In this document: one piece after another, positions 1-62,958 of the stretch
How positions within the stretch are numbered: the first letter of the stretch is position 1
Layout: every line of letters begins with the position of its first letter
NCBI GenBank assembly: GCA_017624285.1
Contig: JAGANI010000054.1
Coordinates: 1-62,958 of the forward strand
DNA: 62,958 nt
Origin: Clostridia bacterium
GTDB lineage: Bacteria > Bacillota > Clostridia > Christensenellales > Borkfalkiaceae
Reading direction: 5' to 3'
Made by a program: the position numbers and the translations under genes
Notes under the pieces: model-generated
The model's database searches: none
Told to the model about the DNA's origin: nothing
What the model saw: the letters and a program-made list of their open reading frames with translations, nothing else

Positions 1-900
1 GTTTCTTACGGCGTAGGAGAAGGTCAAGGTTCGGGCGGTGCTGACTATGTTGAACACGGATCAAATTACACCTTGGATTCCTATGAAATTTTTGGTTCAA
101 TGGTTGCACCCAACGGAAAAGTTTTTGACTATTGGAGTATTCGTGTAGGCGAAAACGCAATGGATAGTATAGAAATTGCGCAGAAGAAAGCGGGCGAAAC
201 GATTACTGTCACTTCTAACGTTTATGCTATTGCAATGTGGAAAAACGCTCCTACCGTAACGGTATCCTATTATTCTATCGGAAACATTGTTGATAGTGAT
301 ACGGTAGCCATTGGTACACAACATACTTTGATGAGCGCACAAGGACTTGATGCTCCTTCAGGTAAGAAGTTCAAGGCTTGGGCAATCGGCGGTCTTGGTG
401 GCCAGCAAAAGCAACCCGGTGAGCAGATTACGGTTACGGAAGAAACAATTATTTATGCAGTATGGGAAGATGTTCCTGTTGTAAAATATACCGTAACCTT
501 TAACGCAAACGGCGGTACGGGCACTATGCTTGACGAAACTGATCAACTTGGTGGATACGTTCTCCCAGAATGTGGCTTTACCGCGCCTACGGGCAAACAG
601 TTTAAGTGTTGGGCAGAAGGTAGCGCATCGGGTACGCAATACGCCGTTGGTTATGAGTATGACGTTACTGCTAACGTAACCTTTTTTGCGGTGTGGGAAG
701 ACGTTCCGTCAAGTGGTCCATTAGGTCCTGGTTCTAATATAACTCCAGATAAATCTAACGATGGGCTTTCTACGGGTGCAATTATCGGTATCGTAGCAGG
801 TAGTGTTGCAGTTGCAGGTTTTGGTGGCTTTGCAATTTTCTGGTTTGTTATAAAGAAAAAGAGTTTTGCTGACCTTATCGCAGTATTTAAAAAGAAATAA
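1..900 (+). CDS. Surface protein with InlB-type repeats and C-terminal membrane anchor (5' end missing)
   Basis: The reading frame is open from base 1, so the gene starts outside the window; the TTG at 73 has no ribosome binding site and is not the start. About 299 residues are visible. They contain at least three repeats of roughly 65-75 residues, each with an aromatic/Trp core and ending in a motif like FFAVWEDVP or YAVWEDVP. This is the pattern of the InlB B-repeat (Listeria-Bacteroides repeat) family, common in extracellular adhesins. A Ser/Pro/Gly-rich linker (around residues 238-258) leads to one hydrophobic segment and a Lys-rich tail (IKKK, FKKK), so the protein is probably held in the membrane with the repeats outside. 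No LPXTG motif is seen. The N-terminal domain that would define its binding partner lies outside the window. Confidence 0.8.
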   Translation, partial: VSYGVGEGQGSGGADYVEHGSNYTLDSYEIFGSMVAPNGKVFDYWSIRVGENAMDSIEIAQKKAGETITVTSNVYAIAMWKNAPTVTVSYYSIGNIVDSDTVAIGTQHTLMSAQGLDAPSGKKFKAWAIGGLGGQQKQPGEQITVTEETIIYAVWEDVPVVKYTVTFNANGGTGTMLDETDQLGGYVLPECGFTAPTGKQFKCWAEGSASGTQYAVGYEYDVTANVTFFAVWEDVPSSGPLGPGSNITPDKSNDGLSTGAIIGIVAGSVAVAGFGGFAIFWFVIKKKSFADLIAVFKKK

Positions 901-958
901 CAAGTAAAAATCCCTTTTCTAATGGGCAAGATTAAAATGTAACTAATATAAATTAAAC

Positions 959-982
959 GTAGGTGGCATATTTGCCACCTAC
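959..982 (+). terminator. Hairpin downstream of the surface-protein gene
   Basis: Perfect 10-bp stem (959-968 with 973-982) and a 4-base loop, followed by a short A/T-rich run. The T-tract is weak, so termination may be partial. Confidence 0.6.
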
Positions 983-1059
983 TAAATTTTAATATTTAAA
1001 ACGCCTTGTAATTTAATTTTTTGTATGGTAAAATTATAAAAAAGGAGGTGGATAGATTT

Positions 1060-1860
1060 ATGAAGAAGTTTTTTTTATATTTTATCTTAATCATAATGCT
1101 AACCTTAAGCTATGGGTTGGTCGGTTGCGACTTATTTAATGGTGATACTGGTTATAACTCCGACGTTAAAGAAGTTGCCCACGAAGATATTTTAGACGAG
1201 CATATTACCCCAGTAGACGGCGTTACATATTACACGTCAGATAAGTTGTCTTTATATCTTGAAAGCAAAGGGCATTATTTTGAAGTAGATTATTTTTACC
1301 TTGACGGCAACAAGCGTGTGTACGATAATATGTATCTATATGAGGGGGATTATTTTTTGATGATACCTTCTAATATGATTGATTTTTACGCATCGCTAAG
1401 CGATAGCGCCGATACCGAGTACGCTGTTGAAGAAAAAGAAGAAGGCTACGATATCCAGTTAAACGTAGTAAAAACAGGTAAATACAAAGTGATTTTTGAC
1501 GTGGATACTATGAAGTTCGATTTAGTGTATTTATCCGAAATCACCACCCCCGTACACTATGCTTTTAAAAACTGTAGTATTTATAGTGTGGCAACTGACT
1601 GGGTAGAAATGCCCATTAGTCCCTCAAACCCCGACGAGTTTTATATAAACGATTTTAATATAGAAGCAGGTAAATTCGTAAGCTTTTTTAACAGCGTACA
1701 TACAAGCAACTATAAAATCACGTTAGATCCGTCGGTTAGTAGTGATATTTCAGTTATTTTTGAAACTAAAATTAAAGTAAGCGTTGGTGGCAAATATAAT
1801 ATTAGTATAAACAGAAAGACTTACGTTGTTAATATAGCGCTTGTAACCCCTAACGCGTAA
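1060..1860 (+). CDS. Predicted lipoprotein, function unknown
   Basis: The start is the ATG at 1060, which has AAAGGAGG at 1041-1048; the frame is open to a TTG at 1021 but that would put the ribosome site inside the gene. The 266-residue product begins with a lipoprotein signal peptide (MKKFF, hydrophobic stretch, lipobox LVGC at about residues 20-23), so it should be lipidated and face outward. The mature part is rich in Tyr, Asp and Val and looks all-beta. One segment (GKYKVIFDVDTMKFDLVYL) resembles the strand pattern of starch- or glycan-binding lipoprotein domains, but I do not recognise a family. It sits alone between two terminators. Confidence 0.75.
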   Translation: MKKFFLYFILIIMLTLSYGLVGCDLFNGDTGYNSDVKEVAHEDILDEHITPVDGVTYYTSDKLSLYLESKGHYFEVDYFYLDGNKRVYDNMYLYEGDYFLMIPSNMIDFYASLSDSADTEYAVEEKEEGYDIQLNVVKTGKYKVIFDVDTMKFDLVYLSEITTPVHYAFKNCSIYSVATDWVEMPISPSNPDEFYINDFNIEAGKFVSFFNSVHTSNYKITLDPSVSSDISVIFETKIKVSVGGKYNISINRKTYVVNIALVTPNA

Positions 1861-1903
1861 ACTTTATAACGCATGTAAAAATTAAATTTTATCATTTCGT
1901 AAA

Positions 1904-1931
1904 AAAAGACTAACGATATCGTTAGTCTTTT
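1904..1931. terminator. Bidirectional terminator
   Basis: Perfect 14-bp palindrome with A's on one side and T's on the other, between convergent genes ending at 1860 (+) and 1948 (-). Confidence 0.85.
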
Positions 1932-1947
1932 TACTTTGTATTAAATA

Positions 1948-3930
1948 TTAAAGTGTCCCGTCAAAGTAGTCTTTGCCGTTAAGCAGGTGGTAATATCTTA
2001 TCGGTAAAGCAGACCACCCGTGGCATAAACTACCTCTCATGCCAAAATCTTTATAACCAAGTTCGGTTTCCCAAAAAGTTGTAGCCCCCTCGTCAAGCAT
2101 TTTTTTGAATTTACGCTCCATATCGCTTAAAACAAAATCTTTATAGTTTTTATCGACAGATAGTAATGCGTCGTAAAAATACAAGCACATTGATAGGGTA
2201 ACGGGGACTAGTTTCGGTTTATTTTTAAATGCACTGTCCCTTTCATCACGATTGCCACCATCGTCAAATTTTTCATCATTAATTAGTTTATCGCACATCT
2301 TTTTATCGCCAAGCCCTGCTAAAATGGCAAGGCTGTTACCCAAAACGGTGTAGAAAGGCTCACCGTCAAGTTGTGCTTTAAATAAACCAGCGTCCGTATC
2401 ATAAAAGTGTTCAACGATTTTTTGTTTTAAGCCGTCTTCGTCAAAATTAAATTCCACTCCAGCTAAAGAACATAATTTTTTATAATACTTAAGCGAAAAA
2501 ACAAAAAAGCAATTTAAATTTAAATCGTACGTGGGTTTATAACCGTCGTTATTTTTACGGTTTATTTCCCAAGCGTTGTCAGAGCCGTATGACCACTCGT
2601 AAAAATTCCAATGTGGGTAGGGTAAGCGTTTAAGTAAGCCCATAACGGGGTCAAAATTTGCTATAAAAGTATCCATTACCGATTTTATTTGTGGAAAAAC
2701 TTCCTTAATAAACTCGGTATCGCCACTATTCTCGATATATTCACACGTTTGTACGGCATATATAAGCGAAAAAGACGGTATCGTTAGGTTTGTACCCGCT
2801 GGGAAGCAAATGGGCAAAATACCTTCTTTTAAAGGCGCTTTAGCCATAAGTTTAAGCGACGCCCTTGCAAAGCGATAATCTTTAAAAGCAAGGTAAGTAA
2901 AAAGCATTTCGTTACGGCTGTCCATATTATACAGGGCTTGTTCACGCCAAGGGCAGTCTTCATAATGCTCGTGCATGCAACTGGTAAGTGTTTTTACGGC
3001 TACGTCGTAAATTTTGTTTCGCAAAGGGTTTTTAAAGTTAACAGGTAATTTTACTAATGGGTAATCTACCGGAATAATACCCATTACGTCAATTTTAACG
3101 GTATCGGGGCAGTAAACTTGTAAATATCTACCTGCGATGCGTCGCATTTTATTATCGTATTCATTTACGCCGTCTTTGCAGACGTATTCAACGTAAAAGT
3201 TGCCGCCACCTTGCATTTGTTTTTGTATTTCGACATCGCTATTGAGCCACTCGCCGTAATAAATTTTAATATTATCACCGTCTTTAGCAGTTACCTTTAA
3301 GTAAATAAAGCCTACGGTTTCTTCTTTTAAATCTATAATATAAGTGCCGTTATGTTTATAAGGCTCACCACTAACTAAGTTAGATAAAACTAATTTGTCT
3401 ATCGGGCGGGGATTAAGGTTCTTGCTTTTTTCAATACAAACGCTGTTTGTAAAAGGTAAGTCGTTTACAACGTTGCCAAGTTTTTTAAAGCCATAGCCTA
3501 ACTGGGTGGTAATCCATAAAGCGCGGTGGTTTTCAAACGTGATATCTTTTCTAGATAAAATATTTTCGTTACTATTTAATATTGTGTCGCCGCCAAGTTC
3601 AACCGTAAAAATAAGCCCTGCTTTATCGGTTAGGTAGGTAGAAGAATCCACACCGTAATACCATACGGTAATTTTAATCTGGTTTTTGCCAACCGTTAAG
3701 TTGCTTAAATTAACGCTATCGTAAACTTTATAATCGGGGTAGTCAGGGTATTGCCCAAAAGCAATTTCCTTTCCGTTTACACTTAAAATATAGTTACTAT
3801 CGCACGCTAGGTTTATAACTAAACTATCGTTTAAGTTTTTAATTTCTAAATCAAAAACAAATTCAGCATATTCGTCGTAAGAATAGTTTAAACTACTCCA
3901 AATCCATTTAGCATTATCAAAACTAGCCAT
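1948..3930 (-). CDS. GH78-like alpha-L-rhamnosidase
   Basis: 660 residues with no signal peptide, so a cytoplasmic enzyme. The N-terminal half (about 1-280) is beta-rich with WIW and carbohydrate-binding-like stretches. The C-terminal half (about 300-640) fits an (alpha/alpha)6 barrel. Near residues 322-338 is EDCPWREQALYNMDSR, which matches the GH78 catalytic-region signature (DCP.R.E..G..D). GH78 enzymes remove terminal alpha-L-rhamnose from plant glycosides and polysaccharides; here the substrate is probably a short rhamnoside taken up by the cell. It has its own promoter and the bidirectional terminator at 1904-1931. Confidence is high for the superfamily and moderate for the substrate, because several GH78-like groups are uncharacterised. 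Confidence 0.8.
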   Translation of the reverse strand: MASFDNAKWIWSSLNYSYDEYAEFVFDLEIKNLNDSLVINLACDSNYILSVNGKEIAFGQYPDYPDYKVYDSVNLSNLTVGKNQIKITVWYYGVDSSTYLTDKAGLIFTVELGGDTILNSNENILSRKDITFENHRALWITTQLGYGFKKLGNVVNDLPFTNSVCIEKSKNLNPRPIDKLVLSNLVSGEPYKHNGTYIIDLKEETVGFIYLKVTAKDGDNIKIYYGEWLNSDVEIQKQMQGGGNFYVEYVCKDGVNEYDNKMRRIAGRYLQVYCPDTVKIDVMGIIPVDYPLVKLPVNFKNPLRNKIYDVAVKTLTSCMHEHYEDCPWREQALYNMDSRNEMLFTYLAFKDYRFARASLKLMAKAPLKEGILPICFPAGTNLTIPSFSLIYAVQTCEYIENSGDTEFIKEVFPQIKSVMDTFIANFDPVMGLLKRLPYPHWNFYEWSYGSDNAWEINRKNNDGYKPTYDLNLNCFFVFSLKYYKKLCSLAGVEFNFDEDGLKQKIVEHFYDTDAGLFKAQLDGEPFYTVLGNSLAILAGLGDKKMCDKLINDEKFDDGGNRDERDSAFKNKPKLVPVTLSMCLYFYDALLSVDKNYKDFVLSDMERKFKKMLDEGATTFWETELGYKDFGMRGSLCHGWSALPIRYYHLLNGKDYFDGTL

Positions 3931-3960
3931 AAAAATCTCCTTTTGTTTTACGATAAACTT

Positions 3961-3989
3961 ATTTTATCATATGTATTAAAGGTTTTCAA
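3961..3989 (-). promoter_or_regulatory. Sigma-A promoter of the GH78-like gene
   Basis: On the minus strand: -35 TTGAAA (3989-3984), 17-bp spacer, -10 TAAAAT (3966-3961). Confidence 0.6.
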
Positions 3990-4031
3990 TAGTTGGTTTA
4001 CATTTTTTTATTTGTTTTACTAAAAATTAAA

Positions 4032-4049
4032 ACCCCCGATAACGGGGGT
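4032..4049 (-). terminator. Terminator of the gltS-like gene
   Basis: GC-rich stem CCCCCG/CGGGGG; read on the minus strand it is followed by TTTTAATTTTT. Confidence 0.85.
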
Positions 4050-4072
4050 CTTTGTTTTATAAATTTAGGGGG

Positions 4073-5467
4073 TTATTCATTAACCACAGCAGGTTTATTT
4101 TTACGTTTAAATATCTTACTTCTAAACAAAATAACGTTCATAACTATAAAAAACGCTATCAATATACCAAACGTTAAGTAAGGTTGTTTAGGTGCTAGGT
4201 TAGCAAGTAACATCATGGGGAAACCAAATACTATTGCCGGCAAGGTTTGGTAAACCAAGTTATCTTGTGCGGGGGTTTTAAATTCACCATCAATTTCACG
4301 CAGTAATATTACACCCGTACTAGCCGTACCCGTAAGCATACCAAACATTGCCAAAAATTGTTCGTCAGCGTATTCTTTAAATAGGGTTTTTGCAACTAGT
4401 AAGTTGTAAAAATAGGTGATAACAAGTCCAACTACGCCAACTATCAAGATAACGCCCCAGTAATTTTCAAGCACGGTTAAATCGATAGCTGCTATGCCCG
4501 AAACTACCATGATATCAAAAAAGAAGTTACCAGTTCTAGTCAATAAAAAGTTGTTGGTATGTTTTTTCTTGATAATTTGTTTTTTATTTAAAAAGTTAAG
4601 TAGCGCCTTGATTAGCGTTGCAAAAATTACGCCAAACAAGAAGTTAAAGCCAAATATCGTATCGGTCATGCCAGGTAATAATTGACTTAAACCAAACATC
4701 GCTAAAAATGCTAATATGTATGAAATTACTATAAGCGCTATTTGGATTGTAAACTTATCGATACTGCCGTTAGAAGGTATTTCGTTTTCATCGTAAAAAG
4801 ATTCGTTATCGTTGCCTTCACCATCTTTTAAAATGACAACCCTGCCTTTCTTTTTAAGTAGGTTAAGGTGTATAACGCCACCGATACTAGCCGATAAAAA
4901 GCCTAGCGCAGCAATAGTTAAACCAAACGCCCTACCACCGGTAAAAGAGTATTGTGATTCGTAAATATTGCCAAAGTTAAGCGCTTGTCCCGTACCTTGA
5001 CCGTAACCAAACGGTAAAAGCACGCCGGAATAATTTGGTAGGGAAGTAACTAAAAGGCAGGAAATCATCGTGATACCCATACCGCAAACAGCTTGTATTA
5101 AGTAGGTCGAAACAGTCGTTACGCCAGAGTTAAAAATTTCAACCGAGCGTTGCTTGTTCATTTTTTTATTAGAAGTTTTAAGCGCGCTAGCAATAAAGCC
5201 TATCGCCAAAGCGTGGTAGGTGATAATTTCAAGCATAGTCGTGCCATTACCGCCAAAAAACGCCGTATTAAATAGCGTAACGTCAGACGTTAACTTCACT
5301 ATTGAAGAAATTATCAAAAGCATTATACCACCTAAAACCGAAGTCGGTATAAGCGACGCCCTTAAAGGCTTAATTAGCTTTTTTAACATGTTTGCCACAA
5401 GCAAACTTATCAAAAGTACGGCGATAACGTTTAAGCTACCCCATACGTTAAATCCCGAAAAACTCAT
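4073..5467 (-). CDS. Sodium/glutamate symporter (ESS/GltS-like family) membrane protein
   Basis: 464 residues, almost entirely hydrophobic, with about 11-12 predicted membrane segments and a short charged cytoplasmic loop near residues 210-240 (KDGEGNDNESFYDENE). The Gly-rich segment FGYGQGTGQALNFG near residue 155 fits the re-entrant loop seen in the GltS family of Na+-coupled glutamate carriers. The N-terminus (NVWGSLNVIAVLLISLLVANMLKK) and length also fit that family. The gene begins 20 bases inside the end of the upstream acyltransferase gene, so the two are co-transcribed. The substrate is inferred from the family and could be another dicarboxylate or amino acid. Confidence 0.75.
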   Translation of the reverse strand: MSFSGFNVWGSLNVIAVLLISLLVANMLKKLIKPLRASLIPTSVLGGIMLLIISSIVKLTSDVTLFNTAFFGGNGTTMLEIITYHALAIGFIASALKTSNKKMNKQRSVEIFNSGVTTVSTYLIQAVCGMGITMISCLLVTSLPNYSGVLLPFGYGQGTGQALNFGNIYESQYSFTGGRAFGLTIAALGFLSASIGGVIHLNLLKKKGRVVILKDGEGNDNESFYDENEIPSNGSIDKFTIQIALIVISYILAFLAMFGLSQLLPGMTDTIFGFNFLFGVIFATLIKALLNFLNKKQIIKKKHTNNFLLTRTGNFFFDIMVVSGIAAIDLTVLENYWGVILIVGVVGLVITYFYNLLVAKTLFKEYADEQFLAMFGMLTGTASTGVILLREIDGEFKTPAQDNLVYQTLPAIVFGFPMMLLANLAPKQPYLTFGILIAFFIVMNVILFRSKIFKRKNKPAVVNE

Positions 5468-6656
5468 CTTTCACTCCTTTTTTAACGTTTTGATAGTGAT
5501 AATAAAAGTGCATATATTTTATTGGGTTAAAGGATTTATCCCCTTTAAACTGATAAACGTTTTCTTTATAGTAAACGTTAAGTTTGTTTCTGCCTAATAC
5601 TGTTACAACCGACGTATCGTCAAATAAAAACTCGTACGTATCGGTTTCAGTTTTTACCAAAATTTTATTACCGTATAGCGAAATTTCTGCATTTTCAGAT
5701 AAAAGCACTTTCTTTTGGTAAGGTACGTTAAGCGAGAATTTTGCATTATCTACGTAAGCAGGGGTATCGTTAAAAGCCGTTAAATCAACGTTAGAGATAT
5801 ATTCTTGCTGGTAGGTATACCAGTCGTTTACGTATTTAAACGGCATATTGCCATTAACGGGGTAAAAAGTCTTATTTTCAGCATACCCCACGCTAAATCC
5901 GCAGTTTAAGCAGGTAAGGGTGTTTTTATCGCTACTAAAGTGTGAAAGCCCACACTCGGGACAAACGTAAATAAGCCTTTCTAAATATTCTGCGCAACGT
6001 TTAGATTTATACGTTAAATTATCAACGGCTTCGTTAACGTAAAGTTCCGTTTTTAATAAGGCATATAATTCGTCGTCGGATAACTTATTGTATTCTTCAG
6101 GCTCGATAACCCTTTTTACAAAAGCGTTAATTTTACCCTTTCTAGGTTTGTCCGTCCAACGTGGTTGAACGCCGTAGCCACCGGTAATATTCATAACGGC
6201 AACGGGTATACGCGATTTACGTATAAGCCCGATAATTGCTGGGTTAAAGTACTCCGTCTTGCCACTAAACGTTCTGTTACCTTCGGGGAATATCGCAACC
6301 GAGCCACCTTCTTTTACAACTTGTAAAATAGTTTTAATGGCTAAAATATCTGTAGATTGTTTTTTTATCGGTATCGGATTTAACGCCCATTTAAGCAAGG
6401 CGGATATAAACCCTTTACTAAAAATATCTTCACTAGCAACGTAGTATACGGTCTTTCTAAAAACCATTTCCACAAAAAACTGGTCGAGCGCAGTTTGGTG
6501 GTTAGACACTATAAAATACTGTTTTTTACGATCTTTAAACTTAATCGCTTTTATGCCGTATTTAATTATTAAAAAGGGTGCTATTACAAAGTGCGCTAAG
6601 TTGGTAATTATCTTATGACGCAAGCGTACCCACTTTTTCTTTTTAGTCTTTTTCAT
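5448..6656 (-). CDS. PlsC-type acyltransferase fused to a zinc ribbon
   Basis: 402 residues. The N-terminal 200 residues are a PlsC/LPLAT domain: the HX4D catalytic motif is NHQTALD (His53, Asp58) and the second block is FPEGNRT (from Phe123). Such enzymes transfer a fatty acyl group to lysophosphatidate or related lipids at the membrane. Unlike a usual PlsC (about 200-250 residues), it continues with a zinc-ribbon motif (Cys232, Cys235, Cys249, Cys252) and a beta-rich tail of about 140 residues. A paralogue with the same order of parts lies at 18929-20209. The gene overlaps the gltS-like gene downstream. Acyl acceptor and the role of the zinc ribbon are unknown. Confidence 0.85.
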   Translation of the reverse strand: MKKTKKKKWVRLRHKIITNLAHFVIAPFLIIKYGIKAIKFKDRKKQYFIVSNHQTALDQFFVEMVFRKTVYYVASEDIFSKGFISALLKWALNPIPIKKQSTDILAIKTILQVVKEGGSVAIFPEGNRTFSGKTEYFNPAIIGLIRKSRIPVAVMNITGGYGVQPRWTDKPRKGKINAFVKRVIEPEEYNKLSDDELYALLKTELYVNEAVDNLTYKSKRCAEYLERLIYVCPECGLSHFSSDKNTLTCLNCGFSVGYAENKTFYPVNGNMPFKYVNDWYTYQQEYISNVDLTAFNDTPAYVDNAKFSLNVPYQKKVLLSENAEISLYGNKILVKTETDTYEFLFDDTSVVTVLGRNKLNVYYKENVYQFKGDKSFNPIKYMHFYYHYQNVKKGVKDEFFGI

Positions 6657-6957
6657 ACAAACGCCTTAATTTTTTGCTTTTTAAATGTATTTATTATATC
6701 TATATATTGTATTATAATATAAAAAGACAAAAAAAGTAAAGTTTTTTATTTAAATAATATTAAGTAACAAATTTCGTCAAAGTGTTTATTTTTATAAAAT
6801 ATAACCCCCCGTGCTAGGGCGTTTTGCGTAATTATGTTTATTTAGGCATCAAAAAACCGATAAAAATTTTAAAAATATATTTATTAATCGCAAGGCAAAC
6901 GTTAAAAATACGCGCAAAAAAAGGGACCCTTTTTCAAGAGTCCCTTTTTTTATTAAA
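6657..6957. other. Intergenic region, 301 bases
   Basis: A very AT-rich spacer between the acyltransferase gene and nifJ. Near 6700-6725 it holds a minus-strand TATAAT-like -10 for the acyltransferase, with only a poor -35. Near 6917-6950 is the nifJ terminator. I see no other structure. Confidence 0.5.
6917..6950 (-). terminator. nifJ terminator
   Basis: Stem AAAAAAGGGAC/GTCCCTTTTTT with a 12-base loop, directly downstream of the nifJ stop on the minus strand. Confidence 0.8.
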
Positions 6958-10617
<3,660 letters not shown>

Positions 10618-10694
10618 TTAAGACGAATTTAATAAAACTACAGGTGGTTTTGCTCGACAAAATTAATAAAAAATTAAAAAATGTCGTGGTTTAG

Positions 10695-10723
10695 TTGTTA
10701 TAAACGGTTTATTGTGTTACAAT
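10695..10723 (+). promoter_or_regulatory. Promoter of the ecfA1-ecfA2-ecfT-truA operon
   Basis: -35 TTGTTA (10695-10700), 17-bp spacer, -10 TACAAT (10718-10723) preceded by TGT (extended -10). Confidence 0.65.
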
Positions 10724-10768
10724 AATAATCTAAAAACCACCCGATTTATTGGGAAAGGAGGTAAGTCC

Positions 10769-11602
10769 GTGTCTATAATTAAAGCGCAAAACTTAACATA
10801 TTATTACGATAAAAATTCTAGGGCGCTTTCCGACGTCAATATTGAAATCGAAAAAGGCTCGTTCGTAGCGATTATCGGTCATAACGGTTCGGGCAAAAGT
10901 ACGCTCGCAAGGCTTTTTAACGGGCTTTTAACTCCCACGTTAGGCACGGTTACCGTAAATGGTCTTGATACTAGGGATAAAAAGAATCATTTTCAAATCC
11001 GTAAAACGGTCGGCGTGGTATTCCAAAATCCAGATAACCAGTTGGTTGCTTCTATTGTTGAAGACGACGTTGCTTTTGGTATGGAAAATATCGGCTTACC
11101 TAGAGATGAGATGTTAAAACGTGTTGATTACGTTTTAAATACCGTTGGCATGTCAAACTTTAAAACGGCTACCCCTTCGCGCCTTTCGGGCGGTCAAAAG
11201 CAAAGGGTGGCTATTGCCGGCGTTTTAGCAATCATGCCTGAAGTATTAATTTTAGATGAATCTACTGCAATGCTTGACCCCGTTGGCAGGGATGAGGTTA
11301 TGTCGGTAGTAAAAAAACTCAATAAAGAAAGGGGCATTACAGTTATCCATATTACCCACTATATGGACGAAATTGTCGACGCTGATAGGGTGATAGTGTT
11401 ATCCGACGGCAAAGTAGTATTAAAAGGCACTCCACAAGAGATTTTTGCGCAAAAGAACAGGTTAGTCTCATTAGGGCTAAACGTTCCTTTATCGACTGAA
11501 ATTTCCACCCGTCTGGACACTTGTGGTGTAAAAATTGATAAACAAATCTTAACTAAAGAAGATTTGGGGGAGGCTTTATGCGCATTGTTGCAAAAGGCTT
11601 AA
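10769..11602 (+). CDS. ecfA1: ECF transporter ATPase A1
   Basis: 277 residues from the GTG at 10769, chosen for AAAGGAGG at 10754-10761 and because the family begins with this type of sequence; the open frame upstream runs into the promoter. It is an ABC ATPase of the energy-coupling factor type: Walker A GHNGSGKST, Q-loop VFQNPDNQ, signature LSGGQKQRVAIAG, Walker B VLILDEST followed by MLDP, which is typical of EcfA1. With EcfA2 and EcfT it forms the shared energising module that vitamin-binding S proteins dock onto. It overlaps ecfA2 by 25 bases, so the two are translationally coupled. The QueT protein at 31455-31964 is a likely client S component. Confidence 0.95.
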   Translation: MSIIKAQNLTYYYDKNSRALSDVNIEIEKGSFVAIIGHNGSGKSTLARLFNGLLTPTLGTVTVNGLDTRDKKNHFQIRKTVGVVFQNPDNQLVASIVEDDVAFGMENIGLPRDEMLKRVDYVLNTVGMSNFKTATPSRLSGGQKQRVAIAGVLAIMPEVLILDESTAMLDPVGRDEVMSVVKKLNKERGITVIHITHYMDEIVDADRVIVLSDGKVVLKGTPQEIFAQKNRLVSLGLNVPLSTEISTRLDTCGVKIDKQILTKEDLGEALCALLQKA

Positions 11603-12459
11603 AGTATTCTTACGATCCCAAAGCAAAATTCAAAAGCGATGCTTTAAAAGGCGTTGATTTAGTCATTGAGGAAGGGGACTTTTTAGGTATTATCGGCAGG
11701 ACGGGTAGCGGTAAATCCACTTTCATACAACATTTAAATGGGCTTTTACCCGTACAAAAAGACGGTGGCACGCTTTTAGTTGGCGATTACGACCTTTCTT
11801 TTGTCAATAAAAAAGCAAAAAAAAGTTTTAAAGACTTGCGTAAAAAAGTCGGTATGGTATTTCAGTATCCAGAGTATCAACTTTTTGCTGAAACCGTTTT
11901 TAGCGACGTTGCTTTTGGCCTTAAAAACTTTTCGCCCAATTTATCTGAAGAAGAAGTTGAAGATCGCGTTCGCACGGCTATTAACGCCGTTGGCTTAAAT
12001 TATTTTGAAGTTAAAGATAAATCCCCCTTCGATTTATCCGGTGGGCAAAAACGCAGGGTGGCAATAGCTGGCGTTATTGTAAACAAGCCTGAAGTTTTAG
12101 TGTTAGACGAACCCGTTGCAGGGCTTGACCCTAAAGGCAAGGACGAGTTTATGTCTTTGTTGCACTATTTAAAAAAGGAATTCGTCAAAACCATAGTTAT
12201 CGTTTCACACGATATGGATTTAGTTTGTGAAAATTGTAACAAAGTAGCGGTTTTTGCAGATGGCAAGGTGGTTAAACACGGCGTTCCTAAAGACGTTTTC
12301 TCGTCCGCAATCGAAATGCAAAATTTAGGGTTAGAACTTCCTTTAACCGTTTATTTAACGGCTTTATTACAAGAACGTGGTATAAATATCGATAGCGATT
12401 TAACCGTTGATGGATTTATTAACGCAGTTATAAGCGCTAAAAACGGAGGTGGCTTATGA
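11578..12459 (+). CDS. ecfA2: ECF transporter ATPase A2
   Basis: 293 residues. ABC ATPase with Walker A GRTGSGKST, Q-loop VFQYPEYQLF, signature LSGGQKRRVAIAG and Walker B VLVLDEP followed by AGLDP, the EcfA2 pattern. It starts inside the end of ecfA1 with GGGGGAGG upstream and overlaps ecfT by the ATGA junction at 12456-12459. It pairs with EcfA1 to drive uptake through EcfT. Confidence 0.95.
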   Translation: MRIVAKGLKYSYDPKAKFKSDALKGVDLVIEEGDFLGIIGRTGSGKSTFIQHLNGLLPVQKDGGTLLVGDYDLSFVNKKAKKSFKDLRKKVGMVFQYPEYQLFAETVFSDVAFGLKNFSPNLSEEEVEDRVRTAINAVGLNYFEVKDKSPFDLSGGQKRRVAIAGVIVNKPEVLVLDEPVAGLDPKGKDEFMSLLHYLKKEFVKTIVIVSHDMDLVCENCNKVAVFADGKVVKHGVPKDVFSSAIEMQNLGLELPLTVYLTALLQERGINIDSDLTVDGFINAVISAKNGGGL

Positions 12460-13292
12460 GAGAAGTAACCTTCGGTCAATATTATCCAGTATCGTCGTTT
12501 GTTCATAAAATGGACGCACGTATCAAGATTTTATTGACAATCGCATATATCGTAGCCGTATTTTTGGTTAAAGAGTTTTACTTTTTGGGCTATGCAATAG
12601 CAACGCTGTTTTTACTTTTAGCGTGCATTTTTGCAAGAGTGCCTATTATTAAAATTTTAAAAAGTATCAAGGCAATACTGTTTTTCGTTATATTCTCTTC
12701 CGTATTGCAAATCTTTTTTAACGAAAGTGGCAATACCATATTAGAATGGGAGTTTATAAAAATAACCGATATCGGTTTATATAAGGCTGGTTTTATAACT
12801 TTGCGTATCGTTTTAATAGTTATGGGTACGTCGCTTTTAACTTTAACTACTACTCCCGTAGAACTTGCCGACGGTATCGAAAGTTTATTATCTCCCTTAA
12901 AACTTATTAAATTCCCCGCGCACGAGTTCGCGCTTATTATGAGTATTGCTTTAAGATACATCCCCACGCTTATGGACGAAACAGACCGTATTATAAAAGC
13001 GCAAAAGGCAAGGGGTGCAGACTTTGAAAGTGGCAATATTTTCAAGCGTGCAAAGGCGCTTATCCCGATACTTATACCCCTGCTTATCGGGTCGTTCCGC
13101 CGTGCGGACGAGCTTGCTGATGCTATGGAAGCACGTTGCTATACAGGCGCTAAGGGCAGGACCAAATATAAAAAACAACGCATAACGTACCGCGACATTT
13201 TAGGTTTATTAGCCGTTGCGTTAGTACTTTTTGGCATATGCGCTACCAACGGTTGGGTAAACCCCAATTGGTTGATAGTGTTGCCGATATAG
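12456..13292 (+). CDS. ecfT: ECF transporter transmembrane subunit T
   Basis: 278 residues with about five or six membrane segments. The cytoplasmic coupling helices show the two conserved Ala-Arg-Gly type motifs of EcfT (KAQKARGADF near residue 185 and ADAMEARCY near residue 220), which contact the two ATPases. It overlaps ecfA2 by four bases, and truA follows after 19 bases, which is the common order in Firmicutes. It forms the membrane scaffold shared by several substrate-binding S subunits. Confidence 0.93.
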   Translation: MREVTFGQYYPVSSFVHKMDARIKILLTIAYIVAVFLVKEFYFLGYAIATLFLLLACIFARVPIIKILKSIKAILFFVIFSSVLQIFFNESGNTILEWEFIKITDIGLYKAGFITLRIVLIVMGTSLLTLTTTPVELADGIESLLSPLKLIKFPAHEFALIMSIALRYIPTLMDETDRIIKAQKARGADFESGNIFKRAKALIPILIPLLIGSFRRADELADAMEARCYTGAKGRTKYKKQRITYRDILGLLAVALVLFGICATNGWVNPNWLIVLPI

Positions 13293-13311
13293 CCGTTAAC
13301 GGGGTGTAAAA

Positions 13312-14046
13312 ATGGTTATAAAATTAACAATTTCCTACGACGGCACTAACTATGCGGGTTGGCAGGTGCAAGATAACGGTTTAACCGTGCAAGAAGTTAT
13401 TGAAACAGCTTTAAATAAGCTTACTGGCGAAGTTATCCGTATCACGGGTAGTGGTAGGACGGATGCTGGGGTACATGCTTTAGGACAGGTGGCTTCGTTT
13501 ACTACTGACGCTAAAATTCCTGCAAACGCTTACGCAAAAGCGTTAAACGGACTACTCCCGAAGGATATAAAAATCGTTTCTTCTTGCGAGGCGCAAGACG
13601 GTTTTAACGCAAGGTTTTCGGCAAAACGAAAAACTTATGGGTATAGGCTTTACGTCAGCGACGTAGAACTCCCCGTTAAAGATAGGTTCGCCGTTAGGGT
13701 GGATGCTATTAACGAAGCTTTAATTAAGCAGGCTTTTAGCGTTTTACGTGGCAAGCACGATTTTAAAGTGTTTTCTGCAACTGGTTCTAGCGTTGTTGAT
13801 ACCGTGCGTACAATTTATAGCATGTCGCTAAAAAAGGTGGACGGTTTTTACGAGGTACGCGTTACTGGTAACGGGTTTTTGTATAAGATGGTAAGGTTTA
13901 TCATGGGCGCGCTTACTGCGGTTTCAGACGGTAAATTACGTGTGGAAGATTTACTTACCGTATTGGCTTCCGGTAAACGTCCAAACGTCATTAAAGCGAT
14001 GCCCGCAAAAGGGTTGACGTTATTATCGGTAGAATATAAAAAGTAA
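13312..14046 (+). CDS. truA: tRNA pseudouridine synthase A
   Basis: 244 residues, normal for TruA, which makes pseudouridine at positions 38-40 of the tRNA anticodon arm. The catalytic Asp is Asp51 in GSGRTDAGVHALGQV. The family N-terminus (YDGTNYAGWQVQ) and the later NGFLYKMVR block are present. It is the last gene of the ecf operon and is followed by a terminator-like hairpin. Confidence 0.96.
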   Translation: MVIKLTISYDGTNYAGWQVQDNGLTVQEVIETALNKLTGEVIRITGSGRTDAGVHALGQVASFTTDAKIPANAYAKALNGLLPKDIKIVSSCEAQDGFNARFSAKRKTYGYRLYVSDVELPVKDRFAVRVDAINEALIKQAFSVLRGKHDFKVFSATGSSVVDTVRTIYSMSLKKVDGFYEVRVTGNGFLYKMVRFIMGALTAVSDGKLRVEDLLTVLASGKRPNVIKAMPAKGLTLLSVEYKK

Positions 14047-14065
14047 TTGTGTATAGATTTTTTTT

Positions 14066-14097
14066 ACCCACAATATATAGGTTGGGGTGGGTTTTTT
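14066..14097 (+). terminator. Terminator after truA
   Basis: Stem ACCCAC/GTGGGT with a 15-base loop, followed by TTTTT. Confidence 0.6.
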
Positions 14098-14151
14098 GTG
14101 CAAAAATAGTGTAAAATTGCTATTTTTTGTTTAAAAACCGTTAAAAAACGC

Positions 14152-14180
14152 TTGACAATAACTGGGTTATAATTTATTAT
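14152..14180 (+). promoter_or_regulatory. rplM-rpsI promoter
   Basis: -35 TTGACA (14152-14157), 17-bp spacer, -10 TATTAT (14175-14180). Confidence 0.75.
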
Positions 14181-14186
14181 AAATAG

Positions 14187-14283
14187 GCGTTTATAAAGGA
14201 AAGTTTGTTGCGGGTAAGGACTAGCCCCCCAAGCCGCATTCGGCTTCTTTAATTATAGAAAGATAAAAAAAGGAGATTTTACT
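14187..14283 (+). promoter_or_regulatory. 5' leader of rplM, possible L13 autoregulatory leader
   Basis: A leader of about 97 bases between the promoter and rplM. It contains the hairpin AAGCCG-cattcggctt type (14231-14246, stem AAGCCG/CGGCTT) preceded by a GGGTAAGGACTAGCCC segment able to fold on itself. Ribosomal-protein L13 leaders are known at this place in low-GC Gram-positives, where L13 represses its own mRNA. I judge it from position and the two stems only. Confidence 0.4.
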
Positions 14284-14718
14284 ATGAAAACCTACATGGC
14301 AACTGCCGAAAGTGTAGAAAGAAAATGGTATTTAGTTGACGCAACCGATATGCCTCTTGGTAGAGTAGCTTCACAGGTAGCGGCAATTTTAAGAGGTAAA
14401 AACAAGCCTACCTTCACCCCGAATGTTGACTGTGGCGATTACGTTATCATCATCAATACGGACAAGGTAGTATTAACCGGCAAAAAGTTAGAAAAGAAGA
14501 TGCACCGTCATCACACTGGTCACGTTGGTGGCTTAAAGGAAGTTTCTTACAAAATCCTTATGCAAACTAAATCTGACGTAGCAGTTTACGATGCAGTTAA
14601 GGGTATGTTACCCAAAACCAAACTCGGCGTTAATATGATGAAGAAGTGCAAAAGCTACAAGTGTGCTGAACATAAGCACGAAGCACAACAACCGATAGTT
14701 TTACAACTTGTTAAATAG
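14284..14718 (+). CDS. rplM: 50S ribosomal protein L13
   Basis: 144 residues, standard length. The N-terminus ([20 protein letters not shown]), [15 protein letters not shown] and [10 protein letters not shown] are characteristic of L13, an early-assembling large-subunit protein. AAAAGGAG lies upstream of the ATG. rpsI follows after 12 bases, the conserved L13-S9 pair. Confidence 0.98.
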
Positions 14719-14730
14719 TGAGGTGTTATA

Positions 14731-15144
14731 ATGGCAAAGACTACTAGCAAAAAGAAAGTTCAATACTGGGGTACCGGTAGAAGAAAAAGCGCTATCGCAA
14801 GGGTAAGACTTATTCCTGGTGGCGACGGTGCTATCATTATCAATAAAAAGAGCATTGACGAATATTTCGATTTAGAAACTTTAAAACTTATCGTTCGTCA
14901 ACCCCTCGTTTTAACCGATACACTTACCAAATACGACGTTTTAGTTAACGTTTGTGGTGGTGGTACAACTGGTCAAGCAGGCGCTATCTGTCACGGTATC
15001 GCTAGAGCTTTAAACGAAGCTGATGAAAATTTAAGAGCGTCTTTAAAAAAGGCAGGTTTCTTAACCAGAGATTCCAGAAAGAAGGAAAGAAAGAAGCCCG
15101 GCTTAAAGAAAGCGCGTAAAGCTCCGCAATTCAGTAAGAGATAA
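14731..15144 (+). CDS. rpsI: 30S ribosomal protein S9
   Basis: 137 residues. [16 protein letters not shown] at the N-terminus and the basic tail ending FSKR are diagnostic; the terminal Lys-Arg reaches the P-site tRNA in the small subunit. It is co-transcribed with rplM and followed by a strong terminator. Confidence 0.98.
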
Positions 15145-15205
15145 TTTTATACCGCAATTTGGTATATATCGTTATCTTACGCTGACTGCGTTAATAAACA
15201 AAAAC

Positions 15206-15232
15206 AAGCCCCTGCTAAACAGGGGCTTTTTT
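15206..15232 (+). terminator. rplM-rpsI terminator
   Basis: Stem AAGCCCCTG/CAGGGGCTT with a 5-base loop, followed by a T-run. Confidence 0.92.
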
Positions 15233-15272
15233 ATTGCGGCTACTACGCAATATCTAATTTATTTTTGACGGC

Positions 15273-15664
15273 AAAATACTGCAAATTACTTCGCGTTTTG
15301 CTTAGTTACATACCTTTTAGGTATGCGCCCTCACAATAACACTCGTCCTTTTTGTATTTTGCTCGTCAAAGCGTTACACTAATAAATTATTTATTGCTCC
15401 GTAGCCTTTTTTATTATATATAATTATAAACTACTTCAAATCTAAGCGTCTAACTTTCAGTTACATACCTTCTAGGTATGCTCCATCAAGTTAGTCGTAA
15501 TCTTTATCGTATTTTTCTAGCCAAAGCACTTTTGTTAATCAATACGTTTCGCTCCGTAGCCTTTTTATTATTTATTTACTATAAAATACTGCAAATTACT
15601 TCGTGTTTTGCTTTAGTATACAACCTTTTAGGTATGCGCCCTTACAATAACGCTCGTTTTTTTA
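15273..15664. repeat. Repeat family A: two clear copies and one diverged copy in tandem
   Basis: A copy at 15273-15430 and a copy at 15583-15664 both begin AAAATACTGCAAATTACTTCG, then share GTTTTGCTT and ACC-TTTTAGGT-ATGCGCCCT. A more diverged copy lies between (15431-15582) and keeps TTACATACCTTCTAGGTATGC and, with copy 1, GCTCCGTAGCCTTTTTTATTAT. Each copy contains a small hairpin CATACC/GGTATG. I see no coding potential. Confidence 0.7.
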
Positions 15665-15665
15665 A

Positions 15666-15968
15666 GTCATTCTGAGCAAGGCAACGCCTTGCGTGAGAAT
15701 CTCCTACTATAGGAAAATATACGGGGGATTGTCACGTCGCTATCGCTCCTCACAATGACAGTAAAAAAATGCAGGTCATTATTAGCGTAGCGTAAGAATT
15801 ACCCACCATAGAAAATTATACAGGGGATTGTCACGTCGCTATCGCTCCTCACAATGACAGGATTATTTTTATTGTCATTCTGAGAAAGCCTTTTGGCTTT
15901 CGTGAGAATCCCCTACCTAAGAAAAATATACAGGGCATTATCACGTCGCTATCGCTCCTCATAATGAC
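15666..15968. repeat. Repeat family B: three tandem copies of an 84-95 bp element with terminal inverted repeats
   Basis: Copies at 15666-15759, 15775-15858 and 15874-15968. Each begins with GTCATT and ends with (CC)TCA(C/T)AATGAC, so the ends form an imperfect inverted repeat (GTCATTCTGAG against GTCATTGTGAG). The right arms are nearly identical (CACGTCGCTATCGCTCCTCA); the left arms vary more, with AAGGCAACGCCTT or AAAGCCTTTTGGCTTT inserts. Elements of this general kind (GTCATTCTGAG...GAATC...AATGAC) are widespread short palindromic repeats in Firmicutes genomes and are probably mobilised in trans. Confidence 0.75.
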
Positions 15969-16013
15969 GGTAAAAATGGGGGGATAACGTAACTACGTTC
16001 CCACAATAATAAA

Positions 16014-16038
16014 AAAAGGGGGCTGTTGCCTCCCTTTT
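16014..16038 (-). terminator. Terminator of the GH13 gene
   Basis: Stem AAAGGGAGGC/GCCCCCTTT (one mismatch) with an AACA loop on the minus strand, followed by a T-run. Confidence 0.8.
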
Positions 16039-16090
16039 ATTAGTAAGTAAAAAATTTTATTAAAGCACTAGTATTTACGTTAAACCGTTA

Positions 16091-17791
16091 TTAATCTTTT
16101 ACAGAAATTTGTTTATTAAGTTCATAAACCTCAACTTCGTATGGCAAAAGGTTTCTATTAAATTCTAAAATTGGCAAGTTATCGTCGTAATTAGTTAAAA
16201 GTCGTTTAAATGCATAATTGCTAAATTCATTAGGCATTTTAAAAGACGCTTCTTTATCAGAGTAGTTTGCCACGATAAGTAAGGTTTGGCGCATACATTT
16301 CCTTAAATATGCCACTATTTGCTCGCTATCTTCTAAAATAAACTCTAAACTGCCGTCGACGATAGCAGGGCAATCCTTACGCATAGCGATAAGTTTTTTA
16401 TAATAGTTAAAGATAGAATTTTTACTAGTTAAATCTTTTTCAAGGTTAATATCTTTATAACGCGGGTTTACTTTAAGCCAAGGCTTACCCGTGGTGAAGC
16501 CAGCGTTTTCTCTATCGTTCCATTGGTAAGGCGTGCGCGCGTTATCACGGCTACGCGGAGCTAAAACGTCAATTGCATCTTTGGGGCTAACGCCTTTTTC
16601 CATCATAGCGTGGTAATCCCCAAGCGTGTAGCAACAGTTATAATCTTCAATAGTATCGTATTTTACGTTTACCATACCTATTTCTTCACCCTGATATATA
16701 AAAGGCGTACCGGGCGTGGTGTGTAGTAGCGTTGCTAAAAGTTTTGCAGAGGGTGCGCGCAAAGCGTCGCTATCGTTGCCGTAACATGAAACTTGTCTTG
16801 CAGAATCGTGGTTAGATAGGTATTGCACCGCCCACGCGTTTTTATCAAAAACGGTAGCCCAGTTTTTTTGAACTTCTCTAAAATTTTGTGGTGAAATATG
16901 ATATTTAGAACGGTTACCAAGTTCAAAGTGGTAAACCATATCAATTTCTTCACGCCCAGCGGAAGCATAATCTGGGGCGTTATCGTAAGAAACACCTGCG
17001 CCTTCGCCCACGGTCATAACGTCGCGTTTGCCAAAAACTTCAGTATAAAGTTCGTGCAATATATCGTGGATACCTTCAATATTGGTGCACATAGCACTGT
17101 CGGCAACAAAGCCGTTTCTGTCAAGCGCGTTGGGTTTTCTGGTAGTATCGGGGAAGCCCGGCGTCTTTTTTAATCTTGTAAATACGTCAAGCCTAAAACC
17201 GTCTACGCCAAGGTCTATCCACCAGTTAAGCATATCGTAAATTTCTTTACGAAGTGGCTCGTACTCCCAGTTTAAATCCGGCATTTTAATAGCGTATTGA
17301 TGGAGGTAATATTCCCCAGTGGTTTCGTCAAACTCCCAAGCAGAGCCGTTGCCTTCTCTAAAATAGCTACCCCAGTTGTTAGGTTCTTTACCATTTTTCG
17401 GGGGTTGCCAAATATAATAGTTACGGTAGGGGTTGTCTTTGGATTTACGGGATTCTTTAAACCAAAAACACTCGTCAGAGGAGTGGTTTAACACCATATC
17501 CATAATAACGCGTATACCCATATCGTGCGCGGTATCTAAAAGTGTTTTAAAATCGTCAAGCGTGCCGTAGGCAGGGTCAATATTTTTATAATCAGCCACG
17601 TCGTAACCGTTATCAACTTGGGGCGAAGTATAAATAGGCGTAAACCAAATACAGTTTATGCCCAAATCCTTAAGCACGGGTAGTTTACTTATAACTCCTT
17701 TAAGGTCACCGATACCGTCACCGTTGGTATCGCAAAAACTTTTACAGTAAATTTCGTAAACGATGGCATCTTGCCACCACTTTTTATTCAT
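16091..17791 (-). CDS. GH13 alpha-glucosidase (oligo-1,6-glucosidase type)
   Basis: 566 residues from the ATG at 17791, which has AAGGAG six bases upstream; a GTG two codons earlier is too close to that site. GH13 (alpha/beta)8 enzyme with the four conserved regions: DMVLNHSSDE, GFRLDVF with the nucleophile Asp near residue 199, VGEGAG with the acid/base Glu near 262, and SNHDSAR with the third acid near 327. WWQDAIVYEIYCKSFCDTNGDGIGDL is the classic N-terminus of the oligo-1,6-glucosidase / trehalose-6-P hydrolase group. Val after the nucleophile Asp usually goes with cleavage of alpha-1,6 bonds (isomaltose type) rather than alpha-1,4. No signal peptide, so it acts on imported oligosaccharides. 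It stands alone with its own terminator. Confidence 0.9.
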   Translation of the reverse strand: MNKKWWQDAIVYEIYCKSFCDTNGDGIGDLKGVISKLPVLKDLGINCIWFTPIYTSPQVDNGYDVADYKNIDPAYGTLDDFKTLLDTAHDMGIRVIMDMVLNHSSDECFWFKESRKSKDNPYRNYYIWQPPKNGKEPNNWGSYFREGNGSAWEFDETTGEYYLHQYAIKMPDLNWEYEPLRKEIYDMLNWWIDLGVDGFRLDVFTRLKKTPGFPDTTRKPNALDRNGFVADSAMCTNIEGIHDILHELYTEVFGKRDVMTVGEGAGVSYDNAPDYASAGREEIDMVYHFELGNRSKYHISPQNFREVQKNWATVFDKNAWAVQYLSNHDSARQVSCYGNDSDALRAPSAKLLATLLHTTPGTPFIYQGEEIGMVNVKYDTIEDYNCCYTLGDYHAMMEKGVSPKDAIDVLAPRSRDNARTPYQWNDRENAGFTTGKPWLKVNPRYKDINLEKDLTSKNSIFNYYKKLIAMRKDCPAIVDGSLEFILEDSEQIVAYLRKCMRQTLLIVANYSDKEASFKMPNEFSNYAFKRLLTNYDDNLPILEFNRNLLPYEVEVYELNKQISVKD

Positions 17792-17893
17792 AAACACTCC
17801 TTCAAATGGTTATATTAAAATAATTATAACATATTAATAATTATTTGTGTTAAAAAAGGTAATTAAATCGTTAAAAAAAATTGTTATAATAAA

Positions 17894-17913
17894 AAGCCCC
17901 CGAACGGGGGCTT
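17894..17913 (-). terminator. Terminator of the lipoprotein gene
   Basis: Stem AAGCCCCCG/CGGGGGCTT with a 2-base loop, directly after the stop; a short T-run follows on the minus strand. Confidence 0.88.
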
Positions 17914-17918
17914 AGTTT

Positions 17919-18656
17919 TTAGAAGTTGCTAGAAGTTAATATGTAGGTATCAAGATCTGATGGGAGTGAAACAGTTTCGCTAGTAGGTATATAAGCAACT
18001 TTTAAGTAAATGGTTTCACCTTGCGACGTACCCGACATAACGACCCTTTGCGCTACTATTTTGTTGGTAACTTTATTGATTACGTAAACGGCTTCAACAT
18101 TTAAACCATCTTCAGTCGTAGCAAATTTAAGTTTAATTAAATCGCCATCAGTAGTGTATTGTAAGCCTGCAAAATCAAGTATTTCTTCAATATCAAAGTC
18201 AGCAGCGTCAACGCCTACGATTTCATCGATAGAGTCTTCTATACCAAGGCGCATTTTAACTTTTTGACCACCTGCGTTGGTGTAAAGATAACCGTCGGTA
18301 TAGTAATAACTTGCATCCATACTTATTGAAGTGCCTTCGCGTTGCATTTTAATACCTAGCGTACCACCCATAGTAATGTCTTGCAAAGTGGGTGCGTTCA
18401 TAAGCATTGAACCACTCATTTCCATCGAAGCACCTGCGGAAGACATTTCCATTTCAATAATTATTTTGTTATTACCATCTTCAACGATTTCTTTATCGGC
18501 AAATTCTGTTTTAAGTTGTGCAACTTGTTCTGCACTAGCTTCCGTAAAAGAGCCGTTGAATATCGCTTCTTCATCCTCAGGCTTAGTGCATCCTGTAAAA
18601 GAGAGGATAAATACAAACGATAAGATAATTGCGATAAAAGTAGTAAGTTTTTTCAT
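17919..18656 (-). CDS. Predicted lipoprotein with a LolA/LppX-like fold
   Basis: 245 residues from the ATG at 18656, which has AAAGGAGG upstream; the longer frame to 18695 lacks a ribosome site. The signal peptide (MKKLTTFIAIILSFVFIL) ends in the lipobox FTGC. The mature protein is acidic and beta-rich, with repeated strand pairs such as EMEMSSAGASMEMSGSM and LKFATTEDGLNVEAVYVI. This pattern resembles the half-barrel lipid- or peptide-binding lipoproteins common in Clostridia, but I infer that from composition only. Single gene with its own promoter (-35 TTGATT, 16-bp spacer, -10 TAAAAT on the minus strand near 18685-18711) and terminator. Confidence 0.75.
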   Translation of the reverse strand: MKKLTTFIAIILSFVFILSFTGCTKPEDEEAIFNGSFTEASAEQVAQLKTEFADKEIVEDGNNKIIIEMEMSSAGASMEMSGSMLMNAPTLQDITMGGTLGIKMQREGTSISMDASYYYTDGYLYTNAGGQKVKMRLGIEDSIDEIVGVDAADFDIEEILDFAGLQYTTDGDLIKLKFATTEDGLNVEAVYVINKVTNKIVAQRVVMSGTSQGETIYLKVAYIPTSETVSLPSDLDTYILTSSNF

Positions 18657-18851
18657 AATATAAGCCTCCTTTTTTTGGTAAAGATATTTTATCATATAAA
18701 AATGTAAAAATCAATACCTTTTTAAAAATTATTTTTAGACGAAACAATAAGCTTTTATCTTCACTATTAACAAAGTTTTAATTGTTAAAACATAAAACAG
18801 TTATCTCGTTGCATATTTTTTGTAGAGTAAAATGCATTGTTTTTATCGCTA

Positions 18852-18880
18852 TTGACATTTATTTTATGATATGATAAAAT
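18852..18880 (+). promoter_or_regulatory. Promoter of the second PlsC/zinc-ribbon gene
   Basis: -35 TTGACA (18852-18857), 17-bp spacer, -10 TAAAAT (18875-18880). Confidence 0.65.
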
Positions 18881-18928
18881 TTATTATAGTTAATTTGTAA
18901 AACTTTTTAGGGGGATGTAAATATAGTT

Positions 18929-20209
18929 ATGGCTACAAAAAACTTAACTAATGAAGAAAAGTTGTATTCAAAAAAAATTAAAAAACCACCATATCTAATA
19001 TATAATATTTTAGGTGGCGTGTGGAAGTTATTGTTTAAACGTAAATACGGCTTAACTTATACTTTTAACTACGATTTCCGTAAAGAAAAGGGCGCTTGCA
19101 TATTTATAAGCAACCACTCTAGCCGTATGGATTATATTTTTACGGGCTTACCGTTATTGCCAAATAATTTTAACTTTGTAGCTGGATATAACGAGTTTTA
19201 TCGTTCCCACTTAAAAGGCGTCTTTTCTTTATTGCAAGTTGTGCCTAAAAAGAACTTTACCCCAGATTTTTATGCTATTAAGGAAATTAGCCGAATTATA
19301 AAAGCGGGTGGCAAGGTGGTGTTATTCCCCGAGGGGATGAACTCTATCGCTGGGATGAATCAGCCCGTTGCAATCGGCACGGGTAAACTTATCAAGCATT
19401 TTGGCATACCTGTATACTATTCCGTTATAAAAGGTGGGTATATGACTGCCCCCAAATACAAGCAGGACGAGCATTTAGGCAAGGTTGAAGTTGTTTTTGA
19501 TAGGATGTTTACCCCTGAAGAAATTTCTACCTTATCCGATACTGAAATTGAAGATATTATAAATCAAAAATTGTACCATGACGATATTAAGTGGAATAAA
19601 GAAAGACAAATACATTATTCTAACATGGATACTATTGCCGACGGATTAGAAAATCTACTATATATCTGCCCTAAATGTGGTAAAGAATTCACCTTAAAAG
19701 GTAGTGGCAACGCATTTAACTGCTCAAATTGTGGCTACGGCGTAACGATAGACGATACTTACCAAATGCACGCAACTGCTGGCAACGACCTAATTTTTGA
19801 TACCCAAACGGCTTGGTTTAACTGGCAAAGGGAAGTTGTTAAACAGCAAATCAAAGACGGTTTAGGCAAGTTTACGTGCAAGGTAAAATTAGGCACTTTA
19901 CCAGACTATAAGCCACTAAAAAATTTAGATACCTCTTTAATTACTGGGGAGGGTATCGTTACTATTGATGAAAACGGTTTTACCTTCGACGGTGTAAACG
20001 ACGGTCAACCGTTTAAGTTTAACCTTAGCCCAAAAGAAGTCCCCACTTACGGTATGTGTACGGATATTTCAAGATTTTACACTTTTTATAATGGTAAGTT
20101 TTATGAGTTTTATCCTGAAACCCCGTGTGTTGAGAAGATCTTTTTATTGACGGAAGAAATTCACCGCGCATCGGGTGGAAAGTGGCAAGACTTTAAATTT
20201 GATAAATAA
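18929..20209 (+). CDS. PlsC-type acyltransferase fused to a zinc ribbon, second copy
   Basis: 426 residues. PlsC/LPLAT domain with HX4D motif NHSSRMD (His63, Asp68) and FPEG at 133-136. Then a zinc ribbon (Cys247, Cys250, Cys265, Cys268) and a beta-rich tail of about 155 residues. Same order of parts and similar spacing as the protein at 5448-6656, but clearly diverged, for example GMNS instead of GNRT after FPEG and SSRMD instead of QTALD. The acceptor-binding site may therefore differ. The nearest ribosome site, AGGGGG at 18909-18914, lies 14 bases from the ATG, which is long. Monocistronic, between its own promoter and two terminators. Confidence 0.85.
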   Translation: MATKNLTNEEKLYSKKIKKPPYLIYNILGGVWKLLFKRKYGLTYTFNYDFRKEKGACIFISNHSSRMDYIFTGLPLLPNNFNFVAGYNEFYRSHLKGVFSLLQVVPKKNFTPDFYAIKEISRIIKAGGKVVLFPEGMNSIAGMNQPVAIGTGKLIKHFGIPVYYSVIKGGYMTAPKYKQDEHLGKVEVVFDRMFTPEEISTLSDTEIEDIINQKLYHDDIKWNKERQIHYSNMDTIADGLENLLYICPKCGKEFTLKGSGNAFNCSNCGYGVTIDDTYQMHATAGNDLIFDTQTAWFNWQREVVKQQIKDGLGKFTCKVKLGTLPDYKPLKNLDTSLITGEGIVTIDENGFTFDGVNDGQPFKFNLSPKEVPTYGMCTDISRFYTFYNGKFYEFYPETPCVEKIFLLTEEIHRASGGKWQDFKFDK

Positions 20210-20212
20210 TTT

Positions 20213-20236
20213 AAAGGCGGGGTAGACCCCGCCTTT
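20213..20236 (+). terminator. Hairpin after the second PlsC gene
   Basis: Perfect stem AAAGGCGGGG/CCCCGCCTTT with a 4-base loop; weak T-run. Confidence 0.8.
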
Positions 20237-20251
20237 ACTTATTACGGTACA

Positions 20252-20279
20252 AAAAAAGCGCATACGTATGCGCTTTTTT
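20252..20279. terminator. Bidirectional terminator
   Basis: Perfect 28-bp palindrome, AAAAAAGCGCATAC and its complement, with A and T flanks; serves the converging FAD oxidoreductase gene. Confidence 0.88.
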
Positions 20280-20312
20280 GTTACTTTTTAATAAATTTGA
20301 TACAATATAGTA

Positions 20313-22112
20313 TTAATTTGGCAATAAATCAGCAGAGTATAGTATAACTTTTTCACACCCGTTAGTAGCAAGCCATTTTATAGTTACGTTTTTAGCCGTT
20401 ACGTTAAGTGGTAAATTTATTAAGCGTTTAAAGTTGTTGGTAACGCTTAAAATTTCTTTACCGTCAGCGTAAACTTTAAAGTCCTTAACCAAGGTGTTTG
20501 CTACGCGCACGTCGGTAAAATCTTTACCGGTATGTAGCTTCATCGCGTAAATACGCATTTTGCTGTTGTCTGAAATTGATAATCTTTCAAAGTCGGGATC
20601 AAAACAAAGTCTTAAATTAGCAACGCGTTTAGGCTCGTCAAAGGTAAAGGAGAGTTCGTCGCCGATATTTTGCGTAATAGCGTTTTCACCATTAGTGGTT
20701 TTGGGGCGTTCAAACCCGTTAAACAATATATCGCGCTCGCTATCGCTTAAGTTGATTTTTGCTTGTTTTGTTAGTATAGAAACTTCTCTTTTTACGTGTG
20801 GTAAAAATACGCCTTCGTCCAAAAGAATATTTTGCACTTCTTTATAACAATCTTTTGCAATTTCTTTGGGTAACTTATCGTATTTAACGGCAAGCGCGCT
20901 TGCTACGCCGACGGCTTGTCCTAAAAGCGCGCAGGTTGCCATTACCCTTGTAGAGGACAACGCCACGTGCGTTACGGAAATATTTCTACCTGCAAACATA
21001 AGGTTTTCTACGTTTTTAGAGTAGGTGCATCTAAGTGGAATACCATACGGCTCTTTAACTGGTATATACACCGACGGGTGCGAACTTTCGTCGTTTTTGC
21101 GCATACCAAATGGGTTATGGTCGTCTAATGGCCAGCCCCCAAAAGCGATTTCATCGTAAAAATGCCCACCAGATACGATGTCGTGTTCGGTCATAATATA
21201 CTCACCAACGTATCTACGGCTTTCACGCTTGCCGGGTAAAAAACCTACCCAGTCTAACTCCCAATTATCCATGCCGTGGTTGCCCCTATTTTTGATGTGG
21301 TCCCACACGCCGTATATACATTTAATAAGTTCTTTACGCATTTTATCAGCGTCAAAAATGCTGTGGAATTCCCCACCGAGTTCCACCCACCATAAGTTAT
21401 CGCCACTCGTACCGATATTATGTGCGCGCGTTAACATAAATTTGCCCTGATCTTTTACTGCAAAACACTCGTCGCTTGGGTATATGTTAGCAAATGGTGG
21501 TGGCGTAAATTTTACCTGGTGGTCGGTTTCTCTTGCAGCTAATAGTATGGACATACCCATCGTACGCGCATCTTGTACGTCCTTAGCAAGGGTTTCGTTA
21601 AATTCTGCTTTAGATTCTCTACCATGTCTAAATTCAGCCCCGATTATGGGTGCTAAAATGCTATCGCCAGAGCAGTCTATAAATATTTTGGCGTTAATTT
21701 TATAATAAGTGTAGGTGGTCGTTTGCCAACCGATTACAGCCGTTATCTTATCTGCAACTTTTTCAGCGTCTAAGCAAGAAGTATTAACAAGCACTTCAAT
21801 GTTTTCGTTTTCCGTAACCATATCGTATAACACGGCATCAAAAACAGAGTGGTTAAGGGTAGGGTTATAAAAAATATTACGTTCTTCCAGTTCTGAAATC
21901 ATACCCGTTTCACGATTAAACGCGCCACTCGCGCCACGTACCCACATACGTATTTCGCTACTAGCGTTACCACCAAGCATGGGTCTATCTTGCATTAAAA
22001 CTACTTTAGCGCCTAATCTACCTGCCTGCAACGCGCAAAATGCGCCGGATAACCCACCGCCAATTACGCAAATATCACAATTTATAGTTTTTTGCAATAA
22101 GTTATCGTTCAT
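20313..22112 (-). CDS. FAD-dependent oxidoreductase (FAD_oxidored family)
   Basis: 599 residues. The N-terminus has a Rossmann dinucleotide-binding motif (CVIGGGLSGAFCALQAGRLGAKVVL), followed by GGNASSEIRMWVRGASG, the signature of a large family of FAD-linked oxidoreductases often encoded in sugar-use loci. A second FAD-contact block is NLMFAGRNISVTHVALSSTRVMATCALLGQAVG near residue 370. The last 120 residues are beta-rich and look like a galactose-binding-type domain. No signal peptide. It is transcribed divergently from an AraC regulator 197 bases away, which probably controls it. The substrate is unknown; oxidation of a sugar or glycoside is a guess from context. Confidence 0.82.
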   Translation of the reverse strand: MNDNLLQKTINCDICVIGGGLSGAFCALQAGRLGAKVVLMQDRPMLGGNASSEIRMWVRGASGAFNRETGMISELEERNIFYNPTLNHSVFDAVLYDMVTENENIEVLVNTSCLDAEKVADKITAVIGWQTTTYTYYKINAKIFIDCSGDSILAPIIGAEFRHGRESKAEFNETLAKDVQDARTMGMSILLAARETDHQVKFTPPPFANIYPSDECFAVKDQGKFMLTRAHNIGTSGDNLWWVELGGEFHSIFDADKMRKELIKCIYGVWDHIKNRGNHGMDNWELDWVGFLPGKRESRRYVGEYIMTEHDIVSGGHFYDEIAFGGWPLDDHNPFGMRKNDESSHPSVYIPVKEPYGIPLRCTYSKNVENLMFAGRNISVTHVALSSTRVMATCALLGQAVGVASALAVKYDKLPKEIAKDCYKEVQNILLDEGVFLPHVKREVSILTKQAKINLSDSERDILFNGFERPKTTNGENAITQNIGDELSFTFDEPKRVANLRLCFDPDFERLSISDNSKMRIYAMKLHTGKDFTDVRVANTLVKDFKVYADGKEILSVTNNFKRLINLPLNVTAKNVTIKWLATNGCEKVILYSADLLPN

Positions 22113-22145
22113 AAAAACTCCTTAAATAAAACGATTTGTATACAT

Positions 22146-22174
22146 ATTATATAATAAAAAATAACGCTAAACAA
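22146..22174 (-). promoter_or_regulatory. Promoter of the FAD oxidoreductase gene
   Basis: On the minus strand: -35 TTGTTT (22174-22169), 17-bp spacer, -10 TATAAT (22151-22146). Confidence 0.7.
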
Positions 22175-22236
22175 TACGATTTTTTATAATAAATTTATAA
22201 AAATCAACAAAAATAGCGCATTTTCAATTTTAGATA

Positions 22237-22265
22237 TTGACATTTTTAAGACCCCACCATATAAT
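22237..22265 (+). promoter_or_regulatory. Promoter of the AraC gene at 22310
   Basis: -35 TTGACA (22237-22242), 17-bp spacer, -10 TATAAT (22260-22265); consensus-perfect. Confidence 0.8.
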
Positions 22266-22309
22266 ATTTATAAAAATTTACAGTAAACGACTTTGATTTG
22301 GGGTGAAGC

Positions 22310-23074
22310 GTGAATACCGATTTTAAATTTATGTATAATTATGGGGTGGGTAAAACTTTTTTCGAGTTATCTAAAGATTGTCAACCTTACGATAGAATTT
22401 TATTTGTAAAAAAAGGTAGTTTTAGTATGACTTTTTCGGATAGCGCGCCTATAGTTTTTTGCCCGTACGAGGTTTCTTACGTGCCGGCAAACGTTAAATT
22501 CACTCGTGAAGTTTTATCCCCGATAGATTTTTATCAGTACATTTTTACTGTGCCAAAGGAAGATTTACCTTATAGTTTATTAAAGGCGGGCAAGCTAAAC
22601 GTACCTCCGGATGAAGTAAAATCTATAATACGCGCGTTAGATACCGTTTCGGCGTTTCCAAGCGATAACGTTTTTTCAAGGCATTATTTACAACGGTTAA
22701 TTATGTCAAACTATATATACACGCGTAGTAGTGAGGATGGTAAATTAACTTTAAGTAGTGAAATCCAAGACACGATAGACTATATTAACGGGCATTTAAA
22801 CGAAAGGTTAGAAGTTGATAAACTTGCAAAACGCGTGTTTTTAAGTTACTCCGGGCTTAACTGGAAGTTCAAGCAAGAGCTGTCCGTTTCGCCATCAACT
22901 TACATCATAAACGCGCGCATGGAACTTGCTAAAACGCTACTTAAAGACGTATCCACGCCTATTGCCGTTATAGCAGAGCGCTGTGGCTACCAAAACGCAT
23001 ATTATTTTAGTAACGCTTTCCGTAAAGAAGTTGGCATAAGCCCAACAAATTTTAGGCATATTTATATCGAATAG
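22310..23074 (+). CDS. AraC-family transcription regulator
   Basis: 254 residues from a GTG with GGGGTGAA upstream. The N-terminal 140 residues are a cupin-like sensor domain. The C-terminal 100 residues hold the double helix-turn-helix of AraC/XylS proteins, with LEVDKLAKRVFLSYSGLNWKFKQ and IAVIAERCGYQNAYYFSNAFRKEVGISP-type segments. Divergent from the FAD oxidoreductase gene with strong promoters on both sides, so that gene is the likely target. Confidence 0.92.
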   Translation: MNTDFKFMYNYGVGKTFFELSKDCQPYDRILFVKKGSFSMTFSDSAPIVFCPYEVSYVPANVKFTREVLSPIDFYQYIFTVPKEDLPYSLLKAGKLNVPPDEVKSIIRALDTVSAFPSDNVFSRHYLQRLIMSNYIYTRSSEDGKLTLSSEIQDTIDYINGHLNERLEVDKLAKRVFLSYSGLNWKFKQELSVSPSTYIINARMELAKTLLKDVSTPIAVIAERCGYQNAYYFSNAFRKEVGISPTNFRHIYIE

Positions 23075-23169
23075 TACCACACGTATACCGTCGTTTTTAT
23101 TAAATTTGCTAAAACAGTATAATAAAACTCGGTAAAAACAACAACTAAAAATATATTTAAAAACAAAAA

Positions 23170-23193
23170 GGGCAATCCGTAAGGACTGCCCTA
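23170..23193 (-). terminator. Terminator of the PEP carboxykinase gene
   Basis: Stem AGGGCA-TCC/GGA-TGCCCT with a 4-base loop and an A/A mismatch zone; T-run on the minus strand. Confidence 0.8.
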
Positions 23194-23202
23194 ATTTATT
23201 AA

Positions 23203-24984
23203 CTATTTGTTAAGATTTGCCTTTAAGGTAGCTAATTGGTTGTAAAGTTCTTCAGGAACTCTATCGCCGAGTTCTTTATAGAATTCTTCAATACCATCAG
23301 CTTCTTTAAGCCACATTTCTTTATCAACGGTTAAAAGTTCTTCAATCGTGTCAACGGTGATGTCTTCTAAACCATCGATGTTGATGTCTTCTGCATAAGG
23401 AACGTAACCGATAGCAGTTTCTCTAGCGTCAACTTTACCTTCGCAACGGCTGATAATCCAGTCGAGTACACGTAAGTTATCACCGAAGCCCGGCCAAATG
23501 AAATGACCTTCGTCATCAGTTCTAAACCAGTTAACGTTAAAGATTAACGGCTTGTTGGGGATCTTCTTGCCCATTTCGAGCCAGTGGTTAAAGTAGTCGC
23601 CACAGTTGTAACCGATAAACGGTCTCATAGCCATGGGGTCACGTCTAACAACACCAACAGCGCCAACAGCAGCAGCGGTGGTTTCAGAAGCCATGATAGA
23701 ACCTACGAATACACCGTTGTTCCAGTCTTTTGCTTGATATACGAGCGGAGCGGTCTTAGCACGTCTACCACCAAAGATAATAGCGGTAAGCGGAACGCCG
23801 TTAGGAGCTTCAAATTCTGAAGATAAGCATGGGCAGTTAGCGGTAGGTGCGGTAAATCTGGAGTTGGGGTGTGCGCCCTTAATCTTCTTACCGTCAGCGT
23901 CAACCATAGATTCATCCCACTTGTTACCCTTCCAGTCGATAGCGTTCTTAGGAGCGGGAGTACCCATACCTTCCCACCAAACGGTGTTGGTATCAAGGTC
24001 GTGTACAACGTTAGTGAAGATGGTGTTCTTCTTAGTAGAAAGTAATGCGTTGGGGTTAGACTTCATAGAAGTACCAGGAGCAACGCCAAAGAAGCCGTTT
24101 TCGGGGTTGATAGCCCAAAGTCTGCCGTCTTCGCCAACTCTGATCCAAGCGATATCGTCGCCTACGCACCAGGTCTTATAACCTTTATCTAAATATTGTT
24201 TCGGTGGGATAAGCATTGCAAGGTTGGTCTTACCACAAGCCGACGGGAAAGCGCCGGTTACGTAGTTGATTTCACCATTGGGTTTTTCAATACCTAAAAT
24301 AAGCATGTGTTCAGCCATCCAGCCTTCGTTCTTACCTAACCAAGAAGCGATACGGAGTGCGAAACATTTTTTACCTAATAATACGTTACCACCATAGTTA
24401 GAGTTGATGGACATAATAACGTTATCTTCAGGGAAGTGTGCAATATATCTCTTTTCAGCATCTAATTCTGCATAAGAGTGGATACCTTTAATAAATTCAC
24501 CATCTTCGCCTAAAACGTCTAATACGGCTTTGCCAACTCTTGTCATGATAGCCATGTTAAGTACTACGTAGATAGAATCAGTAAGTTCGATACCTACTTT
24601 AGAGAACTTAGAACCAACGGGACCCATAGAATAAGGTACTACGTACATGGTTCTGCCTTTCATACAACCGTCGTAAATTGCATTTAAAAGTTTATATGCT
24701 TCAGAAGTTTCCATCCAGTTGTTGATGGGGGTAACGTCGTCTTTGTTTTTAGAACAGATAAAAGTTCTGCCTTCAACTCTTGCTACGTCGTTGGGGTTAG
24801 AACGTGCAATATAGCAGCCGGGGAGTAATTCTTCGTTGAGTTTAACGATATCGCCGTTAGCAACTGCTTGCGCCCTTAACGCTTCAAGTTGTTCTTCAGA
24901 ACCGTCAATCCAAACAACGTTATCTGCTTTACAAAGTGCTTTGTATTCTTCTACAAAAGCTAATAAGTTCTTGTTATTTGTCAT
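23203..24984 (-). CDS. pckG: Phosphoenolpyruvate carboxykinase (GTP type)
   Basis: 593 residues from the ATG at 24984. AAGGAG precedes it, and the promoter's -10 is at 25088-25093, so the longer open frame (to 25089) would start at or before the transcript. The enzyme interconverts oxaloacetate and PEP with GTP/GDP; in anaerobes it often runs in the carboxylating direction. Visible: GTP-family P-loop AFPSACGKTNLAML (near residue 275), the Mn/PEP region GTSMKSNPNALLST, and GGRRAKTAPLVYQ near 400. The length fits the GTP enzyme (about 590-620), not the ATP enzyme (about 530). Monocistronic. Confidence 0.96.
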   Translation of the reverse strand: MTNNKNLLAFVEEYKALCKADNVVWIDGSEEQLEALRAQAVANGDIVKLNEELLPGCYIARSNPNDVARVEGRTFICSKNKDDVTPINNWMETSEAYKLLNAIYDGCMKGRTMYVVPYSMGPVGSKFSKVGIELTDSIYVVLNMAIMTRVGKAVLDVLGEDGEFIKGIHSYAELDAEKRYIAHFPEDNVIMSINSNYGGNVLLGKKCFALRIASWLGKNEGWMAEHMLILGIEKPNGEINYVTGAFPSACGKTNLAMLIPPKQYLDKGYKTWCVGDDIAWIRVGEDGRLWAINPENGFFGVAPGTSMKSNPNALLSTKKNTIFTNVVHDLDTNTVWWEGMGTPAPKNAIDWKGNKWDESMVDADGKKIKGAHPNSRFTAPTANCPCLSSEFEAPNGVPLTAIIFGGRRAKTAPLVYQAKDWNNGVFVGSIMASETTAAAVGAVGVVRRDPMAMRPFIGYNCGDYFNHWLEMGKKIPNKPLIFNVNWFRTDDEGHFIWPGFGDNLRVLDWIISRCEGKVDARETAIGYVPYAEDINIDGLEDITVDTIEELLTVDKEMWLKEADGIEEFYKELGDRVPEELYNQLATLKANLNK

Positions 24985-25087
24985 AATTCTCTCCTTATTT
25001 TTATGGGCTGTTTGCCCTAATTTTGACCTAAAATTTTTCAAGATTTTTGGGCAATTACTTCGTAACCCCCAAATTTCTCTATGATAC

Positions 25088-25116
25088 ATTATAGCAATAA
25101 AATGGTTAATTGTAAA
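25088..25116 (-). promoter_or_regulatory. PEP carboxykinase promoter
   Basis: On the minus strand: -35 TTTACA (25116-25111), 17-bp spacer, -10 TATAAT (25093-25088). Leader of about 97 bases. Confidence 0.75.
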
Positions 25117-25239
25117 GCGGTTAAAAAAATTTTTTCCTAAAATCGATAAATTTTTATCTTTTTATTTATAATTCTTTTCCTATAATCATATATATTATAT
25201 AAAAGCCGTCGTTTGACAAGCGTTATTAGGGGGGGGATT

Positions 25240-26292
25240 ATGCCTTACCAAAAACAAGTTTTATCCGTTAAAGAAGTTTCTTTAGGTTACGCTGTATCAG
25301 GTAAAGTTTCAGGCGTTGCTACTTTAGAATTAGATAACGGCGTTTTGACCGCTACGGTTGATTTAGCAAATTTAAATAATTTAACCGACGGCGAATTTTT
25401 ATTTTTGTTGCATTTAGATAAGTATCTTTTTAAAGGTAGCGTAGGGGATTCCATTATAAACTTTAAAGCAACGTTCAACGTAGAAACAGACGTTTTATTA
25501 AAAGCAAACGTAGTTTTATTACATGCAAAACGTCAAAACGGTCAACCACCGATAATTGTGGCTTTTGCCAACGGTCTAAAAGATTGTAACGTTAATTTTT
25601 ACATCCAAAAAGTTATTAATGACGACAGTTATTATGCCCAAAATACTGAAAAAATATCACCTATGGGCGAAGTATCTTTAACAGCAAATGAAACCGCTGT
25701 TTTAGATGATAATCTTAAAAATACAGACCCCGTTACAGGGGATATGCCTTATAATGACGAGCAAATCGCTACCGATAATTATTACGAAATCGCCGTTAGT
25801 GAAATAGAAAACGATATTAAAGAGGATGTTTATGCCGAAAAGCGAATTATTGACGATGAAAATGTTGTCTTCAAAGAAAACGATAGCGAAAAAAGAGAAG
25901 AAAAAAGCGTTGACTTTAACGTTTTTCAAGATGAAGCAATCTTACGCGCTGTCAAAGGCGACTATTACGACAAAATAAAGCCAGATTTAGATAAAATTTT
26001 TTCAACTTGCAGGCAAAATTATTCATTAACTAACAGTTTAGTTAATTCGGTTTTTTACGACTACGTCGATGAAAATCAAAACACCGTTGCAGTAGGTGTT
26101 ATAAAGGACGGCGATACGGTTAAGTATCTTTGTTATGGTATACCTGCAAAATATTCGCTTAAAGCCCCTAATGAGTTATCTAGCTATGCTACGTTTATAC
26201 CAGTTAGTATTTACGAAATGGCAGGGGACGGGTATTGGGTAATTTTCCAAGATGCTAAAACCGGTAAGTGCATAAAAAGTGATTCTTTATAA
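25240..26292 (+). CDS. Protein of unknown function with acidic linker
   Basis: 350 residues from the ATG at 25240, which follows an AGGGGGGG ribosome site. I do not recognise the family. Residues 1-130 look beta-rich (GKVSGVATLELDNGVLTATVDL). A linker of about 90 residues is strongly acidic (NDIKEDVYAEKRIIDDENVVFKEND region). The last 125 residues form a second domain with DKIFSTCRQNYSLTNSL and a YLCYGIPAKYSL stretch, ending with GDGYWVIFQDAKTGKC. No signal peptide or membrane segment. The gene converges on another unknown gene at 26342-26773. Confidence 0.7.
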   Translation: MPYQKQVLSVKEVSLGYAVSGKVSGVATLELDNGVLTATVDLANLNNLTDGEFLFLLHLDKYLFKGSVGDSIINFKATFNVETDVLLKANVVLLHAKRQNGQPPIIVAFANGLKDCNVNFYIQKVINDDSYYAQNTEKISPMGEVSLTANETAVLDDNLKNTDPVTGDMPYNDEQIATDNYYEIAVSEIENDIKEDVYAEKRIIDDENVVFKENDSEKREEKSVDFNVFQDEAILRAVKGDYYDKIKPDLDKIFSTCRQNYSLTNSLVNSVFYDYVDENQNTVAVGVIKDGDTVKYLCYGIPAKYSLKAPNELSSYATFIPVSIYEMAGDGYWVIFQDAKTGKCIKSDSL

Positions 26293-26309
26293 ATAATTTG
26301 TTAAAATTA

Positions 26310-26332
26310 AAAGCCCTTTGCGGGGCTTTTTT
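26310..26332. terminator. Terminator between convergent genes
   Basis: Stem AAAGCCC/GGGCTTT with a T-run on the plus side. Confidence 0.8.
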
Positions 26333-26341
26333 AAATGTATT

Positions 26342-26773
26342 TTATCGGATGGGGTTGCCTTTTTTTACACGGTTAACAAAGTCCTCGTGGGATTTAATTG
26401 CACCGATTAACGGATTTTCGCTTACTGGTATTACACTTTGTTTGTTGGCTTTATGTTTGATGGCGTTAGTAGTGGCGTCATCTTTGTAATCAGCAACGTT
26501 TTTTGCTTTAAAACTATTATCTTGCGCGTCGTTAAGTGTGTCGGATTTATCTACGTCGGTTTTTTTGTTAGAATTAAAACTTTCAATTAAAGAAGTTAAG
26601 ATTTTTGTTAACGAAAACCCACTTTCATCACCTTGATTATTCAAAAAATTTAATAAATTTACACCACTATCGCTAGATGGTTTTGTATCGGTTTCGGCTT
26701 CGGTTTTGTGTGGCTTAGCGTTTTTTTGTAAAAAATTATCTAATATAGTCTTGTAAAATCCAAAATTATCCAT
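26342..26773 (-). CDS. Small hydrophilic protein, unknown
   Basis: 143 residues from the ATG at 26773 (AGGTG six bases upstream). The N-terminus (MDNFGFYKTILDNFLQKN) may form an amphipathic helix. The middle is rich in Asp, Asn, Ser, Thr and Lys and probably disordered. The C-terminus NPLIGAIKSHEDFVNRVKKGNP could be a second helix. No family recognised. The overlapping reading frame on the other strand is shorter and lacks a ribosome site. Confidence 0.55.
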   Translation of the reverse strand: MDNFGFYKTILDNFLQKNAKPHKTEAETDTKPSSDSGVNLLNFLNNQGDESGFSLTKILTSLIESFNSNKKTDVDKSDTLNDAQDNSFKAKNVADYKDDATTNAIKHKANKQSVIPVSENPLIGAIKSHEDFVNRVKKGNPIR

Positions 26774-26824
26774 AAAAAACACCTATTTAATAGCAAAACA
26801 AGGCAAATTTTTTAGGAAAAAGCC

Positions 26825-26853
26825 TTGCAATAATTTCTATTATAGTATATAAT
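26825..26853 (+). promoter_or_regulatory. Promoter of the propeller lipoprotein gene
   Basis: -35 TTGCAA (26825-26830), 17-bp spacer, -10 TATAAT (26848-26853). Confidence 0.75.
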
Positions 26854-26926
26854 AGATACTACGGTTATATTCCGAAAAGTCTTTTTTTGGATAGAAATTG
26901 AATTTTATTAACTAATGGAGTAAGTT

Positions 26927-28807
26927 ATGATAAAAAAGATGCTCAAAGTACTTTCAGTCGTGTTGGCGCTCGCACTTTCTTTAAGCTTATTTGCTTGTAG
27001 GGAAGAGCAGGGTTCAACCGACGTACGGTTAAAGACCCCCGGTGCGGTAATTTCAAACGGTGGCGCAGTTATTGAAACGGAAAATTATTTCTATTTTATT
27101 AACGGTCAAGAAGACGGCGCAGCAGACAACACGTACGGCACACCTGTTAAGGGTGCTATTATGGTAACCGCTAAATCAAATTTATCGGTAAGTGAAGTTG
27201 TTGTTCCTAAAATCGTAAGTTCTGAAGATTACAACGCAGGTATCTATCTTTTTGGTGAATATCTTTACTACGGCACTACTAACGTAGCAAAAGATTCCAA
27301 TGGTAACGTGCCTAAAGACGTTCTTACCTTCCAAAAAGCTAAAATCGACGGTTCTTCCGTAGAAGATATCATTTCTGTAAACGGTCTTAACACAACCTTT
27401 AGATTTGCTGAAGTAAACGGCGTTGTATATCTTATCTATACTAAGGTTGCTACTGAAGGTGAAACAACTGTTACAAGCATTTACTGCCGTAACGTTTCTA
27501 ACGGTAACGAAGTTTTAGTTACCGACAAAGCAACTGCTTATATTCTTGGCGATAATGACGAAGTTTCTTCTTTAACAGTGGTTTATGCCGAAACTGTTGA
27601 AAAATATCCCGATATCGAAAATAACGAAGAAACCGAAAGCTACAACGTTGTAAAAGCGTTTAAGGCTGGCGATGCTTCTGCTAAAACGGTGTTTAAGGGT
27701 GATAGAGATTCTACCGGTTTATCAACCGACGTTACTTATACCGTAGCAGATATTCGCAACGGTTACGTATTCTTAGCATCCTCTTACGTTTCCGGCACTT
27801 TAGCTGATACTACCGTAGCTATCGAGATTGATGATTTTTACGCATGCACGCCCGAAACCCAAAAAGACGTTTCTTCTACTGAAATCTTAAACGCAGGTTA
27901 TATTAGTGATTCTTACATTGTTACTTTAAATGAAGTTTACTATTTAGATACTAATGGCGACATTGTTAAATCTTCTCTCACCACTACCGGTGCTGATGCA
28001 GTTATCGTAGCAAACGTAGGCGTAACAAAGTTTATCGGTATTAAAACTTACGCTGGTGTAAATTACCTTTACTATCTTAACAGCGATTCAGTTCTCTCTG
28101 CTGTTGAACTTTCTGAAGTTGAACCTAAAGAAGAAGTTTTAGTATTTGAAGGTGTAAACGTATCTTGGTATAACGTAAAAATGCTTGGCGATTATCTTGT
28201 ATGGTCTAACTCCGCTGCAGGTGGCAAGCAATATATCACCGTAACCAACGTTGCTACAAATAACTTCGTTACTGAAGACGACGTTTTAACTTACGACGGC
28301 GATATCATAACACTTGGCAAAAAGCTTGATGCAGACGTTGCTGCTGAATTCGACGCTATCGTTGATAACTTCAGGGCTGGCGCATACGACGCTAACCAAC
28401 GCGTAAACGTTCGTGATGAAAACGGCGTGTTAAACGTTAAAGGTGGTAAGGTTTATGCTGAAGGTTTTGATAAAGTTGTAGATTTTTACAACGCTATGAC
28501 CGAAAACCAAAAATCTTTAATTAACGAAGACGTTAAAAACGCTTACAATCTTTATATCGAGTGTTTCGATTACGTTAACGTTTTATATAAGTTAGACGGC
28601 TTTATCGCTGATAACGGCGTATGGGCAGTTCATACTGAAGCTGAGTGGGAAGCAATCGCTACACAAGTTAAAGCGTATATTGACGCTAAGATGGAACAAG
28701 ATAATTACGAGTCTATCTTCAATATGGCTGATAACAACTTAGCAAGGGAATATTGGGGTAACAAAGTTATCGACGGCGCACAAGACGTATTCTTTGGCGA
28801 TAAATAA
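26927..28807 (+). CDS. Predicted lipoprotein with DUF5050-like beta-propeller
   Basis: 626 residues. Lipoprotein signal peptide (MIKKMLKVLSVVLALALSLSLF) with Cys in the lipobox LFAC. The next 400 residues carry repeated blades of the type YFYFINGQ, YLFGEYLYYGT, NYLYYLNSD and GDYLVWSN, as in DUF5050-type propellers found on the surface of Firmicutes. The last 150 residues are helical and acidic. Such proteins are thought to sense or bind extracellular ligands, but no function is proven. Monocistronic with a strong promoter and terminator; AT-rich but with codon use like the neighbours. Confidence 0.75.
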   Translation: MIKKMLKVLSVVLALALSLSLFACREEQGSTDVRLKTPGAVISNGGAVIETENYFYFINGQEDGAADNTYGTPVKGAIMVTAKSNLSVSEVVVPKIVSSEDYNAGIYLFGEYLYYGTTNVAKDSNGNVPKDVLTFQKAKIDGSSVEDIISVNGLNTTFRFAEVNGVVYLIYTKVATEGETTVTSIYCRNVSNGNEVLVTDKATAYILGDNDEVSSLTVVYAETVEKYPDIENNEETESYNVVKAFKAGDASAKTVFKGDRDSTGLSTDVTYTVADIRNGYVFLASSYVSGTLADTTVAIEIDDFYACTPETQKDVSSTEILNAGYISDSYIVTLNEVYYLDTNGDIVKSSLTTTGADAVIVANVGVTKFIGIKTYAGVNYLYYLNSDSVLSAVELSEVEPKEEVLVFEGVNVSWYNVKMLGDYLVWSNSAAGGKQYITVTNVATNNFVTEDDVLTYDGDIITLGKKLDADVAAEFDAIVDNFRAGAYDANQRVNVRDENGVLNVKGGKVYAEGFDKVVDFYNAMTENQKSLINEDVKNAYNLYIECFDYVNVLYKLDGFIADNGVWAVHTEAEWEAIATQVKAYIDAKMEQDNYESIFNMADNNLAREYWGNKVIDGAQDVFFGDK

Positions 28808-28836
28808 TAAATAAACTTACTTTAATAAATAAATTT

Positions 28837-28864
28837 AAGCCACCTTTATCGGGTGGCTTTTTTT
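28837..28864 (+). terminator. Terminator of the propeller lipoprotein gene
   Basis: Stem AAGCCACC/GGTGGCTT with a 7-base loop and a long T-run. Confidence 0.9.
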
Positions 28865-29015
28865 ATAATTATAATTGTTTATATATATTTAAATATAATA
28901 TTTAATATAATAACGGCTCTATAACAACCAACTATTTGACGGCGATTTTTTTTATTTAGGTATAAAAATAAAAAGATGGGCAAAAATATTTTTACTAAAT
29001 ATAAAGGAGTTTATT

Positions 29016-29201
29016 ATGGCAAACAATTTGACCGCTAAGGAAGTTACTTTAATTTCCGATTTATTAACGTATGAAGAAACTGCCTGTCAAAAAGCAAGGC
29101 TGTATTCAAAGCAAATTACCGACCCAAAAGTATCCGAGCGTTTTGAAAAAATCGCCCAAAACCACGAAAAGCGTTTTAACGCAATCTTAAACTTATTATA
29201 A
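29016..29201 (+). CDS. Small spore-coat (CotF-like) protein
   Basis: 61 residues, one gene with AAAGGAG upstream. The sequence (LISDLLTYEETACQKARLYS, ERFEKIAQNHEKRFNAILNLL) is two amphipathic helices of the ferritin-like type, as in the short CotF-related proteins that accompany longer ones in clostridia. It lies 12 bases before a longer CotF-family gene, so the pair is an operon and the products may assemble together in the spore coat. Assigned from helix pattern and neighbour. Confidence 0.7.
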   Translation: MANNLTAKEVTLISDLLTYEETACQKARLYSKQITDPKVSERFEKIAQNHEKRFNAILNLL

Positions 29202-29213
29202 GGAGGGTCAAGT

Positions 29214-29501
29214 ATGGCTGGTTACAAACAAAAAAATCAATTAAACGAGAAGGTTGCTTTACAAGATATGCTTGCTACTGAAAAAGAAGCCGTAAAGATG
29301 TATTCAACCGCTATTACAGAAGCAAGTACTACTAAGGTTAGAAGTTTATTAAAGTCATCTTGGCAGGATGCAGTTTCCGACCAATACGGGGTTTTTACTT
29401 TGATGGAAGAATTAGGCTATTACGAGCCTGCCCCAGCAGATAAAACAGTTATTGATAAGCAAAAAGATACCTTTAAAAAGGTAGCGTCTTCGTTATCATA
29501 A
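29214..29501 (+). CDS. Spore coat protein, CotF family
   Basis: 95 residues with AAGGAGGG upstream. Fits the Coat_F family: MLATEKEAVKMYSTAITEASTTKVRSLL, then QYGVFTLMEELGYYEPAPA. This is a two-helix ferritin-like fold used in the spore coat. Second gene of a two-gene operon, followed by a strong terminator. Expected to be made late in sporulation; I could not place a sporulation sigma promoter. Confidence 0.8.
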   Translation: MAGYKQKNQLNEKVALQDMLATEKEAVKMYSTAITEASTTKVRSLLKSSWQDAVSDQYGVFTLMEELGYYEPAPADKTVIDKQKDTFKKVASSLS

Positions 29502-29522
29502 AACGCACCCGTTTAGGGGTGT

Positions 29523-29560
29523 ATTATAGAAAGCCCCCAAAAAAGGGGGCTTTCTATAAT
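29523..29560. terminator. Strong terminator at the edge of the accessory module
   Basis: 16-bp perfect stem (29523-29538 with 29545-29560), loop AAAAAA, between the cot genes and the converging module. Confidence 0.88.
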
Positions 29561-29611
29561 ATTATAATTTTAAACTAAAAATTAAATCGAGAAAAATATG
29601 TCTTTTATTTT

Positions 29612-30010
29612 TTAATAATCAAATTCCATATCTAAATATTCTTGTGCTGAACCAAACCAAATTTCCGCATCGTTAACTTCAATGTAAAGTTCTGGATACA
29701 ATTTCATTAAGACTTCAATTATCCTTTTAGCATCAATTGAACGATGTGTCTGTAATAAATTAGATATTGGATTTTCTATTGGAACATTTTTAATCAATAA
29801 TTGCTTTTGTTCTTCTACATAATTTACGTCAAAACCAAGTAATGAACTTTCTAAATCTTCGTTATCAATATCTAAACACCAAAAATGTTTATTGTTTGAA
29901 TGAAAATAATTCTTTGAATTAGTTGTAGCGCTTTTTACCTTTTCTAGTATATTCTTCACACATTCATCATAGTTTATCGGGTTTTTTGTATATAAAATTA
30001 TATCCCTCAT
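29612..30010 (-). CDS. Unknown 132-residue protein, possible immunity or partner protein
   Basis: The start codon overlaps the stop of the nuclease-like gene (ATGA at 30007-30010), so the two are translated together. The product is acidic, soluble and has no signal peptide; it contains a helical middle (DAKRIIEVLMKLYPELYIEV) and ends EIWFGSAQEYLDMEFDY. I recognise no family. A small acidic protein coupled to a nuclease-like gene is the usual arrangement of an immunity protein or antitoxin, and that is my inference. Codon use is AT-rich and CpG-poor compared with the flanking genes. Confidence 0.65.
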   Translation of the reverse strand: MRDIILYTKNPINYDECVKNILEKVKSATTNSKNYFHSNNKHFWCLDIDNEDLESSLLGFDVNYVEEQKQLLIKNVPIENPISNLLQTHRSIDAKRIIEVLMKLYPELYIEVNDAEIWFGSAQEYLDMEFDY

Positions 30011-30522
30011 AATTCATTCTCCTTTATTGTGTTTATTATCATTTTTATATCGTTTGTAATATTAAACCCCTTTCTCTTGAAATTTATTATCGTCATAATT
30101 GGAAGATTTGGAGCAAAAACTATATGTTGTTTGTTTTTATATTCTGCATATCTTTTTTGCGACTTAAATTGATTTTCCATTTTTCTACCATTACTACCAC
30201 TCTTAACCTCTATTATACACTTTTGGGTAATAATGTCAAACTCTCTAATGTCGTTTATAAATGGGTCAAATTTTGTTTCATTTACAAACTGCACGTGATA
30301 AGGCAAAGCCTTTTCTATTTCGCAAAAGACTTCAAATAGATATTTGTCTTTACTGTTTCTCGCTCGGTTAAATAACTCTTCTCTTTTTGAGTCTTTCCTT
30401 TTTTGTGTTTTTTCTTTTCTTGATGGTGGAGTGTAATACAATTTTGCATAATCAGTTTTAGTGTATCGTCCACGTGAATCATAATTTTGCTGGCGTCCAC
30501 CAGCACCTTTTTTTGTTGGCAA
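30007..30522 (-). CDS. PD-(D/E)XK nuclease-like protein, candidate toxin
   Basis: 171 residues from a TTG start at 30522; AAAGGAGG is seven bases upstream, which decides the start. Residues 1-60 are basic with a Gly-rich start (GAGGRQQNYDSRGRYTK), a stretch like the linker found before the toxic domain of some polymorphic and phage-derived toxins. The rest looks like a PD-(D/E)XK nuclease core: an acidic helix (VFCEIEKAL), then REFDIITQ and IIEVKSGS, giving the D...ExK catalytic pattern, then basic helices. It may cut DNA or tRNA. Gene order with the XRE regulator and a coupled small gene suggests a toxin-immunity or defence unit. No methylase is present. Confidence 0.65.
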   Translation of the reverse strand: MPTKKGAGGRQQNYDSRGRYTKTDYAKLYYTPPSRKEKTQKRKDSKREELFNRARNSKDKYLFEVFCEIEKALPYHVQFVNETKFDPFINDIREFDIITQKCIIEVKSGSNGRKMENQFKSQKRYAEYKNKQHIVFAPNLPIMTIINFKRKGFNITNDIKMIINTIKENEL

Positions 30523-30583
30523 TATAAAACCTCCTTTTTTTATTTAATTATCTCATTTTTATTAAGAAAAGAGAAGGGCGTTG

Positions 30584-30625
30584 TAAGTAAAATTAGTGGA
30601 CAAAATTGTCCACTTGTGGTAAGAT
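30584..30625. promoter_or_regulatory. Operator-like inverted repeat over the divergent promoter region of the XRE module
   Basis: Perfect 9-bp inverted repeat AGTGGACAA-aa-TTGTCCACT at 30595-30614. On the plus strand TGGACA (30597-30602) with a 17-bp spacer and TAAGAT (30620-30625) form the XRE promoter, so the operator covers its -35. The other arm also gives TGGACA on the minus strand, with a poor -10 (TACTTA at 30589-30584) toward the nuclease gene. Confidence 0.65.
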
Positions 30626-30642
30626 AAAAAAGGAGGGTAATT

Positions 30643-31266
30643 ATGGTAATTAATGAAGAATTTCAATTAAAAGTAGGGGAACGTTTAAAAGAATTAAGAA
30701 ACAAAAATAAACTAACAATTAATGGTTTAATAGAAAAACTTCAAAACGAACATTATATTGATATTGATGAAAAAACCATTAGACGTTATGAAAAAGGTAA
30801 ATTTATGCCTAAAATCGACAATTTAATTTGTCTAGCAGAGGTTTTTAATACTTCACTTGATTATATAATTTATGGTAAAGAAACAAGTGATGATAATTCT
30901 TTTACATATTACGATAATTTTAAAAGATTAAATAGACTTATTTATTCCTTGTCTGTTTATTTTGTAAAAGATAGTGAAACAGGAAAATACTATTTAGAAT
31001 TGTGGGAAGATGAGGCGAAGGTTTATTGGGAACGATTAACTAATTTTGGGGTAAATAATAATTATTCTTTCGAAAAAAGGCAGAAAGATCCTTATTTTAG
31101 TGTAAAAGAATTAGATAAACTTATAGAAGATTTTGCAGACTACAAAGAGCAATTATTGCCAACAATGGATCGATATTGTAATTTGCTTATTAGTCAAGGA
31201 ATTGACCCAAATGAGCAAATTAAAGAAAAATTGGATAAAATAAAAAACAACATTAATAATAATTAA
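30643..31266 (+). CDS. XRE-family (Cro/CI) regulator of the accessory module
   Basis: 207 residues with AAAGGAGGG upstream. The N-terminal 75 residues are an XRE helix-turn-helix (VGERLKELRNKNKLTINGLIEKL, ...KTIRRYEKGKFMPKIDNLICLAEVF). The C-terminal 130 residues are helical with no family I recognise. Divergent from the nuclease-like gene across the 9-bp inverted repeat at 30595-30614, which overlaps its own -35. It most likely represses both transcripts. CpG-poor like the two genes opposite. Confidence 0.88.
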   Translation: MVINEEFQLKVGERLKELRNKNKLTINGLIEKLQNEHYIDIDEKTIRRYEKGKFMPKIDNLICLAEVFNTSLDYIIYGKETSDDNSFTYYDNFKRLNRLIYSLSVYFVKDSETGKYYLELWEDEAKVYWERLTNFGVNNNYSFEKRQKDPYFSVKELDKLIEDFADYKEQLLPTMDRYCNLLISQGIDPNEQIKEKLDKIKNNINNN

Positions 31267-31292
31267 AGATTAAATTTCACATACTAAAACGC

Positions 31293-31321
31293 TTGATTGT
31301 TTTTATATTAAGTGATATTAT
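31293..31321 (+). promoter_or_regulatory. queT promoter
   Basis: -35 TTGATT (31293-31298), 17-bp spacer, -10 TATTAT (31316-31321). Transcription would start around 31328, at the first base of the riboswitch. Confidence 0.75.
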
Positions 31322-31328
31322 TTAAGTA

Positions 31329-31366
31329 AGAAGGTTTTCGGACAACACTTCTATAAAACAACCGAA
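31329..31366 (+). promoter_or_regulatory. PreQ1-I riboswitch aptamer
   Basis: H-type pseudoknot pattern of class I preQ1 riboswitches: P1 AGAAG (31329-31333) with CTTCT (31348-31352); loop containing CGG (31339-31341) that pairs with CCG (31362-31364) as P2; and the A-rich tail ATAAAACAA between. Position directly upstream of queT, a queuosine-precursor transporter gene, supports the ligand. Confidence 0.75.
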
Positions 31367-31387
31367 CAAGCGGATAGTTATGCTTTT

Positions 31388-31417
31388 GGGTTGCTTTTGC
31401 GACCCATTTTTATTTTT
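31388..31417 (+). terminator. Expression platform terminator of the preQ1 riboswitch
   Basis: Stem GGGTTGC/GCGACCC (31388-31394 with 31399-31405), loop TTTT, then ATTTTTATTTTT. A longer AGCGGA/TCCGCT pair (31369-31374 with 31417-31422) encloses it and could be the alternative fold. Confidence 0.75.
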
Positions 31418-31454
31418 CCGCTGAGGTTAATAAATTTATCCGAATGGGTTAAAA

Positions 31455-31964
31455 ATGACTTCAATCGTAAAAAAACTTACAAGGGCAGGGATTATTGCAG
31501 GGTTATATACCGTGTTGGTTTTCCCTGTGATATCGGTGGCATCAGGGTTTATCCAGTTTAGACCTAGCGAGGCTTTAACGCTTTTACCAGCGTTCTTTTC
31601 GGAAAGCGTCTTTGCCGTAGCGATAGGCTGTCTTCTTGCAAACGTAATTACGGGTTGCCAACTACTAGATATTATATTTGGTTCGTTAGTAACTTTATTA
31701 GCAGGCGTATGCACTCATTTTATAGGTAAATTAAAGGTAAATAAACACGCTAAATTTGTTTTATCAGGGTTACCCCCCGTGCTACTTAACGCGTTTTTAC
31801 TGCCTGTAATTTGGTATTTTGCTTATGGCGAACTTCTATCTTTATACCTATACAACGTTATATCGCTACTAATATCCCAAACGGTTTCGGTATATTTACT
31901 TGGTGGTATAGTTTATTATAGCGTAGATAAGTTTAAGGGGTTAAACAATCCGTTATTTGAGTAA
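31455..31964 (+). CDS. queT: Queuosine precursor ECF transporter S component
   Basis: 169 residues with five or six membrane segments. FQFRPSEALTLLPAFF (near residue 35) is the hallmark of the QueT family, which binds a queuosine precursor and docks on an ECF ATPase/EcfT module such as the one at 10769-13292. The start is the ATG at 31455; no strong ribosome site is present upstream, so translation may be weak or coupled to leader folding. It follows a preQ1-I riboswitch and its terminator, so high preQ1 should shut it off. Monocistronic. Confidence 0.92.
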   Translation: MTSIVKKLTRAGIIAGLYTVLVFPVISVASGFIQFRPSEALTLLPAFFSESVFAVAIGCLLANVITGCQLLDIIFGSLVTLLAGVCTHFIGKLKVNKHAKFVLSGLPPVLLNAFLLPVIWYFAYGELLSLYLYNVISLLISQTVSVYLLGGIVYYSVDKFKGLNNPLFE

Positions 31965-31973
31965 TTTTAATAT

Positions 31974-32008
31974 AAAAGAACAGGCTATTTAATAACCTGT
32001 TCTTTTTT
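31974..32008 (+). terminator. queT terminator
   Basis: Stem AAAAGAACAGG/CCTGTTCTTTT, T-run. Confidence 0.88.
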
Positions 32009-32080
32009 ATTTGTATCAAATTTTTAATAACGTATAGCGTTTTTGCGTCATTTTTACGCGTTATAAAGGTAAAAACATAA

Positions 32081-33292
32081 CTATTTAATAAAAGTTTTAG
32101 GTGGTTCGCCATAATCGGGTACGTCTAAAAGTTCACCACCCTTTAATGCGGATTGGTGCGCTATTAAGCCGGGTATCGTATATCTTGCAGCAAGCCAGGC
32201 GTGCACAGTGGGCAACGTGCCGTTTTTAACTGCCGTGCAAAAATCGTTTACCAAAAGCTTGTGCGACCCCATATGTCCGTTGCCATCCGATTTAAGTAGG
32301 CTTTCAGGTAGTTTTGCAACGAACTCATCCTGTACTGGCGCAAAGTTGTCCCACGACCAACGGTGGTTGGCAACCTGTTCTTTAAAATCGTCAAGATGTT
32401 TATTTTGGGTCATCTCGTAAGGGGATACTTCATCGGATACGTCAAATAAATCAACGCCGTTTTCGGTAAGTTTAGTAAGTAAATGTTGCGCGTTGCTGTA
32501 TTGGTAAGACGCTTTAGTGCCGTAAAAACCCGATATATACGAACTTGGCGCTTTGTAACCGATTCTTCTACACTCGGATACTCTTGCTACGCCACCGTTT
32601 GATAACTGCATAAGCGAAATTTCATTACTAAACACGTTATCCCACGGGTTTTGCCCTACTTTATAAAAGCCTGTGTCTTCTTTATCAACGACACCCACGG
32701 CAGAAACCTTTTTAACGTAAGCCCCGGTAGCGTGTAATACCATAGCGGTGGAGTGCGTTGGGTAAAAAAACGGCGCTCCATATAAGGCGGGTAAGTTAAG
32801 TTGGTCCTTTGGGAAGTGGCTTATATCGTGGAAGTATTGCGATTCAGCAAAAACAAAGTTACCAAAAGTGCCTTTGTCGTTTTCTTTTTTACAATACATA
32901 GCGCAAGGGTAATAGATACAGGTTTCACCCATCATATAGGTTAAACCCGTATCTAAAACGGCTTCAATAATTTTACGGCAATCGTCAACTTCAATAGCCA
33001 TCGGTACGGCAGAATACACGTGTTTACCTGCTTTAAGCGCTGCAACCGCCATAGGCCCGTGTAAATGTCTTTGCGTAAACAATGCAACGGCGTCTATATT
33101 ATTGTCTTTTAAAACGTCTTCAAAACTATCTATTATATCAACGTCGTAATCTTTTTGGTAGGCAATAGCCCTTTGTTTAATTTTATCGCAAACGTAAACC
33201 TTATTAACAAACGGATGGGCTTTAAAAATTTTAACAAAGCATTTAGCAAAGTCGCCACAACCGATGATGGCTACGTTAATTTTTTTATCCAT
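32081..33292 (-). CDS. Gfo/Idh/MocA-family oxidoreductase
   Basis: 403 residues. N-terminal Rossmann fold NVAIIGCGDFAKCF, then AVALFTQRHLHGPMAVAALKAGKHVYSAVPMA, in which the family's EKP-type motif is here AVPMA, without the usual Lys. The C-terminal half fits the dehydrogenase/dimer domain. Such proteins are NAD(P)-dependent sugar or inositol dehydrogenases, or act in glycan-processing chains. The missing Lys may mean an unusual reaction. It is divergent from an AraC regulator and shares a superimposed promoter with it (33318-33349), so the regulator probably controls it. Confidence 0.85.
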   Translation of the reverse strand: MDKKINVAIIGCGDFAKCFVKIFKAHPFVNKVYVCDKIKQRAIAYQKDYDVDIIDSFEDVLKDNNIDAVALFTQRHLHGPMAVAALKAGKHVYSAVPMAIEVDDCRKIIEAVLDTGLTYMMGETCIYYPCAMYCKKENDKGTFGNFVFAESQYFHDISHFPKDQLNLPALYGAPFFYPTHSTAMVLHATGAYVKKVSAVGVVDKEDTGFYKVGQNPWDNVFSNEISLMQLSNGGVARVSECRRIGYKAPSSYISGFYGTKASYQYSNAQHLLTKLTENGVDLFDVSDEVSPYEMTQNKHLDDFKEQVANHRWSWDNFAPVQDEFVAKLPESLLKSDGNGHMGSHKLLVNDFCTAVKNGTLPTVHAWLAARYTIPGLIAHQSALKGGELLDVPDYGEPPKTFIK

Positions 33293-33317
33293 GTTATACT
33301 CCTAAAATTTATTTTAC

Positions 33318-33349
33318 TTGATTATACTACGGTTTTTTGCTATAATCAA
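33318..33349. promoter_or_regulatory. Two fully superimposed divergent promoters
   Basis: TTGATTATA (33318-33326) and TATAATCAA (33341-33349) form a perfect inverted repeat. Plus strand: -35 TTGATT 33318-33323, 17-bp spacer, -10 TATAAT 33341-33346 (AraC gene). Minus strand: -35 TTGATT 33349-33344, 17-bp spacer, -10 TATAAT 33326-33321 (oxidoreductase gene). Confidence 0.75.
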
Positions 33350-33396
33350 GACGCATAACAAAGCAAAAATATAACAAAGCAAAGATTTTAGGTTTT

Positions 33397-34230
33397 ATGG
33401 ATAATAGTGTTTTAACTTTTAACCCGATAGTTAGATTTGCGTGTAGAACTAAAAACGCAAAAGACTACGACGATTTTTTATACGCTTACGATTATAGGAT
33501 TTTTTATATAACCGAGGGTAAAGTTCGCGTCGTGTTTTTAGATAGCGACGTAACCTTATCTAATGGGGATTTAATCATTATACCGCCAAAAGTGGGGTAT
33601 AAGTTAAAGTTTTTTGGTAAATATGCTTACTATTATATATTAAATTTTGATATCACTAACGGTAAAGCAGGCGTTACCGAAACCCCACCCGTAAAAAAGC
33701 AAGATTTTAGCGAATCAAAGGTCATTTCTTATATACCTAACGGTTACGATACTCCGTTAACTTTTTTTACGGTTACCACCGTCAATGACGAATTTATTAA
33801 AATAAACCAAGAGTTTAACTTAAACGCCGTTGGTCGGGTAGAAGTAGCGTCGTCGTTATTAAAGGTAATACTTATTAAATTACTGCAAAATAAAGATTTT
33901 AAAGGTGATAAAACTTCCCCATGGGCAAGGGCAAAGGCGTATATAGACGCAAACTGGTTTAAAACGGTATCAAACCAAACAGTCGCCAAACAACTCGGTT
34001 ACCATCCGTATTACTTAGGCACGCTTTTTAAAAAGCATTACGGCGTTACCTTGCACGACTATATCGTATCGGTAAAATTAGTTAAGGCAAAAGCTAAACT
34101 GTTAGAAACTTCAAAAACCATCAGCGAGATTGCCTTTGAAGTCGGTTTTTTAAACCCGTCGTATTTTAGCGAAACTTTTAAATCCAGTTACGGTTACACC
34201 CCAAACGATTATCGTAAAAACGTTAAATAA
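33397..34230 (+). CDS. AraC-family transcription regulator
   Basis: 277 residues. N-terminal cupin-like sensor domain (GKVRVVFLDSDVTLSNGDLIIIPP) and C-terminal double helix-turn-helix (NQTVAKQLGYHPYYLGTLFKKHYG and TISEIAFEVGFLNPSYFSETFKS). Only a weak AGGTTTT sequence precedes the ATG. Divergent from the Gfo/Idh/MocA gene through the superimposed promoters, so expression of the two is probably linked. Confidence 0.92.
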   Translation: MDNSVLTFNPIVRFACRTKNAKDYDDFLYAYDYRIFYITEGKVRVVFLDSDVTLSNGDLIIIPPKVGYKLKFFGKYAYYYILNFDITNGKAGVTETPPVKKQDFSESKVISYIPNGYDTPLTFFTVTTVNDEFIKINQEFNLNAVGRVEVASSLLKVILIKLLQNKDFKGDKTSPWARAKAYIDANWFKTVSNQTVAKQLGYHPYYLGTLFKKHYGVTLHDYIVSVKLVKAKAKLLETSKTISEIAFEVGFLNPSYFSETFKSSYGYTPNDYRKNVK

Positions 34231-34277
34231 GTAAAATATCACACCACGTATATCGCTAATTTAATAAATTGCATTAA

Positions 34278-34303
34278 AAAAGAACCCTTTCTAGGGTTCT
34301 TTT
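34278..34303. terminator. Terminator between convergent genes
   Basis: Stem AAAAGAACCCT/AGGGTTCTTTT with a 4-base loop. The same hairpin recurs at 35082-35107. Confidence 0.88.
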
Positions 34304-34311
34304 ATTAATGT

Positions 34312-34983
34312 TTAATCAAAAAATATATCATTTTGAGATTCATTAATTTCGTCGTCAGATATTTCTTCTTTTTTACTGCAAGAGATAACTGCTATAATCG
34401 TATAGACTAAGTATATAAAAATGAAAGCCCTGCCCACCATAGTTAATTCGTAAACTTCGGTTGCAATTATTAATAATATAATAGCAAGCATCAATATAGC
34501 AAAAGATATTATATAAAGTATTTTACTAACTGTTAAATTAGACGTTGGTTTATAATTAAGGGCTTCGGCGCTAAAATCGGTATTATTGATGTATGGTTGA
34601 AAACGCACGCCACCAAGCGTAGCGATAAAGGTAAAGCATTGCATAAAGAACCAAATTAGAAAGGCGATACAGGCAAAAAACGATAACAACACGTGTATCG
34701 AGAAAATAAAAGGCATAGTTACGAAGTATAATACCGCTTCAGTAGCATGTTTTATACCGTCGCGCTTATTTTGTTGCCAACTTTCAAGATAAGAAACGCC
34801 AGAGTTTATAATGTTAAAAAAGAAATTATAAACGGCGTATGTTACAAGCAAAAAGCCCGCAGCGAGAATAAAAGGCAACAATGCGATAATTGCAACAATG
34901 CGTATGCCAATTGGTAGGCGCTTGTATTGTTTAAATGCAAACACTTCATTGACGTAACTTTTTAGTAAAGCAGAATAGTTCAT
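34312..34983 (-). CDS. Integral membrane protein, unknown
   Basis: 223 residues from the ATG at 34983 with TTGGAGG upstream; the TTG at 34995 belongs to that ribosome site. About four or five membrane segments, a short cytoplasmic loop near residue 75 (SWQQNKRDG), and an acidic C-terminal tail (KKEEISDDEINESQND). No family recognised. Monocistronic with its own promoter. Confidence 0.65.
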   Translation of the reverse strand: MNYSALLKSYVNEVFAFKQYKRLPIGIRIVAIIALLPFILAAGFLLVTYAVYNFFFNIINSGVSYLESWQQNKRDGIKHATEAVLYFVTMPFIFSIHVLLSFFACIAFLIWFFMQCFTFIATLGGVRFQPYINNTDFSAEALNYKPTSNLTVSKILYIISFAILMLAIILLIIATEVYELTMVGRAFIFIYLVYTIIAVISCSKKEEISDDEINESQNDIFFD

Positions 34984-35010
34984 AAAATCCTCCAAAAAAT
35001 TTATATATTA

Positions 35011-35039
35011 AATATACTATATTTTCACTTATAAGTCAA
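35011..35039 (-). promoter_or_regulatory. Promoter of the membrane-protein gene
   Basis: On the minus strand: -35 TTGACT (35039-35034), 17-bp spacer, -10 TATATT (35016-35011). Confidence 0.65.
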
Positions 35040-35081
35040 TATTGATTAAAAATTAAAAAGAGATAAAGCAATGAAAAAGAT

Positions 35082-35107
35082 AAAAGAACCCTTTCTAGGG
35101 TTCTTTT
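35082..35107 (-). terminator. Terminator of the P-type ATPase gene
   Basis: Stem AAAAGAACCCT/AGGGTTCTTTT, same sequence as the terminator at 34278-34303. On the minus strand it lies just after the stop and is followed by TATCTTTTTC. Confidence 0.8.
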
Positions 35108-35115
35108 TTTGTTTA

Positions 35116-37779
35116 TTATTTTATCTTTTTGTCGCTGTGGTGTTTAACAAGCCCAATTGCTTTTGCAAGTTCCATAATAATTAACGGGACAATTGCAAGC
35201 CCAAGTGAGATGAGGTACATATAATACGGCATAGCACCAGCGCCGTATGGGGATGCTAAACCAAATATGGTATTAACGCCTGGTACTAACACAACTAACG
35301 CAACTAATAAAAGTGAGCCAAGTGCTGCTAAGTTAAGTTTTTTGTTGCTAAACGGACCAATTTTAAATATAGAGCGTTCCGAACGCATATTAAACGAGTG
35401 TATTACTTGTGAGCATGAAAGGGTGATAAACGCCATTGTTCTACCAAAGTTAACGTCGCCGTAAACTTTAAACCCGATAAAGAAAGCAAGTAGTGCTAGC
35501 CCACCAAACATAAAGCCTTGTAAAACAATTCTTACGCCAAAGCCGTGTGCAAACAAGCCTTCGTTTTTGGGTTTAGGCGGTACGTCCATAACGCCATTTT
35601 CTACGTCTTCCATACCAAGCGCAATCGCCGGGAAGGAGTCCGTTACAAGGTTAATCCAAAGTAATTGCATCGATAGTAAAGGTGAAACGTTAAATAAAAG
35701 CATTGCAATAAATACTAAAACTACTTCACCAATATTAGTGCCAAGTAAAAAGCCTACTACCTTTTTGATGTTGGCGTAAATGCCCCTGCCTTCTTTTACG
35801 GCGTCTACTATCGTAGCAAAGTTATCGTCGGTAAGCGTCATATCTGCAGCGCCTTTAGCTACGTCTGTACCCGTTATACCCATCGCGCAACCGATATCAG
35901 CGGCTTTTAACGCAGGTGCGTCGTTTACGCCGTCGCCCGTCATAGATACTACTTTGCCCTTTCTTTGCCAAGCCTTTACGATACGTATTTTATTTTCTGG
36001 TGAAACTCTTGCGTATACGGAAATACTTTCAACCTTTTCGTCAAGTTCGGTATCAGTCCAAGTATCAAGTTCAGCACCAGTAATGGCAAAATCGCCGTCT
36101 ACGTATATGCCTATTTCTTTAGCGATAGCAGTTGCGGTAACTATATGGTCGCCGGTAATCATAACAGGTTTAATACCTGCCTTACGGCAAATAGCAACGG
36201 CTTTTTTCGCTTCGGGACGGGGCGGGTCAATCATGCCGACTAACCCCATAAAGGTAAGGTTGTTTTCTAACGTAGCAGAAGTAACTTCACTAGGTATGGC
36301 GTCGATATATTTATAAGCGATAGCTAAAACTCTTAAAGAGTCGCTACTCATTTTATCAACGTAATTTTTTGCAGTGGCAAGGTCGCCCGACGTACAAATC
36401 TTTTCAATACTATCAAAAGCGCCTTTGGTTATAACTAAAAGTTTATCGTTTTCTTTAACGATAACGCTCATAAGTTTTCTGTCAGAATCAAACGGTACAC
36501 CGTTAAGTCTTGGATTGTTATTAAATAAATCTTCTTTACTAAAACCGTTTATAAGCGAAGCGTACACGATAGCCGTTTCAGTTGGGTCGCCTATATGTTT
36601 ATATATGCCGTCGCTATCAGCCACTACAGAGCCGTCCGAGCAAAGCGTGCCGTAGTTTAACATACGGCGGTTTTCTTGGCTCATATCGGCGTTTACGGTG
36701 TCAAGCCCGCTATTGCCATCAAGGTAAGTTTTAACAAGCGTCATACGGTTTTGCGTAAGCGTACCGGTTTTATCAGAGCATATTACCGATGCCGAACCTA
36801 AAGTTTCAACGGCAGGCAGTCTACGGATGATGGCGTTCTTTTTAACCATACGTTGCACGCCTATCGAAAGCACTATCGTAACTATTGCGGGTAAGCCTTC
36901 AGGTATTGCCGAAACCGCTAGCGATACTGCCGTCATAAATACGTCCATATATTCTTCTTTACTAGAAGCGTTGATAAAGCCTATAATAAAGATAATAGCG
37001 CAAGCAGTCAACGCAACGATACCAAGGTATTTACCTAGTGATGCAAGTTTTTGTTGCAAAGGGGTTTTTGTTTCAGCCTCACCACTTAAAAGGTTGGCAA
37101 TTTTACCCATTTCGGTATCCATACCGGTTGCCGTTACTATTGCCGTAGCCGTGCCGTAGGTTATCGAGCAGCCCGAAAATACCATATTGGTTCTATCGCC
37201 TAAGGGTGCTTTTTCTAAAACGGGTTGGTCGTGGAATTTTTCCGACGGAACGGATTCGCCTGTTAAGGCAGATTCTTCCGCCTTAAGCGCCGTACTACTA
37301 ATTAAACGCGCATCCGCTGGGACAAAGTCGCCCGCTTCAAGCTTAATAACGTCGCCAACTACAAGCATAGAAGACTCGATAATTTGTTCTTTACCATCTC
37401 TAATAACTTTAGCGTGCGGTGAAGACATATTTTTTAACGCGTCTAAAGCCTTTTCCGCCTTGCTTTCTTGCATAACGCCCATTACGGCGTTAATTATAAC
37501 AATTAAAAGTATAAGAGCGGGTTCAAAAAACTCCATAGGGTTTTTCTCTATGCAAGCAATTACAAAAGATACTATCGCCGCTGCGATAAGTATCAAAATC
37601 ATAACGTCTTTAAACTGCTCAAAAAACCTTTGTGCAAAAGTTTTCTTCTTTTTTTCCTTTAACTTGTTAGGGCCGTTTGTAGCAAGTCTTTTATTTACTT
37701 CTTCTTGCGTTAAGCCTAAGGTTTGGTTAGAAGTAAGGTTTTTAATTGCTTCTTCAAGTGGTTGATGATGATAATTCAA
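35116..37779 (-). CDS. P-type cation-transporting ATPase (P2A/SERCA-like)
   Basis: 887 residues, the size of bacterial Ca2+-type P2 ATPases. N-terminal cation ATPase domain (HHQPLEEAIKNL...LGLTQEEV), actuator motif ALTGESVPSEK near 180, phosphorylation site SDKTGTLTQNRM with Asp near 333, hinge motif GDGVNDAPAL near 605, PEGL in membrane segment 4 (AIPEGLPAIVT), and about ten membrane segments. It sits behind a yybP-ykoY riboswitch, which senses Mn2+. Family genes under this element export Mn2+ or Ca2+, so the true ion may be Mn2+. Monocistronic. Confidence 0.92.
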   Translation of the reverse strand: MNYHHQPLEEAIKNLTSNQTLGLTQEEVNKRLATNGPNKLKEKKKKTFAQRFFEQFKDVMILILIAAAIVSFVIACIEKNPMEFFEPALILLIVIINAVMGVMQESKAEKALDALKNMSSPHAKVIRDGKEQIIESSMLVVGDVIKLEAGDFVPADARLISSTALKAEESALTGESVPSEKFHDQPVLEKAPLGDRTNMVFSGCSITYGTATAIVTATGMDTEMGKIANLLSGEAETKTPLQQKLASLGKYLGIVALTACAIIFIIGFINASSKEEYMDVFMTAVSLAVSAIPEGLPAIVTIVLSIGVQRMVKKNAIIRRLPAVETLGSASVICSDKTGTLTQNRMTLVKTYLDGNSGLDTVNADMSQENRRMLNYGTLCSDGSVVADSDGIYKHIGDPTETAIVYASLINGFSKEDLFNNNPRLNGVPFDSDRKLMSVIVKENDKLLVITKGAFDSIEKICTSGDLATAKNYVDKMSSDSLRVLAIAYKYIDAIPSEVTSATLENNLTFMGLVGMIDPPRPEAKKAVAICRKAGIKPVMITGDHIVTATAIAKEIGIYVDGDFAITGAELDTWTDTELDEKVESISVYARVSPENKIRIVKAWQRKGKVVSMTGDGVNDAPALKAADIGCAMGITGTDVAKGAADMTLTDDNFATIVDAVKEGRGIYANIKKVVGFLLGTNIGEVVLVFIAMLLFNVSPLLSMQLLWINLVTDSFPAIALGMEDVENGVMDVPPKPKNEGLFAHGFGVRIVLQGFMFGGLALLAFFIGFKVYGDVNFGRTMAFITLSCSQVIHSFNMRSERSIFKIGPFSNKKLNLAALGSLLLVALVVLVPGVNTIFGLASPYGAGAMPYYMYLISLGLAIVPLIIMELAKAIGLVKHHSDKKIK

Positions 37780-37800
37780 TTTAATCCCTCCGTCTTTTTT

Positions 37801-37831
37801 AAAACAAAAACAAGGCGATGTAATCGCCTTG
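37801..37831 (-). terminator. Riboswitch-controlled terminator of the P-type ATPase gene
   Basis: On the minus strand, stem CAAGGCGAT/ATCGCCTTG (37831-37823 with 37819-37811), loop TAC, then TTTTTGTTTT, and 20 bases before the ATG. It lies between the aptamer and the gene. Confidence 0.85.
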
Positions 37832-37840
37832 TAAAAAATT

Positions 37841-37955
37841 CTTAGGGCGACGACATTTACTGCTTTTGCTGTAAACGAGTCTCATCCGTTAAGGCAGACC
37901 AGTCTTACGACGGGATTGTTGATCTGCCACGCATTGCGCGAATTACTCCCTCTAT
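37841..37955 (-). promoter_or_regulatory. yybP-ykoY (Mn2+) riboswitch aptamer
   Basis: Read on the minus strand the leader begins AGAGGGAGTAATTCGCGC and later has GGATGAGACTCGTTTAC and TGTCGTCGCCCTA, the conserved blocks of the yybP-ykoY family (GGGGAGUA start, GAGACUCG region, closing CGUCGUC). It is placed upstream of a P-type ATPase, a typical target. Transcription starts from a TTGACA/TATATT promoter at 37966-37994. Confidence 0.75.
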
Positions 37956-37965
37956 TTATATATTA

Positions 37966-37994
37966 AATATACGCACAATTTTATATTTTGTCAA
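37966..37994 (-). promoter_or_regulatory. Promoter of the riboswitch-ATPase transcript
   Basis: On the minus strand: -35 TTGACA (37994-37989), 17-bp spacer, -10 TATATT (37971-37966). Confidence 0.75.
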
Positions 37995-38060
37995 GAATTT
38001 TTTAATTATTTACTATATTTATATGTTTATAGTCAACCTTTTTATGTAAAGGCGTATGCC

Positions 38061-38264
38061 TTATAAATCTCTGAGTGGATTTCTCACTACCCAAATAAAT
38101 ATAAGCCATAGCCCCGCAATACCTACTAACGCGTAGATGATTCTCGTAAATACCCCAAAGCCAAAAAGCGCTTCAAGGGGATTAAAAGCAAAAAGCCCAA
38201 CGAGTAACCATACGATAGCGCCGATAATTGCAAGTAAGTATGCTATAATTGTGGTAATCTTCAT
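38061..38264 (-). CDS. DUF378-like small membrane protein
   Basis: 67 residues, two membrane segments (ITTIIAYLLAIIGAIVWLLVGLF and IYALVGIAGLWLIFIWVV) around a short loop with FNPLEALFGFG. This is the layout of the DUF378 family, of unknown function. AGGAGG precedes the ATG but is half of a perfect inverted repeat (38274-38303), so translation could be shut by folding. Confidence 0.75.
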   Translation of the reverse strand: MKITTIIAYLLAIIGAIVWLLVGLFAFNPLEALFGFGVFTRIIYALVGIAGLWLIFIWVVRNPLRDL

Positions 38265-38273
38265 AAAAAAACT

Positions 38274-38303
38274 CCTCCTAAACAGTTTTTTGCCGTTAGG
38301 AGG
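38274..38303 (-). terminator. Hairpin after the trigger-factor-like gene that also holds the ribosome site of the next gene
   Basis: On the minus strand, CCTCCTAA (38303-38296) and TTAGGAGG (38281-38274) form a perfect 8-bp stem with a 14-base loop. GGAGTTTTTTATG follows: the T-run can end transcription of the upstream gene, and the GGAGG is the ribosome site for the DUF378 gene. Confidence 0.65.
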
Positions 38304-38327
38304 TGTTTTTATTCTTAAAATATTAAA

Positions 38328-39248
38328 TTATTTTTCCCAATTGTTGTTTTTATCTAAAAATTCTAACACTTTTGCGTAAGAAAGGTTTGTTTTAACGCCT
38401 TCCTTATCGATATTTTCGGCTTGGTTGCCCTTTAAAAATTCTTCAACTTCTTCGTCCGAAACGATTAAGTTTTCTAAATTCATAATTTCTTCAACAACTA
38501 AAACCTTTTTGATGTTAACTTTTACTTGGTCACGGATTCTTTCCGTTTCCGCTTCCTTAGTAGTGCCGTTCATTTCAAAATATTGGTCAACGGTCATATT
38601 GTAGTAGGTAAGATCTCTTTCAAGACTTTTAAGCATGGTTTCAATTTGCGCGTCTACCATGTCTTTGGTAACTTCAACGTTAGCGGTTGCCACTACTGCA
38701 TCAAGTAACGCCTCGTGTTTTTTAGCCATATAGTCTTGTGCAAGTTTATCTTGCATATAAGCTCTATAACCAGCCTTAAAAGCTTCAATACTTTCAAGAT
38801 TAGTTGCCTTTTTAACCAACTCGTCGGTAAGTTCAACTTCCTTTAACTGTTTAACGCAGTAAAGTTTTACCTTAAAGGTGGCGTCTTTACCTGCTAAAGA
38901 AGGCTCGTAAACTTCGGGGAAGGTTACTAAAACGTCGCGTTCTTCACCAACTTTCATACCAACCATTTGTTCTTCAAAACCAGGGATAAAAGTATGGCTA
39001 CCGATAACTAAATCGTATTTATCTGCTTCGCCCCCGGGGAATTTTTCACCATTAACGTAACCGCAAAAATAAATGCAAGCAGTGTCGCCGTTTTTTAATA
39101 CTACGTCATCAGAAGTAATTTCAACGGTTTCTGCTTGAGATGCGCGGAATCTTTCAAGCTCAGCTAAAACGTCATCCTCAGTAATGGTAACTACTTCGGG
39201 AAGTTTAACGGTTAAACCTTTATATTTTAAATTTGTAATAAATGCCAT
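38328..39248 (-). CDS. Trigger-factor-like peptidyl-prolyl isomerase lacking the ribosome-binding domain
   Basis: 306 residues, against about 430 for full trigger factor. The order is: short linker (1-45), FKBP-type isomerase domain (about 50-130; NGDTACIYFCGYVNGEKFPGGEADKYDLVIGSHTFIPGFEEQMVGM), then the helical SurA-like chaperone domain to the C-terminus. The usual N-terminal domain with the FRK-type ribosome motif is absent, and the upstream spacer holds a promoter (TTGACT, 17 bp, TATAAT at 39280-39308), so it is not simply cut off. It should work as a free chaperone or isomerase in the cytoplasm. Start chosen from the ATG with AAAAGGAG upstream. Confidence 0.85.
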   Translation of the reverse strand: MAFITNLKYKGLTVKLPEVVTITEDDVLAELERFRASQAETVEITSDDVVLKNGDTACIYFCGYVNGEKFPGGEADKYDLVIGSHTFIPGFEEQMVGMKVGEERDVLVTFPEVYEPSLAGKDATFKVKLYCVKQLKEVELTDELVKKATNLESIEAFKAGYRAYMQDKLAQDYMAKKHEALLDAVVATANVEVTKDMVDAQIETMLKSLERDLTYYNMTVDQYFEMNGTTKEAETERIRDQVKVNIKKVLVVEEIMNLENLIVSDEEVEEFLKGNQAENIDKEGVKTNLSYAKVLEFLDKNNNWEK

Positions 39249-39279
39249 AATAAAAACTCCTTTTCTTTTTACGATAATT

Positions 39280-39308
39280 ATTATATATACTTAAATAATA
39301 AAAGTCAA
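39280..39308 (-). promoter_or_regulatory. Promoter of the trigger-factor-like gene
   Basis: On the minus strand: -35 TTGACT (39308-39303), 17-bp spacer, -10 TATAAT (39285-39280). Confidence 0.75.
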
Positions 39309-39440
39309 CCAAAAAACTTATTATCAGCCAGTTTGCTTAAGTGTAAAATTAAAAGCCAAATTAAACGTATAAATTAGGCAAATTTTAAAACAACAGGTAT
39401 CGTATATTGTCGTTTTGCAAAATAAAGCGCACTTCTTAAC

Positions 39441-39465
39441 AAAAAAGGGTGGCAAAAGCCACCCC
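39441..39465 (-). terminator. Terminator after ispE
   Basis: Stem GGGTGGC/GCCACCC with TTTT loop and a T-run on the minus strand. Confidence 0.9.
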
Positions 39466-39473
39466 GACGATTA

Positions 39474-40352
39474 TTAAATTTTTTTGTATTTGTTTTTAAC
39501 ACCTTTACAAGTTTTAGTCATGATAAGCCTTTCAGGTGGTAGGTAAGCGCAAAGATAATTATACGCTTCTAGCATTTTGTTTTTATTTGGGTAAATGCCG
39601 TAGCAAGACGACCCTGAACCCGACATAAGCGCAACTAAAGCGTCGGCTTCAACAAGTTTAGCAAGGGTGTCTTTAATGGTAGGTATCTTGGTAACCGTAG
39701 CGTTATAAAGGTCGTTTTTAACCGTCTTGCAAAACTCTGTAATATTTCCTTGCTTTAAAAAGTCAACGGCGTCGTCAGTGCACTCAAAATCGTGTAAATC
39801 AAGTTCGTCGTAAATCTTATAAGCTTCTTTTGCGCTTATACCTTGGTTTTCTGTAACCACAATAACATACAACGGGGTCGAAATATCTAACTTTTCAACC
39901 TGTTCACCACGGCCACGCAAAACGGCGTAACCACCAGTTAACATATAGCCGGCGTCGGTTGAAATTTTTTCCGCCAACGGCTTTAATGCACCGCCCACTT
40001 TATATAAATGGTTCATCCCGATAAGTACGCCTGCAACTTCTGCGCTAGAGCCACCTAAACCACCAGAAAGTGGTATAGATTTTTCCACAACGATATCAAC
40101 GCCTGTCGTGTGGAAGGTTTGCATAAAAAGTTTAGCCGCTTTAAATGCGTTATTATCTACTATCGATACACCTGTTAAAATGCCTTTTTCACGTAAAGTA
40201 ATGACCCCGTCCTTACGTTTTTTAATAGTGATGGTGTCGTAAACTTCAATAGACGTAGCTAGTGAGTTTATTTTATGAAAACTTCTTTCTCTCCCACAAA
40301 CGTCAAGCGTTAAGTTTATTTTTGCGGGTATCTTTAGTTTAATTTTATTCAC
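39474..40352 (-). CDS. ispE: 4-diphosphocytidyl-2-C-methyl-D-erythritol kinase
   Basis: 292 residues. GHMP kinase: PAKINLTLDVCG at the N-terminus and the ATP-binding PLSGGLGGSSAEVAG near residue 92-106, then MSGSGSSCYG near 250. It phosphorylates CDP-ME in the methylerythritol-phosphate route to isoprenoids. It directly follows sipL with no gap, the usual clostridial veg-sipL-ispE order. Confidence 0.93.
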   Translation of the reverse strand: MNKIKLKIPAKINLTLDVCGRERSFHKINSLATSIEVYDTITIKKRKDGVITLREKGILTGVSIVDNNAFKAAKLFMQTFHTTGVDIVVEKSIPLSGGLGGSSAEVAGVLIGMNHLYKVGGALKPLAEKISTDAGYMLTGGYAVLRGRGEQVEKLDISTPLYVIVVTENQGISAKEAYKIYDELDLHDFECTDDAVDFLKQGNITEFCKTVKNDLYNATVTKIPTIKDTLAKLVEADALVALMSGSGSSCYGIYPNKNKMLEAYNYLCAYLPPERLIMTKTCKGVKNKYKKI

Positions 40353-41876
40353 TTAGTACTCCTTGTTCATTTGTCTAAAAATGATTATTCTTTCATCTCC
40401 AGTTAAGGGGAATTCTAGCTCAGGGTTTAATTCTACCACGGCACTTGGCGCAATATTAAGCCGTTTCGCTAAGCCCCAAAGGCTTTCGTTATTTAATGCG
40501 ATGTAAACGGAAATCGCGCTATCGTTAATCTTTTTATCAGATACCGTGGCAACGTCGCTTAAATACTTAACGGTAGTATCGGTTTTAAAACGCACAACCA
40601 GTTTTACCGTACCGTAGCACTCCGCTTCGGATAAGGTTATAAAACGGGCGTTGATATCAGTTAAAAGGGATGTGTAGTCAAAAATTTCAAAATTATCGAC
40701 AACGTCATCGATTTTTTGCGACAATTCTATTAAAAACTTATAATTTACGGTCTTTATAATACCGTCAGCATCTTTAATTACCGTTTTTGCGGTAATAGCC
40801 CCGTCTACCGATAAAACCCCGTCGTTAAACGCGTAATCTGTAACTGTAAAGTCTTCCGCCAAAGTAAAAAGTATCCTTGCGCCAGGTTCTGGTTCAGGGG
40901 ATAGGTTAACCCTTTCGTTAAACTTTAAGGTATATGTTTTATCGCTAGCAAGTCGGGTAAAAACAGCATCGGTTTTAGTTAAAGCAATTTCCTTTTTCAA
41001 GCAAAACGCGTCCAAAGGGAGTTCAGTAAGCTCGTCAGTAAAAATATATCCTAAAACCCGCAAGTTTAAAGTTACGTTTATCGACGTTTTAGAAGTTTCT
41101 TCATCAACAACAACGTCGTATTTAGCGCTTTTAAGTTCTAAATTAGCGGTGGTTATCGTTTTTGGCATAACGCCTTCTATGCCAACTTCCACTTTAAAGG
41201 GTAAAACCCTCATCTCTTTTATTATATCACTATTTTCGCCGTTTTGCAACAAATAAGTAAAAATCACGGCTTCGCCTTCAATAATTATACAATCTATTCC
41301 AGAAGATACCTTAACGGGGTAGATTTTTTCCTTATGTAAAACCACTTTAGATACTGGGTAGTTAAGGGTAAAGTCTTCGTCAACGATAACTTCTGACGTT
41401 TGTAAATCGGTTAAGCGAGTAGTGCTTATAAGGTCTTTTTGTAATATTAAATCATCACCGGATTTTATATAATTTATTTCTTCGTCAGCGTAAAATATAA
41501 ACTCGCAATTAACAGTAACTGATGCTGACGTATCACCAGTAAAATCTGGCAAATCCGTTTTTAAAACCGTTATTTTTGGCAAAACGCGCATAGACGGGGC
41601 TATTTTTTCGTTATTTATGGAAGAAGTGAACTCCGTAGCGCACTCTACGCTATCAACACCGTTTGCGCCTATATAACAAACGGTTAAAATAATTTTGCTT
41701 TTATAAGTTAAACCACCGCTAAACAAGTCGACTTCGCAAGGGGTAACGAAAGGTGATACCGTTAAAATCTCGTTACCCATGGCGGGTGCGTCGGTCTTGC
41801 ACTCTACTTTAACTACGTCTTTTAAGCAAAGTATCGGTTTTTTGTAAGACGTTTTTTCTTTTATACAGTTAAGCAT
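40353..41876 (-). CDS. sipL: Spore morphogenesis protein SipL (DUF3794 and LysM domains)
   Basis: 507 residues, no signal peptide. Repeated DUF3794/SPOCS-type beta units run from residue 40 to about 420. The C-terminal 50 residues are a LysM-like domain (YIALNNESLWGLAKRLNIAPSAVVELNPELEF). In clostridia SipL recruits the SpoIVA coat base layer onto the forespore through its LysM domain. The neighbours ispE (next base) and veg are the conserved context. The start is the ATG at 41876 with GGGGG upstream. Confidence 0.88.
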   Translation of the reverse strand: MLNCIKEKTSYKKPILCLKDVVKVECKTDAPAMGNEILTVSPFVTPCEVDLFSGGLTYKSKIILTVCYIGANGVDSVECATEFTSSINNEKIAPSMRVLPKITVLKTDLPDFTGDTSASVTVNCEFIFYADEEINYIKSGDDLILQKDLISTTRLTDLQTSEVIVDEDFTLNYPVSKVVLHKEKIYPVKVSSGIDCIIIEGEAVIFTYLLQNGENSDIIKEMRVLPFKVEVGIEGVMPKTITTANLELKSAKYDVVVDEETSKTSINVTLNLRVLGYIFTDELTELPLDAFCLKKEIALTKTDAVFTRLASDKTYTLKFNERVNLSPEPEPGARILFTLAEDFTVTDYAFNDGVLSVDGAITAKTVIKDADGIIKTVNYKFLIELSQKIDDVVDNFEIFDYTSLLTDINARFITLSEAECYGTVKLVVRFKTDTTVKYLSDVATVSDKKINDSAISVYIALNNESLWGLAKRLNIAPSAVVELNPELEFPLTGDERIIIFRQMNKEY

Positions 41877-41960
41877 TTTGCTACCCCCGAAAAATTTTTT
41901 TACATTATATTATACTTCGGGTTTTTATTTTTATGCTTTTTTAGTAAAAATAACAATAAA

Positions 41961-41984
41961 AAAGGGGCGTTGTTACGCCCCTTT
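41961..41984 (-). terminator. Terminator between veg and sipL
   Basis: On the minus strand, stem AAAGGGGCGT/ACGCCCCTTT with AACA loop, then TTTTATTG. It separates the zinc-ribbon/veg transcript from sipL-ispE, unless read-through occurs. Confidence 0.85.
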
Positions 41985-41986
41985 AT

Positions 41987-42229
41987 TTACGTCGATTTTT
42001 TTAATACCACGTTACCGCAAAGGTATTCTGAATACGAGTACGACGTTTTCCCCTTATAATTTTTATCAAAAGGGGTAACGGTAAATAGTGATTGATACAC
42101 GTTTGTAAGTTTACCGTTAAAACTTTCCGTCTTATTTCTACCAAGGTTAACTTTTACTTCTACGTCAAGCCCTAGTAAAACGGAAATCTCTTCTTTTGCG
42201 CTTTTTAATGTTTTACTGGATTTAATCAT
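41987..42229 (-). CDS. Veg-family protein
   Basis: 80 residues from the ATG at 42229. The open frame reaches a TTG at 42280 inside the previous gene, but the shorter start fits the Veg length (about 86). Veg-type core: VEVKVNLGRNKTESFNGKLTNVYQSLFTV followed by SYSYSEYLCGNVVL, the SYSY motif being diagnostic. In Bacillus, Veg is a small abundant protein linked to biofilm and spore outgrowth. No clear ribosome site precedes it, so it may be coupled to the zinc-ribbon gene. Confidence 0.82.
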   Translation of the reverse strand: MIKSSKTLKSAKEEISVLLGLDVEVKVNLGRNKTESFNGKLTNVYQSLFTVTPFDKNYKGKTSYSYSEYLCGNVVLKKST

Positions 42230-42263
42230 AGTATGGTTATTGCCAAAACGCAAAAAATTAAAC

Positions 42264-42758
42264 CTAGTCTTCGTCGTCAAAGTTATCGTCGTCTAAGTCC
42301 TCGTCCTCGTCGTCCTCATCTAATAAAAGATCGGGGTCGTCGGGGTTGACGTATTCCATATCGTCTTCCTTGCAGGCTTCGGCAAATTCATCCTCATCGT
42401 CAAAACTATCGTCCTCTTCGATAATTTCTTCTTCGTCAAGTTTACGCATTTCGTCAGCATCTTCTTCGTCATCTCTATCGTCGTTGACAAAGTCTTTCCA
42501 ACCCTCATCGTTATCGGGGTCGATTTGGTCGCTTTTAAAGTCAAGGTTATCTCTACACTTGTCGCACATTTCTTGGTCTTCAGGGATTTCCACTTGCTTA
42601 CAAATTGGGCAAAGTTTAAACTTTTCCACCCTTTCTTTATCAACGGCAAAGACTAGGCTAGGGCCTATACCGAGTTCCGCCTTACAAACCTCGCAATACT
42701 CTTCGTCTTTGTGGATGTAGTTTAGTTCACATCTTGGGCATTTTATATAATCTGCCAT
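42264..42758 (-). CDS. Double zinc-ribbon protein with a poly-acidic tail
   Basis: 164 residues with GGGAG upstream. Two CxxC...CxxC ribbons: Cys7, Cys10, Cys22, Cys25 and Cys50, Cys53, Cys65, Cys68. From residue 78 the sequence is almost continuous Asp/Glu and probably disordered. I know no family with this arrangement. It leads the veg gene and has its own promoter, so the two may be co-transcribed. A nucleic-acid-mimicking tail or metal-binding role is possible but unproven. Confidence 0.72.
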   Translation of the reverse strand: MADYIKCPRCELNYIHKDEEYCEVCKAELGIGPSLVFAVDKERVEKFKLCPICKQVEIPEDQEMCDKCRDNLDFKSDQIDPDNDEGWKDFVNDDRDDEEDADEMRKLDEEEIIEEDDSFDDEDEFAEACKEDDMEYVNPDDPDLLLDEDDEDEDLDDDNFDDED

Positions 42759-42840
42759 CTTTTCGCTCCCTTTTAAGCGTTTTAATTGTTTTACCGATTT
42801 GTTACGGTCAATTTTTACGCTCTGTAAATTCTTCTATAAT

Positions 42841-42869
42841 ATAATAATAGCAAGAAGCGGTTTTGTAAA
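42841..42869 (-). promoter_or_regulatory. Promoter of the zinc-ribbon/veg operon
   Basis: On the minus strand: -35 TTTACA (42869-42864), 17-bp spacer, -10 TATTAT (42846-42841). Confidence 0.6.
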
Positions 42870-43188
42870 CTGATTTTTTAAATAATTTTTTTATTTTTTT
42901 AATTTTTTCTACTTTTTTATCTATTTTTGCTTATTTTTACTTAATTTTTTGCTAAAATACGCCTTTTTTTTGAAATTTTTACTAAAAAACAATCTTAGCG
43001 ATAAACTTCTTTTTGATGGTCGTTTTATTTTTTTAACTATTATTATAATAATATTTAGCGCAAAAAGCGCAAAAATTAAACATAAGCAAAAATACACGCC
43101 CTTAATTTGTTTTTATATGACGTTTATTGTAAGCCTAACGTTAAATCATAAAAAACAAACGTTATAAATTAGCGTAGTTTTAATATTA
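42870..43188. other. AT-rich spacer between the zinc-ribbon gene and spo0A
   Basis: About 320 bases of very AT-rich sequence. A weak hairpin after spo0A (GCGTA/TACGC near 43168-43193) may end its transcript. The plus-strand open frame at 42949-43167 has poly-Phe/Lys/Ile composition and no ribosome site, and I do not count it. Confidence 0.5.
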
Positions 43189-43947
43189 TTACGCTTTTTC
43201 TAAAAGCATTTTATCTGCAACGAGCGCAATAAACTCGCCGTTGGTGGGTTTTTCTGCTCCGATATATGCGCGCACTCCTAAAATAGAGTTTATGCTTTCA
43301 ATTCTACCACGATTCCAAGCAACTTCTATGGCATGACGAATAGCACGCTCGACTTTAGATGGCGAAGTTTCAAACTTTTCGCCTATCTTAGGGTAAAGCT
43401 TTTTTGTAATGTTGTTTATTATGCTAGGGTTTTCAACAGCCATTTTAACGCCTTCACGTAGGTATGAATATCCCTTTATATGTGGAGGTATGCCAACGTT
43501 TATAAAAATGCGGCTTATTTTTTCCTCAATGCTAATTTCTTTCGCTTTGCCAAAGATTTTTCCGCTTAAACTTTCTTTAGCGTTATCAAGGTCGATAAGG
43601 CGTTCTTTAAGTAAGGGGAAGTTAAACGGCTTAACCATATAGTAACTTGCGCCTTTATTAATTGCGCTGTTTACGATTTCTTCACGACTTAAAATACTTA
43701 ATACAACAATTTTAATATCTAAGTTAAGCGCGTTAATCTTTTCGATTACGCAAAGCCCGTCGTATCCTGGCAAAACAAGTTCCATAACGACAAAAGACGG
43801 CTTCTTTTCTTCAATAAGTTTTACGCCCGTGATACCGTCTGTTGCCGAGCCTACTACTTCAAATTCACCCGACTCGGTAAATAGCTTTTTAAGTTCCTCG
43901 TTTAACTCTGGCTTGTCTTGAAGTAAAAATATACGTTTTCGTTGCAT
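43189..43947 (-). CDS. spo0A: Stage 0 sporulation protein A, with atypical receiver site
   Basis: 252 residues. The C-terminal half (about 145-252) is the well-conserved Spo0A DNA-binding domain (GIPPHIKGYSYLREGVKMAV, SPSKVERAIRHAIEVAWNRG, PTNGEFIALVADKM), so the family is certain. The receiver half keeps the fold and Asp11, Ser84 and Lys106, but the phosphorylated Asp56 of the family is Glu56 (codon GAA, minus strand 43782-43780; VVMELVLPGYDGL), and Asp10 is Gln10 (codon CAA). Phosphorylation at the usual site should be impossible; Glu may mimic it. Three 0A-box-like sites lie upstream (44027-44073). Master regulator of sporulation entry. Confidence 0.95.
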   Translation of the reverse strand: MQRKRIFLLQDKPELNEELKKLFTESGEFEVVGSATDGITGVKLIEEKKPSFVVMELVLPGYDGLCVIEKINALNLDIKIVVLSILSREEIVNSAINKGASYYMVKPFNFPLLKERLIDLDNAKESLSGKIFGKAKEISIEEKISRIFINVGIPPHIKGYSYLREGVKMAVENPSIINNITKKLYPKIGEKFETSPSKVERAIRHAIEVAWNRGRIESINSILGVRAYIGAEKPTNGEFIALVADKMLLEKA

Positions 43948-44026
43948 AATAATCTCCCTAAAAATATCTTTATTTACATTTTATAACAAAAATCTACTAA
44001 ACGCAACGAATTTTGTACAAAAATAC

Positions 44027-44073
44027 TGTCGAATTTTGAACAAAATTAAAAACACTTGTCAAAACCTGTCGAA
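44027..44073. promoter_or_regulatory. Cluster of Spo0A-box-like sites
   Basis: TGTCGAA at 44027-44033 and 44067-44073 and TGTCAAA at 44057-44063, all on the plus strand, match the Spo0A recognition sequence TGTCRAA. They lie between divergent spo0A and spoIIR. Spacing from the spo0A start is 80-126 bases, and from spoIIR about 155-200. Confidence 0.55.
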
Positions 44074-44228
44074 TTTGGCATAAAATCATTTATAACTACC
44101 AAAATTAATTAATATTAGTTGGTTATTTTTGAACAAAATTCGAGTTTGTTTTTATTTACAATTTTAAAAAAGTTTTCTTATAAGGAAAAATCTTTAAAAT
44201 TTAGTCAATAATTTTTAAGGAGGTAAAT

Positions 44229-44765
44229 ATGAAAAAACTTAGTATAACTTTATTTTTAATCGGCATAATAATTGCGTCTTTTATCGTTGGCGGTGGATTT
44301 GATAAAAAAGACAATTCAGTTAAAACGGAATATTTACGTATACATATCCGGGCTAATTCAAACGCTTCGTCAGACCAAACGGTTAAATATTTAATTAAGG
44401 ACGCTGTAGTCGATTTGTTAACACCGTATTTAGTAAACGTAAATAGTAAAGACGAAGCAATTAAAATTTTAAATTCGCTAGCGGATAATATAAAACAAGT
44501 TACGGATAACCTTTTAAGTAAAAACGGTTTTAAGTATACGTCTAAAGTTTCTATCGATAAAGAAAAATTCCCTACGCGTTGGTATCAAGATTATTGCTTG
44601 CCAGAAGGTATTTACGACGCAGTTATCATTTATTTGGGTGAAGCGTCGGGGGATAACTGGTGGTGCGTAGTTTACCCACCACTTTGCTTTACTGAAACCG
44701 AAGATATAACTTATAAAAGCATTTTTGCCGAAGTTATCCGAAAGTTTTACAAAAAGGAGAAGTAA
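44229..44765 (+). CDS. spoIIR: Stage II sporulation protein R
   Basis: 178 residues with AAGGAGG upstream. Signal-peptide-like membrane helix (residues 5-22), then LRIHIRANSNASSDQTVKYLIKDAV and NWWCVVYPPLCF, the two signature regions of SpoIIR. It is secreted from the forespore and triggers SpoIIGA to process pro-sigma-E in the mother cell. Its stop overlaps the start of sleB, making an operon spoIIR-sleB-ypeB. Divergent from spo0A. Confidence 0.94.
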   Translation: MKKLSITLFLIGIIIASFIVGGGFDKKDNSVKTEYLRIHIRANSNASSDQTVKYLIKDAVVDLLTPYLVNVNSKDEAIKILNSLADNIKQVTDNLLSKNGFKYTSKVSIDKEKFPTRWYQDYCLPEGIYDAVIIYLGEASGDNWWCVVYPPLCFTETEDITYKSIFAEVIRKFYKKEK

Positions 44766-45457
44766 TGAAAAAAATTTTAAAAATCTTTATTGCGCTATCC
44801 TTTGTTTTTGCGATAGGCGTATCGGTTACACATATTGTGGGCACGCCACAAATAGTTAAATCTTACGCATTAGTTTTAAAACAAGGTAGTAAAGGTAATG
44901 ACGTTAAAACCATGCAACAAAAACTTAAAAACTGGGGTTACTATACTGGGCCGGTAGATGGTATATTTGGCAAAAAAACCCGTTCCGCAGTAGTGTATTT
45001 TCAACGTAAAAACGGCTTAGTTGCAGATGGCATAGTAGGTAAAAACACTCTTAAAGCGTTGGGTATGTCATCATCGTCATCTAATGGTAGTGTGGGTGGG
45101 TATTCTTCAGCCGACGTAAACTTACTTGCTAAGCTTATTCACGCCGAAGCCCGTGGCGAAAGTTACCAAGGTCAAGTGGCGGTTGGGGCAGTAGTTTTAA
45201 ATAGGGTAAAAAGTTCTTCTTTTCCCAACACTATTTCGGGCGTAATATATCAAAAATACGCATTTACTTGCGTAGCAGACGGACAAATAAATCTTACACC
45301 TAATGCGACCGCATTAAAAGCGGCAAAAGATGCCATGAACGGCTGGGATCCTAGCGGTGGCGCAATATATTACTATAACCCTAGGGTTGCAACTAGTAGT
45401 TGGATTTTCTCTCGACAAACGACAGTGGTTATAGGTAACCACGTCTTTGCTATTTAA
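44765..45457 (+). CDS. sleB: Spore cortex-lytic enzyme SleB
   Basis: 230 residues. Signal peptide (1-30), peptidoglycan-binding domain (LKQGSKGNDVKTMQQKLKNWGYYTGPVDGIFGKKT, about 37-95), a Ser-rich linker, and a Hydrolase_2-type catalytic domain (AKLIHAEARGESYQGQVAVGAVVLNRVKS, with the family's catalytic Glu in HAEARGE near residue 128). It lyses the modified cortex during germination. It overlaps spoIIR by one base and is followed after 10 bases by ypeB, its usual partner. Confidence 0.95.
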   Translation: MKKILKIFIALSFVFAIGVSVTHIVGTPQIVKSYALVLKQGSKGNDVKTMQQKLKNWGYYTGPVDGIFGKKTRSAVVYFQRKNGLVADGIVGKNTLKALGMSSSSSNGSVGGYSSADVNLLAKLIHAEARGESYQGQVAVGAVVLNRVKSSSFPNTISGVIYQKYAFTCVADGQINLTPNATALKAAKDAMNGWDPSGGAIYYYNPRVATSSWIFSRQTTVVIGNHVFAI

Positions 45458-45467
45458 GGAGGCAAAA

Positions 45468-47009
45468 ATGGATAAAAATACAAACCCCGCCTTGCAAAAG
45501 GCAGAAGATATCGCATTTAAAAACGAAAATCATACTTTTAACACAAACTCGGCTAACGAGGACTTGGCAAAACAGCTGGAGCGTGAGGCTGAAAATACAA
45601 AATATCGCGCTATGGACAAGCCCGTTAAGGGTTATGGTATAGATAATAAAAATACAGGTGATAATTACGCAAAAAAGGATAATAATAGACCCCGTTATGG
45701 GGGTTTTATATCGGCAATTGTAGTGTTGTCTTTATCGGTTTTGGCATTATCAGGCGTAGTAGCGTCGCTTTATACAAATAAAGCTAGCACAGAAAACGTT
45801 TTGGAAACCTCGTATAAACGTGCCTTTTATGAAAGCGTTACTTACGTAGATAATATCGACTTAAATATGGCAAAAACTATGGCTTCAAACGATACTTTAG
45901 CCGAGCAAAAGTATCTAAACGACGTTATAGTAAACGCAGAACTTTGCGAAAACGCTTTAAGCGAGTTGCCACTTCAAGACGAATCTAAATTTTACACGGT
46001 AAAACTTATTAATCAGGTAGGCGATTATTCCAAATATTTGGTAAATAAATTGATAGACGGCAATCTTGTTAGTGAAACTGAGTGGAAAAATTTTGATACC
46101 TTGCGTGATGGGGTGTTAAACTTAAAAGAAACTTTGCAAAAAGTAACTGACGAAGGGGATTTTTCCTTTAAAGATATCGATAAAGAAGACAACGTTTTAT
46201 TAAAAAACCTTAACAGTTTACAAAATCTGTCTTCCGATTATCCCGAGCTTATTTATGACGGTCCGTTTTCCGATGGTAGGCTTAAAAAACAGCCAAAGGG
46301 CTTAACGGGGGCTGAAATTTCGCTAGAAACAGCTACACAACAGTTCAATAACTACTTTAAAGATTATGGCGTTAGCAAAATAAGTAGCGTGGGGGATAGT
46401 TCTTCGCAAATAAGCGCGTATACTTTTAGTGCTATAACGTCTAAAGGTGAATTATTTGCTGAAATTTCTAAAAAAGAAGGCAAACTAATACTTTTTACCT
46501 TAAACGAGAGTGGCAATAGCGCTAGCGACGTTGACGGCGCTACCGAAAGACAATATTCAAAAGCGTTAGATTTTTTAGATAGTGTTGGTGTAAAAAACGT
46601 AAAACCCGTGTGGTCGGCAGTTTCAGGTGGATATATGACGATAAACTTAGTTTCGGTGGATAACGGGGTGATTATTTATCCGGATATGATTAAGGTTAAG
46701 TTAAGCTTAACGGACGATAATGTAGTGGGGTACGAAGCATTTGGGTATTATATGAGCCACGTTAAAAGGGAATTACCCAAGGTTACCGTTAGCGAAGCGT
46801 CTGCTAAAAGCGTGTTAAACCCAAATTTTAAGGTAAAGTCATCAAGGCTTGCCCTTATACCGACTTCGGAGGATACTGAAAGTTTATGTTACGAGTTTTC
46901 TGCTTTACTTGGTGAGGACACTTATTATATTTATATTTCCGCCACCACTTGCCGTCAGGTAGAAATGTTTAAAGTGGTATCTGGTACAGAAGGCGAACTT
47001 TTAATGTAG
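45468..47009 (+). CDS. ypeB: Germination protein YpeB
   Basis: 513 residues from the ATG at 45468, chosen for AAGGAGG directly upstream. The first 70 residues are hydrophilic, one membrane segment follows (YGGFISAIVVLSLSVLALSGVVASL), then a long YpeB-type region with YPELIYDGPFSD and PYPYS-like beta repeats to the end. YpeB is needed for SleB stability and localisation in the spore. The hydrophilic N-terminal extension of about 70 residues is longer than in Bacillus YpeB. Confidence 0.9.
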   Translation: MDKNTNPALQKAEDIAFKNENHTFNTNSANEDLAKQLEREAENTKYRAMDKPVKGYGIDNKNTGDNYAKKDNNRPRYGGFISAIVVLSLSVLALSGVVASLYTNKASTENVLETSYKRAFYESVTYVDNIDLNMAKTMASNDTLAEQKYLNDVIVNAELCENALSELPLQDESKFYTVKLINQVGDYSKYLVNKLIDGNLVSETEWKNFDTLRDGVLNLKETLQKVTDEGDFSFKDIDKEDNVLLKNLNSLQNLSSDYPELIYDGPFSDGRLKKQPKGLTGAEISLETATQQFNNYFKDYGVSKISSVGDSSSQISAYTFSAITSKGELFAEISKKEGKLILFTLNESGNSASDVDGATERQYSKALDFLDSVGVKNVKPVWSAVSGGYMTINLVSVDNGVIIYPDMIKVKLSLTDDNVVGYEAFGYYMSHVKRELPKVTVSEASAKSVLNPNFKVKSSRLALIPTSEDTESLCYEFSALLGEDTYYIYISATTCRQVEMFKVVSGTEGELLM

Positions 47010-47067
47010 TTATATCGGCATATTTTTAATTTAAATTAAAAAAGTAAAAAAACACTTAATAAAATTC

Positions 47068-47096
47068 TTGACAAAACACTTTGCTTGTGATAACTT
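47068..47096 (+). promoter_or_regulatory. Promoter of the T-box/trpB transcript
   Basis: -35 TTGACA (47068-47073), 17-bp spacer, -10 TAACTT (47091-47096) preceded by TGA, which makes an extended -10. Confidence 0.7.
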
Positions 47097-47114
47097 ATAT
47101 AAAAAGTAATTAAA

Positions 47115-47345
47115 CCGTTGATGCGGAGTAGTATCGTAAATCAAGTAAATTAAGAGAGCCGTCGGTTGGTGCAAGTCGGTTTTACCTTTACGAAAATGGA
47201 CCGCGGAGGGTGGTGGTGAACTTAGTAGCCATCGACGCTAGCCGTGCGTTATCGGTCAAATAAAAGGCTCACTACTAGTGGGTAAATTTGGGTGGCACCA
47301 CGAGTAATTTCGTCCCATAAGCGTAATGCTTATGGGATTTTTATT
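47115..47345 (+). promoter_or_regulatory. Tryptophan-specific T-box leader
   Basis: Stem I runs GCGG (47123) to CCGC (47201). Its specifier loop holds TGG at 47197-47199 followed by A, the Trp codon. The T-box GGGTGGCACCACG lies at 47290-47302; the base after TGG is C, which suits a G73 tRNA such as bacterial tRNA-Trp. The terminator is CCCATAAGC/GCTTATGGG (47313-47335) followed by ATTTTTATT. Uncharged tRNA-Trp would favour the anti-terminator and switch on the gene. Confidence 0.92.
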
Positions 47346-47434
47346 AGTTAATTTTACCGTCAACATTATAAAAGGCGGTATACGTATATCGGTAATTTAA
47401 TATTTTTGTTATTTTTTACCGAAAGGAGTGTTTT

Positions 47435-48805
47435 ATGGAAAAAGCTATACCTTATAAAATTTATCTTGAGGAATCCGAACTCCCAAAGGCATGGTACAAC
47501 GTTAAGGCGGATATGCAAGTAAAACCTGCGCCGCTTTTAGACCCTGTAACCAAAAAGCCTATTACGGAAGAAGAACTTTCAAAGGTGTTTTGTAACGAAC
47601 TCGTTAAACAAGAGTTGGACGAAACCAACGCATATATTCCGATACCTGAAGAGATTTTATCTTTTTACAAAATGTATAGACCTGCGCCGTTAGTACGTGC
47701 GTATTGTTTAGAGCAAAAGTTAAAAACCCCCGCTAAAATTTATTATAAATTTGAGGGTAACAATACTTCAGGTTCGCATAAGTTAAATTCTGCAATCGCG
47801 CAAGCGTATTATGCTAAAAAGCAGGGCTTAAAAGGCGTTACTACCGAAACTGGCGCTGGTCAATGGGGTACTGCGCTTTCAATGGCGTGTTCGTACTTTG
47901 GGTTAGATTGCAAAGTGTTTATGGTTAAGGTTTCGTACGAGCAAAAACCCTTCAGGCGTGAAGTCATGCGTACTTACGGCGCATCGGTAACGCCGTCCCC
48001 GTCGGATAAGACTGAAGTAGGTAAAAAAATCCTTTCGGAGCATCCTGGTACTTCCGGCAGTTTAGGTTGCGCTATTAGTGAAGCGGTTGAAACTGCTTCT
48101 AAATTAGACGGTTATCGCTACGTTTTAGGTAGCGTGCTTAACCAAGTATTGCTTCACCAAACGATTATCGGGTTAGAAACTAAAACGGCTATGGATAAAT
48201 ATGGCATTAAGCCCGATATCATTATAGGTTGCGCAGGCGGTGGTTCTAACCTTGGTGGGTTAATTTCACCGTTTATGGGTCAAAAACTCCGTGGTGAAGC
48301 CGATTATCGCTTTATTGCTGTTGAGCCTGAAAGTTGCCCATCGTTATCACGTGGTAAATACGTTTACGATTATTGCGATACGGGTAGGGTATGCCCGCTT
48401 TCAAAGATGTATACGTTAGGGTCAGGTTTTATACCTGCGCCAAACCATGCTGGTGGTCTTAGGTATCATGGTATGAGTTCAACCTTATCCGCCCTTTACG
48501 ATCAAGGCTATATGGAAGCCGTAACCGTAAAACAGACGGAAGTTTTTGAAGCGGCTGAGTATTTTGCTCGTATCGAAGGTATTTTACCTGCGCCAGAATC
48601 TTCGCACGCTATTAAAGTTGCTATTGACGAAGCTAAAAAGTGTATCGAAACTGGTGAAGAAAAGACTATACTTTTCGGCTTAACCGGTACGGGTTACTTT
48701 GATATGTTAGCGTATGAAAAGTTCCACGACGGCAATATGGTAAACTATCGCCCGACTGATGAAGAAATTTTAAACGGTCTTAAAAACATACCTGACGTAG
48801 AATAG
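47435..48805 (+). CDS. trpB: Tryptophan synthase beta chain, TrpB2 type
   Basis: 456 residues, longer than TrpB1 (about 400). PLP-binding GSHKLNSAIAQ with Lys116, phosphate-binding GCAGGGSNLGG near residue 270, and the TrpB2-typical N-terminal extension (WYNVKADMQ..PLLDP) and PAPLVRA. It condenses indole with serine. TrpB2 proteins usually do not form a tight complex with TrpA and rescue free indole. The leader carries a Trp T-box, and no trpA or other trp gene is adjacent, so indole may come from other bacteria. AAAGGAG precedes the ATG. Confidence 0.94.
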   Translation: MEKAIPYKIYLEESELPKAWYNVKADMQVKPAPLLDPVTKKPITEEELSKVFCNELVKQELDETNAYIPIPEEILSFYKMYRPAPLVRAYCLEQKLKTPAKIYYKFEGNNTSGSHKLNSAIAQAYYAKKQGLKGVTTETGAGQWGTALSMACSYFGLDCKVFMVKVSYEQKPFRREVMRTYGASVTPSPSDKTEVGKKILSEHPGTSGSLGCAISEAVETASKLDGYRYVLGSVLNQVLLHQTIIGLETKTAMDKYGIKPDIIIGCAGGGSNLGGLISPFMGQKLRGEADYRFIAVEPESCPSLSRGKYVYDYCDTGRVCPLSKMYTLGSGFIPAPNHAGGLRYHGMSSTLSALYDQGYMEAVTVKQTEVFEAAEYFARIEGILPAPESSHAIKVAIDEAKKCIETGEEKTILFGLTGTGYFDMLAYEKFHDGNMVNYRPTDEEILNGLKNIPDVE

Positions 48806-48826
48806 TAAAAACTTAATTTTGTCAAA

Positions 48827-48852
48827 AAAAGCACCCACGTAGGGTGCTTTTT
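48827..48852 (+). terminator. trpB terminator
   Basis: Stem GCACCC/GGGTGC extended by A/T pairs, then a T-run. Confidence 0.88.
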
Positions 48853-48898
48853 AATACAATAATATAAAGTTTTGTTTTAAGTGCTAAAAAAATGCTAA

Positions 48899-49162
48899 TT
48901 ATTTGCCGTCTATATTTTCTAAAACCAACCTATCAAAATCAACGCTTTCAACGAAGTCGGACTTAGTAAACCTGACGAAGTTATACTTAGCGTAGTTAAA
49001 GATATGCGTTTTAATCAAAACGGGTGTGGGGATATCAAGGTTAAACGTGATTTCAGATAAATGGTTAAAAAACTGGCTATAATCCATGTCTTCATCCTTG
49101 GTGAAAACGTAACTTTTAATAATTTTGTCCTTAACCATGACTTTTGCCCAAATTTTTACCAT
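48899..49162 (-). CDS. Small protein of unknown function
   Basis: 87 residues with GGGGG upstream of the ATG and a good promoter on the minus strand (TTGATT, 17 bp, TACAAT; 49234-49206). The sequence is soluble and mixed alpha/beta (MVKIWAKVMVKDKIIKSYVF; TPVLIKTHIFNYAKYNFVRF). I do not recognise the family. Having its own consensus promoter makes it a real gene. Confidence 0.7.
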   Translation of the reverse strand: MVKIWAKVMVKDKIIKSYVFTKDEDMDYSQFFNHLSEITFNLDIPTPVLIKTHIFNYAKYNFVRFTKSDFVESVDFDRLVLENIDGK

Positions 49163-49205
49163 AAAACCCCCTGTTTTTTACGTTAATAGCGTTAATTTTT
49201 AGTAA

Positions 49206-49234
49206 ATTGTAGCACAAACTCAAATTAAAATCAA
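49206..49234 (-). promoter_or_regulatory. Promoter of the 87-residue gene
   Basis: On the minus strand: -35 TTGATT (49234-49229), 17-bp spacer, -10 TACAAT (49211-49206). Confidence 0.65.
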
Positions 49235-49242
49235 CAAATAGG

Positions 49243-49271
49243 TTGACAAATTTTAACCGTGCTATTACAAT
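49243..49271 (+). promoter_or_regulatory. Promoter of the Lrp/aminotransferase operon
   Basis: -35 TTGACA (49243-49248), 17-bp spacer, -10 TACAAT (49266-49271). The leader includes a hairpin CTGTTTTT/AAAAACAG (49319-49338). Confidence 0.75.
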
Positions 49272-49362
49272 AACAATAAGCATTTGCTTACATTTTATAT
49301 ATAAATAAGCAAAAAAGACTGTTTTTGTTAAAAACAGCGTATTTTATTAAGGAGTGGCTTTT

Positions 49363-49848
49363 ATGGAAAATTCAGCCAAAAAGATTATAGACCTTTTACA
49401 AGAAAACGCGCGTTATGATGCCGAAACAATTTCGGTTATGACTGGTATCGATAAGGCGGAAGTTGAAAAAACTATCGCTGACCTTGAGGATAAGGGTGTT
49501 ATCGTTAAATACTCAGCAATCGTAAATACCGACGTAATTAATGAAGACGCTGTTGAAGCGCTTATCGAGGTTAAAGTCGTACCACAAAAGTTAAAGGGCT
49601 TTGACGCCTTTGCTGAAGAATTATATCATTTTAACGAAGTTAAAAGTTTATATCTTATGTCGGGTGGCTTCGATTTGGCGGTTTTCGTTTTAGGTAAAAA
49701 CATCTCGGAAATTGCTAAATTCGTGTCGGAAAAGTTGGGCGTTATCGACGGTATCGTAGGCGTTCAAACACACTTTGTTCTCAAAAAGTATAAGATAGAA
49801 GGTCAAATTTGTAAAAGAGAAACGATTGAAAGGCAGTTGGTTGTATAA
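49363..49848 (+). CDS. Lrp/AsnC-family regulator
   Basis: 161 residues from the ATG at 49363 (AAGGAG upstream; the GTG at 49354 lies inside the ribosome site). N-terminal winged helix-turn-helix (AKKIIDLLQENARYDAETISVMTGIDKAEVEKTI), C-terminal RAM-type effector domain of about 80 residues (EALIEVKVVP...KLGVIDGIVGVQTHFVLKKYK). Its stop overlaps the start of the aminotransferase gene, so it probably senses an amino acid and controls that gene. Confidence 0.9.
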   Translation: MENSAKKIIDLLQENARYDAETISVMTGIDKAEVEKTIADLEDKGVIVKYSAIVNTDVINEDAVEALIEVKVVPQKLKGFDAFAEELYHFNEVKSLYLMSGGFDLAVFVLGKNISEIAKFVSEKLGVIDGIVGVQTHFVLKKYKIEGQICKRETIERQLVV

Positions 49849-51020
49849 TGAGAAAATTCGTTAGTTCACTTGCAAGCGAACTTAAACCCAGCGGGATAAG
49901 AAAGTTTTTCGACATCGTCGCTAAAGAGAAGGATATCATCTCTCTCGGTGTTGGCGAGCCTGATTTTATCACCCCGTGGGAAGTGCGTGAAGCCGGTATA
50001 TCTACTATTAAAAAAGGCTATACCCAGTACACTTCTAATAAAGGTTTACCTGAACTTCGCAAAGAAATTTCATATTACTTAAAACATAGATTTAACGTGG
50101 ATTTTTCGCCTGAGCAGACGGTAGTTACCGTTGGCGCTAGCGAGGCTATCGACGTAACTTTGCGCGCCGTAGTCGATCGTGATGACGAGGTTTTAATTCC
50201 AGACCCCAGTTACGTTTCTTACGGGCCGTGCGTTACGCTTGCCGGTGGTAAGCCGGTTTTGGTACCTTGTAAAATAGATAACGGCTTTAAACTTACCCCC
50301 GATGCGTTAGAAAGCGTTATTACTGATAAAACTAAAGCGATAATCTTCCCATATCCAAACAATCCAACCGGTGGTATTATGGAGGAAGAATATATCAAAG
50401 CAATTATACCCGTGATTTTAAAACACGATTTATTAGTTATTGCCGATGAAATTTATGCTGAACTTTCTTACGGTGGTAAATTTAAGTCTATCGCAAGTTT
50501 TAGTGAACTTAACGGTAGGGTAGTGCTTATAAGTGGGTTTTCAAAAAGTTTCGCTATGACGGGTTGGCGTGTTGGTTTTGTATGCGCCCCGCAGGAAATT
50601 TTAGATGCGTTACTTAAAATACATCAGTACGCTATAATTTGCGCTCCGATATTTTCACAATACGCTGCGCTTACCGCGCTTGTCGATGGTAAAAAGGACG
50701 GCTACCAAACGGTGGAATATATGCGCGCAGAGTATGATAAGCGTCGCAGATTTATGTACAACTCATTTAAAAAGTTAGGGTTTACTTGTTTTGAGCCTAA
50801 AGGCGCTTTTTACATATTCCCCAGCGTTGAGTCTACCGGTATGACTGGTGAAGAATTTGCTGAAAAACTCCTTAAAGAAGAAAAGGTTGCAGTAGTGCCG
50901 GGGTCTGCTTTTGGCGAAAGCGGTAAGTATTGTATAAGATGTTCTTATGCGTACTCAATGCGTAATTTACAAATCGCTATCGAAAAGATAACGGCTTTTG
51001 TTAACAGAAATAAAAAATAA
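49848..51020 (+). CDS. Class I/II PLP aminotransferase
   Basis: 390 residues. PLP lysine in ISGFSKSFAMTGWRVGF (Lys near residue 232), substrate-binding PNNPTGG, DEIYAELSYGG and a C-terminal Arg in YCIRCSYA. This is the subgroup that includes aspartate and aromatic aminotransferases of clostridia. Its start overlaps the Lrp gene stop by one base (TAATG). The exact amino acid is not predictable; control by an Lrp-type protein fits a branched, aromatic or aspartate substrate. Confidence 0.92.
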   Translation: MRKFVSSLASELKPSGIRKFFDIVAKEKDIISLGVGEPDFITPWEVREAGISTIKKGYTQYTSNKGLPELRKEISYYLKHRFNVDFSPEQTVVTVGASEAIDVTLRAVVDRDDEVLIPDPSYVSYGPCVTLAGGKPVLVPCKIDNGFKLTPDALESVITDKTKAIIFPYPNNPTGGIMEEEYIKAIIPVILKHDLLVIADEIYAELSYGGKFKSIASFSELNGRVVLISGFSKSFAMTGWRVGFVCAPQEILDALLKIHQYAIICAPIFSQYAALTALVDGKKDGYQTVEYMRAEYDKRRRFMYNSFKKLGFTCFEPKGAFYIFPSVESTGMTGEEFAEKLLKEEKVAVVPGSAFGESGKYCIRCSYAYSMRNLQIAIEKITAFVNRNKK

Positions 51021-51024
51021 AATT

Positions 51025-51052
51025 TACGGAGGTTTTTGCCCTCCGTATTTTT
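51025..51052 (+). terminator. Terminator after the aminotransferase gene
   Basis: Stem TACGGAGG/CCTCCGTA with a 7-base loop and a T-run. Confidence 0.88.
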
Positions 51053-51075
51053 ATGTAAAATTTATACAAAATAAT

Positions 51076-51104
51076 AAACGACGCATACCGTTATGCGTCG
51101 TTTT
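51076..51104. terminator. Bidirectional terminator between aminotransferase and AraC genes
   Basis: Stem AAACGACGCATA/TATGCGTCGTTT with a 4-base loop, T-run on the plus side. Confidence 0.85.
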
Positions 51105-51120
51105 TAGTATTTTGGTATAA

Positions 51121-51981
51121 TTATTTGTTTTTTATAGCCTTTCTATCGGCAATAGGGCTATGCCCAAAATGGGCTTTATACGCTTTAGAAAACGCATACA
51201 CGGACGAGTAATTAAACGTTTCGGCTATTTCGGTAAGTTTAAGCTTGCACTCTACTAAGTGTTTAGCCTTTTCCATACGCTTAGTTTTATAGTAATCGTT
51301 AATACTTATACCGGTCGTCTTTTTAAATAAGTTAGATAGGTAACTGTAATTATAATTAGTTACTTTAGCAAGCGAACTTATATTTTTAAGTGTAAAAACG
51401 TGGGTGTCGATATAGTTCATCACGTAGTAGCAAAGTTGCTGTTCGTTATTTGGGGCAAGCGATAATGGATTCCACTTATCTAAACCACGTATAATTTTTA
51501 CTATAATTTGGTTTATTAAACTATCGATATACTCTTCAAAATACTTACCCCTGCCTGAAACTTCAGCCACGGCAACGCTAATTAACGCAGTTAACTGGTC
51601 GTCGGTAAAAACTCTGTTTTCGGGATTAGCAAACCTAACGGTAAGTTCGTCAAGCGCTTCTTTAAGGGTAGGGTTAGTCGTGTTAAACGAAATATACTCA
51701 TACTGAAGCGCAGGGTCGCTTACCGACGTAATTTTATGCAAATCTTGTGGAAAGGATATATAAATATCCCCACGCTTAACGGGGGTTGCTACGCCGTTTG
51801 TATAAACGTAACCGTTGCCACCAACGACGGAAGTTAGTTCAATTAAATTAGGTTGGATATGCGTATCTACGTAGCCGTCGCCTTCTAAATACAAAAGCCC
51901 TGCTTGGTAAACGTAAGTATGCTCTTTAGCGCGTACGGGGTTAGATAGATAAGAATTGCCAAAATGATATTTTTTGTTCAT
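51121..51981 (-). CDS. AraC-family regulator, divergent from the GH43 locus
   Basis: 286 residues. Cupin-like N-terminus (DGYVDTHIQPNLIELTSVVGGNGYVYTNGV) and a C-terminal AraC double helix-turn-helix (LKNISSLAKVTNYNYSYLSNLFKKTTG, KLTEIAETFNYSSVYAFSKAYKAHFGHSP). Minus-strand promoter at 52012-52040. It faces away from the GH43/CBM9 gene cluster across a 494-base spacer, and is the obvious candidate regulator of it. Confidence 0.92.
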   Translation of the reverse strand: MNKKYHFGNSYLSNPVRAKEHTYVYQAGLLYLEGDGYVDTHIQPNLIELTSVVGGNGYVYTNGVATPVKRGDIYISFPQDLHKITSVSDPALQYEYISFNTTNPTLKEALDELTVRFANPENRVFTDDQLTALISVAVAEVSGRGKYFEEYIDSLINQIIVKIIRGLDKWNPLSLAPNNEQQLCYYVMNYIDTHVFTLKNISSLAKVTNYNYSYLSNLFKKTTGISINDYYKTKRMEKAKHLVECKLKLTEIAETFNYSSVYAFSKAYKAHFGHSPIADRKAIKNK

Positions 51982-52475
51982 AATTTTAACCTTAATCGTT
52001 TTTACTTTTTTATTGTAATTTACATTAATAAATTAGTCAAGTAAAACTAAAATATTAACATATTTTTATTTAATTTACCGATTTTTACAAAAAAATGATA
52101 TGATTTTTATAAAATACTGATATTGTATTGCGCAAAAACAAAGGTTATAATAAAAAAAGAAATGGTTGATAAATTCAAATTTTAACGGCAAAATCTTTGC
52201 ATATAGATAAAATCTGCTAAATTTACGCTAAAATATGCAAGGACTTTTTATTTATTATCTAGTAAAATAAAATTATAAAAAACAAATTTTGTTGTTTTTA
52301 TAAATAAAACTTGGGAAACAACGTAAATTTTTACAAATTTTAAAAAATCATTATTTTTATTTAAAAAATAGCAAGAATTTAGCAAAAAAATTGATATATA
52401 ATTACTTTAAGGCTTAGTTTTAACAAAAAGTGATTTTTACACTTATTTTTAATAAAAATGATAAAAGGAGAAATT
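51982..52475. promoter_or_regulatory. 494-base divergent control region
   Basis: Very AT-rich. Minus strand: -35 TTGACT (52040-52035), 17 bp, -10 TACAAT (52017-52012) for AraC. Plus strand: -35 TTGTAT (52123-52128), 17 bp, -10 TATAAT (52146-52151) for the GH43 gene, giving a leader of about 320 bases. I could not find a clear direct repeat for AraC binding. Confidence 0.6.
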
Positions 52476-54647
52476 ATGAAAAAGTTATGTAGCTTAATAC
52501 TGGCTTGCTGTTTTTTTGTTACGCTTTTTGCTACCGGTTGTCAGCCTGATCCCGAAGTTATAACGCTTCGCCCAGAGATTGAGCTTATCGAAGGCACAGG
52601 CTATAGTAATGAAATCGGCGTGTATGATAATACTGTTAAAACCGAGTCTACAGAAGTTTACAACAAGTCGCTTTTTTATCGTAACGGTTTATTGCCTTAT
52701 ACCGCTGACCCCGGTGTATTTTATTGTAACGACGAAACCGATACCGAAAACTTCGGTACGTATTTTTGCTTTGGTACAAACGGAAACAACTCTTATAGTT
52801 GTATGTATAGCGACGACTGCGTTAGTTGGAAGTGGAAGTACGGTTCTTACGTTTGGCCGGACGACGGTTGGGAAGGCGCATATCCCTTTGCTCCGGAAAT
52901 TATTTGGGATAAAGACGCTATCCCTACCGATTACGGTATTGATGACGACGGTATAGGTACGGGTACGTATTTTATGTTTTATACTGCTGGCCCGTCTTTA
53001 ACGTATAATTACGAAACCAGTCGCGCAGGTGGGCATACTACTATCGGTTTGGCAGTTTCGGCATCGCCTTACGGCCCTTACACGATGTGGAACGGGGTAG
53101 AATTAGGCGCTACGATTGACGGTGTCAATTACGCCGAGGCAGAAAATTTTAAACTTTATACCGATTATGCTGAACAAGATTTATCAGAAGTTACTTACCA
53201 CGGCAGACGTGATGGTCAAGTTACCAACGACGACCAATGGTTTAACTTTGCCGCAGCGCGCGCATCTTTAACCTTCCAATGGGAAAATAAAGATAGCGCT
53301 GGCGAGGTTGTCAACGGCACGCTCGTAAACGAAGCCGCTAAATATATGTTAACCGACGAAGGCTATTTAAGTTTTGGTTGCTTAGATGCCCATCCCTTCG
53401 TTGACCCCGTAACGAAAGATAAATATTTTTACGTTGCGCATAGAAGTAGCGTTTATATTACCGACGATAATGACGAAAATTTATTCCCAGGGTTTTCAAG
53501 CTACGTTATTAAAACGCTCGATAACGATTGGGCGCAGTTAGATTATTCCACCATAACTAGGGTTACGCGTCCGTATTATAACTTCGTTTCAGCAGAAGCC
53601 GCAATCGCTTATAACGAGGATGCTGGTAACTTTAATGCAAGTTCTTTTAAAGACGGGTTTAAAGAAACCGTCACGCATCAAGTACAAAAAGTGCAAATTG
53701 ATATTATTGGTAACGATATCGCTATGAACGAAGGTCCTTTCGTTTATTACAACAAAGATACGGGTTTATATTATCTTACGGTATCGTCTGGTAGTTATCC
53801 ACAAAATACTTACTGTGTTATTCAGTTAGTAGGTTATAGCCCTATGGGCCCGTTTAGGAAGTTAGACGCTGACGAAGGCGGTATGGTGTTAAGCGTGCAA
53901 CTTGGTGGCGTTAACGACCTTATTACAGGTGTTGGGCATCACTCTTTTGCGCCTGCTGGTGATGATTTGTTAATTATATATCACCGTCATCAAGATTTAA
54001 AAACGAATATTCATATCCGTCACCCCGCTACGGACAGAATCGTTTGGGTTAAAAACGATTTAGGCATGACGGTTATGCGTGCAAACGGCCCTACAAGTAA
54101 TCTTCAACCGTTATTTTACGGTAACGGTTCAACCGAGTACGATATAATCTCTGGCGATGCAACGGCAAGCGCAGTTGCTATGGTTAACGGGCAAAAGGCG
54201 TATAACGACGCTAAATATATAAACGACGGCGTTATTGCTACGATGGACGATAGGCTTGAATCGCATATTAAGGAATTTGAGTCTACTGCTTTAGAAGTAA
54301 CCATAACCCTTAAGTTTGATAGTTATCGTGATATTACTGCGATTATGGTTTATAATAGCAGGGATTTTTACAAAGCGTTTTTAGACGTAAAACGCATCGA
54401 AATGGATTTTATTAAAGACGGTATCGAAGGCACTGCTTATATCAATAATTTAAAATTTGATTGGGATATGAATTTACAAGAAGTTGGCGACGCAATGCGT
54501 GCAGGAGGCTCTGCAATAGCCGTGTTTAACGAACTTAAAGTTAATGAAATCCGTATCACTATCGAAAACCCCAACATGATAGAGGGCTATGCCGGCATAG
54601 TTGCCGTGTCCGAGGTTTACGTTTTAGGTAAACCTATAAATGCGTAA
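52476..54647 (+). CDS. GH43-like glycoside hydrolase lipoprotein, copy 1
   Basis: 723 residues from the ATG at 52476 (AAAGGAG at 52464-52470). Lipoprotein signal (MKKLCSLILACCFFVTLFATGC), so outside the cell on the membrane. Residues about 55-530 are a five-bladed GH43 propeller: catalytic base in TADPGVFY, second acid in DAHPFVDP (near 305), acid/base Glu in NEGPFVYY (near 415), plus GLAVSASPYGPYT and SPMGPFRKLDADE. Residues about 545-715 look like a discoidin/CBM-type beta domain. GH43 enzymes are arabinofuranosidases, xylosidases and related; substrate unknown. It is co-transcribed with the CBM9-like lipoprotein 16 bases downstream; the pair is repeated at 57763-62779. Confidence 0.85.
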   Translation: MKKLCSLILACCFFVTLFATGCQPDPEVITLRPEIELIEGTGYSNEIGVYDNTVKTESTEVYNKSLFYRNGLLPYTADPGVFYCNDETDTENFGTYFCFGTNGNNSYSCMYSDDCVSWKWKYGSYVWPDDGWEGAYPFAPEIIWDKDAIPTDYGIDDDGIGTGTYFMFYTAGPSLTYNYETSRAGGHTTIGLAVSASPYGPYTMWNGVELGATIDGVNYAEAENFKLYTDYAEQDLSEVTYHGRRDGQVTNDDQWFNFAAARASLTFQWENKDSAGEVVNGTLVNEAAKYMLTDEGYLSFGCLDAHPFVDPVTKDKYFYVAHRSSVYITDDNDENLFPGFSSYVIKTLDNDWAQLDYSTITRVTRPYYNFVSAEAAIAYNEDAGNFNASSFKDGFKETVTHQVQKVQIDIIGNDIAMNEGPFVYYNKDTGLYYLTVSSGSYPQNTYCVIQLVGYSPMGPFRKLDADEGGMVLSVQLGGVNDLITGVGHHSFAPAGDDLLIIYHRHQDLKTNIHIRHPATDRIVWVKNDLGMTVMRANGPTSNLQPLFYGNGSTEYDIISGDATASAVAMVNGQKAYNDAKYINDGVIATMDDRLESHIKEFESTALEVTITLKFDSYRDITAIMVYNSRDFYKAFLDVKRIEMDFIKDGIEGTAYINNLKFDWDMNLQEVGDAMRAGGSAIAVFNELKVNEIRITIENPNMIEGYAGIVAVSEVYVLGKPINA

Positions 54648-54663
54648 AGGGGGGGTATAGTAA

Positions 54664-57432
54664 ATGAAGTCATTAAATAAAATTAGAATTTTATTAATAA
54701 GTTTATTCCTTTTTGGGGCAGCAATCTCTTTTACAGGTTGTAAAGAACCAGACCCTATTTATTTTACGCCAGAAGTTACCCTTGACGATTATACACCTTA
54801 TGAAGAGAAACCCCCTGTTTTTGGTGAAATCACCCTAGACGGGGTCATGGATGAAGCCGTTTGGGCTGATCAAGAAGTTGGTGAAATCACCCTTAAAGTC
54901 GGTGGCGTTGATTATTACGTAAGTTTAACTTCTTACTATACCGAACACGGCATAATTATCGGCGCTAACGTAGAAGGCTCTCCAGTATATTACAACCCTA
55001 GTAGATATACCAACCACAACAGTGGGTTAGAGTTTTACGTTGCCCCCGGTGGTACGGAGCATATCAACAAAAAGGCTTGGCAAATTTCAACCGACGTCGG
55101 CAACAACGTAGATCCCTATCTATTTTTCAACACGGCGTATATTACTTTTGGTGCGGACGTTCAGCTTGGCATAACCGTCAGTGGTCAAGTAAACACTGTA
55201 AATAGCGATGGCTATACTATGGAAATGATGGTCGCTTGGGAGTGTGTAAATTCTATCAGCAAACCTATACCGTACGTAAATCTTGACGCTGCCATTATCG
55301 ACGTAAATAGTTACGTTGGCGATAGAAACGCTTGGGTTTCTATCGGTAGGGAAGTAATCCCCGGTTGGTCGTTTAGCAGTCCTAAAACTTGGTTTACCTT
55401 TACTAAAGACGGATTTTTTGATAGTTCCAAAACACCCGTGTATACGGTTAACGACGGCAACGCTTTATCTAACGGTCAGATAGAAGTTGTAGGTAGCGTT
55501 AAAGAGGGATATTTTGTAAAAGCTAATCCATCTGAAGGTTATAGGATGAGCGCGCTTACAATAAACGACGTAAGCTACGACGTTGCTAAAGTAAACTTTG
55601 ATAAAAACTCGTTGCCCGTATTAGATATTCACGTTGAATTTTTACCTATTGAAGGCGAAAAGAGAAATATTACCATAAACAAAGGCTTTGCCTATTGTGA
55701 ACAAGTTATTCAATCAGGCACGGCGGTAACGCTTAAAAATGCCGATGGCGATTTATACACGGGCTTCGTTGGGGATAACGGCGAGTGGGAAGTAAACGTT
55801 CCTAATGGGGATTACACTTTTATAGCGCAAGGGTTTAACCCGCTTTTAGTTACCATTACGGACGATACCGTATATCAAGTAAGTTTCCGCTCAAACACCT
55901 TCGTTTCTTACAACAACGTTACCGTGGACGAAACCTTAGATACCGGCGCAACGCTTATTTTTAATCAAGTGGGCGTACCTCAAGATAACATATATTTTGC
56001 TAAGTATAACGTTGATTTTTCTAATAAAGTCGTTATCGACCAAAAAATTAAAGTTCAGCTCGGCAATCCGATATTCTTCTCCGTAAGGTTTAAAGATAGC
56101 TGGTCGTGGAATTTTGGTAATTATATAAACATTGGGTCGTGGACGGGTGCGCAAGCGCTTTATATCAAGCACGCTGACGGCACAACTCTAGAAACGTTAA
56201 ATTCTTCAAATACTACTATTATTAGCGAAAACGGTAAAAATTATATCGAAGTTAGGTTGGTGCAAGTTATTAACGGTAACACGTTAGAAGTGTACCGTGC
56301 AACCGACGACGGTTACGTTTTATACGGTAAGTTCGTTAGCGATAGACCTTTAGTTGAATGTTACGCTACCATTACCGATTATCAGGGTGAAGTCATCTTA
56401 AGCGACGTTCAAATATACGACGGCGATAACGCTTCGCTTTACAAAACGGCTACCGTATCCGTAGGTGATACTGGCGAAAGCGACGTAACTTTAAGCGCAA
56501 GCGAAGTTGGTTTTGGCGATACGGTTACAATTACAGTCGTACCAAAAATTGCCGAAGTAGGCACTAACGTAATTAAAAACGTTTTAGTTAACGGTAAGCC
56601 GGTCGAGTATGAAATCGTAGACGACGTATATCGCGTTTTATTCACACACGCGTCGGATAGCACTAGTTATCAAGTAACCGTTATAACTGAAAATTTATTA
56701 CTAAGAAACGTTACTATAAATTTAACCGCTAAACTATATAGTGGTCAAACGGCTAACGTTTTAGGCAAGACGGTTTACTTAACCGGTGAATACGCTAATA
56801 GCTTTATCGTTGAAGATTCTAACACTATTAACTTGCCTGACGGCGACTATCAACTTTTATTAGAAGGCTATTTGCCCGTATCAATTAAGGTTTCGGGCGA
56901 TACAAACTTAAACGTCGTATTAGCGCAAAACATCTTTACGCCTAACCAAAATTTTACTTACGGTTATAGCGAAACAGACGGTTATTATTATACGTCTAGC
57001 ATAAAAAACTCTTGGATGGATTTAGAAACCGTACCTGAAACCGGCAACGTTAAAGTATCGTTAACGTATTCGGGCAGGGTGGATTCAAACGTACAACAAT
57101 GGACGTCTATTTGTTTTTATAACGATACCGACAACGTTATAGAAGTTCAACTTTTAACTTGGGGCGCTACGTTTAGGTTTAAAAACGTCCACGCAAACAC
57201 GTGGCAAATTATATGTACAGAAACTTGCGATTACTCTAACGACTTTGTTATAACGCTTATTGACGGTGTGCTTAGCGTTTATTACGCAAACGACCTTGTT
57301 AATCCTATCTTTACGACTAACGAGTCTAAAAACGGTGGTGCGTTACAAAACTTTTCTAAAATTAGTATCTTCTACGGCTACGATAACGCTAGCGATTGGA
57401 AGATTACTAACCTTAAAATAGAGTCAATTTAA
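54664..57432 (+). CDS. CBM9-like carbohydrate-binding lipoprotein, copy 1
   Basis: 922 residues with AGGGGGGG upstream. Lipoprotein signal with FTGC lipobox (about residues 23-26). Residues about 50-255 match a family 9 carbohydrate-binding / DOMON-like domain (ITLDGVMDEAVWADQ, HNSGLEFYVAPGG, DAAIIDVNS, RNAWVSIG). Several beta-sandwich modules follow, and a pair of internally similar domains with the TATVSVGDTGESDV and NVTINLTAK type starts. There is no catalytic domain. It probably holds the glycan for the GH43 partner encoded upstream. The terminator at 57441-57466 ends this pair. Confidence 0.78.
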   Translation: MKSLNKIRILLISLFLFGAAISFTGCKEPDPIYFTPEVTLDDYTPYEEKPPVFGEITLDGVMDEAVWADQEVGEITLKVGGVDYYVSLTSYYTEHGIIIGANVEGSPVYYNPSRYTNHNSGLEFYVAPGGTEHINKKAWQISTDVGNNVDPYLFFNTAYITFGADVQLGITVSGQVNTVNSDGYTMEMMVAWECVNSISKPIPYVNLDAAIIDVNSYVGDRNAWVSIGREVIPGWSFSSPKTWFTFTKDGFFDSSKTPVYTVNDGNALSNGQIEVVGSVKEGYFVKANPSEGYRMSALTINDVSYDVAKVNFDKNSLPVLDIHVEFLPIEGEKRNITINKGFAYCEQVIQSGTAVTLKNADGDLYTGFVGDNGEWEVNVPNGDYTFIAQGFNPLLVTITDDTVYQVSFRSNTFVSYNNVTVDETLDTGATLIFNQVGVPQDNIYFAKYNVDFSNKVVIDQKIKVQLGNPIFFSVRFKDSWSWNFGNYINIGSWTGAQALYIKHADGTTLETLNSSNTTIISENGKNYIEVRLVQVINGNTLEVYRATDDGYVLYGKFVSDRPLVECYATITDYQGEVILSDVQIYDGDNASLYKTATVSVGDTGESDVTLSASEVGFGDTVTITVVPKIAEVGTNVIKNVLVNGKPVEYEIVDDVYRVLFTHASDSTSYQVTVITENLLLRNVTINLTAKLYSGQTANVLGKTVYLTGEYANSFIVEDSNTINLPDGDYQLLLEGYLPVSIKVSGDTNLNVVLAQNIFTPNQNFTYGYSETDGYYYTSSIKNSWMDLETVPETGNVKVSLTYSGRVDSNVQQWTSICFYNDTDNVIEVQLLTWGATFRFKNVHANTWQIICTETCDYSNDFVITLIDGVLSVYYANDLVNPIFTTNESKNGGALQNFSKISIFYGYDNASDWKITNLKIESI

Positions 57433-57440
57433 TAAAAAGA

Positions 57441-57466
57441 CGGTGGTAAGTTTACCACCGTTTTTT
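57441..57466 (+). terminator. Terminator after the first GH43/CBM9 pair
   Basis: Stem CGGTGGTAA/TTACCACCG, T-run. Confidence 0.9.
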
Positions 57467-57762
57467 ATTTATAGTTGTTTTGTACAAAACAAAAAGCGTT
57501 TTATACATTGTAAACGATATTTTTTTTATTTATAATATAATAAGACGTATTGTATAAAGTGGGCTATAATCTTACGTTAGCATTACGGGTATATAGTCGT
57601 AAAACAAACTAAATTTTAAAAACTATTGAAATTTTTATTAAAAAAATTTATAATATTAATATCTAACGTTTTTATAGTTATTTTTATGGCATTTTATAAA
57701 AATCTATATTTACAAAAGGCGTTTTATAAAATATAATCATACGTAAACTTTAAGGAGGATTT
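57467..57762 (+). promoter_or_regulatory. Control region of the second GH43/CBM9 pair
   Basis: Two candidate promoters: distal TTGTAA (57508-57513), 17 bp, TATAAT (57531-57536), leader of about 220 bases; proximal TTTACA (57709-57714), 17 bp, TATAAT (57732-57737), short leader. Otherwise AT-rich without visible structure. Confidence 0.6.
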
Positions 57763-59940
57763 ATGAAAAAAGTCTTAAAATTAATCGTAGCAGTTTTGCT
57801 ATTTACGATTGCTTTTTCAGGCTGTAAAACGGTTGATAGCCCCCCTATCGTAGTAACCGTTCCACCTGAAATCGAACTTGTAGAAGGCGAGACTTACAGT
57901 AACGAAATCGGTGTTTACGACCCCGATATTAAAGCGGAGTCTACCGAAGTTTACAACAAAAATTTATTTTATCGCAATAAATTATTGCCGACGGGCGCTG
58001 ACACCTTCGTATTATATTGCGACGACGCAACCGATACGGAAAACTACGGCAAGTATTTTTGTTGGGGTACGACTGGTGTAGGCGTTTATAATTGCTTTGC
58101 TAGTAAAGATTGCGTCAGCTGGGAAAAATATTACGGCTCTTACGTTTGGCCTACCGGTGCATGGGAAGCAAGTCTTTGCTGGGCGCCAGAAGTAGTTTAC
58201 GATAAAGACGCTTTGCCAGAGGACTACGGTTTAGAGGACGACCATATGGGTCAAGGCGTATACTTTATGACCTATACTGCAGGTATAAACGCGACTTACA
58301 GCTATTACTTAGATACTACTGATAACCAACCGATTATCGGTATGGCGGTATCTACGTCTCCGTACGGCCCATACCAAATGTATAACGGTGTCGAGAAGGG
58401 CGCTGTTATCGGTGGCGTTAACTACGCTGAGGCTGAAAATTTTAAACAGTATACCGAATATAAAGATAAAGACTTGGCGGAAGTTTCTTACCACGGTAGA
58501 CGTGGTGGCGAAGTTACTAACGACGACGTATGGTTTAACGTTGCAGCGTTTAGGGCAGCGCTTTCTTTTCAATGGGAAAATAGAGAGTTTGCTGGTCAAA
58601 CGGTAGATGGTACTTATATCCCCGAAAGCGCTAAATATATGGTTGTTGATGAAGGCGCCGGTGGTGTTAGATTGCTCGACTCCCATTGTTTTGTAGACCC
58701 CGTTAGTGGGGATAAGTATTTTTACTTTGCACGTTCAGGGTTTGGCAATCAAACGATTTTCGACGATGACGGTGTCAATCTTTTTGCAGGTAACTATATT
58801 TACGTTATTAAAACGCTCGATAACGACTGGTCTCAGTTAGATTATTCTACGGCAACTAGATTAACTAGGTCGTTCTTTGCATTTACTTCTGAAGCAGCTG
58901 CCGTTGCTTATAACGAAATAGCTTCTGAATTCGACCATAGTTTATATAAAGACGGCTTTAAGGAAACAAAAGAGTATCATCAACAAAAAATCTCAATCGA
59001 CCTTGACAACATCGCTATGAACGAAGGCCCTGTTATGACTTATAACCCCGATACAGGTTTATATTATTTAACCGTTTCTTCGGGTAGTTATCCAAATAAT
59101 ACTTACTGCGTTATTCAGTTAGTAGGGTATTCACCTGTTGGCCCGTTTAGAAAGTTAGATGCTGACGAAGGCGGTTTGGTTTTAGGCGTTGATAACGGCA
59201 CGGTATCCGACGTAATTACGGGCGTAGGGCATCACAGTATCGTTCAAGTGGGGGATGAGCTTTTAATCGTTTACCACCGTCACGTTGCTTTAACGGATAA
59301 CATTCACAATCGTCATCCCGCAACCGATAGGCTTAGATGGGTTAAAAACGATTTGGGTATGACGGTATTATACGCTAACGGTCCTACTAGTAACTTACAG
59401 CCGTTATTCTACGACAATGGCTCAACCGACTACGATATAATTTCTGACGAAGCAAGCGTTTCAGTCGTAGCCGAAGTTGACGGTCAAAAAGCGTATAACG
59501 ACGCTAAACTATTAAACGACGATATCATCGTTACTTTACCTAATATGTTAGCGCCACACGTTAAGGAATTTGAGTTTACTTCTGATCAAGCCGTAATAAC
59601 TTTAACGTTTGATAGTTATCGTGATATTACCGCGATTATGGTCTATAACAGTAGGGATTATTATAAATCTTTCTTAGACGTAAATCGTATCGAAATGGAT
59701 TTTATTAAAGACGGTGTACAAGGTACGGCAGTAATTAAAAATCTTGAGTTTGATTGGAATATGAACGAACAAACCATTGGCGAGCGTATGCGCGCAGGTG
59801 GTTCGGCAGTGGCAGTGTTTAACGAACTTAAAGTTAATGAAATCCGTATAACCGTAAACAACGTTAATGCGGCTTCAGGTTATTCAGGCATAACGGCTAT
59901 ATCCGAAATTTACGTTTTGGGCAAGCCATTAAATTCTTAA
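57763..59940 (+). CDS. GH43-like glycoside hydrolase lipoprotein, copy 2
   Basis: 725 residues with AAGGAGG upstream. Lipoprotein signal (MKKVLKLIVAVLLFTIAFSGC). It is collinear with copy 1 over nearly its whole length, with whole motifs shared (EIGVYD, ESTEVYN, NEGP, TLTFDSYRDITAIMVYNSRD). Catalytic acids are kept, but the first motif is GADTFVLYC rather than TADPGVFYC and the second is DSHCFVDP rather than DAHPFVDP, so the sugar fit may differ. Same order: enzyme, then CBM9-like partner 16 bases downstream. Confidence 0.85.
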   Translation: MKKVLKLIVAVLLFTIAFSGCKTVDSPPIVVTVPPEIELVEGETYSNEIGVYDPDIKAESTEVYNKNLFYRNKLLPTGADTFVLYCDDATDTENYGKYFCWGTTGVGVYNCFASKDCVSWEKYYGSYVWPTGAWEASLCWAPEVVYDKDALPEDYGLEDDHMGQGVYFMTYTAGINATYSYYLDTTDNQPIIGMAVSTSPYGPYQMYNGVEKGAVIGGVNYAEAENFKQYTEYKDKDLAEVSYHGRRGGEVTNDDVWFNVAAFRAALSFQWENREFAGQTVDGTYIPESAKYMVVDEGAGGVRLLDSHCFVDPVSGDKYFYFARSGFGNQTIFDDDGVNLFAGNYIYVIKTLDNDWSQLDYSTATRLTRSFFAFTSEAAAVAYNEIASEFDHSLYKDGFKETKEYHQQKISIDLDNIAMNEGPVMTYNPDTGLYYLTVSSGSYPNNTYCVIQLVGYSPVGPFRKLDADEGGLVLGVDNGTVSDVITGVGHHSIVQVGDELLIVYHRHVALTDNIHNRHPATDRLRWVKNDLGMTVLYANGPTSNLQPLFYDNGSTDYDIISDEASVSVVAEVDGQKAYNDAKLLNDDIIVTLPNMLAPHVKEFEFTSDQAVITLTFDSYRDITAIMVYNSRDYYKSFLDVNRIEMDFIKDGVQGTAVIKNLEFDWNMNEQTIGERMRAGGSAVAVFNELKVNEIRITVNNVNAASGYSGITAISEIYVLGKPLNS

Positions 59941-59956
59941 AAGGGGGTAAGTAATA

Positions 59957-62779
59957 ATGAAAGCATTAAGTAAAATTAAGATATTATTAATAACCCTTTT
60001 AGCTGTATCGTCGCTATTTTTTACCGTAGGTTGCGTTAAACAAAACCCGCCTGAAACTATTTACGACACCCCGTCAGTAACCATCGACGATTACGTTTAT
60101 ACGCCAAAGTATAATAATTACTCTGGTATTACGCTTGACGGCAACATAGACGAAGATATTTGGCAAAACCAAAATAAGTTTATTGGCTCGCTTGAAGTTG
60201 GCGGTGTTATGCACGATTTTGAAACGTCTTCATATTATGCGGAAGAAGGTTTCGTAGTATACTTTAAAGTTACTGGCGCAGCGGTATATTTTAACCCTTA
60301 CCGCGTAGCTAATCAAAACAGTGGTTTAGAGCTTTATTTTGCAAAAGGCAGTATGACCGATATAAAGGAAGGCTCGTTTGAAGTCCCCATTGACGTAGGT
60401 GGCGCGCAGGATTCTAAAAAATATTTATCACCAGGTACGCTTGGATATGGTTACCACAATTTTTATATCTTTGTAGATAGGGCTGTGACGATTGACGGCG
60501 AGCTAAATAAACCCACAAATAATGGTTTTTGTATGGAAGTTATGTTTCCGTGGGAACATTTAACCGAAGACGGCAAACCTTGTGAAACCGTTTGTCTAGA
60601 CGCGGCAATCATCAACGTTAACAGTGAAACTGGTGGCAGAAACGCTTGGGTATCTACGTCTAAAACGTTTTTCCCAGGTTATAAATGGGAAAACCCCCAA
60701 ACATGGCATAGATTTTCTAGCGCTGGTTACGTAAATGAAAATAGTCAACCATTAGTTAATATTAACGATGGCGAAGAACTACAAAACGGCACGGTAGAGG
60801 TTACTGGTACGTTTGGTTCTGGTGTAAGCGTGCGCGCACTCCCCGAAGCAGGTTATATGGTTGACGAGTTTATTATCAACGGTGTTTCGTACGATTACCC
60901 CTTAGTAACGTTTGATAGTAAAGCGATTTTCTCACTCGATATTAAAATTTCGTTTAAGCAAGTAGAGGGTGAGTTGCGTAGCTTTAAATTAAAAGCTGGT
61001 TATCCTGGTGGTGTGTACGAAGCTGTTACCGATGGCGAAGCAATCGCACTAGTTGACGGCGACGGCAATAATTACTCAGGCGTAGTGCAAAGTGGTGAAG
61101 TTTTAATTACCCTACCTGACGGCAGTTACGTTGTTAAAACACAGTCTTACGGCGAAACCACGATAGACGTATCCCAAGGTTTAGACGAATATGATATACT
61201 TTTAAACAAAAAATTGTTTAAGCGTTATGATGACCATTTAGTTGTTCACGATGCTGCTATAAGCGGTCAAACCTTTGGCTTTAACGAAATCGGATTTAAA
61301 ATCAACAGTTATGCTGATGGCGAACGTGGCGCGTTCGATATTGACTTTAGCAAGCCCGTTGTAATGGATTACACGCTAAAAATTCAAGTCGGTAGGGAGA
61401 TTTTCGCATCACTTCGTTTTAAAAAATCAAGTGGTGAAATGGAAACGGCTTTCTTCAATTTTGGCTCTTGGTCCAGTAATCAAAAAATCATCATCAAAAA
61501 CATTAATCAAGAAGTTAAAACTTACGACGCTACTGTAGCTGAAGAAGTTAACGAAGCCGGTAATTACTTCTTAAAGATTAATTTATACCAAATTTACGAT
61601 GGCAAAACTGTAACCCTTTACGAAAAGGCTAACGGCAAACTTAAATATATTTCTTCTTATAACGTAAACGGTACTCCGTCCGAAATGGTTGTAATTATAA
61701 CCGATAACAAGGGTGAAGTTTGGTTTGAAAATTTCAAAGTTGTTACGGGTGATGCAATTAGTAAATATTCATCGGCAGACGTTTTAGTTTCTTCTTCCGG
61801 TGATAGTAACGTAACAATTTCTAAAGAAAAAATCGGTTTAGGTGAGAAAGTTGAAGTTTTAGCAACGCCTAAATCTGCCGATGTTGGCGAAAACGTAATT
61901 ACAAAAATAACCGTAAACGGCAACGAGGTTGATTTTACTTTAGATAAAGGCGTGGCAAAATTATCTATTAGCCATTTAGATGCAAATATTGATGCTTACG
62001 ACGTAAAAGTTTACACCAAAAACGTACGCTATAAAGACGTAACTATAAACGTAGTTGGCAAGGCGTTTGATGGTAGTAGTTTATCGTTAGCAGGTAAAAA
62101 AGTTACGTTGCAAGGCTTAATTAATACGGAGTTTAATATTGGCTCTGGCGATAACGTAGTAAGTTTAGTTTCTAGCGATTATATCGTAAATATTGAAGGT
62201 TTCTTACCAGCAACTATCTTAGTAGAAGACGATACTACTTCGGTAGACGTTGTTTTAGCTGAAGACATTGTTGATTATTTCGAAAAAGACTTCAAACTTT
62301 CTTACAGCGAAGAAAACGGCTATACGCTTACTTCATCGGATTATTATTCTAGGGTTCATTTTAATAGGAATATTCCTCTTAGCAATAATCTTAAAATTTC
62401 CTTTACCTATAACGGTAGGATAGCGGCGGACGTTAAACAATGGGTAGAATTTACCTTTATCGCTTCTAACGGTAGCCAGTTAAAAGCGCAAATCTTAACT
62501 TGGGGAACGAGTTTCGTGTTTAAAAACCCCCTCTTTACTAGTGAAGCAACTAATATTAGTGGCTATAGTGGACAGATTTCTAAAAACTTCTATTTAATCT
62601 ATAACGCTGGCGTGCTTTCGTTATACGATGGCGACAACGACACGGTATTAGCAACGGTTTCAACCGCTAGCGAACCTGGTGTAATGACAAATTTACAAGA
62701 GTTCTTTGTTCATTACGCTTTCGATAATACCGATCCTTGGTCGCTTACCAACTTTACGATAGAAGACTTATCTGAATAA
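59957..62779 (+). CDS. CBM9-like carbohydrate-binding lipoprotein, copy 2
   Basis: 940 residues with AAGGGGG upstream. Lipoprotein signal with TVGC lipobox (about residues 23-26). CBM9-like N-terminus (ITLDGNIDEDIWQNQ, NQNSGLELYFAKG), then the same chain of beta-sandwich modules as copy 1 (VNINDGEELQNGTVEVTGTF, SYNVNGTPSEMVV, DVLVSSSGDSNVTISKEKIG). No catalytic domain. Partner of the copy 2 enzyme. Confidence 0.78.
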   Translation: MKALSKIKILLITLLAVSSLFFTVGCVKQNPPETIYDTPSVTIDDYVYTPKYNNYSGITLDGNIDEDIWQNQNKFIGSLEVGGVMHDFETSSYYAEEGFVVYFKVTGAAVYFNPYRVANQNSGLELYFAKGSMTDIKEGSFEVPIDVGGAQDSKKYLSPGTLGYGYHNFYIFVDRAVTIDGELNKPTNNGFCMEVMFPWEHLTEDGKPCETVCLDAAIINVNSETGGRNAWVSTSKTFFPGYKWENPQTWHRFSSAGYVNENSQPLVNINDGEELQNGTVEVTGTFGSGVSVRALPEAGYMVDEFIINGVSYDYPLVTFDSKAIFSLDIKISFKQVEGELRSFKLKAGYPGGVYEAVTDGEAIALVDGDGNNYSGVVQSGEVLITLPDGSYVVKTQSYGETTIDVSQGLDEYDILLNKKLFKRYDDHLVVHDAAISGQTFGFNEIGFKINSYADGERGAFDIDFSKPVVMDYTLKIQVGREIFASLRFKKSSGEMETAFFNFGSWSSNQKIIIKNINQEVKTYDATVAEEVNEAGNYFLKINLYQIYDGKTVTLYEKANGKLKYISSYNVNGTPSEMVVIITDNKGEVWFENFKVVTGDAISKYSSADVLVSSSGDSNVTISKEKIGLGEKVEVLATPKSADVGENVITKITVNGNEVDFTLDKGVAKLSISHLDANIDAYDVKVYTKNVRYKDVTINVVGKAFDGSSLSLAGKKVTLQGLINTEFNIGSGDNVVSLVSSDYIVNIEGFLPATILVEDDTTSVDVVLAEDIVDYFEKDFKLSYSEENGYTLTSSDYYSRVHFNRNIPLSNNLKISFTYNGRIAADVKQWVEFTFIASNGSQLKAQILTWGTSFVFKNPLFTSEATNISGYSGQISKNFYLIYNAGVLSLYDGDNDTVLATVSTASEPGVMTNLQEFFVHYAFDNTDPWSLTNFTIEDLSE

Positions 62780-62793
62780 AAATTTCAATCAAA

Positions 62794-62821
62794 AAAAGCC
62801 AAGGCTTACGCTTTGGCTTTT
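62794..62821 (+). terminator. Terminator after the second GH43/CBM9 pair
   Basis: Stem AAAAGCCAA/TTGGCTTTT (outer part) with an 10-base loop, T-run. Confidence 0.8.
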
Positions 62822-62827
62822 TGTTGT

Positions 62828-62874
62828 GTAAACAATAAACCCCCAGATAGTCTGGGGGTCCAGTAAAGGTTTAC
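62828..62874 (+). other. Structured element before the next gene
   Basis: A perfect 9-bp GC-rich hairpin ACCCCCAGA/TCTGGGGGT (62839-62847 with 62851-62859) inside an outer pair GTAAAC/GTTTAC (62828-62833 with 62869-62874). No T-run, so it is not a standard terminator. Confidence 0.55.
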
Positions 62875-62876
62875 CG

Positions 62877-62905
62877 TTGAGTAAAATCCTCCGTTTGTGT
62901 ATAAT
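62877..62905 (+). promoter_or_regulatory. Promoter of the gene at the right edge
   Basis: -35 TTGAGT (62877-62882), 17-bp spacer, -10 TATAAT (62900-62905). Confidence 0.65.
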
Positions 62906-62952
62906 AAAAGTTGCGACCTGCCAGTTGCAACCAAAAAACAAACGGAGGATTT
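62884..62952 (+). repeat. Perfect 15-bp inverted repeat around promoter and ribosome site
   Basis: AAATCCTCCGTTTGT (62884-62898) and ACAAACGGAGGATTT (62938-62952). The right arm carries the GGAGG of the next gene; the left arm lies in the promoter spacer. A small GTTGC/GCAAC hairpin sits between (62910-62914 with 62927-62931). Confidence 0.75.
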
Positions 62953-62958
62953 ATGAAA
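62953..62958 (+). CDS. Start of a new gene, cut by the window edge
   Basis: ATGAAA at the last six bases, with GGAGG four bases upstream and a promoter at 62877-62905. Nothing can be said about the product. Confidence 0.6.

Follow-up and report, generated by a model that had tools for sequence, protein, structure and literature searches.

Spo0A is the master switch of spore formation and is normally activated by a phosphate on one aspartate; in current accounts sporulation starts on this phosphorylation, and lineages differ in which kinases act. The locus described here raises the question of how such a switch is operated where the aspartate is gone. The window, a contig of 62,958 nucleotides from a MAG of the Borkfalkiaceae (1.45 Mb, 83% complete), carries on its minus strand a spo0A gene (43189-43947) with glutamate at the phosphoacceptor position, from which a preliminary description of this DNA had proposed that phosphorelay control was lost.

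The minus-strand frame at 43189-43947 encodes 252 residues, the plus-strand translation of the same span being full of stops. Against the curated Spo0A model TIGR02875 the protein scores 243.9 bits, above the cut-off of 200, and it contains both Pfam domains: a receiver (residues 1-117, 43597-43947, minus strand; PF00072 at residues 6-117) and a Spo0A_C DNA-binding domain (residues 144-246, 43210-43518, minus strand; PF08769, 129.8 bits). Read directly on the minus strand, codons 10 and 11 (43915-43920) are CAA and GAC, codon 56 (43780-43782) is GAA, codon 84 is AGT and codon 106 (43630-43632) is AAG. In the alignment Q10, D11 and E56 stand opposite D10 and D11, the metal-binding acid pair, and D56, the phosphoacceptor, of B. 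subtilis Spo0A, and S84 and K106 opposite T86 and the conserved receiver lysine K108. The curated model and canonical relatives agree with the B. subtilis reference used for this numbering. Codon reading and alignment together confirm the pocket residues (Q10, D11, E56, S84, K106) and the CAA and GAA codons given in the preliminary description. Of the residues that make a receiver phosphorylatable, namely the acid pair, Asp56, a Thr or Ser and a Lys, the window protein keeps D11, the Ser and the Lys and lacks D10 and D56; a pseudo-receiver lacks at least one catalytic residue.

The second mark of a pseudo-receiver, a preserved receiver fold, is also predicted. In an AlphaFold2 model of the window protein (mean pLDDT 86, pTM 0.54) the receiver is confident (blocks at 90-98) and the DNA-binding domain mostly so, the low pTM making the relative placement of the two domains uncertain. 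Foldseek matches the receiver to the Spo0A receivers 1qmp and 5wq0 (TM ~0.85-0.95 normalised by target) and the DNA-binding domain to 1lq1, a Spo0A-DNA complex, and to 1fc3, at ~50% identity. No second Spo0A_C protein was found in the 83%-complete window genome, which has one match in total, and five relatives that are 98-99% complete (G006, G009, G026, G041, G054) have one match each; the normal second Spo0A that the preliminary description named as evidence against its reading is not seen among them. Many genomes of the order carry an extra short Spo0A_C match (G216 C7:74535-74828, G245 C1:968-1261, G248 C2:52800-53105, G259 C5:30297-30605 and others), in frames of ~109-150 residues that are too short to also hold a receiver domain.

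Spo0A sequences were collected from the genus, the family, a named genome collection and the order, which includes Pumilibacter (the P. muris Spo0A is carried by f32 g86), and a tree was computed without the trait columns. The Spo0As of the family form one clade with 103 distinct sequences from 18 genera (local support 91). Acids at positions 10 and 11 together with D56 occur in none of the 103, against 79 of 102 from other families of the order; as read from the aligned sequences, the phosphorylation pocket of acid pair plus Asp56 is lost throughout the family. Pro60, at the D+4 position, is present in 73 of 79 canonical receivers versus 11 of 103 clade members, and loss of this proline is common in pseudo-receivers and a hallmark of them (PMC12632262). 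At position 56 the 82 sequences that lacked Asp in a first alignment have Glu (37), Gly (27), Ser (11), Asn (6) or Ala (1). Some clade members retain D56 and might still be phosphorylated; these comprise all eight sampled members of genus g2, each with Q10-D11-D56, and part of g7, g15, g18 and g6. Parsimony places 37 changes at position 56 over the whole tree, the succession of changes within the family being uncertain. The tree has about six further losses of D56 outside the family (f10, f11, f19, f24, f28, f29), mostly to Glu, which was reached about five times: in f11, f19, f28 and f29, and in f10, where the tree passes through Cys.

The rest of the receiver has been maintained, as indicated by dN/dS values that match those of canonical pairs (~0.04-0.13 for degenerate pairs, 0.03-0.14 for canonical pairs) and by receiver divergence that is similar in the two sets at equal distance in the DNA-binding domain. 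In B. subtilis numbering no degenerate sequence departs from D63, G64, G101 or P109, 99 of the 103 clade members have Lys108 and 84 have Ser86 or Thr86, and most columns of the Spo0A_C recognition region (S197-A210) are invariant in a 49-row alignment. Together with the curated-model pass and both Pfam domains, the low receiver dN/dS bears out the earlier statement that the DNA-binding domain is intact and the gene not decayed. The question whether E56 and Q10 are fixed in relatives under purifying selection is answered yes for the selection and no for E56, given that position 56 is E, G, S, N, A or sometimes D; and although some relatives do keep Asp56, the pseudogene-like decay that was to accompany such a finding is absent. 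Sequencing error at codon 56, or recent decay, is ruled out by the recurrence of pocket loss across the 103 distinct clade sequences and by the receiver dN/dS.

The gene lies among sporulation genes. Across a shared intergenic region its divergent neighbour is spoIIR (44229-44765, plus strand; PF09551, 140.5 bits; TIGR02837, 150.7 bits against a cut-off of 151.9), followed on the same strand by sleB, encoding a spore cortex-lytic enzyme (44765-45457; TIGR02869, 288 bits, over the cut-off), and by the germination gene ypeB (45447-47009; PF14620 and PF20769; TIGR02889, 282.5 bits against a cut-off of 303.55). On the minus strand, 42264-42758 encodes a 164-residue acidic protein with CxxC pairs and no NCBIfam match, which synteny makes a possible partner of Spo0A; in relatives its gene is usually the first conserved one to follow spo0A. 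Many relatives have the co-oriented order spo0A, 164-residue protein, veg, 507-residue protein, ispE, spoIIR, sleB, ypeB, from which the window differs in having the last three genes on the other side of spo0A. The 507-residue protein has no family match, and from its position we presume it to be SipL-like. Two successive pairs of large reading frames at 52458-62779 (plus strand; 729 and 922, then 725 and 940 residues) look, by length only, like a tandem two-gene repeat.

Beyond the locus, 59 of 61 family genomes have a SpoIIE match; almost all of these matches stand well clear of background, and none reaches a cut-off that is exceeded by B. subtilis. Of 11 family genomes examined for SpoIVA, 10 have the full protein; in the set of 20 genomes examined, 18 have a match above the cut-off and the window MAG is one of the two that do not. 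Neither SpoIVA nor SpoIIAA has a detectable match in that 83%-complete MAG, which may reflect incompleteness. Gene content and gene context thus suggest that the family sporulates.

The intergenic region itself points to a self-controlled promoter. Two perfect 0A boxes (TGTCGAA; 44027-44033 and, 40 bp away, 44067-44073, both on the plus strand) lie in the 281-bp gap between spo0A and spoIIR; two matches to TGTCGAAWWT in the whole window are unremarkable as a count, yet both fall in this gap. A perfect box within 300 bp upstream of spo0A is found in 51 of 64 clade members, versus 2.3 expected, at most 9 in 500 random sequences with matching dinucleotide composition, and 0-5 matches for control heptamers; 9 of 18 outgroups have one as well. 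We infer from this conservation that spo0A is autoregulated through its upstream boxes. Boxes are weakly enriched at spoIIE (5/30 strict) and spoIIAA (7/30; 1.1 expected). The exact 12-base pattern has just three sites in the window genome, two of them at spo0A, so that no wider regulon is resolved, and a sigma-70 promoter scan of the intergenic region gave hits no more often than chance.

Each of the three histidine kinases found in the window genome (C8, C22, C23) lies ~1.4 kb from a response regulator of its own, so none of those found in this 83%-complete MAG is unpaired, which answers the search for orphan kinases that the preliminary description called for. In G177 and G137 Spo0A is the only PF00072 protein and, among the matches listed, there is no kinase-like HATPase, the listed frames of ~585-665 residues being presumably gyrase, MutL or HSP90, which are of that size; G051 and G021 have no HisKA match. 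All four genomes keep SpoIVA. Among the matches listed, the canonical outgroups that were searched have many kinases with large hybrid frames and the family has few except in G007, where a 662-residue HATPase and receiver frame (C20:15995-21003) lies directly upstream of spo0A (L151), in a genus of which some members keep D56. Where D56 is lost the median number of HisKA matches is 2.5 in f1 and 1 elsewhere, against 5 otherwise (rank test p ~2e-6), a difference that is not independent of ancestry. Loss of kinases as the cause of D56 loss was considered and rejected: an independent-pairs test on the tree had five usable pairs and was not significant, and G297 and G271 have the canonical triad yet no HisKA. 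Nor is kinase poverty the whole story, since G011 (family genus g11, 2.0 Mb) has 58 receiver and 46 HATPase_c matches, far above its relatives; its Spo0A (L148) is degenerate too, with D-V-N. In f28 g45, four very small genomes (G259, G279, G236, G314; L344, L345, L346, L347; 0.8-0.9 Mb, 98-100% complete) with D-K-E at positions 10, 11 and 56, no HisKA match and full SpoIVA look like spore formers without HisKA kinases. Family-wide pocket loss, the pairing of all kinases found in the window genome and relatives without a detectable kinase together give good support to the proposal that phosphorelay control has been lost.

The family retains the remainder of the protein, with the DNA-binding half and the target sites, but not the pocket, and so would have to control Spo0A in some way other than phosphorylation. 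We think it probable that the window protein is a genuine Spo0A with a receiver turned pseudo-receiver, that it is active without phosphate, and that it is controlled by its amount, through an autoregulated promoter, or by a partner. Under such a mechanism Spo0A would not be switchable by aspartyl phosphorylation; the unphosphorylated protein would already be able to pair and bind 0A boxes, and sporulation would therefore depend mainly on how much Spo0A is made, as set by the autoregulated spo0A promoter and other inputs, with secondary signals also needed. In B. subtilis a constitutive spo0A allele can drive sporulation as long as there is a second signal (PMC4689505). The earlier suggestion of control by amount is accordingly plausible in the light of the perfect 0A boxes, although a ligand or partner could be the switch instead.

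That last arrangement, in which the receiver would sense a small molecule or protein partner that controls Spo0A pairing, is possible if somewhat doubtful. Strong purifying selection on the receiver and the retention of the Lys, Tyr104 and the D63-G64 loop are what a sensor would predict, and the conserved 164-residue gene usually found after spo0A could supply a partner; however, the 164-residue gene also accompanies canonical Spo0A (L099, L112) and so is not specific to the altered form. A different role for position 56 follows from the remark in the preliminary description that Asp-to-Glu changes can mimic phosphorylation in some receivers: Glu56 would be a constant phosphomimic, holding Spo0A active at all times in this lineage. 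Glu is indeed the commonest replacement and was reached repeatedly outside the clade, but Gly, Ser, Asn and Ala occupy the same position in proteins equally conserved elsewhere, and PMC4395418, on aspartate-less receivers, cites Spo0A among the receivers in which Asp-to-Glu alone does not suffice for constitutive activity. With position 56 this variable, phosphomimicry does not stand as a general rule and we consider it very unlikely to explain the window protein, though E56 could matter within the window's own sub-clade.

Sporulation may have been lost, or be in the course of loss, leaving Spo0A as an ordinary regulator of other genes; in favour of this, a machine-learning survey scored most Christensenellales MAGs in one host set as non-sporulating (PMC12536801). 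We regard this as unlikely, given the intact SpoIIR, SleB and YpeB genes that adjoin spo0A and the retention of SpoIIE and SpoIVA across the family, even in genomes near 1 Mb. Phosphorylation could also persist at a different residue, or with low efficiency in the altered pocket, in keeping with the D11 and Lys106 that remain in the window protein and the D56 of some members; the joint degradation of acid pair, D56 and D+4 Pro in most members, and the lack of an unpaired kinase among those found in the window genome, make this highly improbable.

The phosphate-independent Spo0A that we favour differs from each known system that it resembles. It shares with canonical Spo0A (B. subtilis, clostridia; TIGR02875) the two domains, a near-identical Spo0A_C recognition region, an 0A box upstream of its gene and sporulation neighbours, but in the family the acid pair and Asp56 are never intact together, and most members lose D56 and the D+4 Pro. 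Pseudo- or aspartate-less receivers such as ChxR, GlnR, HP1043 and RamR (PMC12632262, PMC4395418) likewise keep the fold without the phosphorylation residues, often have Glu at the Asp site and have a DNA-binding output, yet they are other regulators and not Spo0A. Clostridial Spo0A phosphorylated directly by orphan kinases (PMC11210211) also dispenses with a phosphorelay; it is still phosphorylated, whereas here the site is lost and no kinase among those found in the window genome is unpaired. The B. subtilis sad67 protein (PMC4689505), a phosphorylation-independent Spo0A that can drive sporulation with another signal, is a laboratory mutant as opposed to a natural, lineage-wide state. The open-access literature searched contained no report of Spo0A as a pseudo-receiver.

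Whether sporulation in a whole endospore-forming family begins from a Spo0A that never receives a phosphate, in some members without any histidine kinases, is in our judgement evenly poised. If it does, phosphorylation of Spo0A, the central step of sporulation, would be dispensable; gene-presence surveys that treat spo0A as a sign of ordinary sporulation control call for caution, and the family would offer natural proteins in which to study the control of pseudo-receivers.
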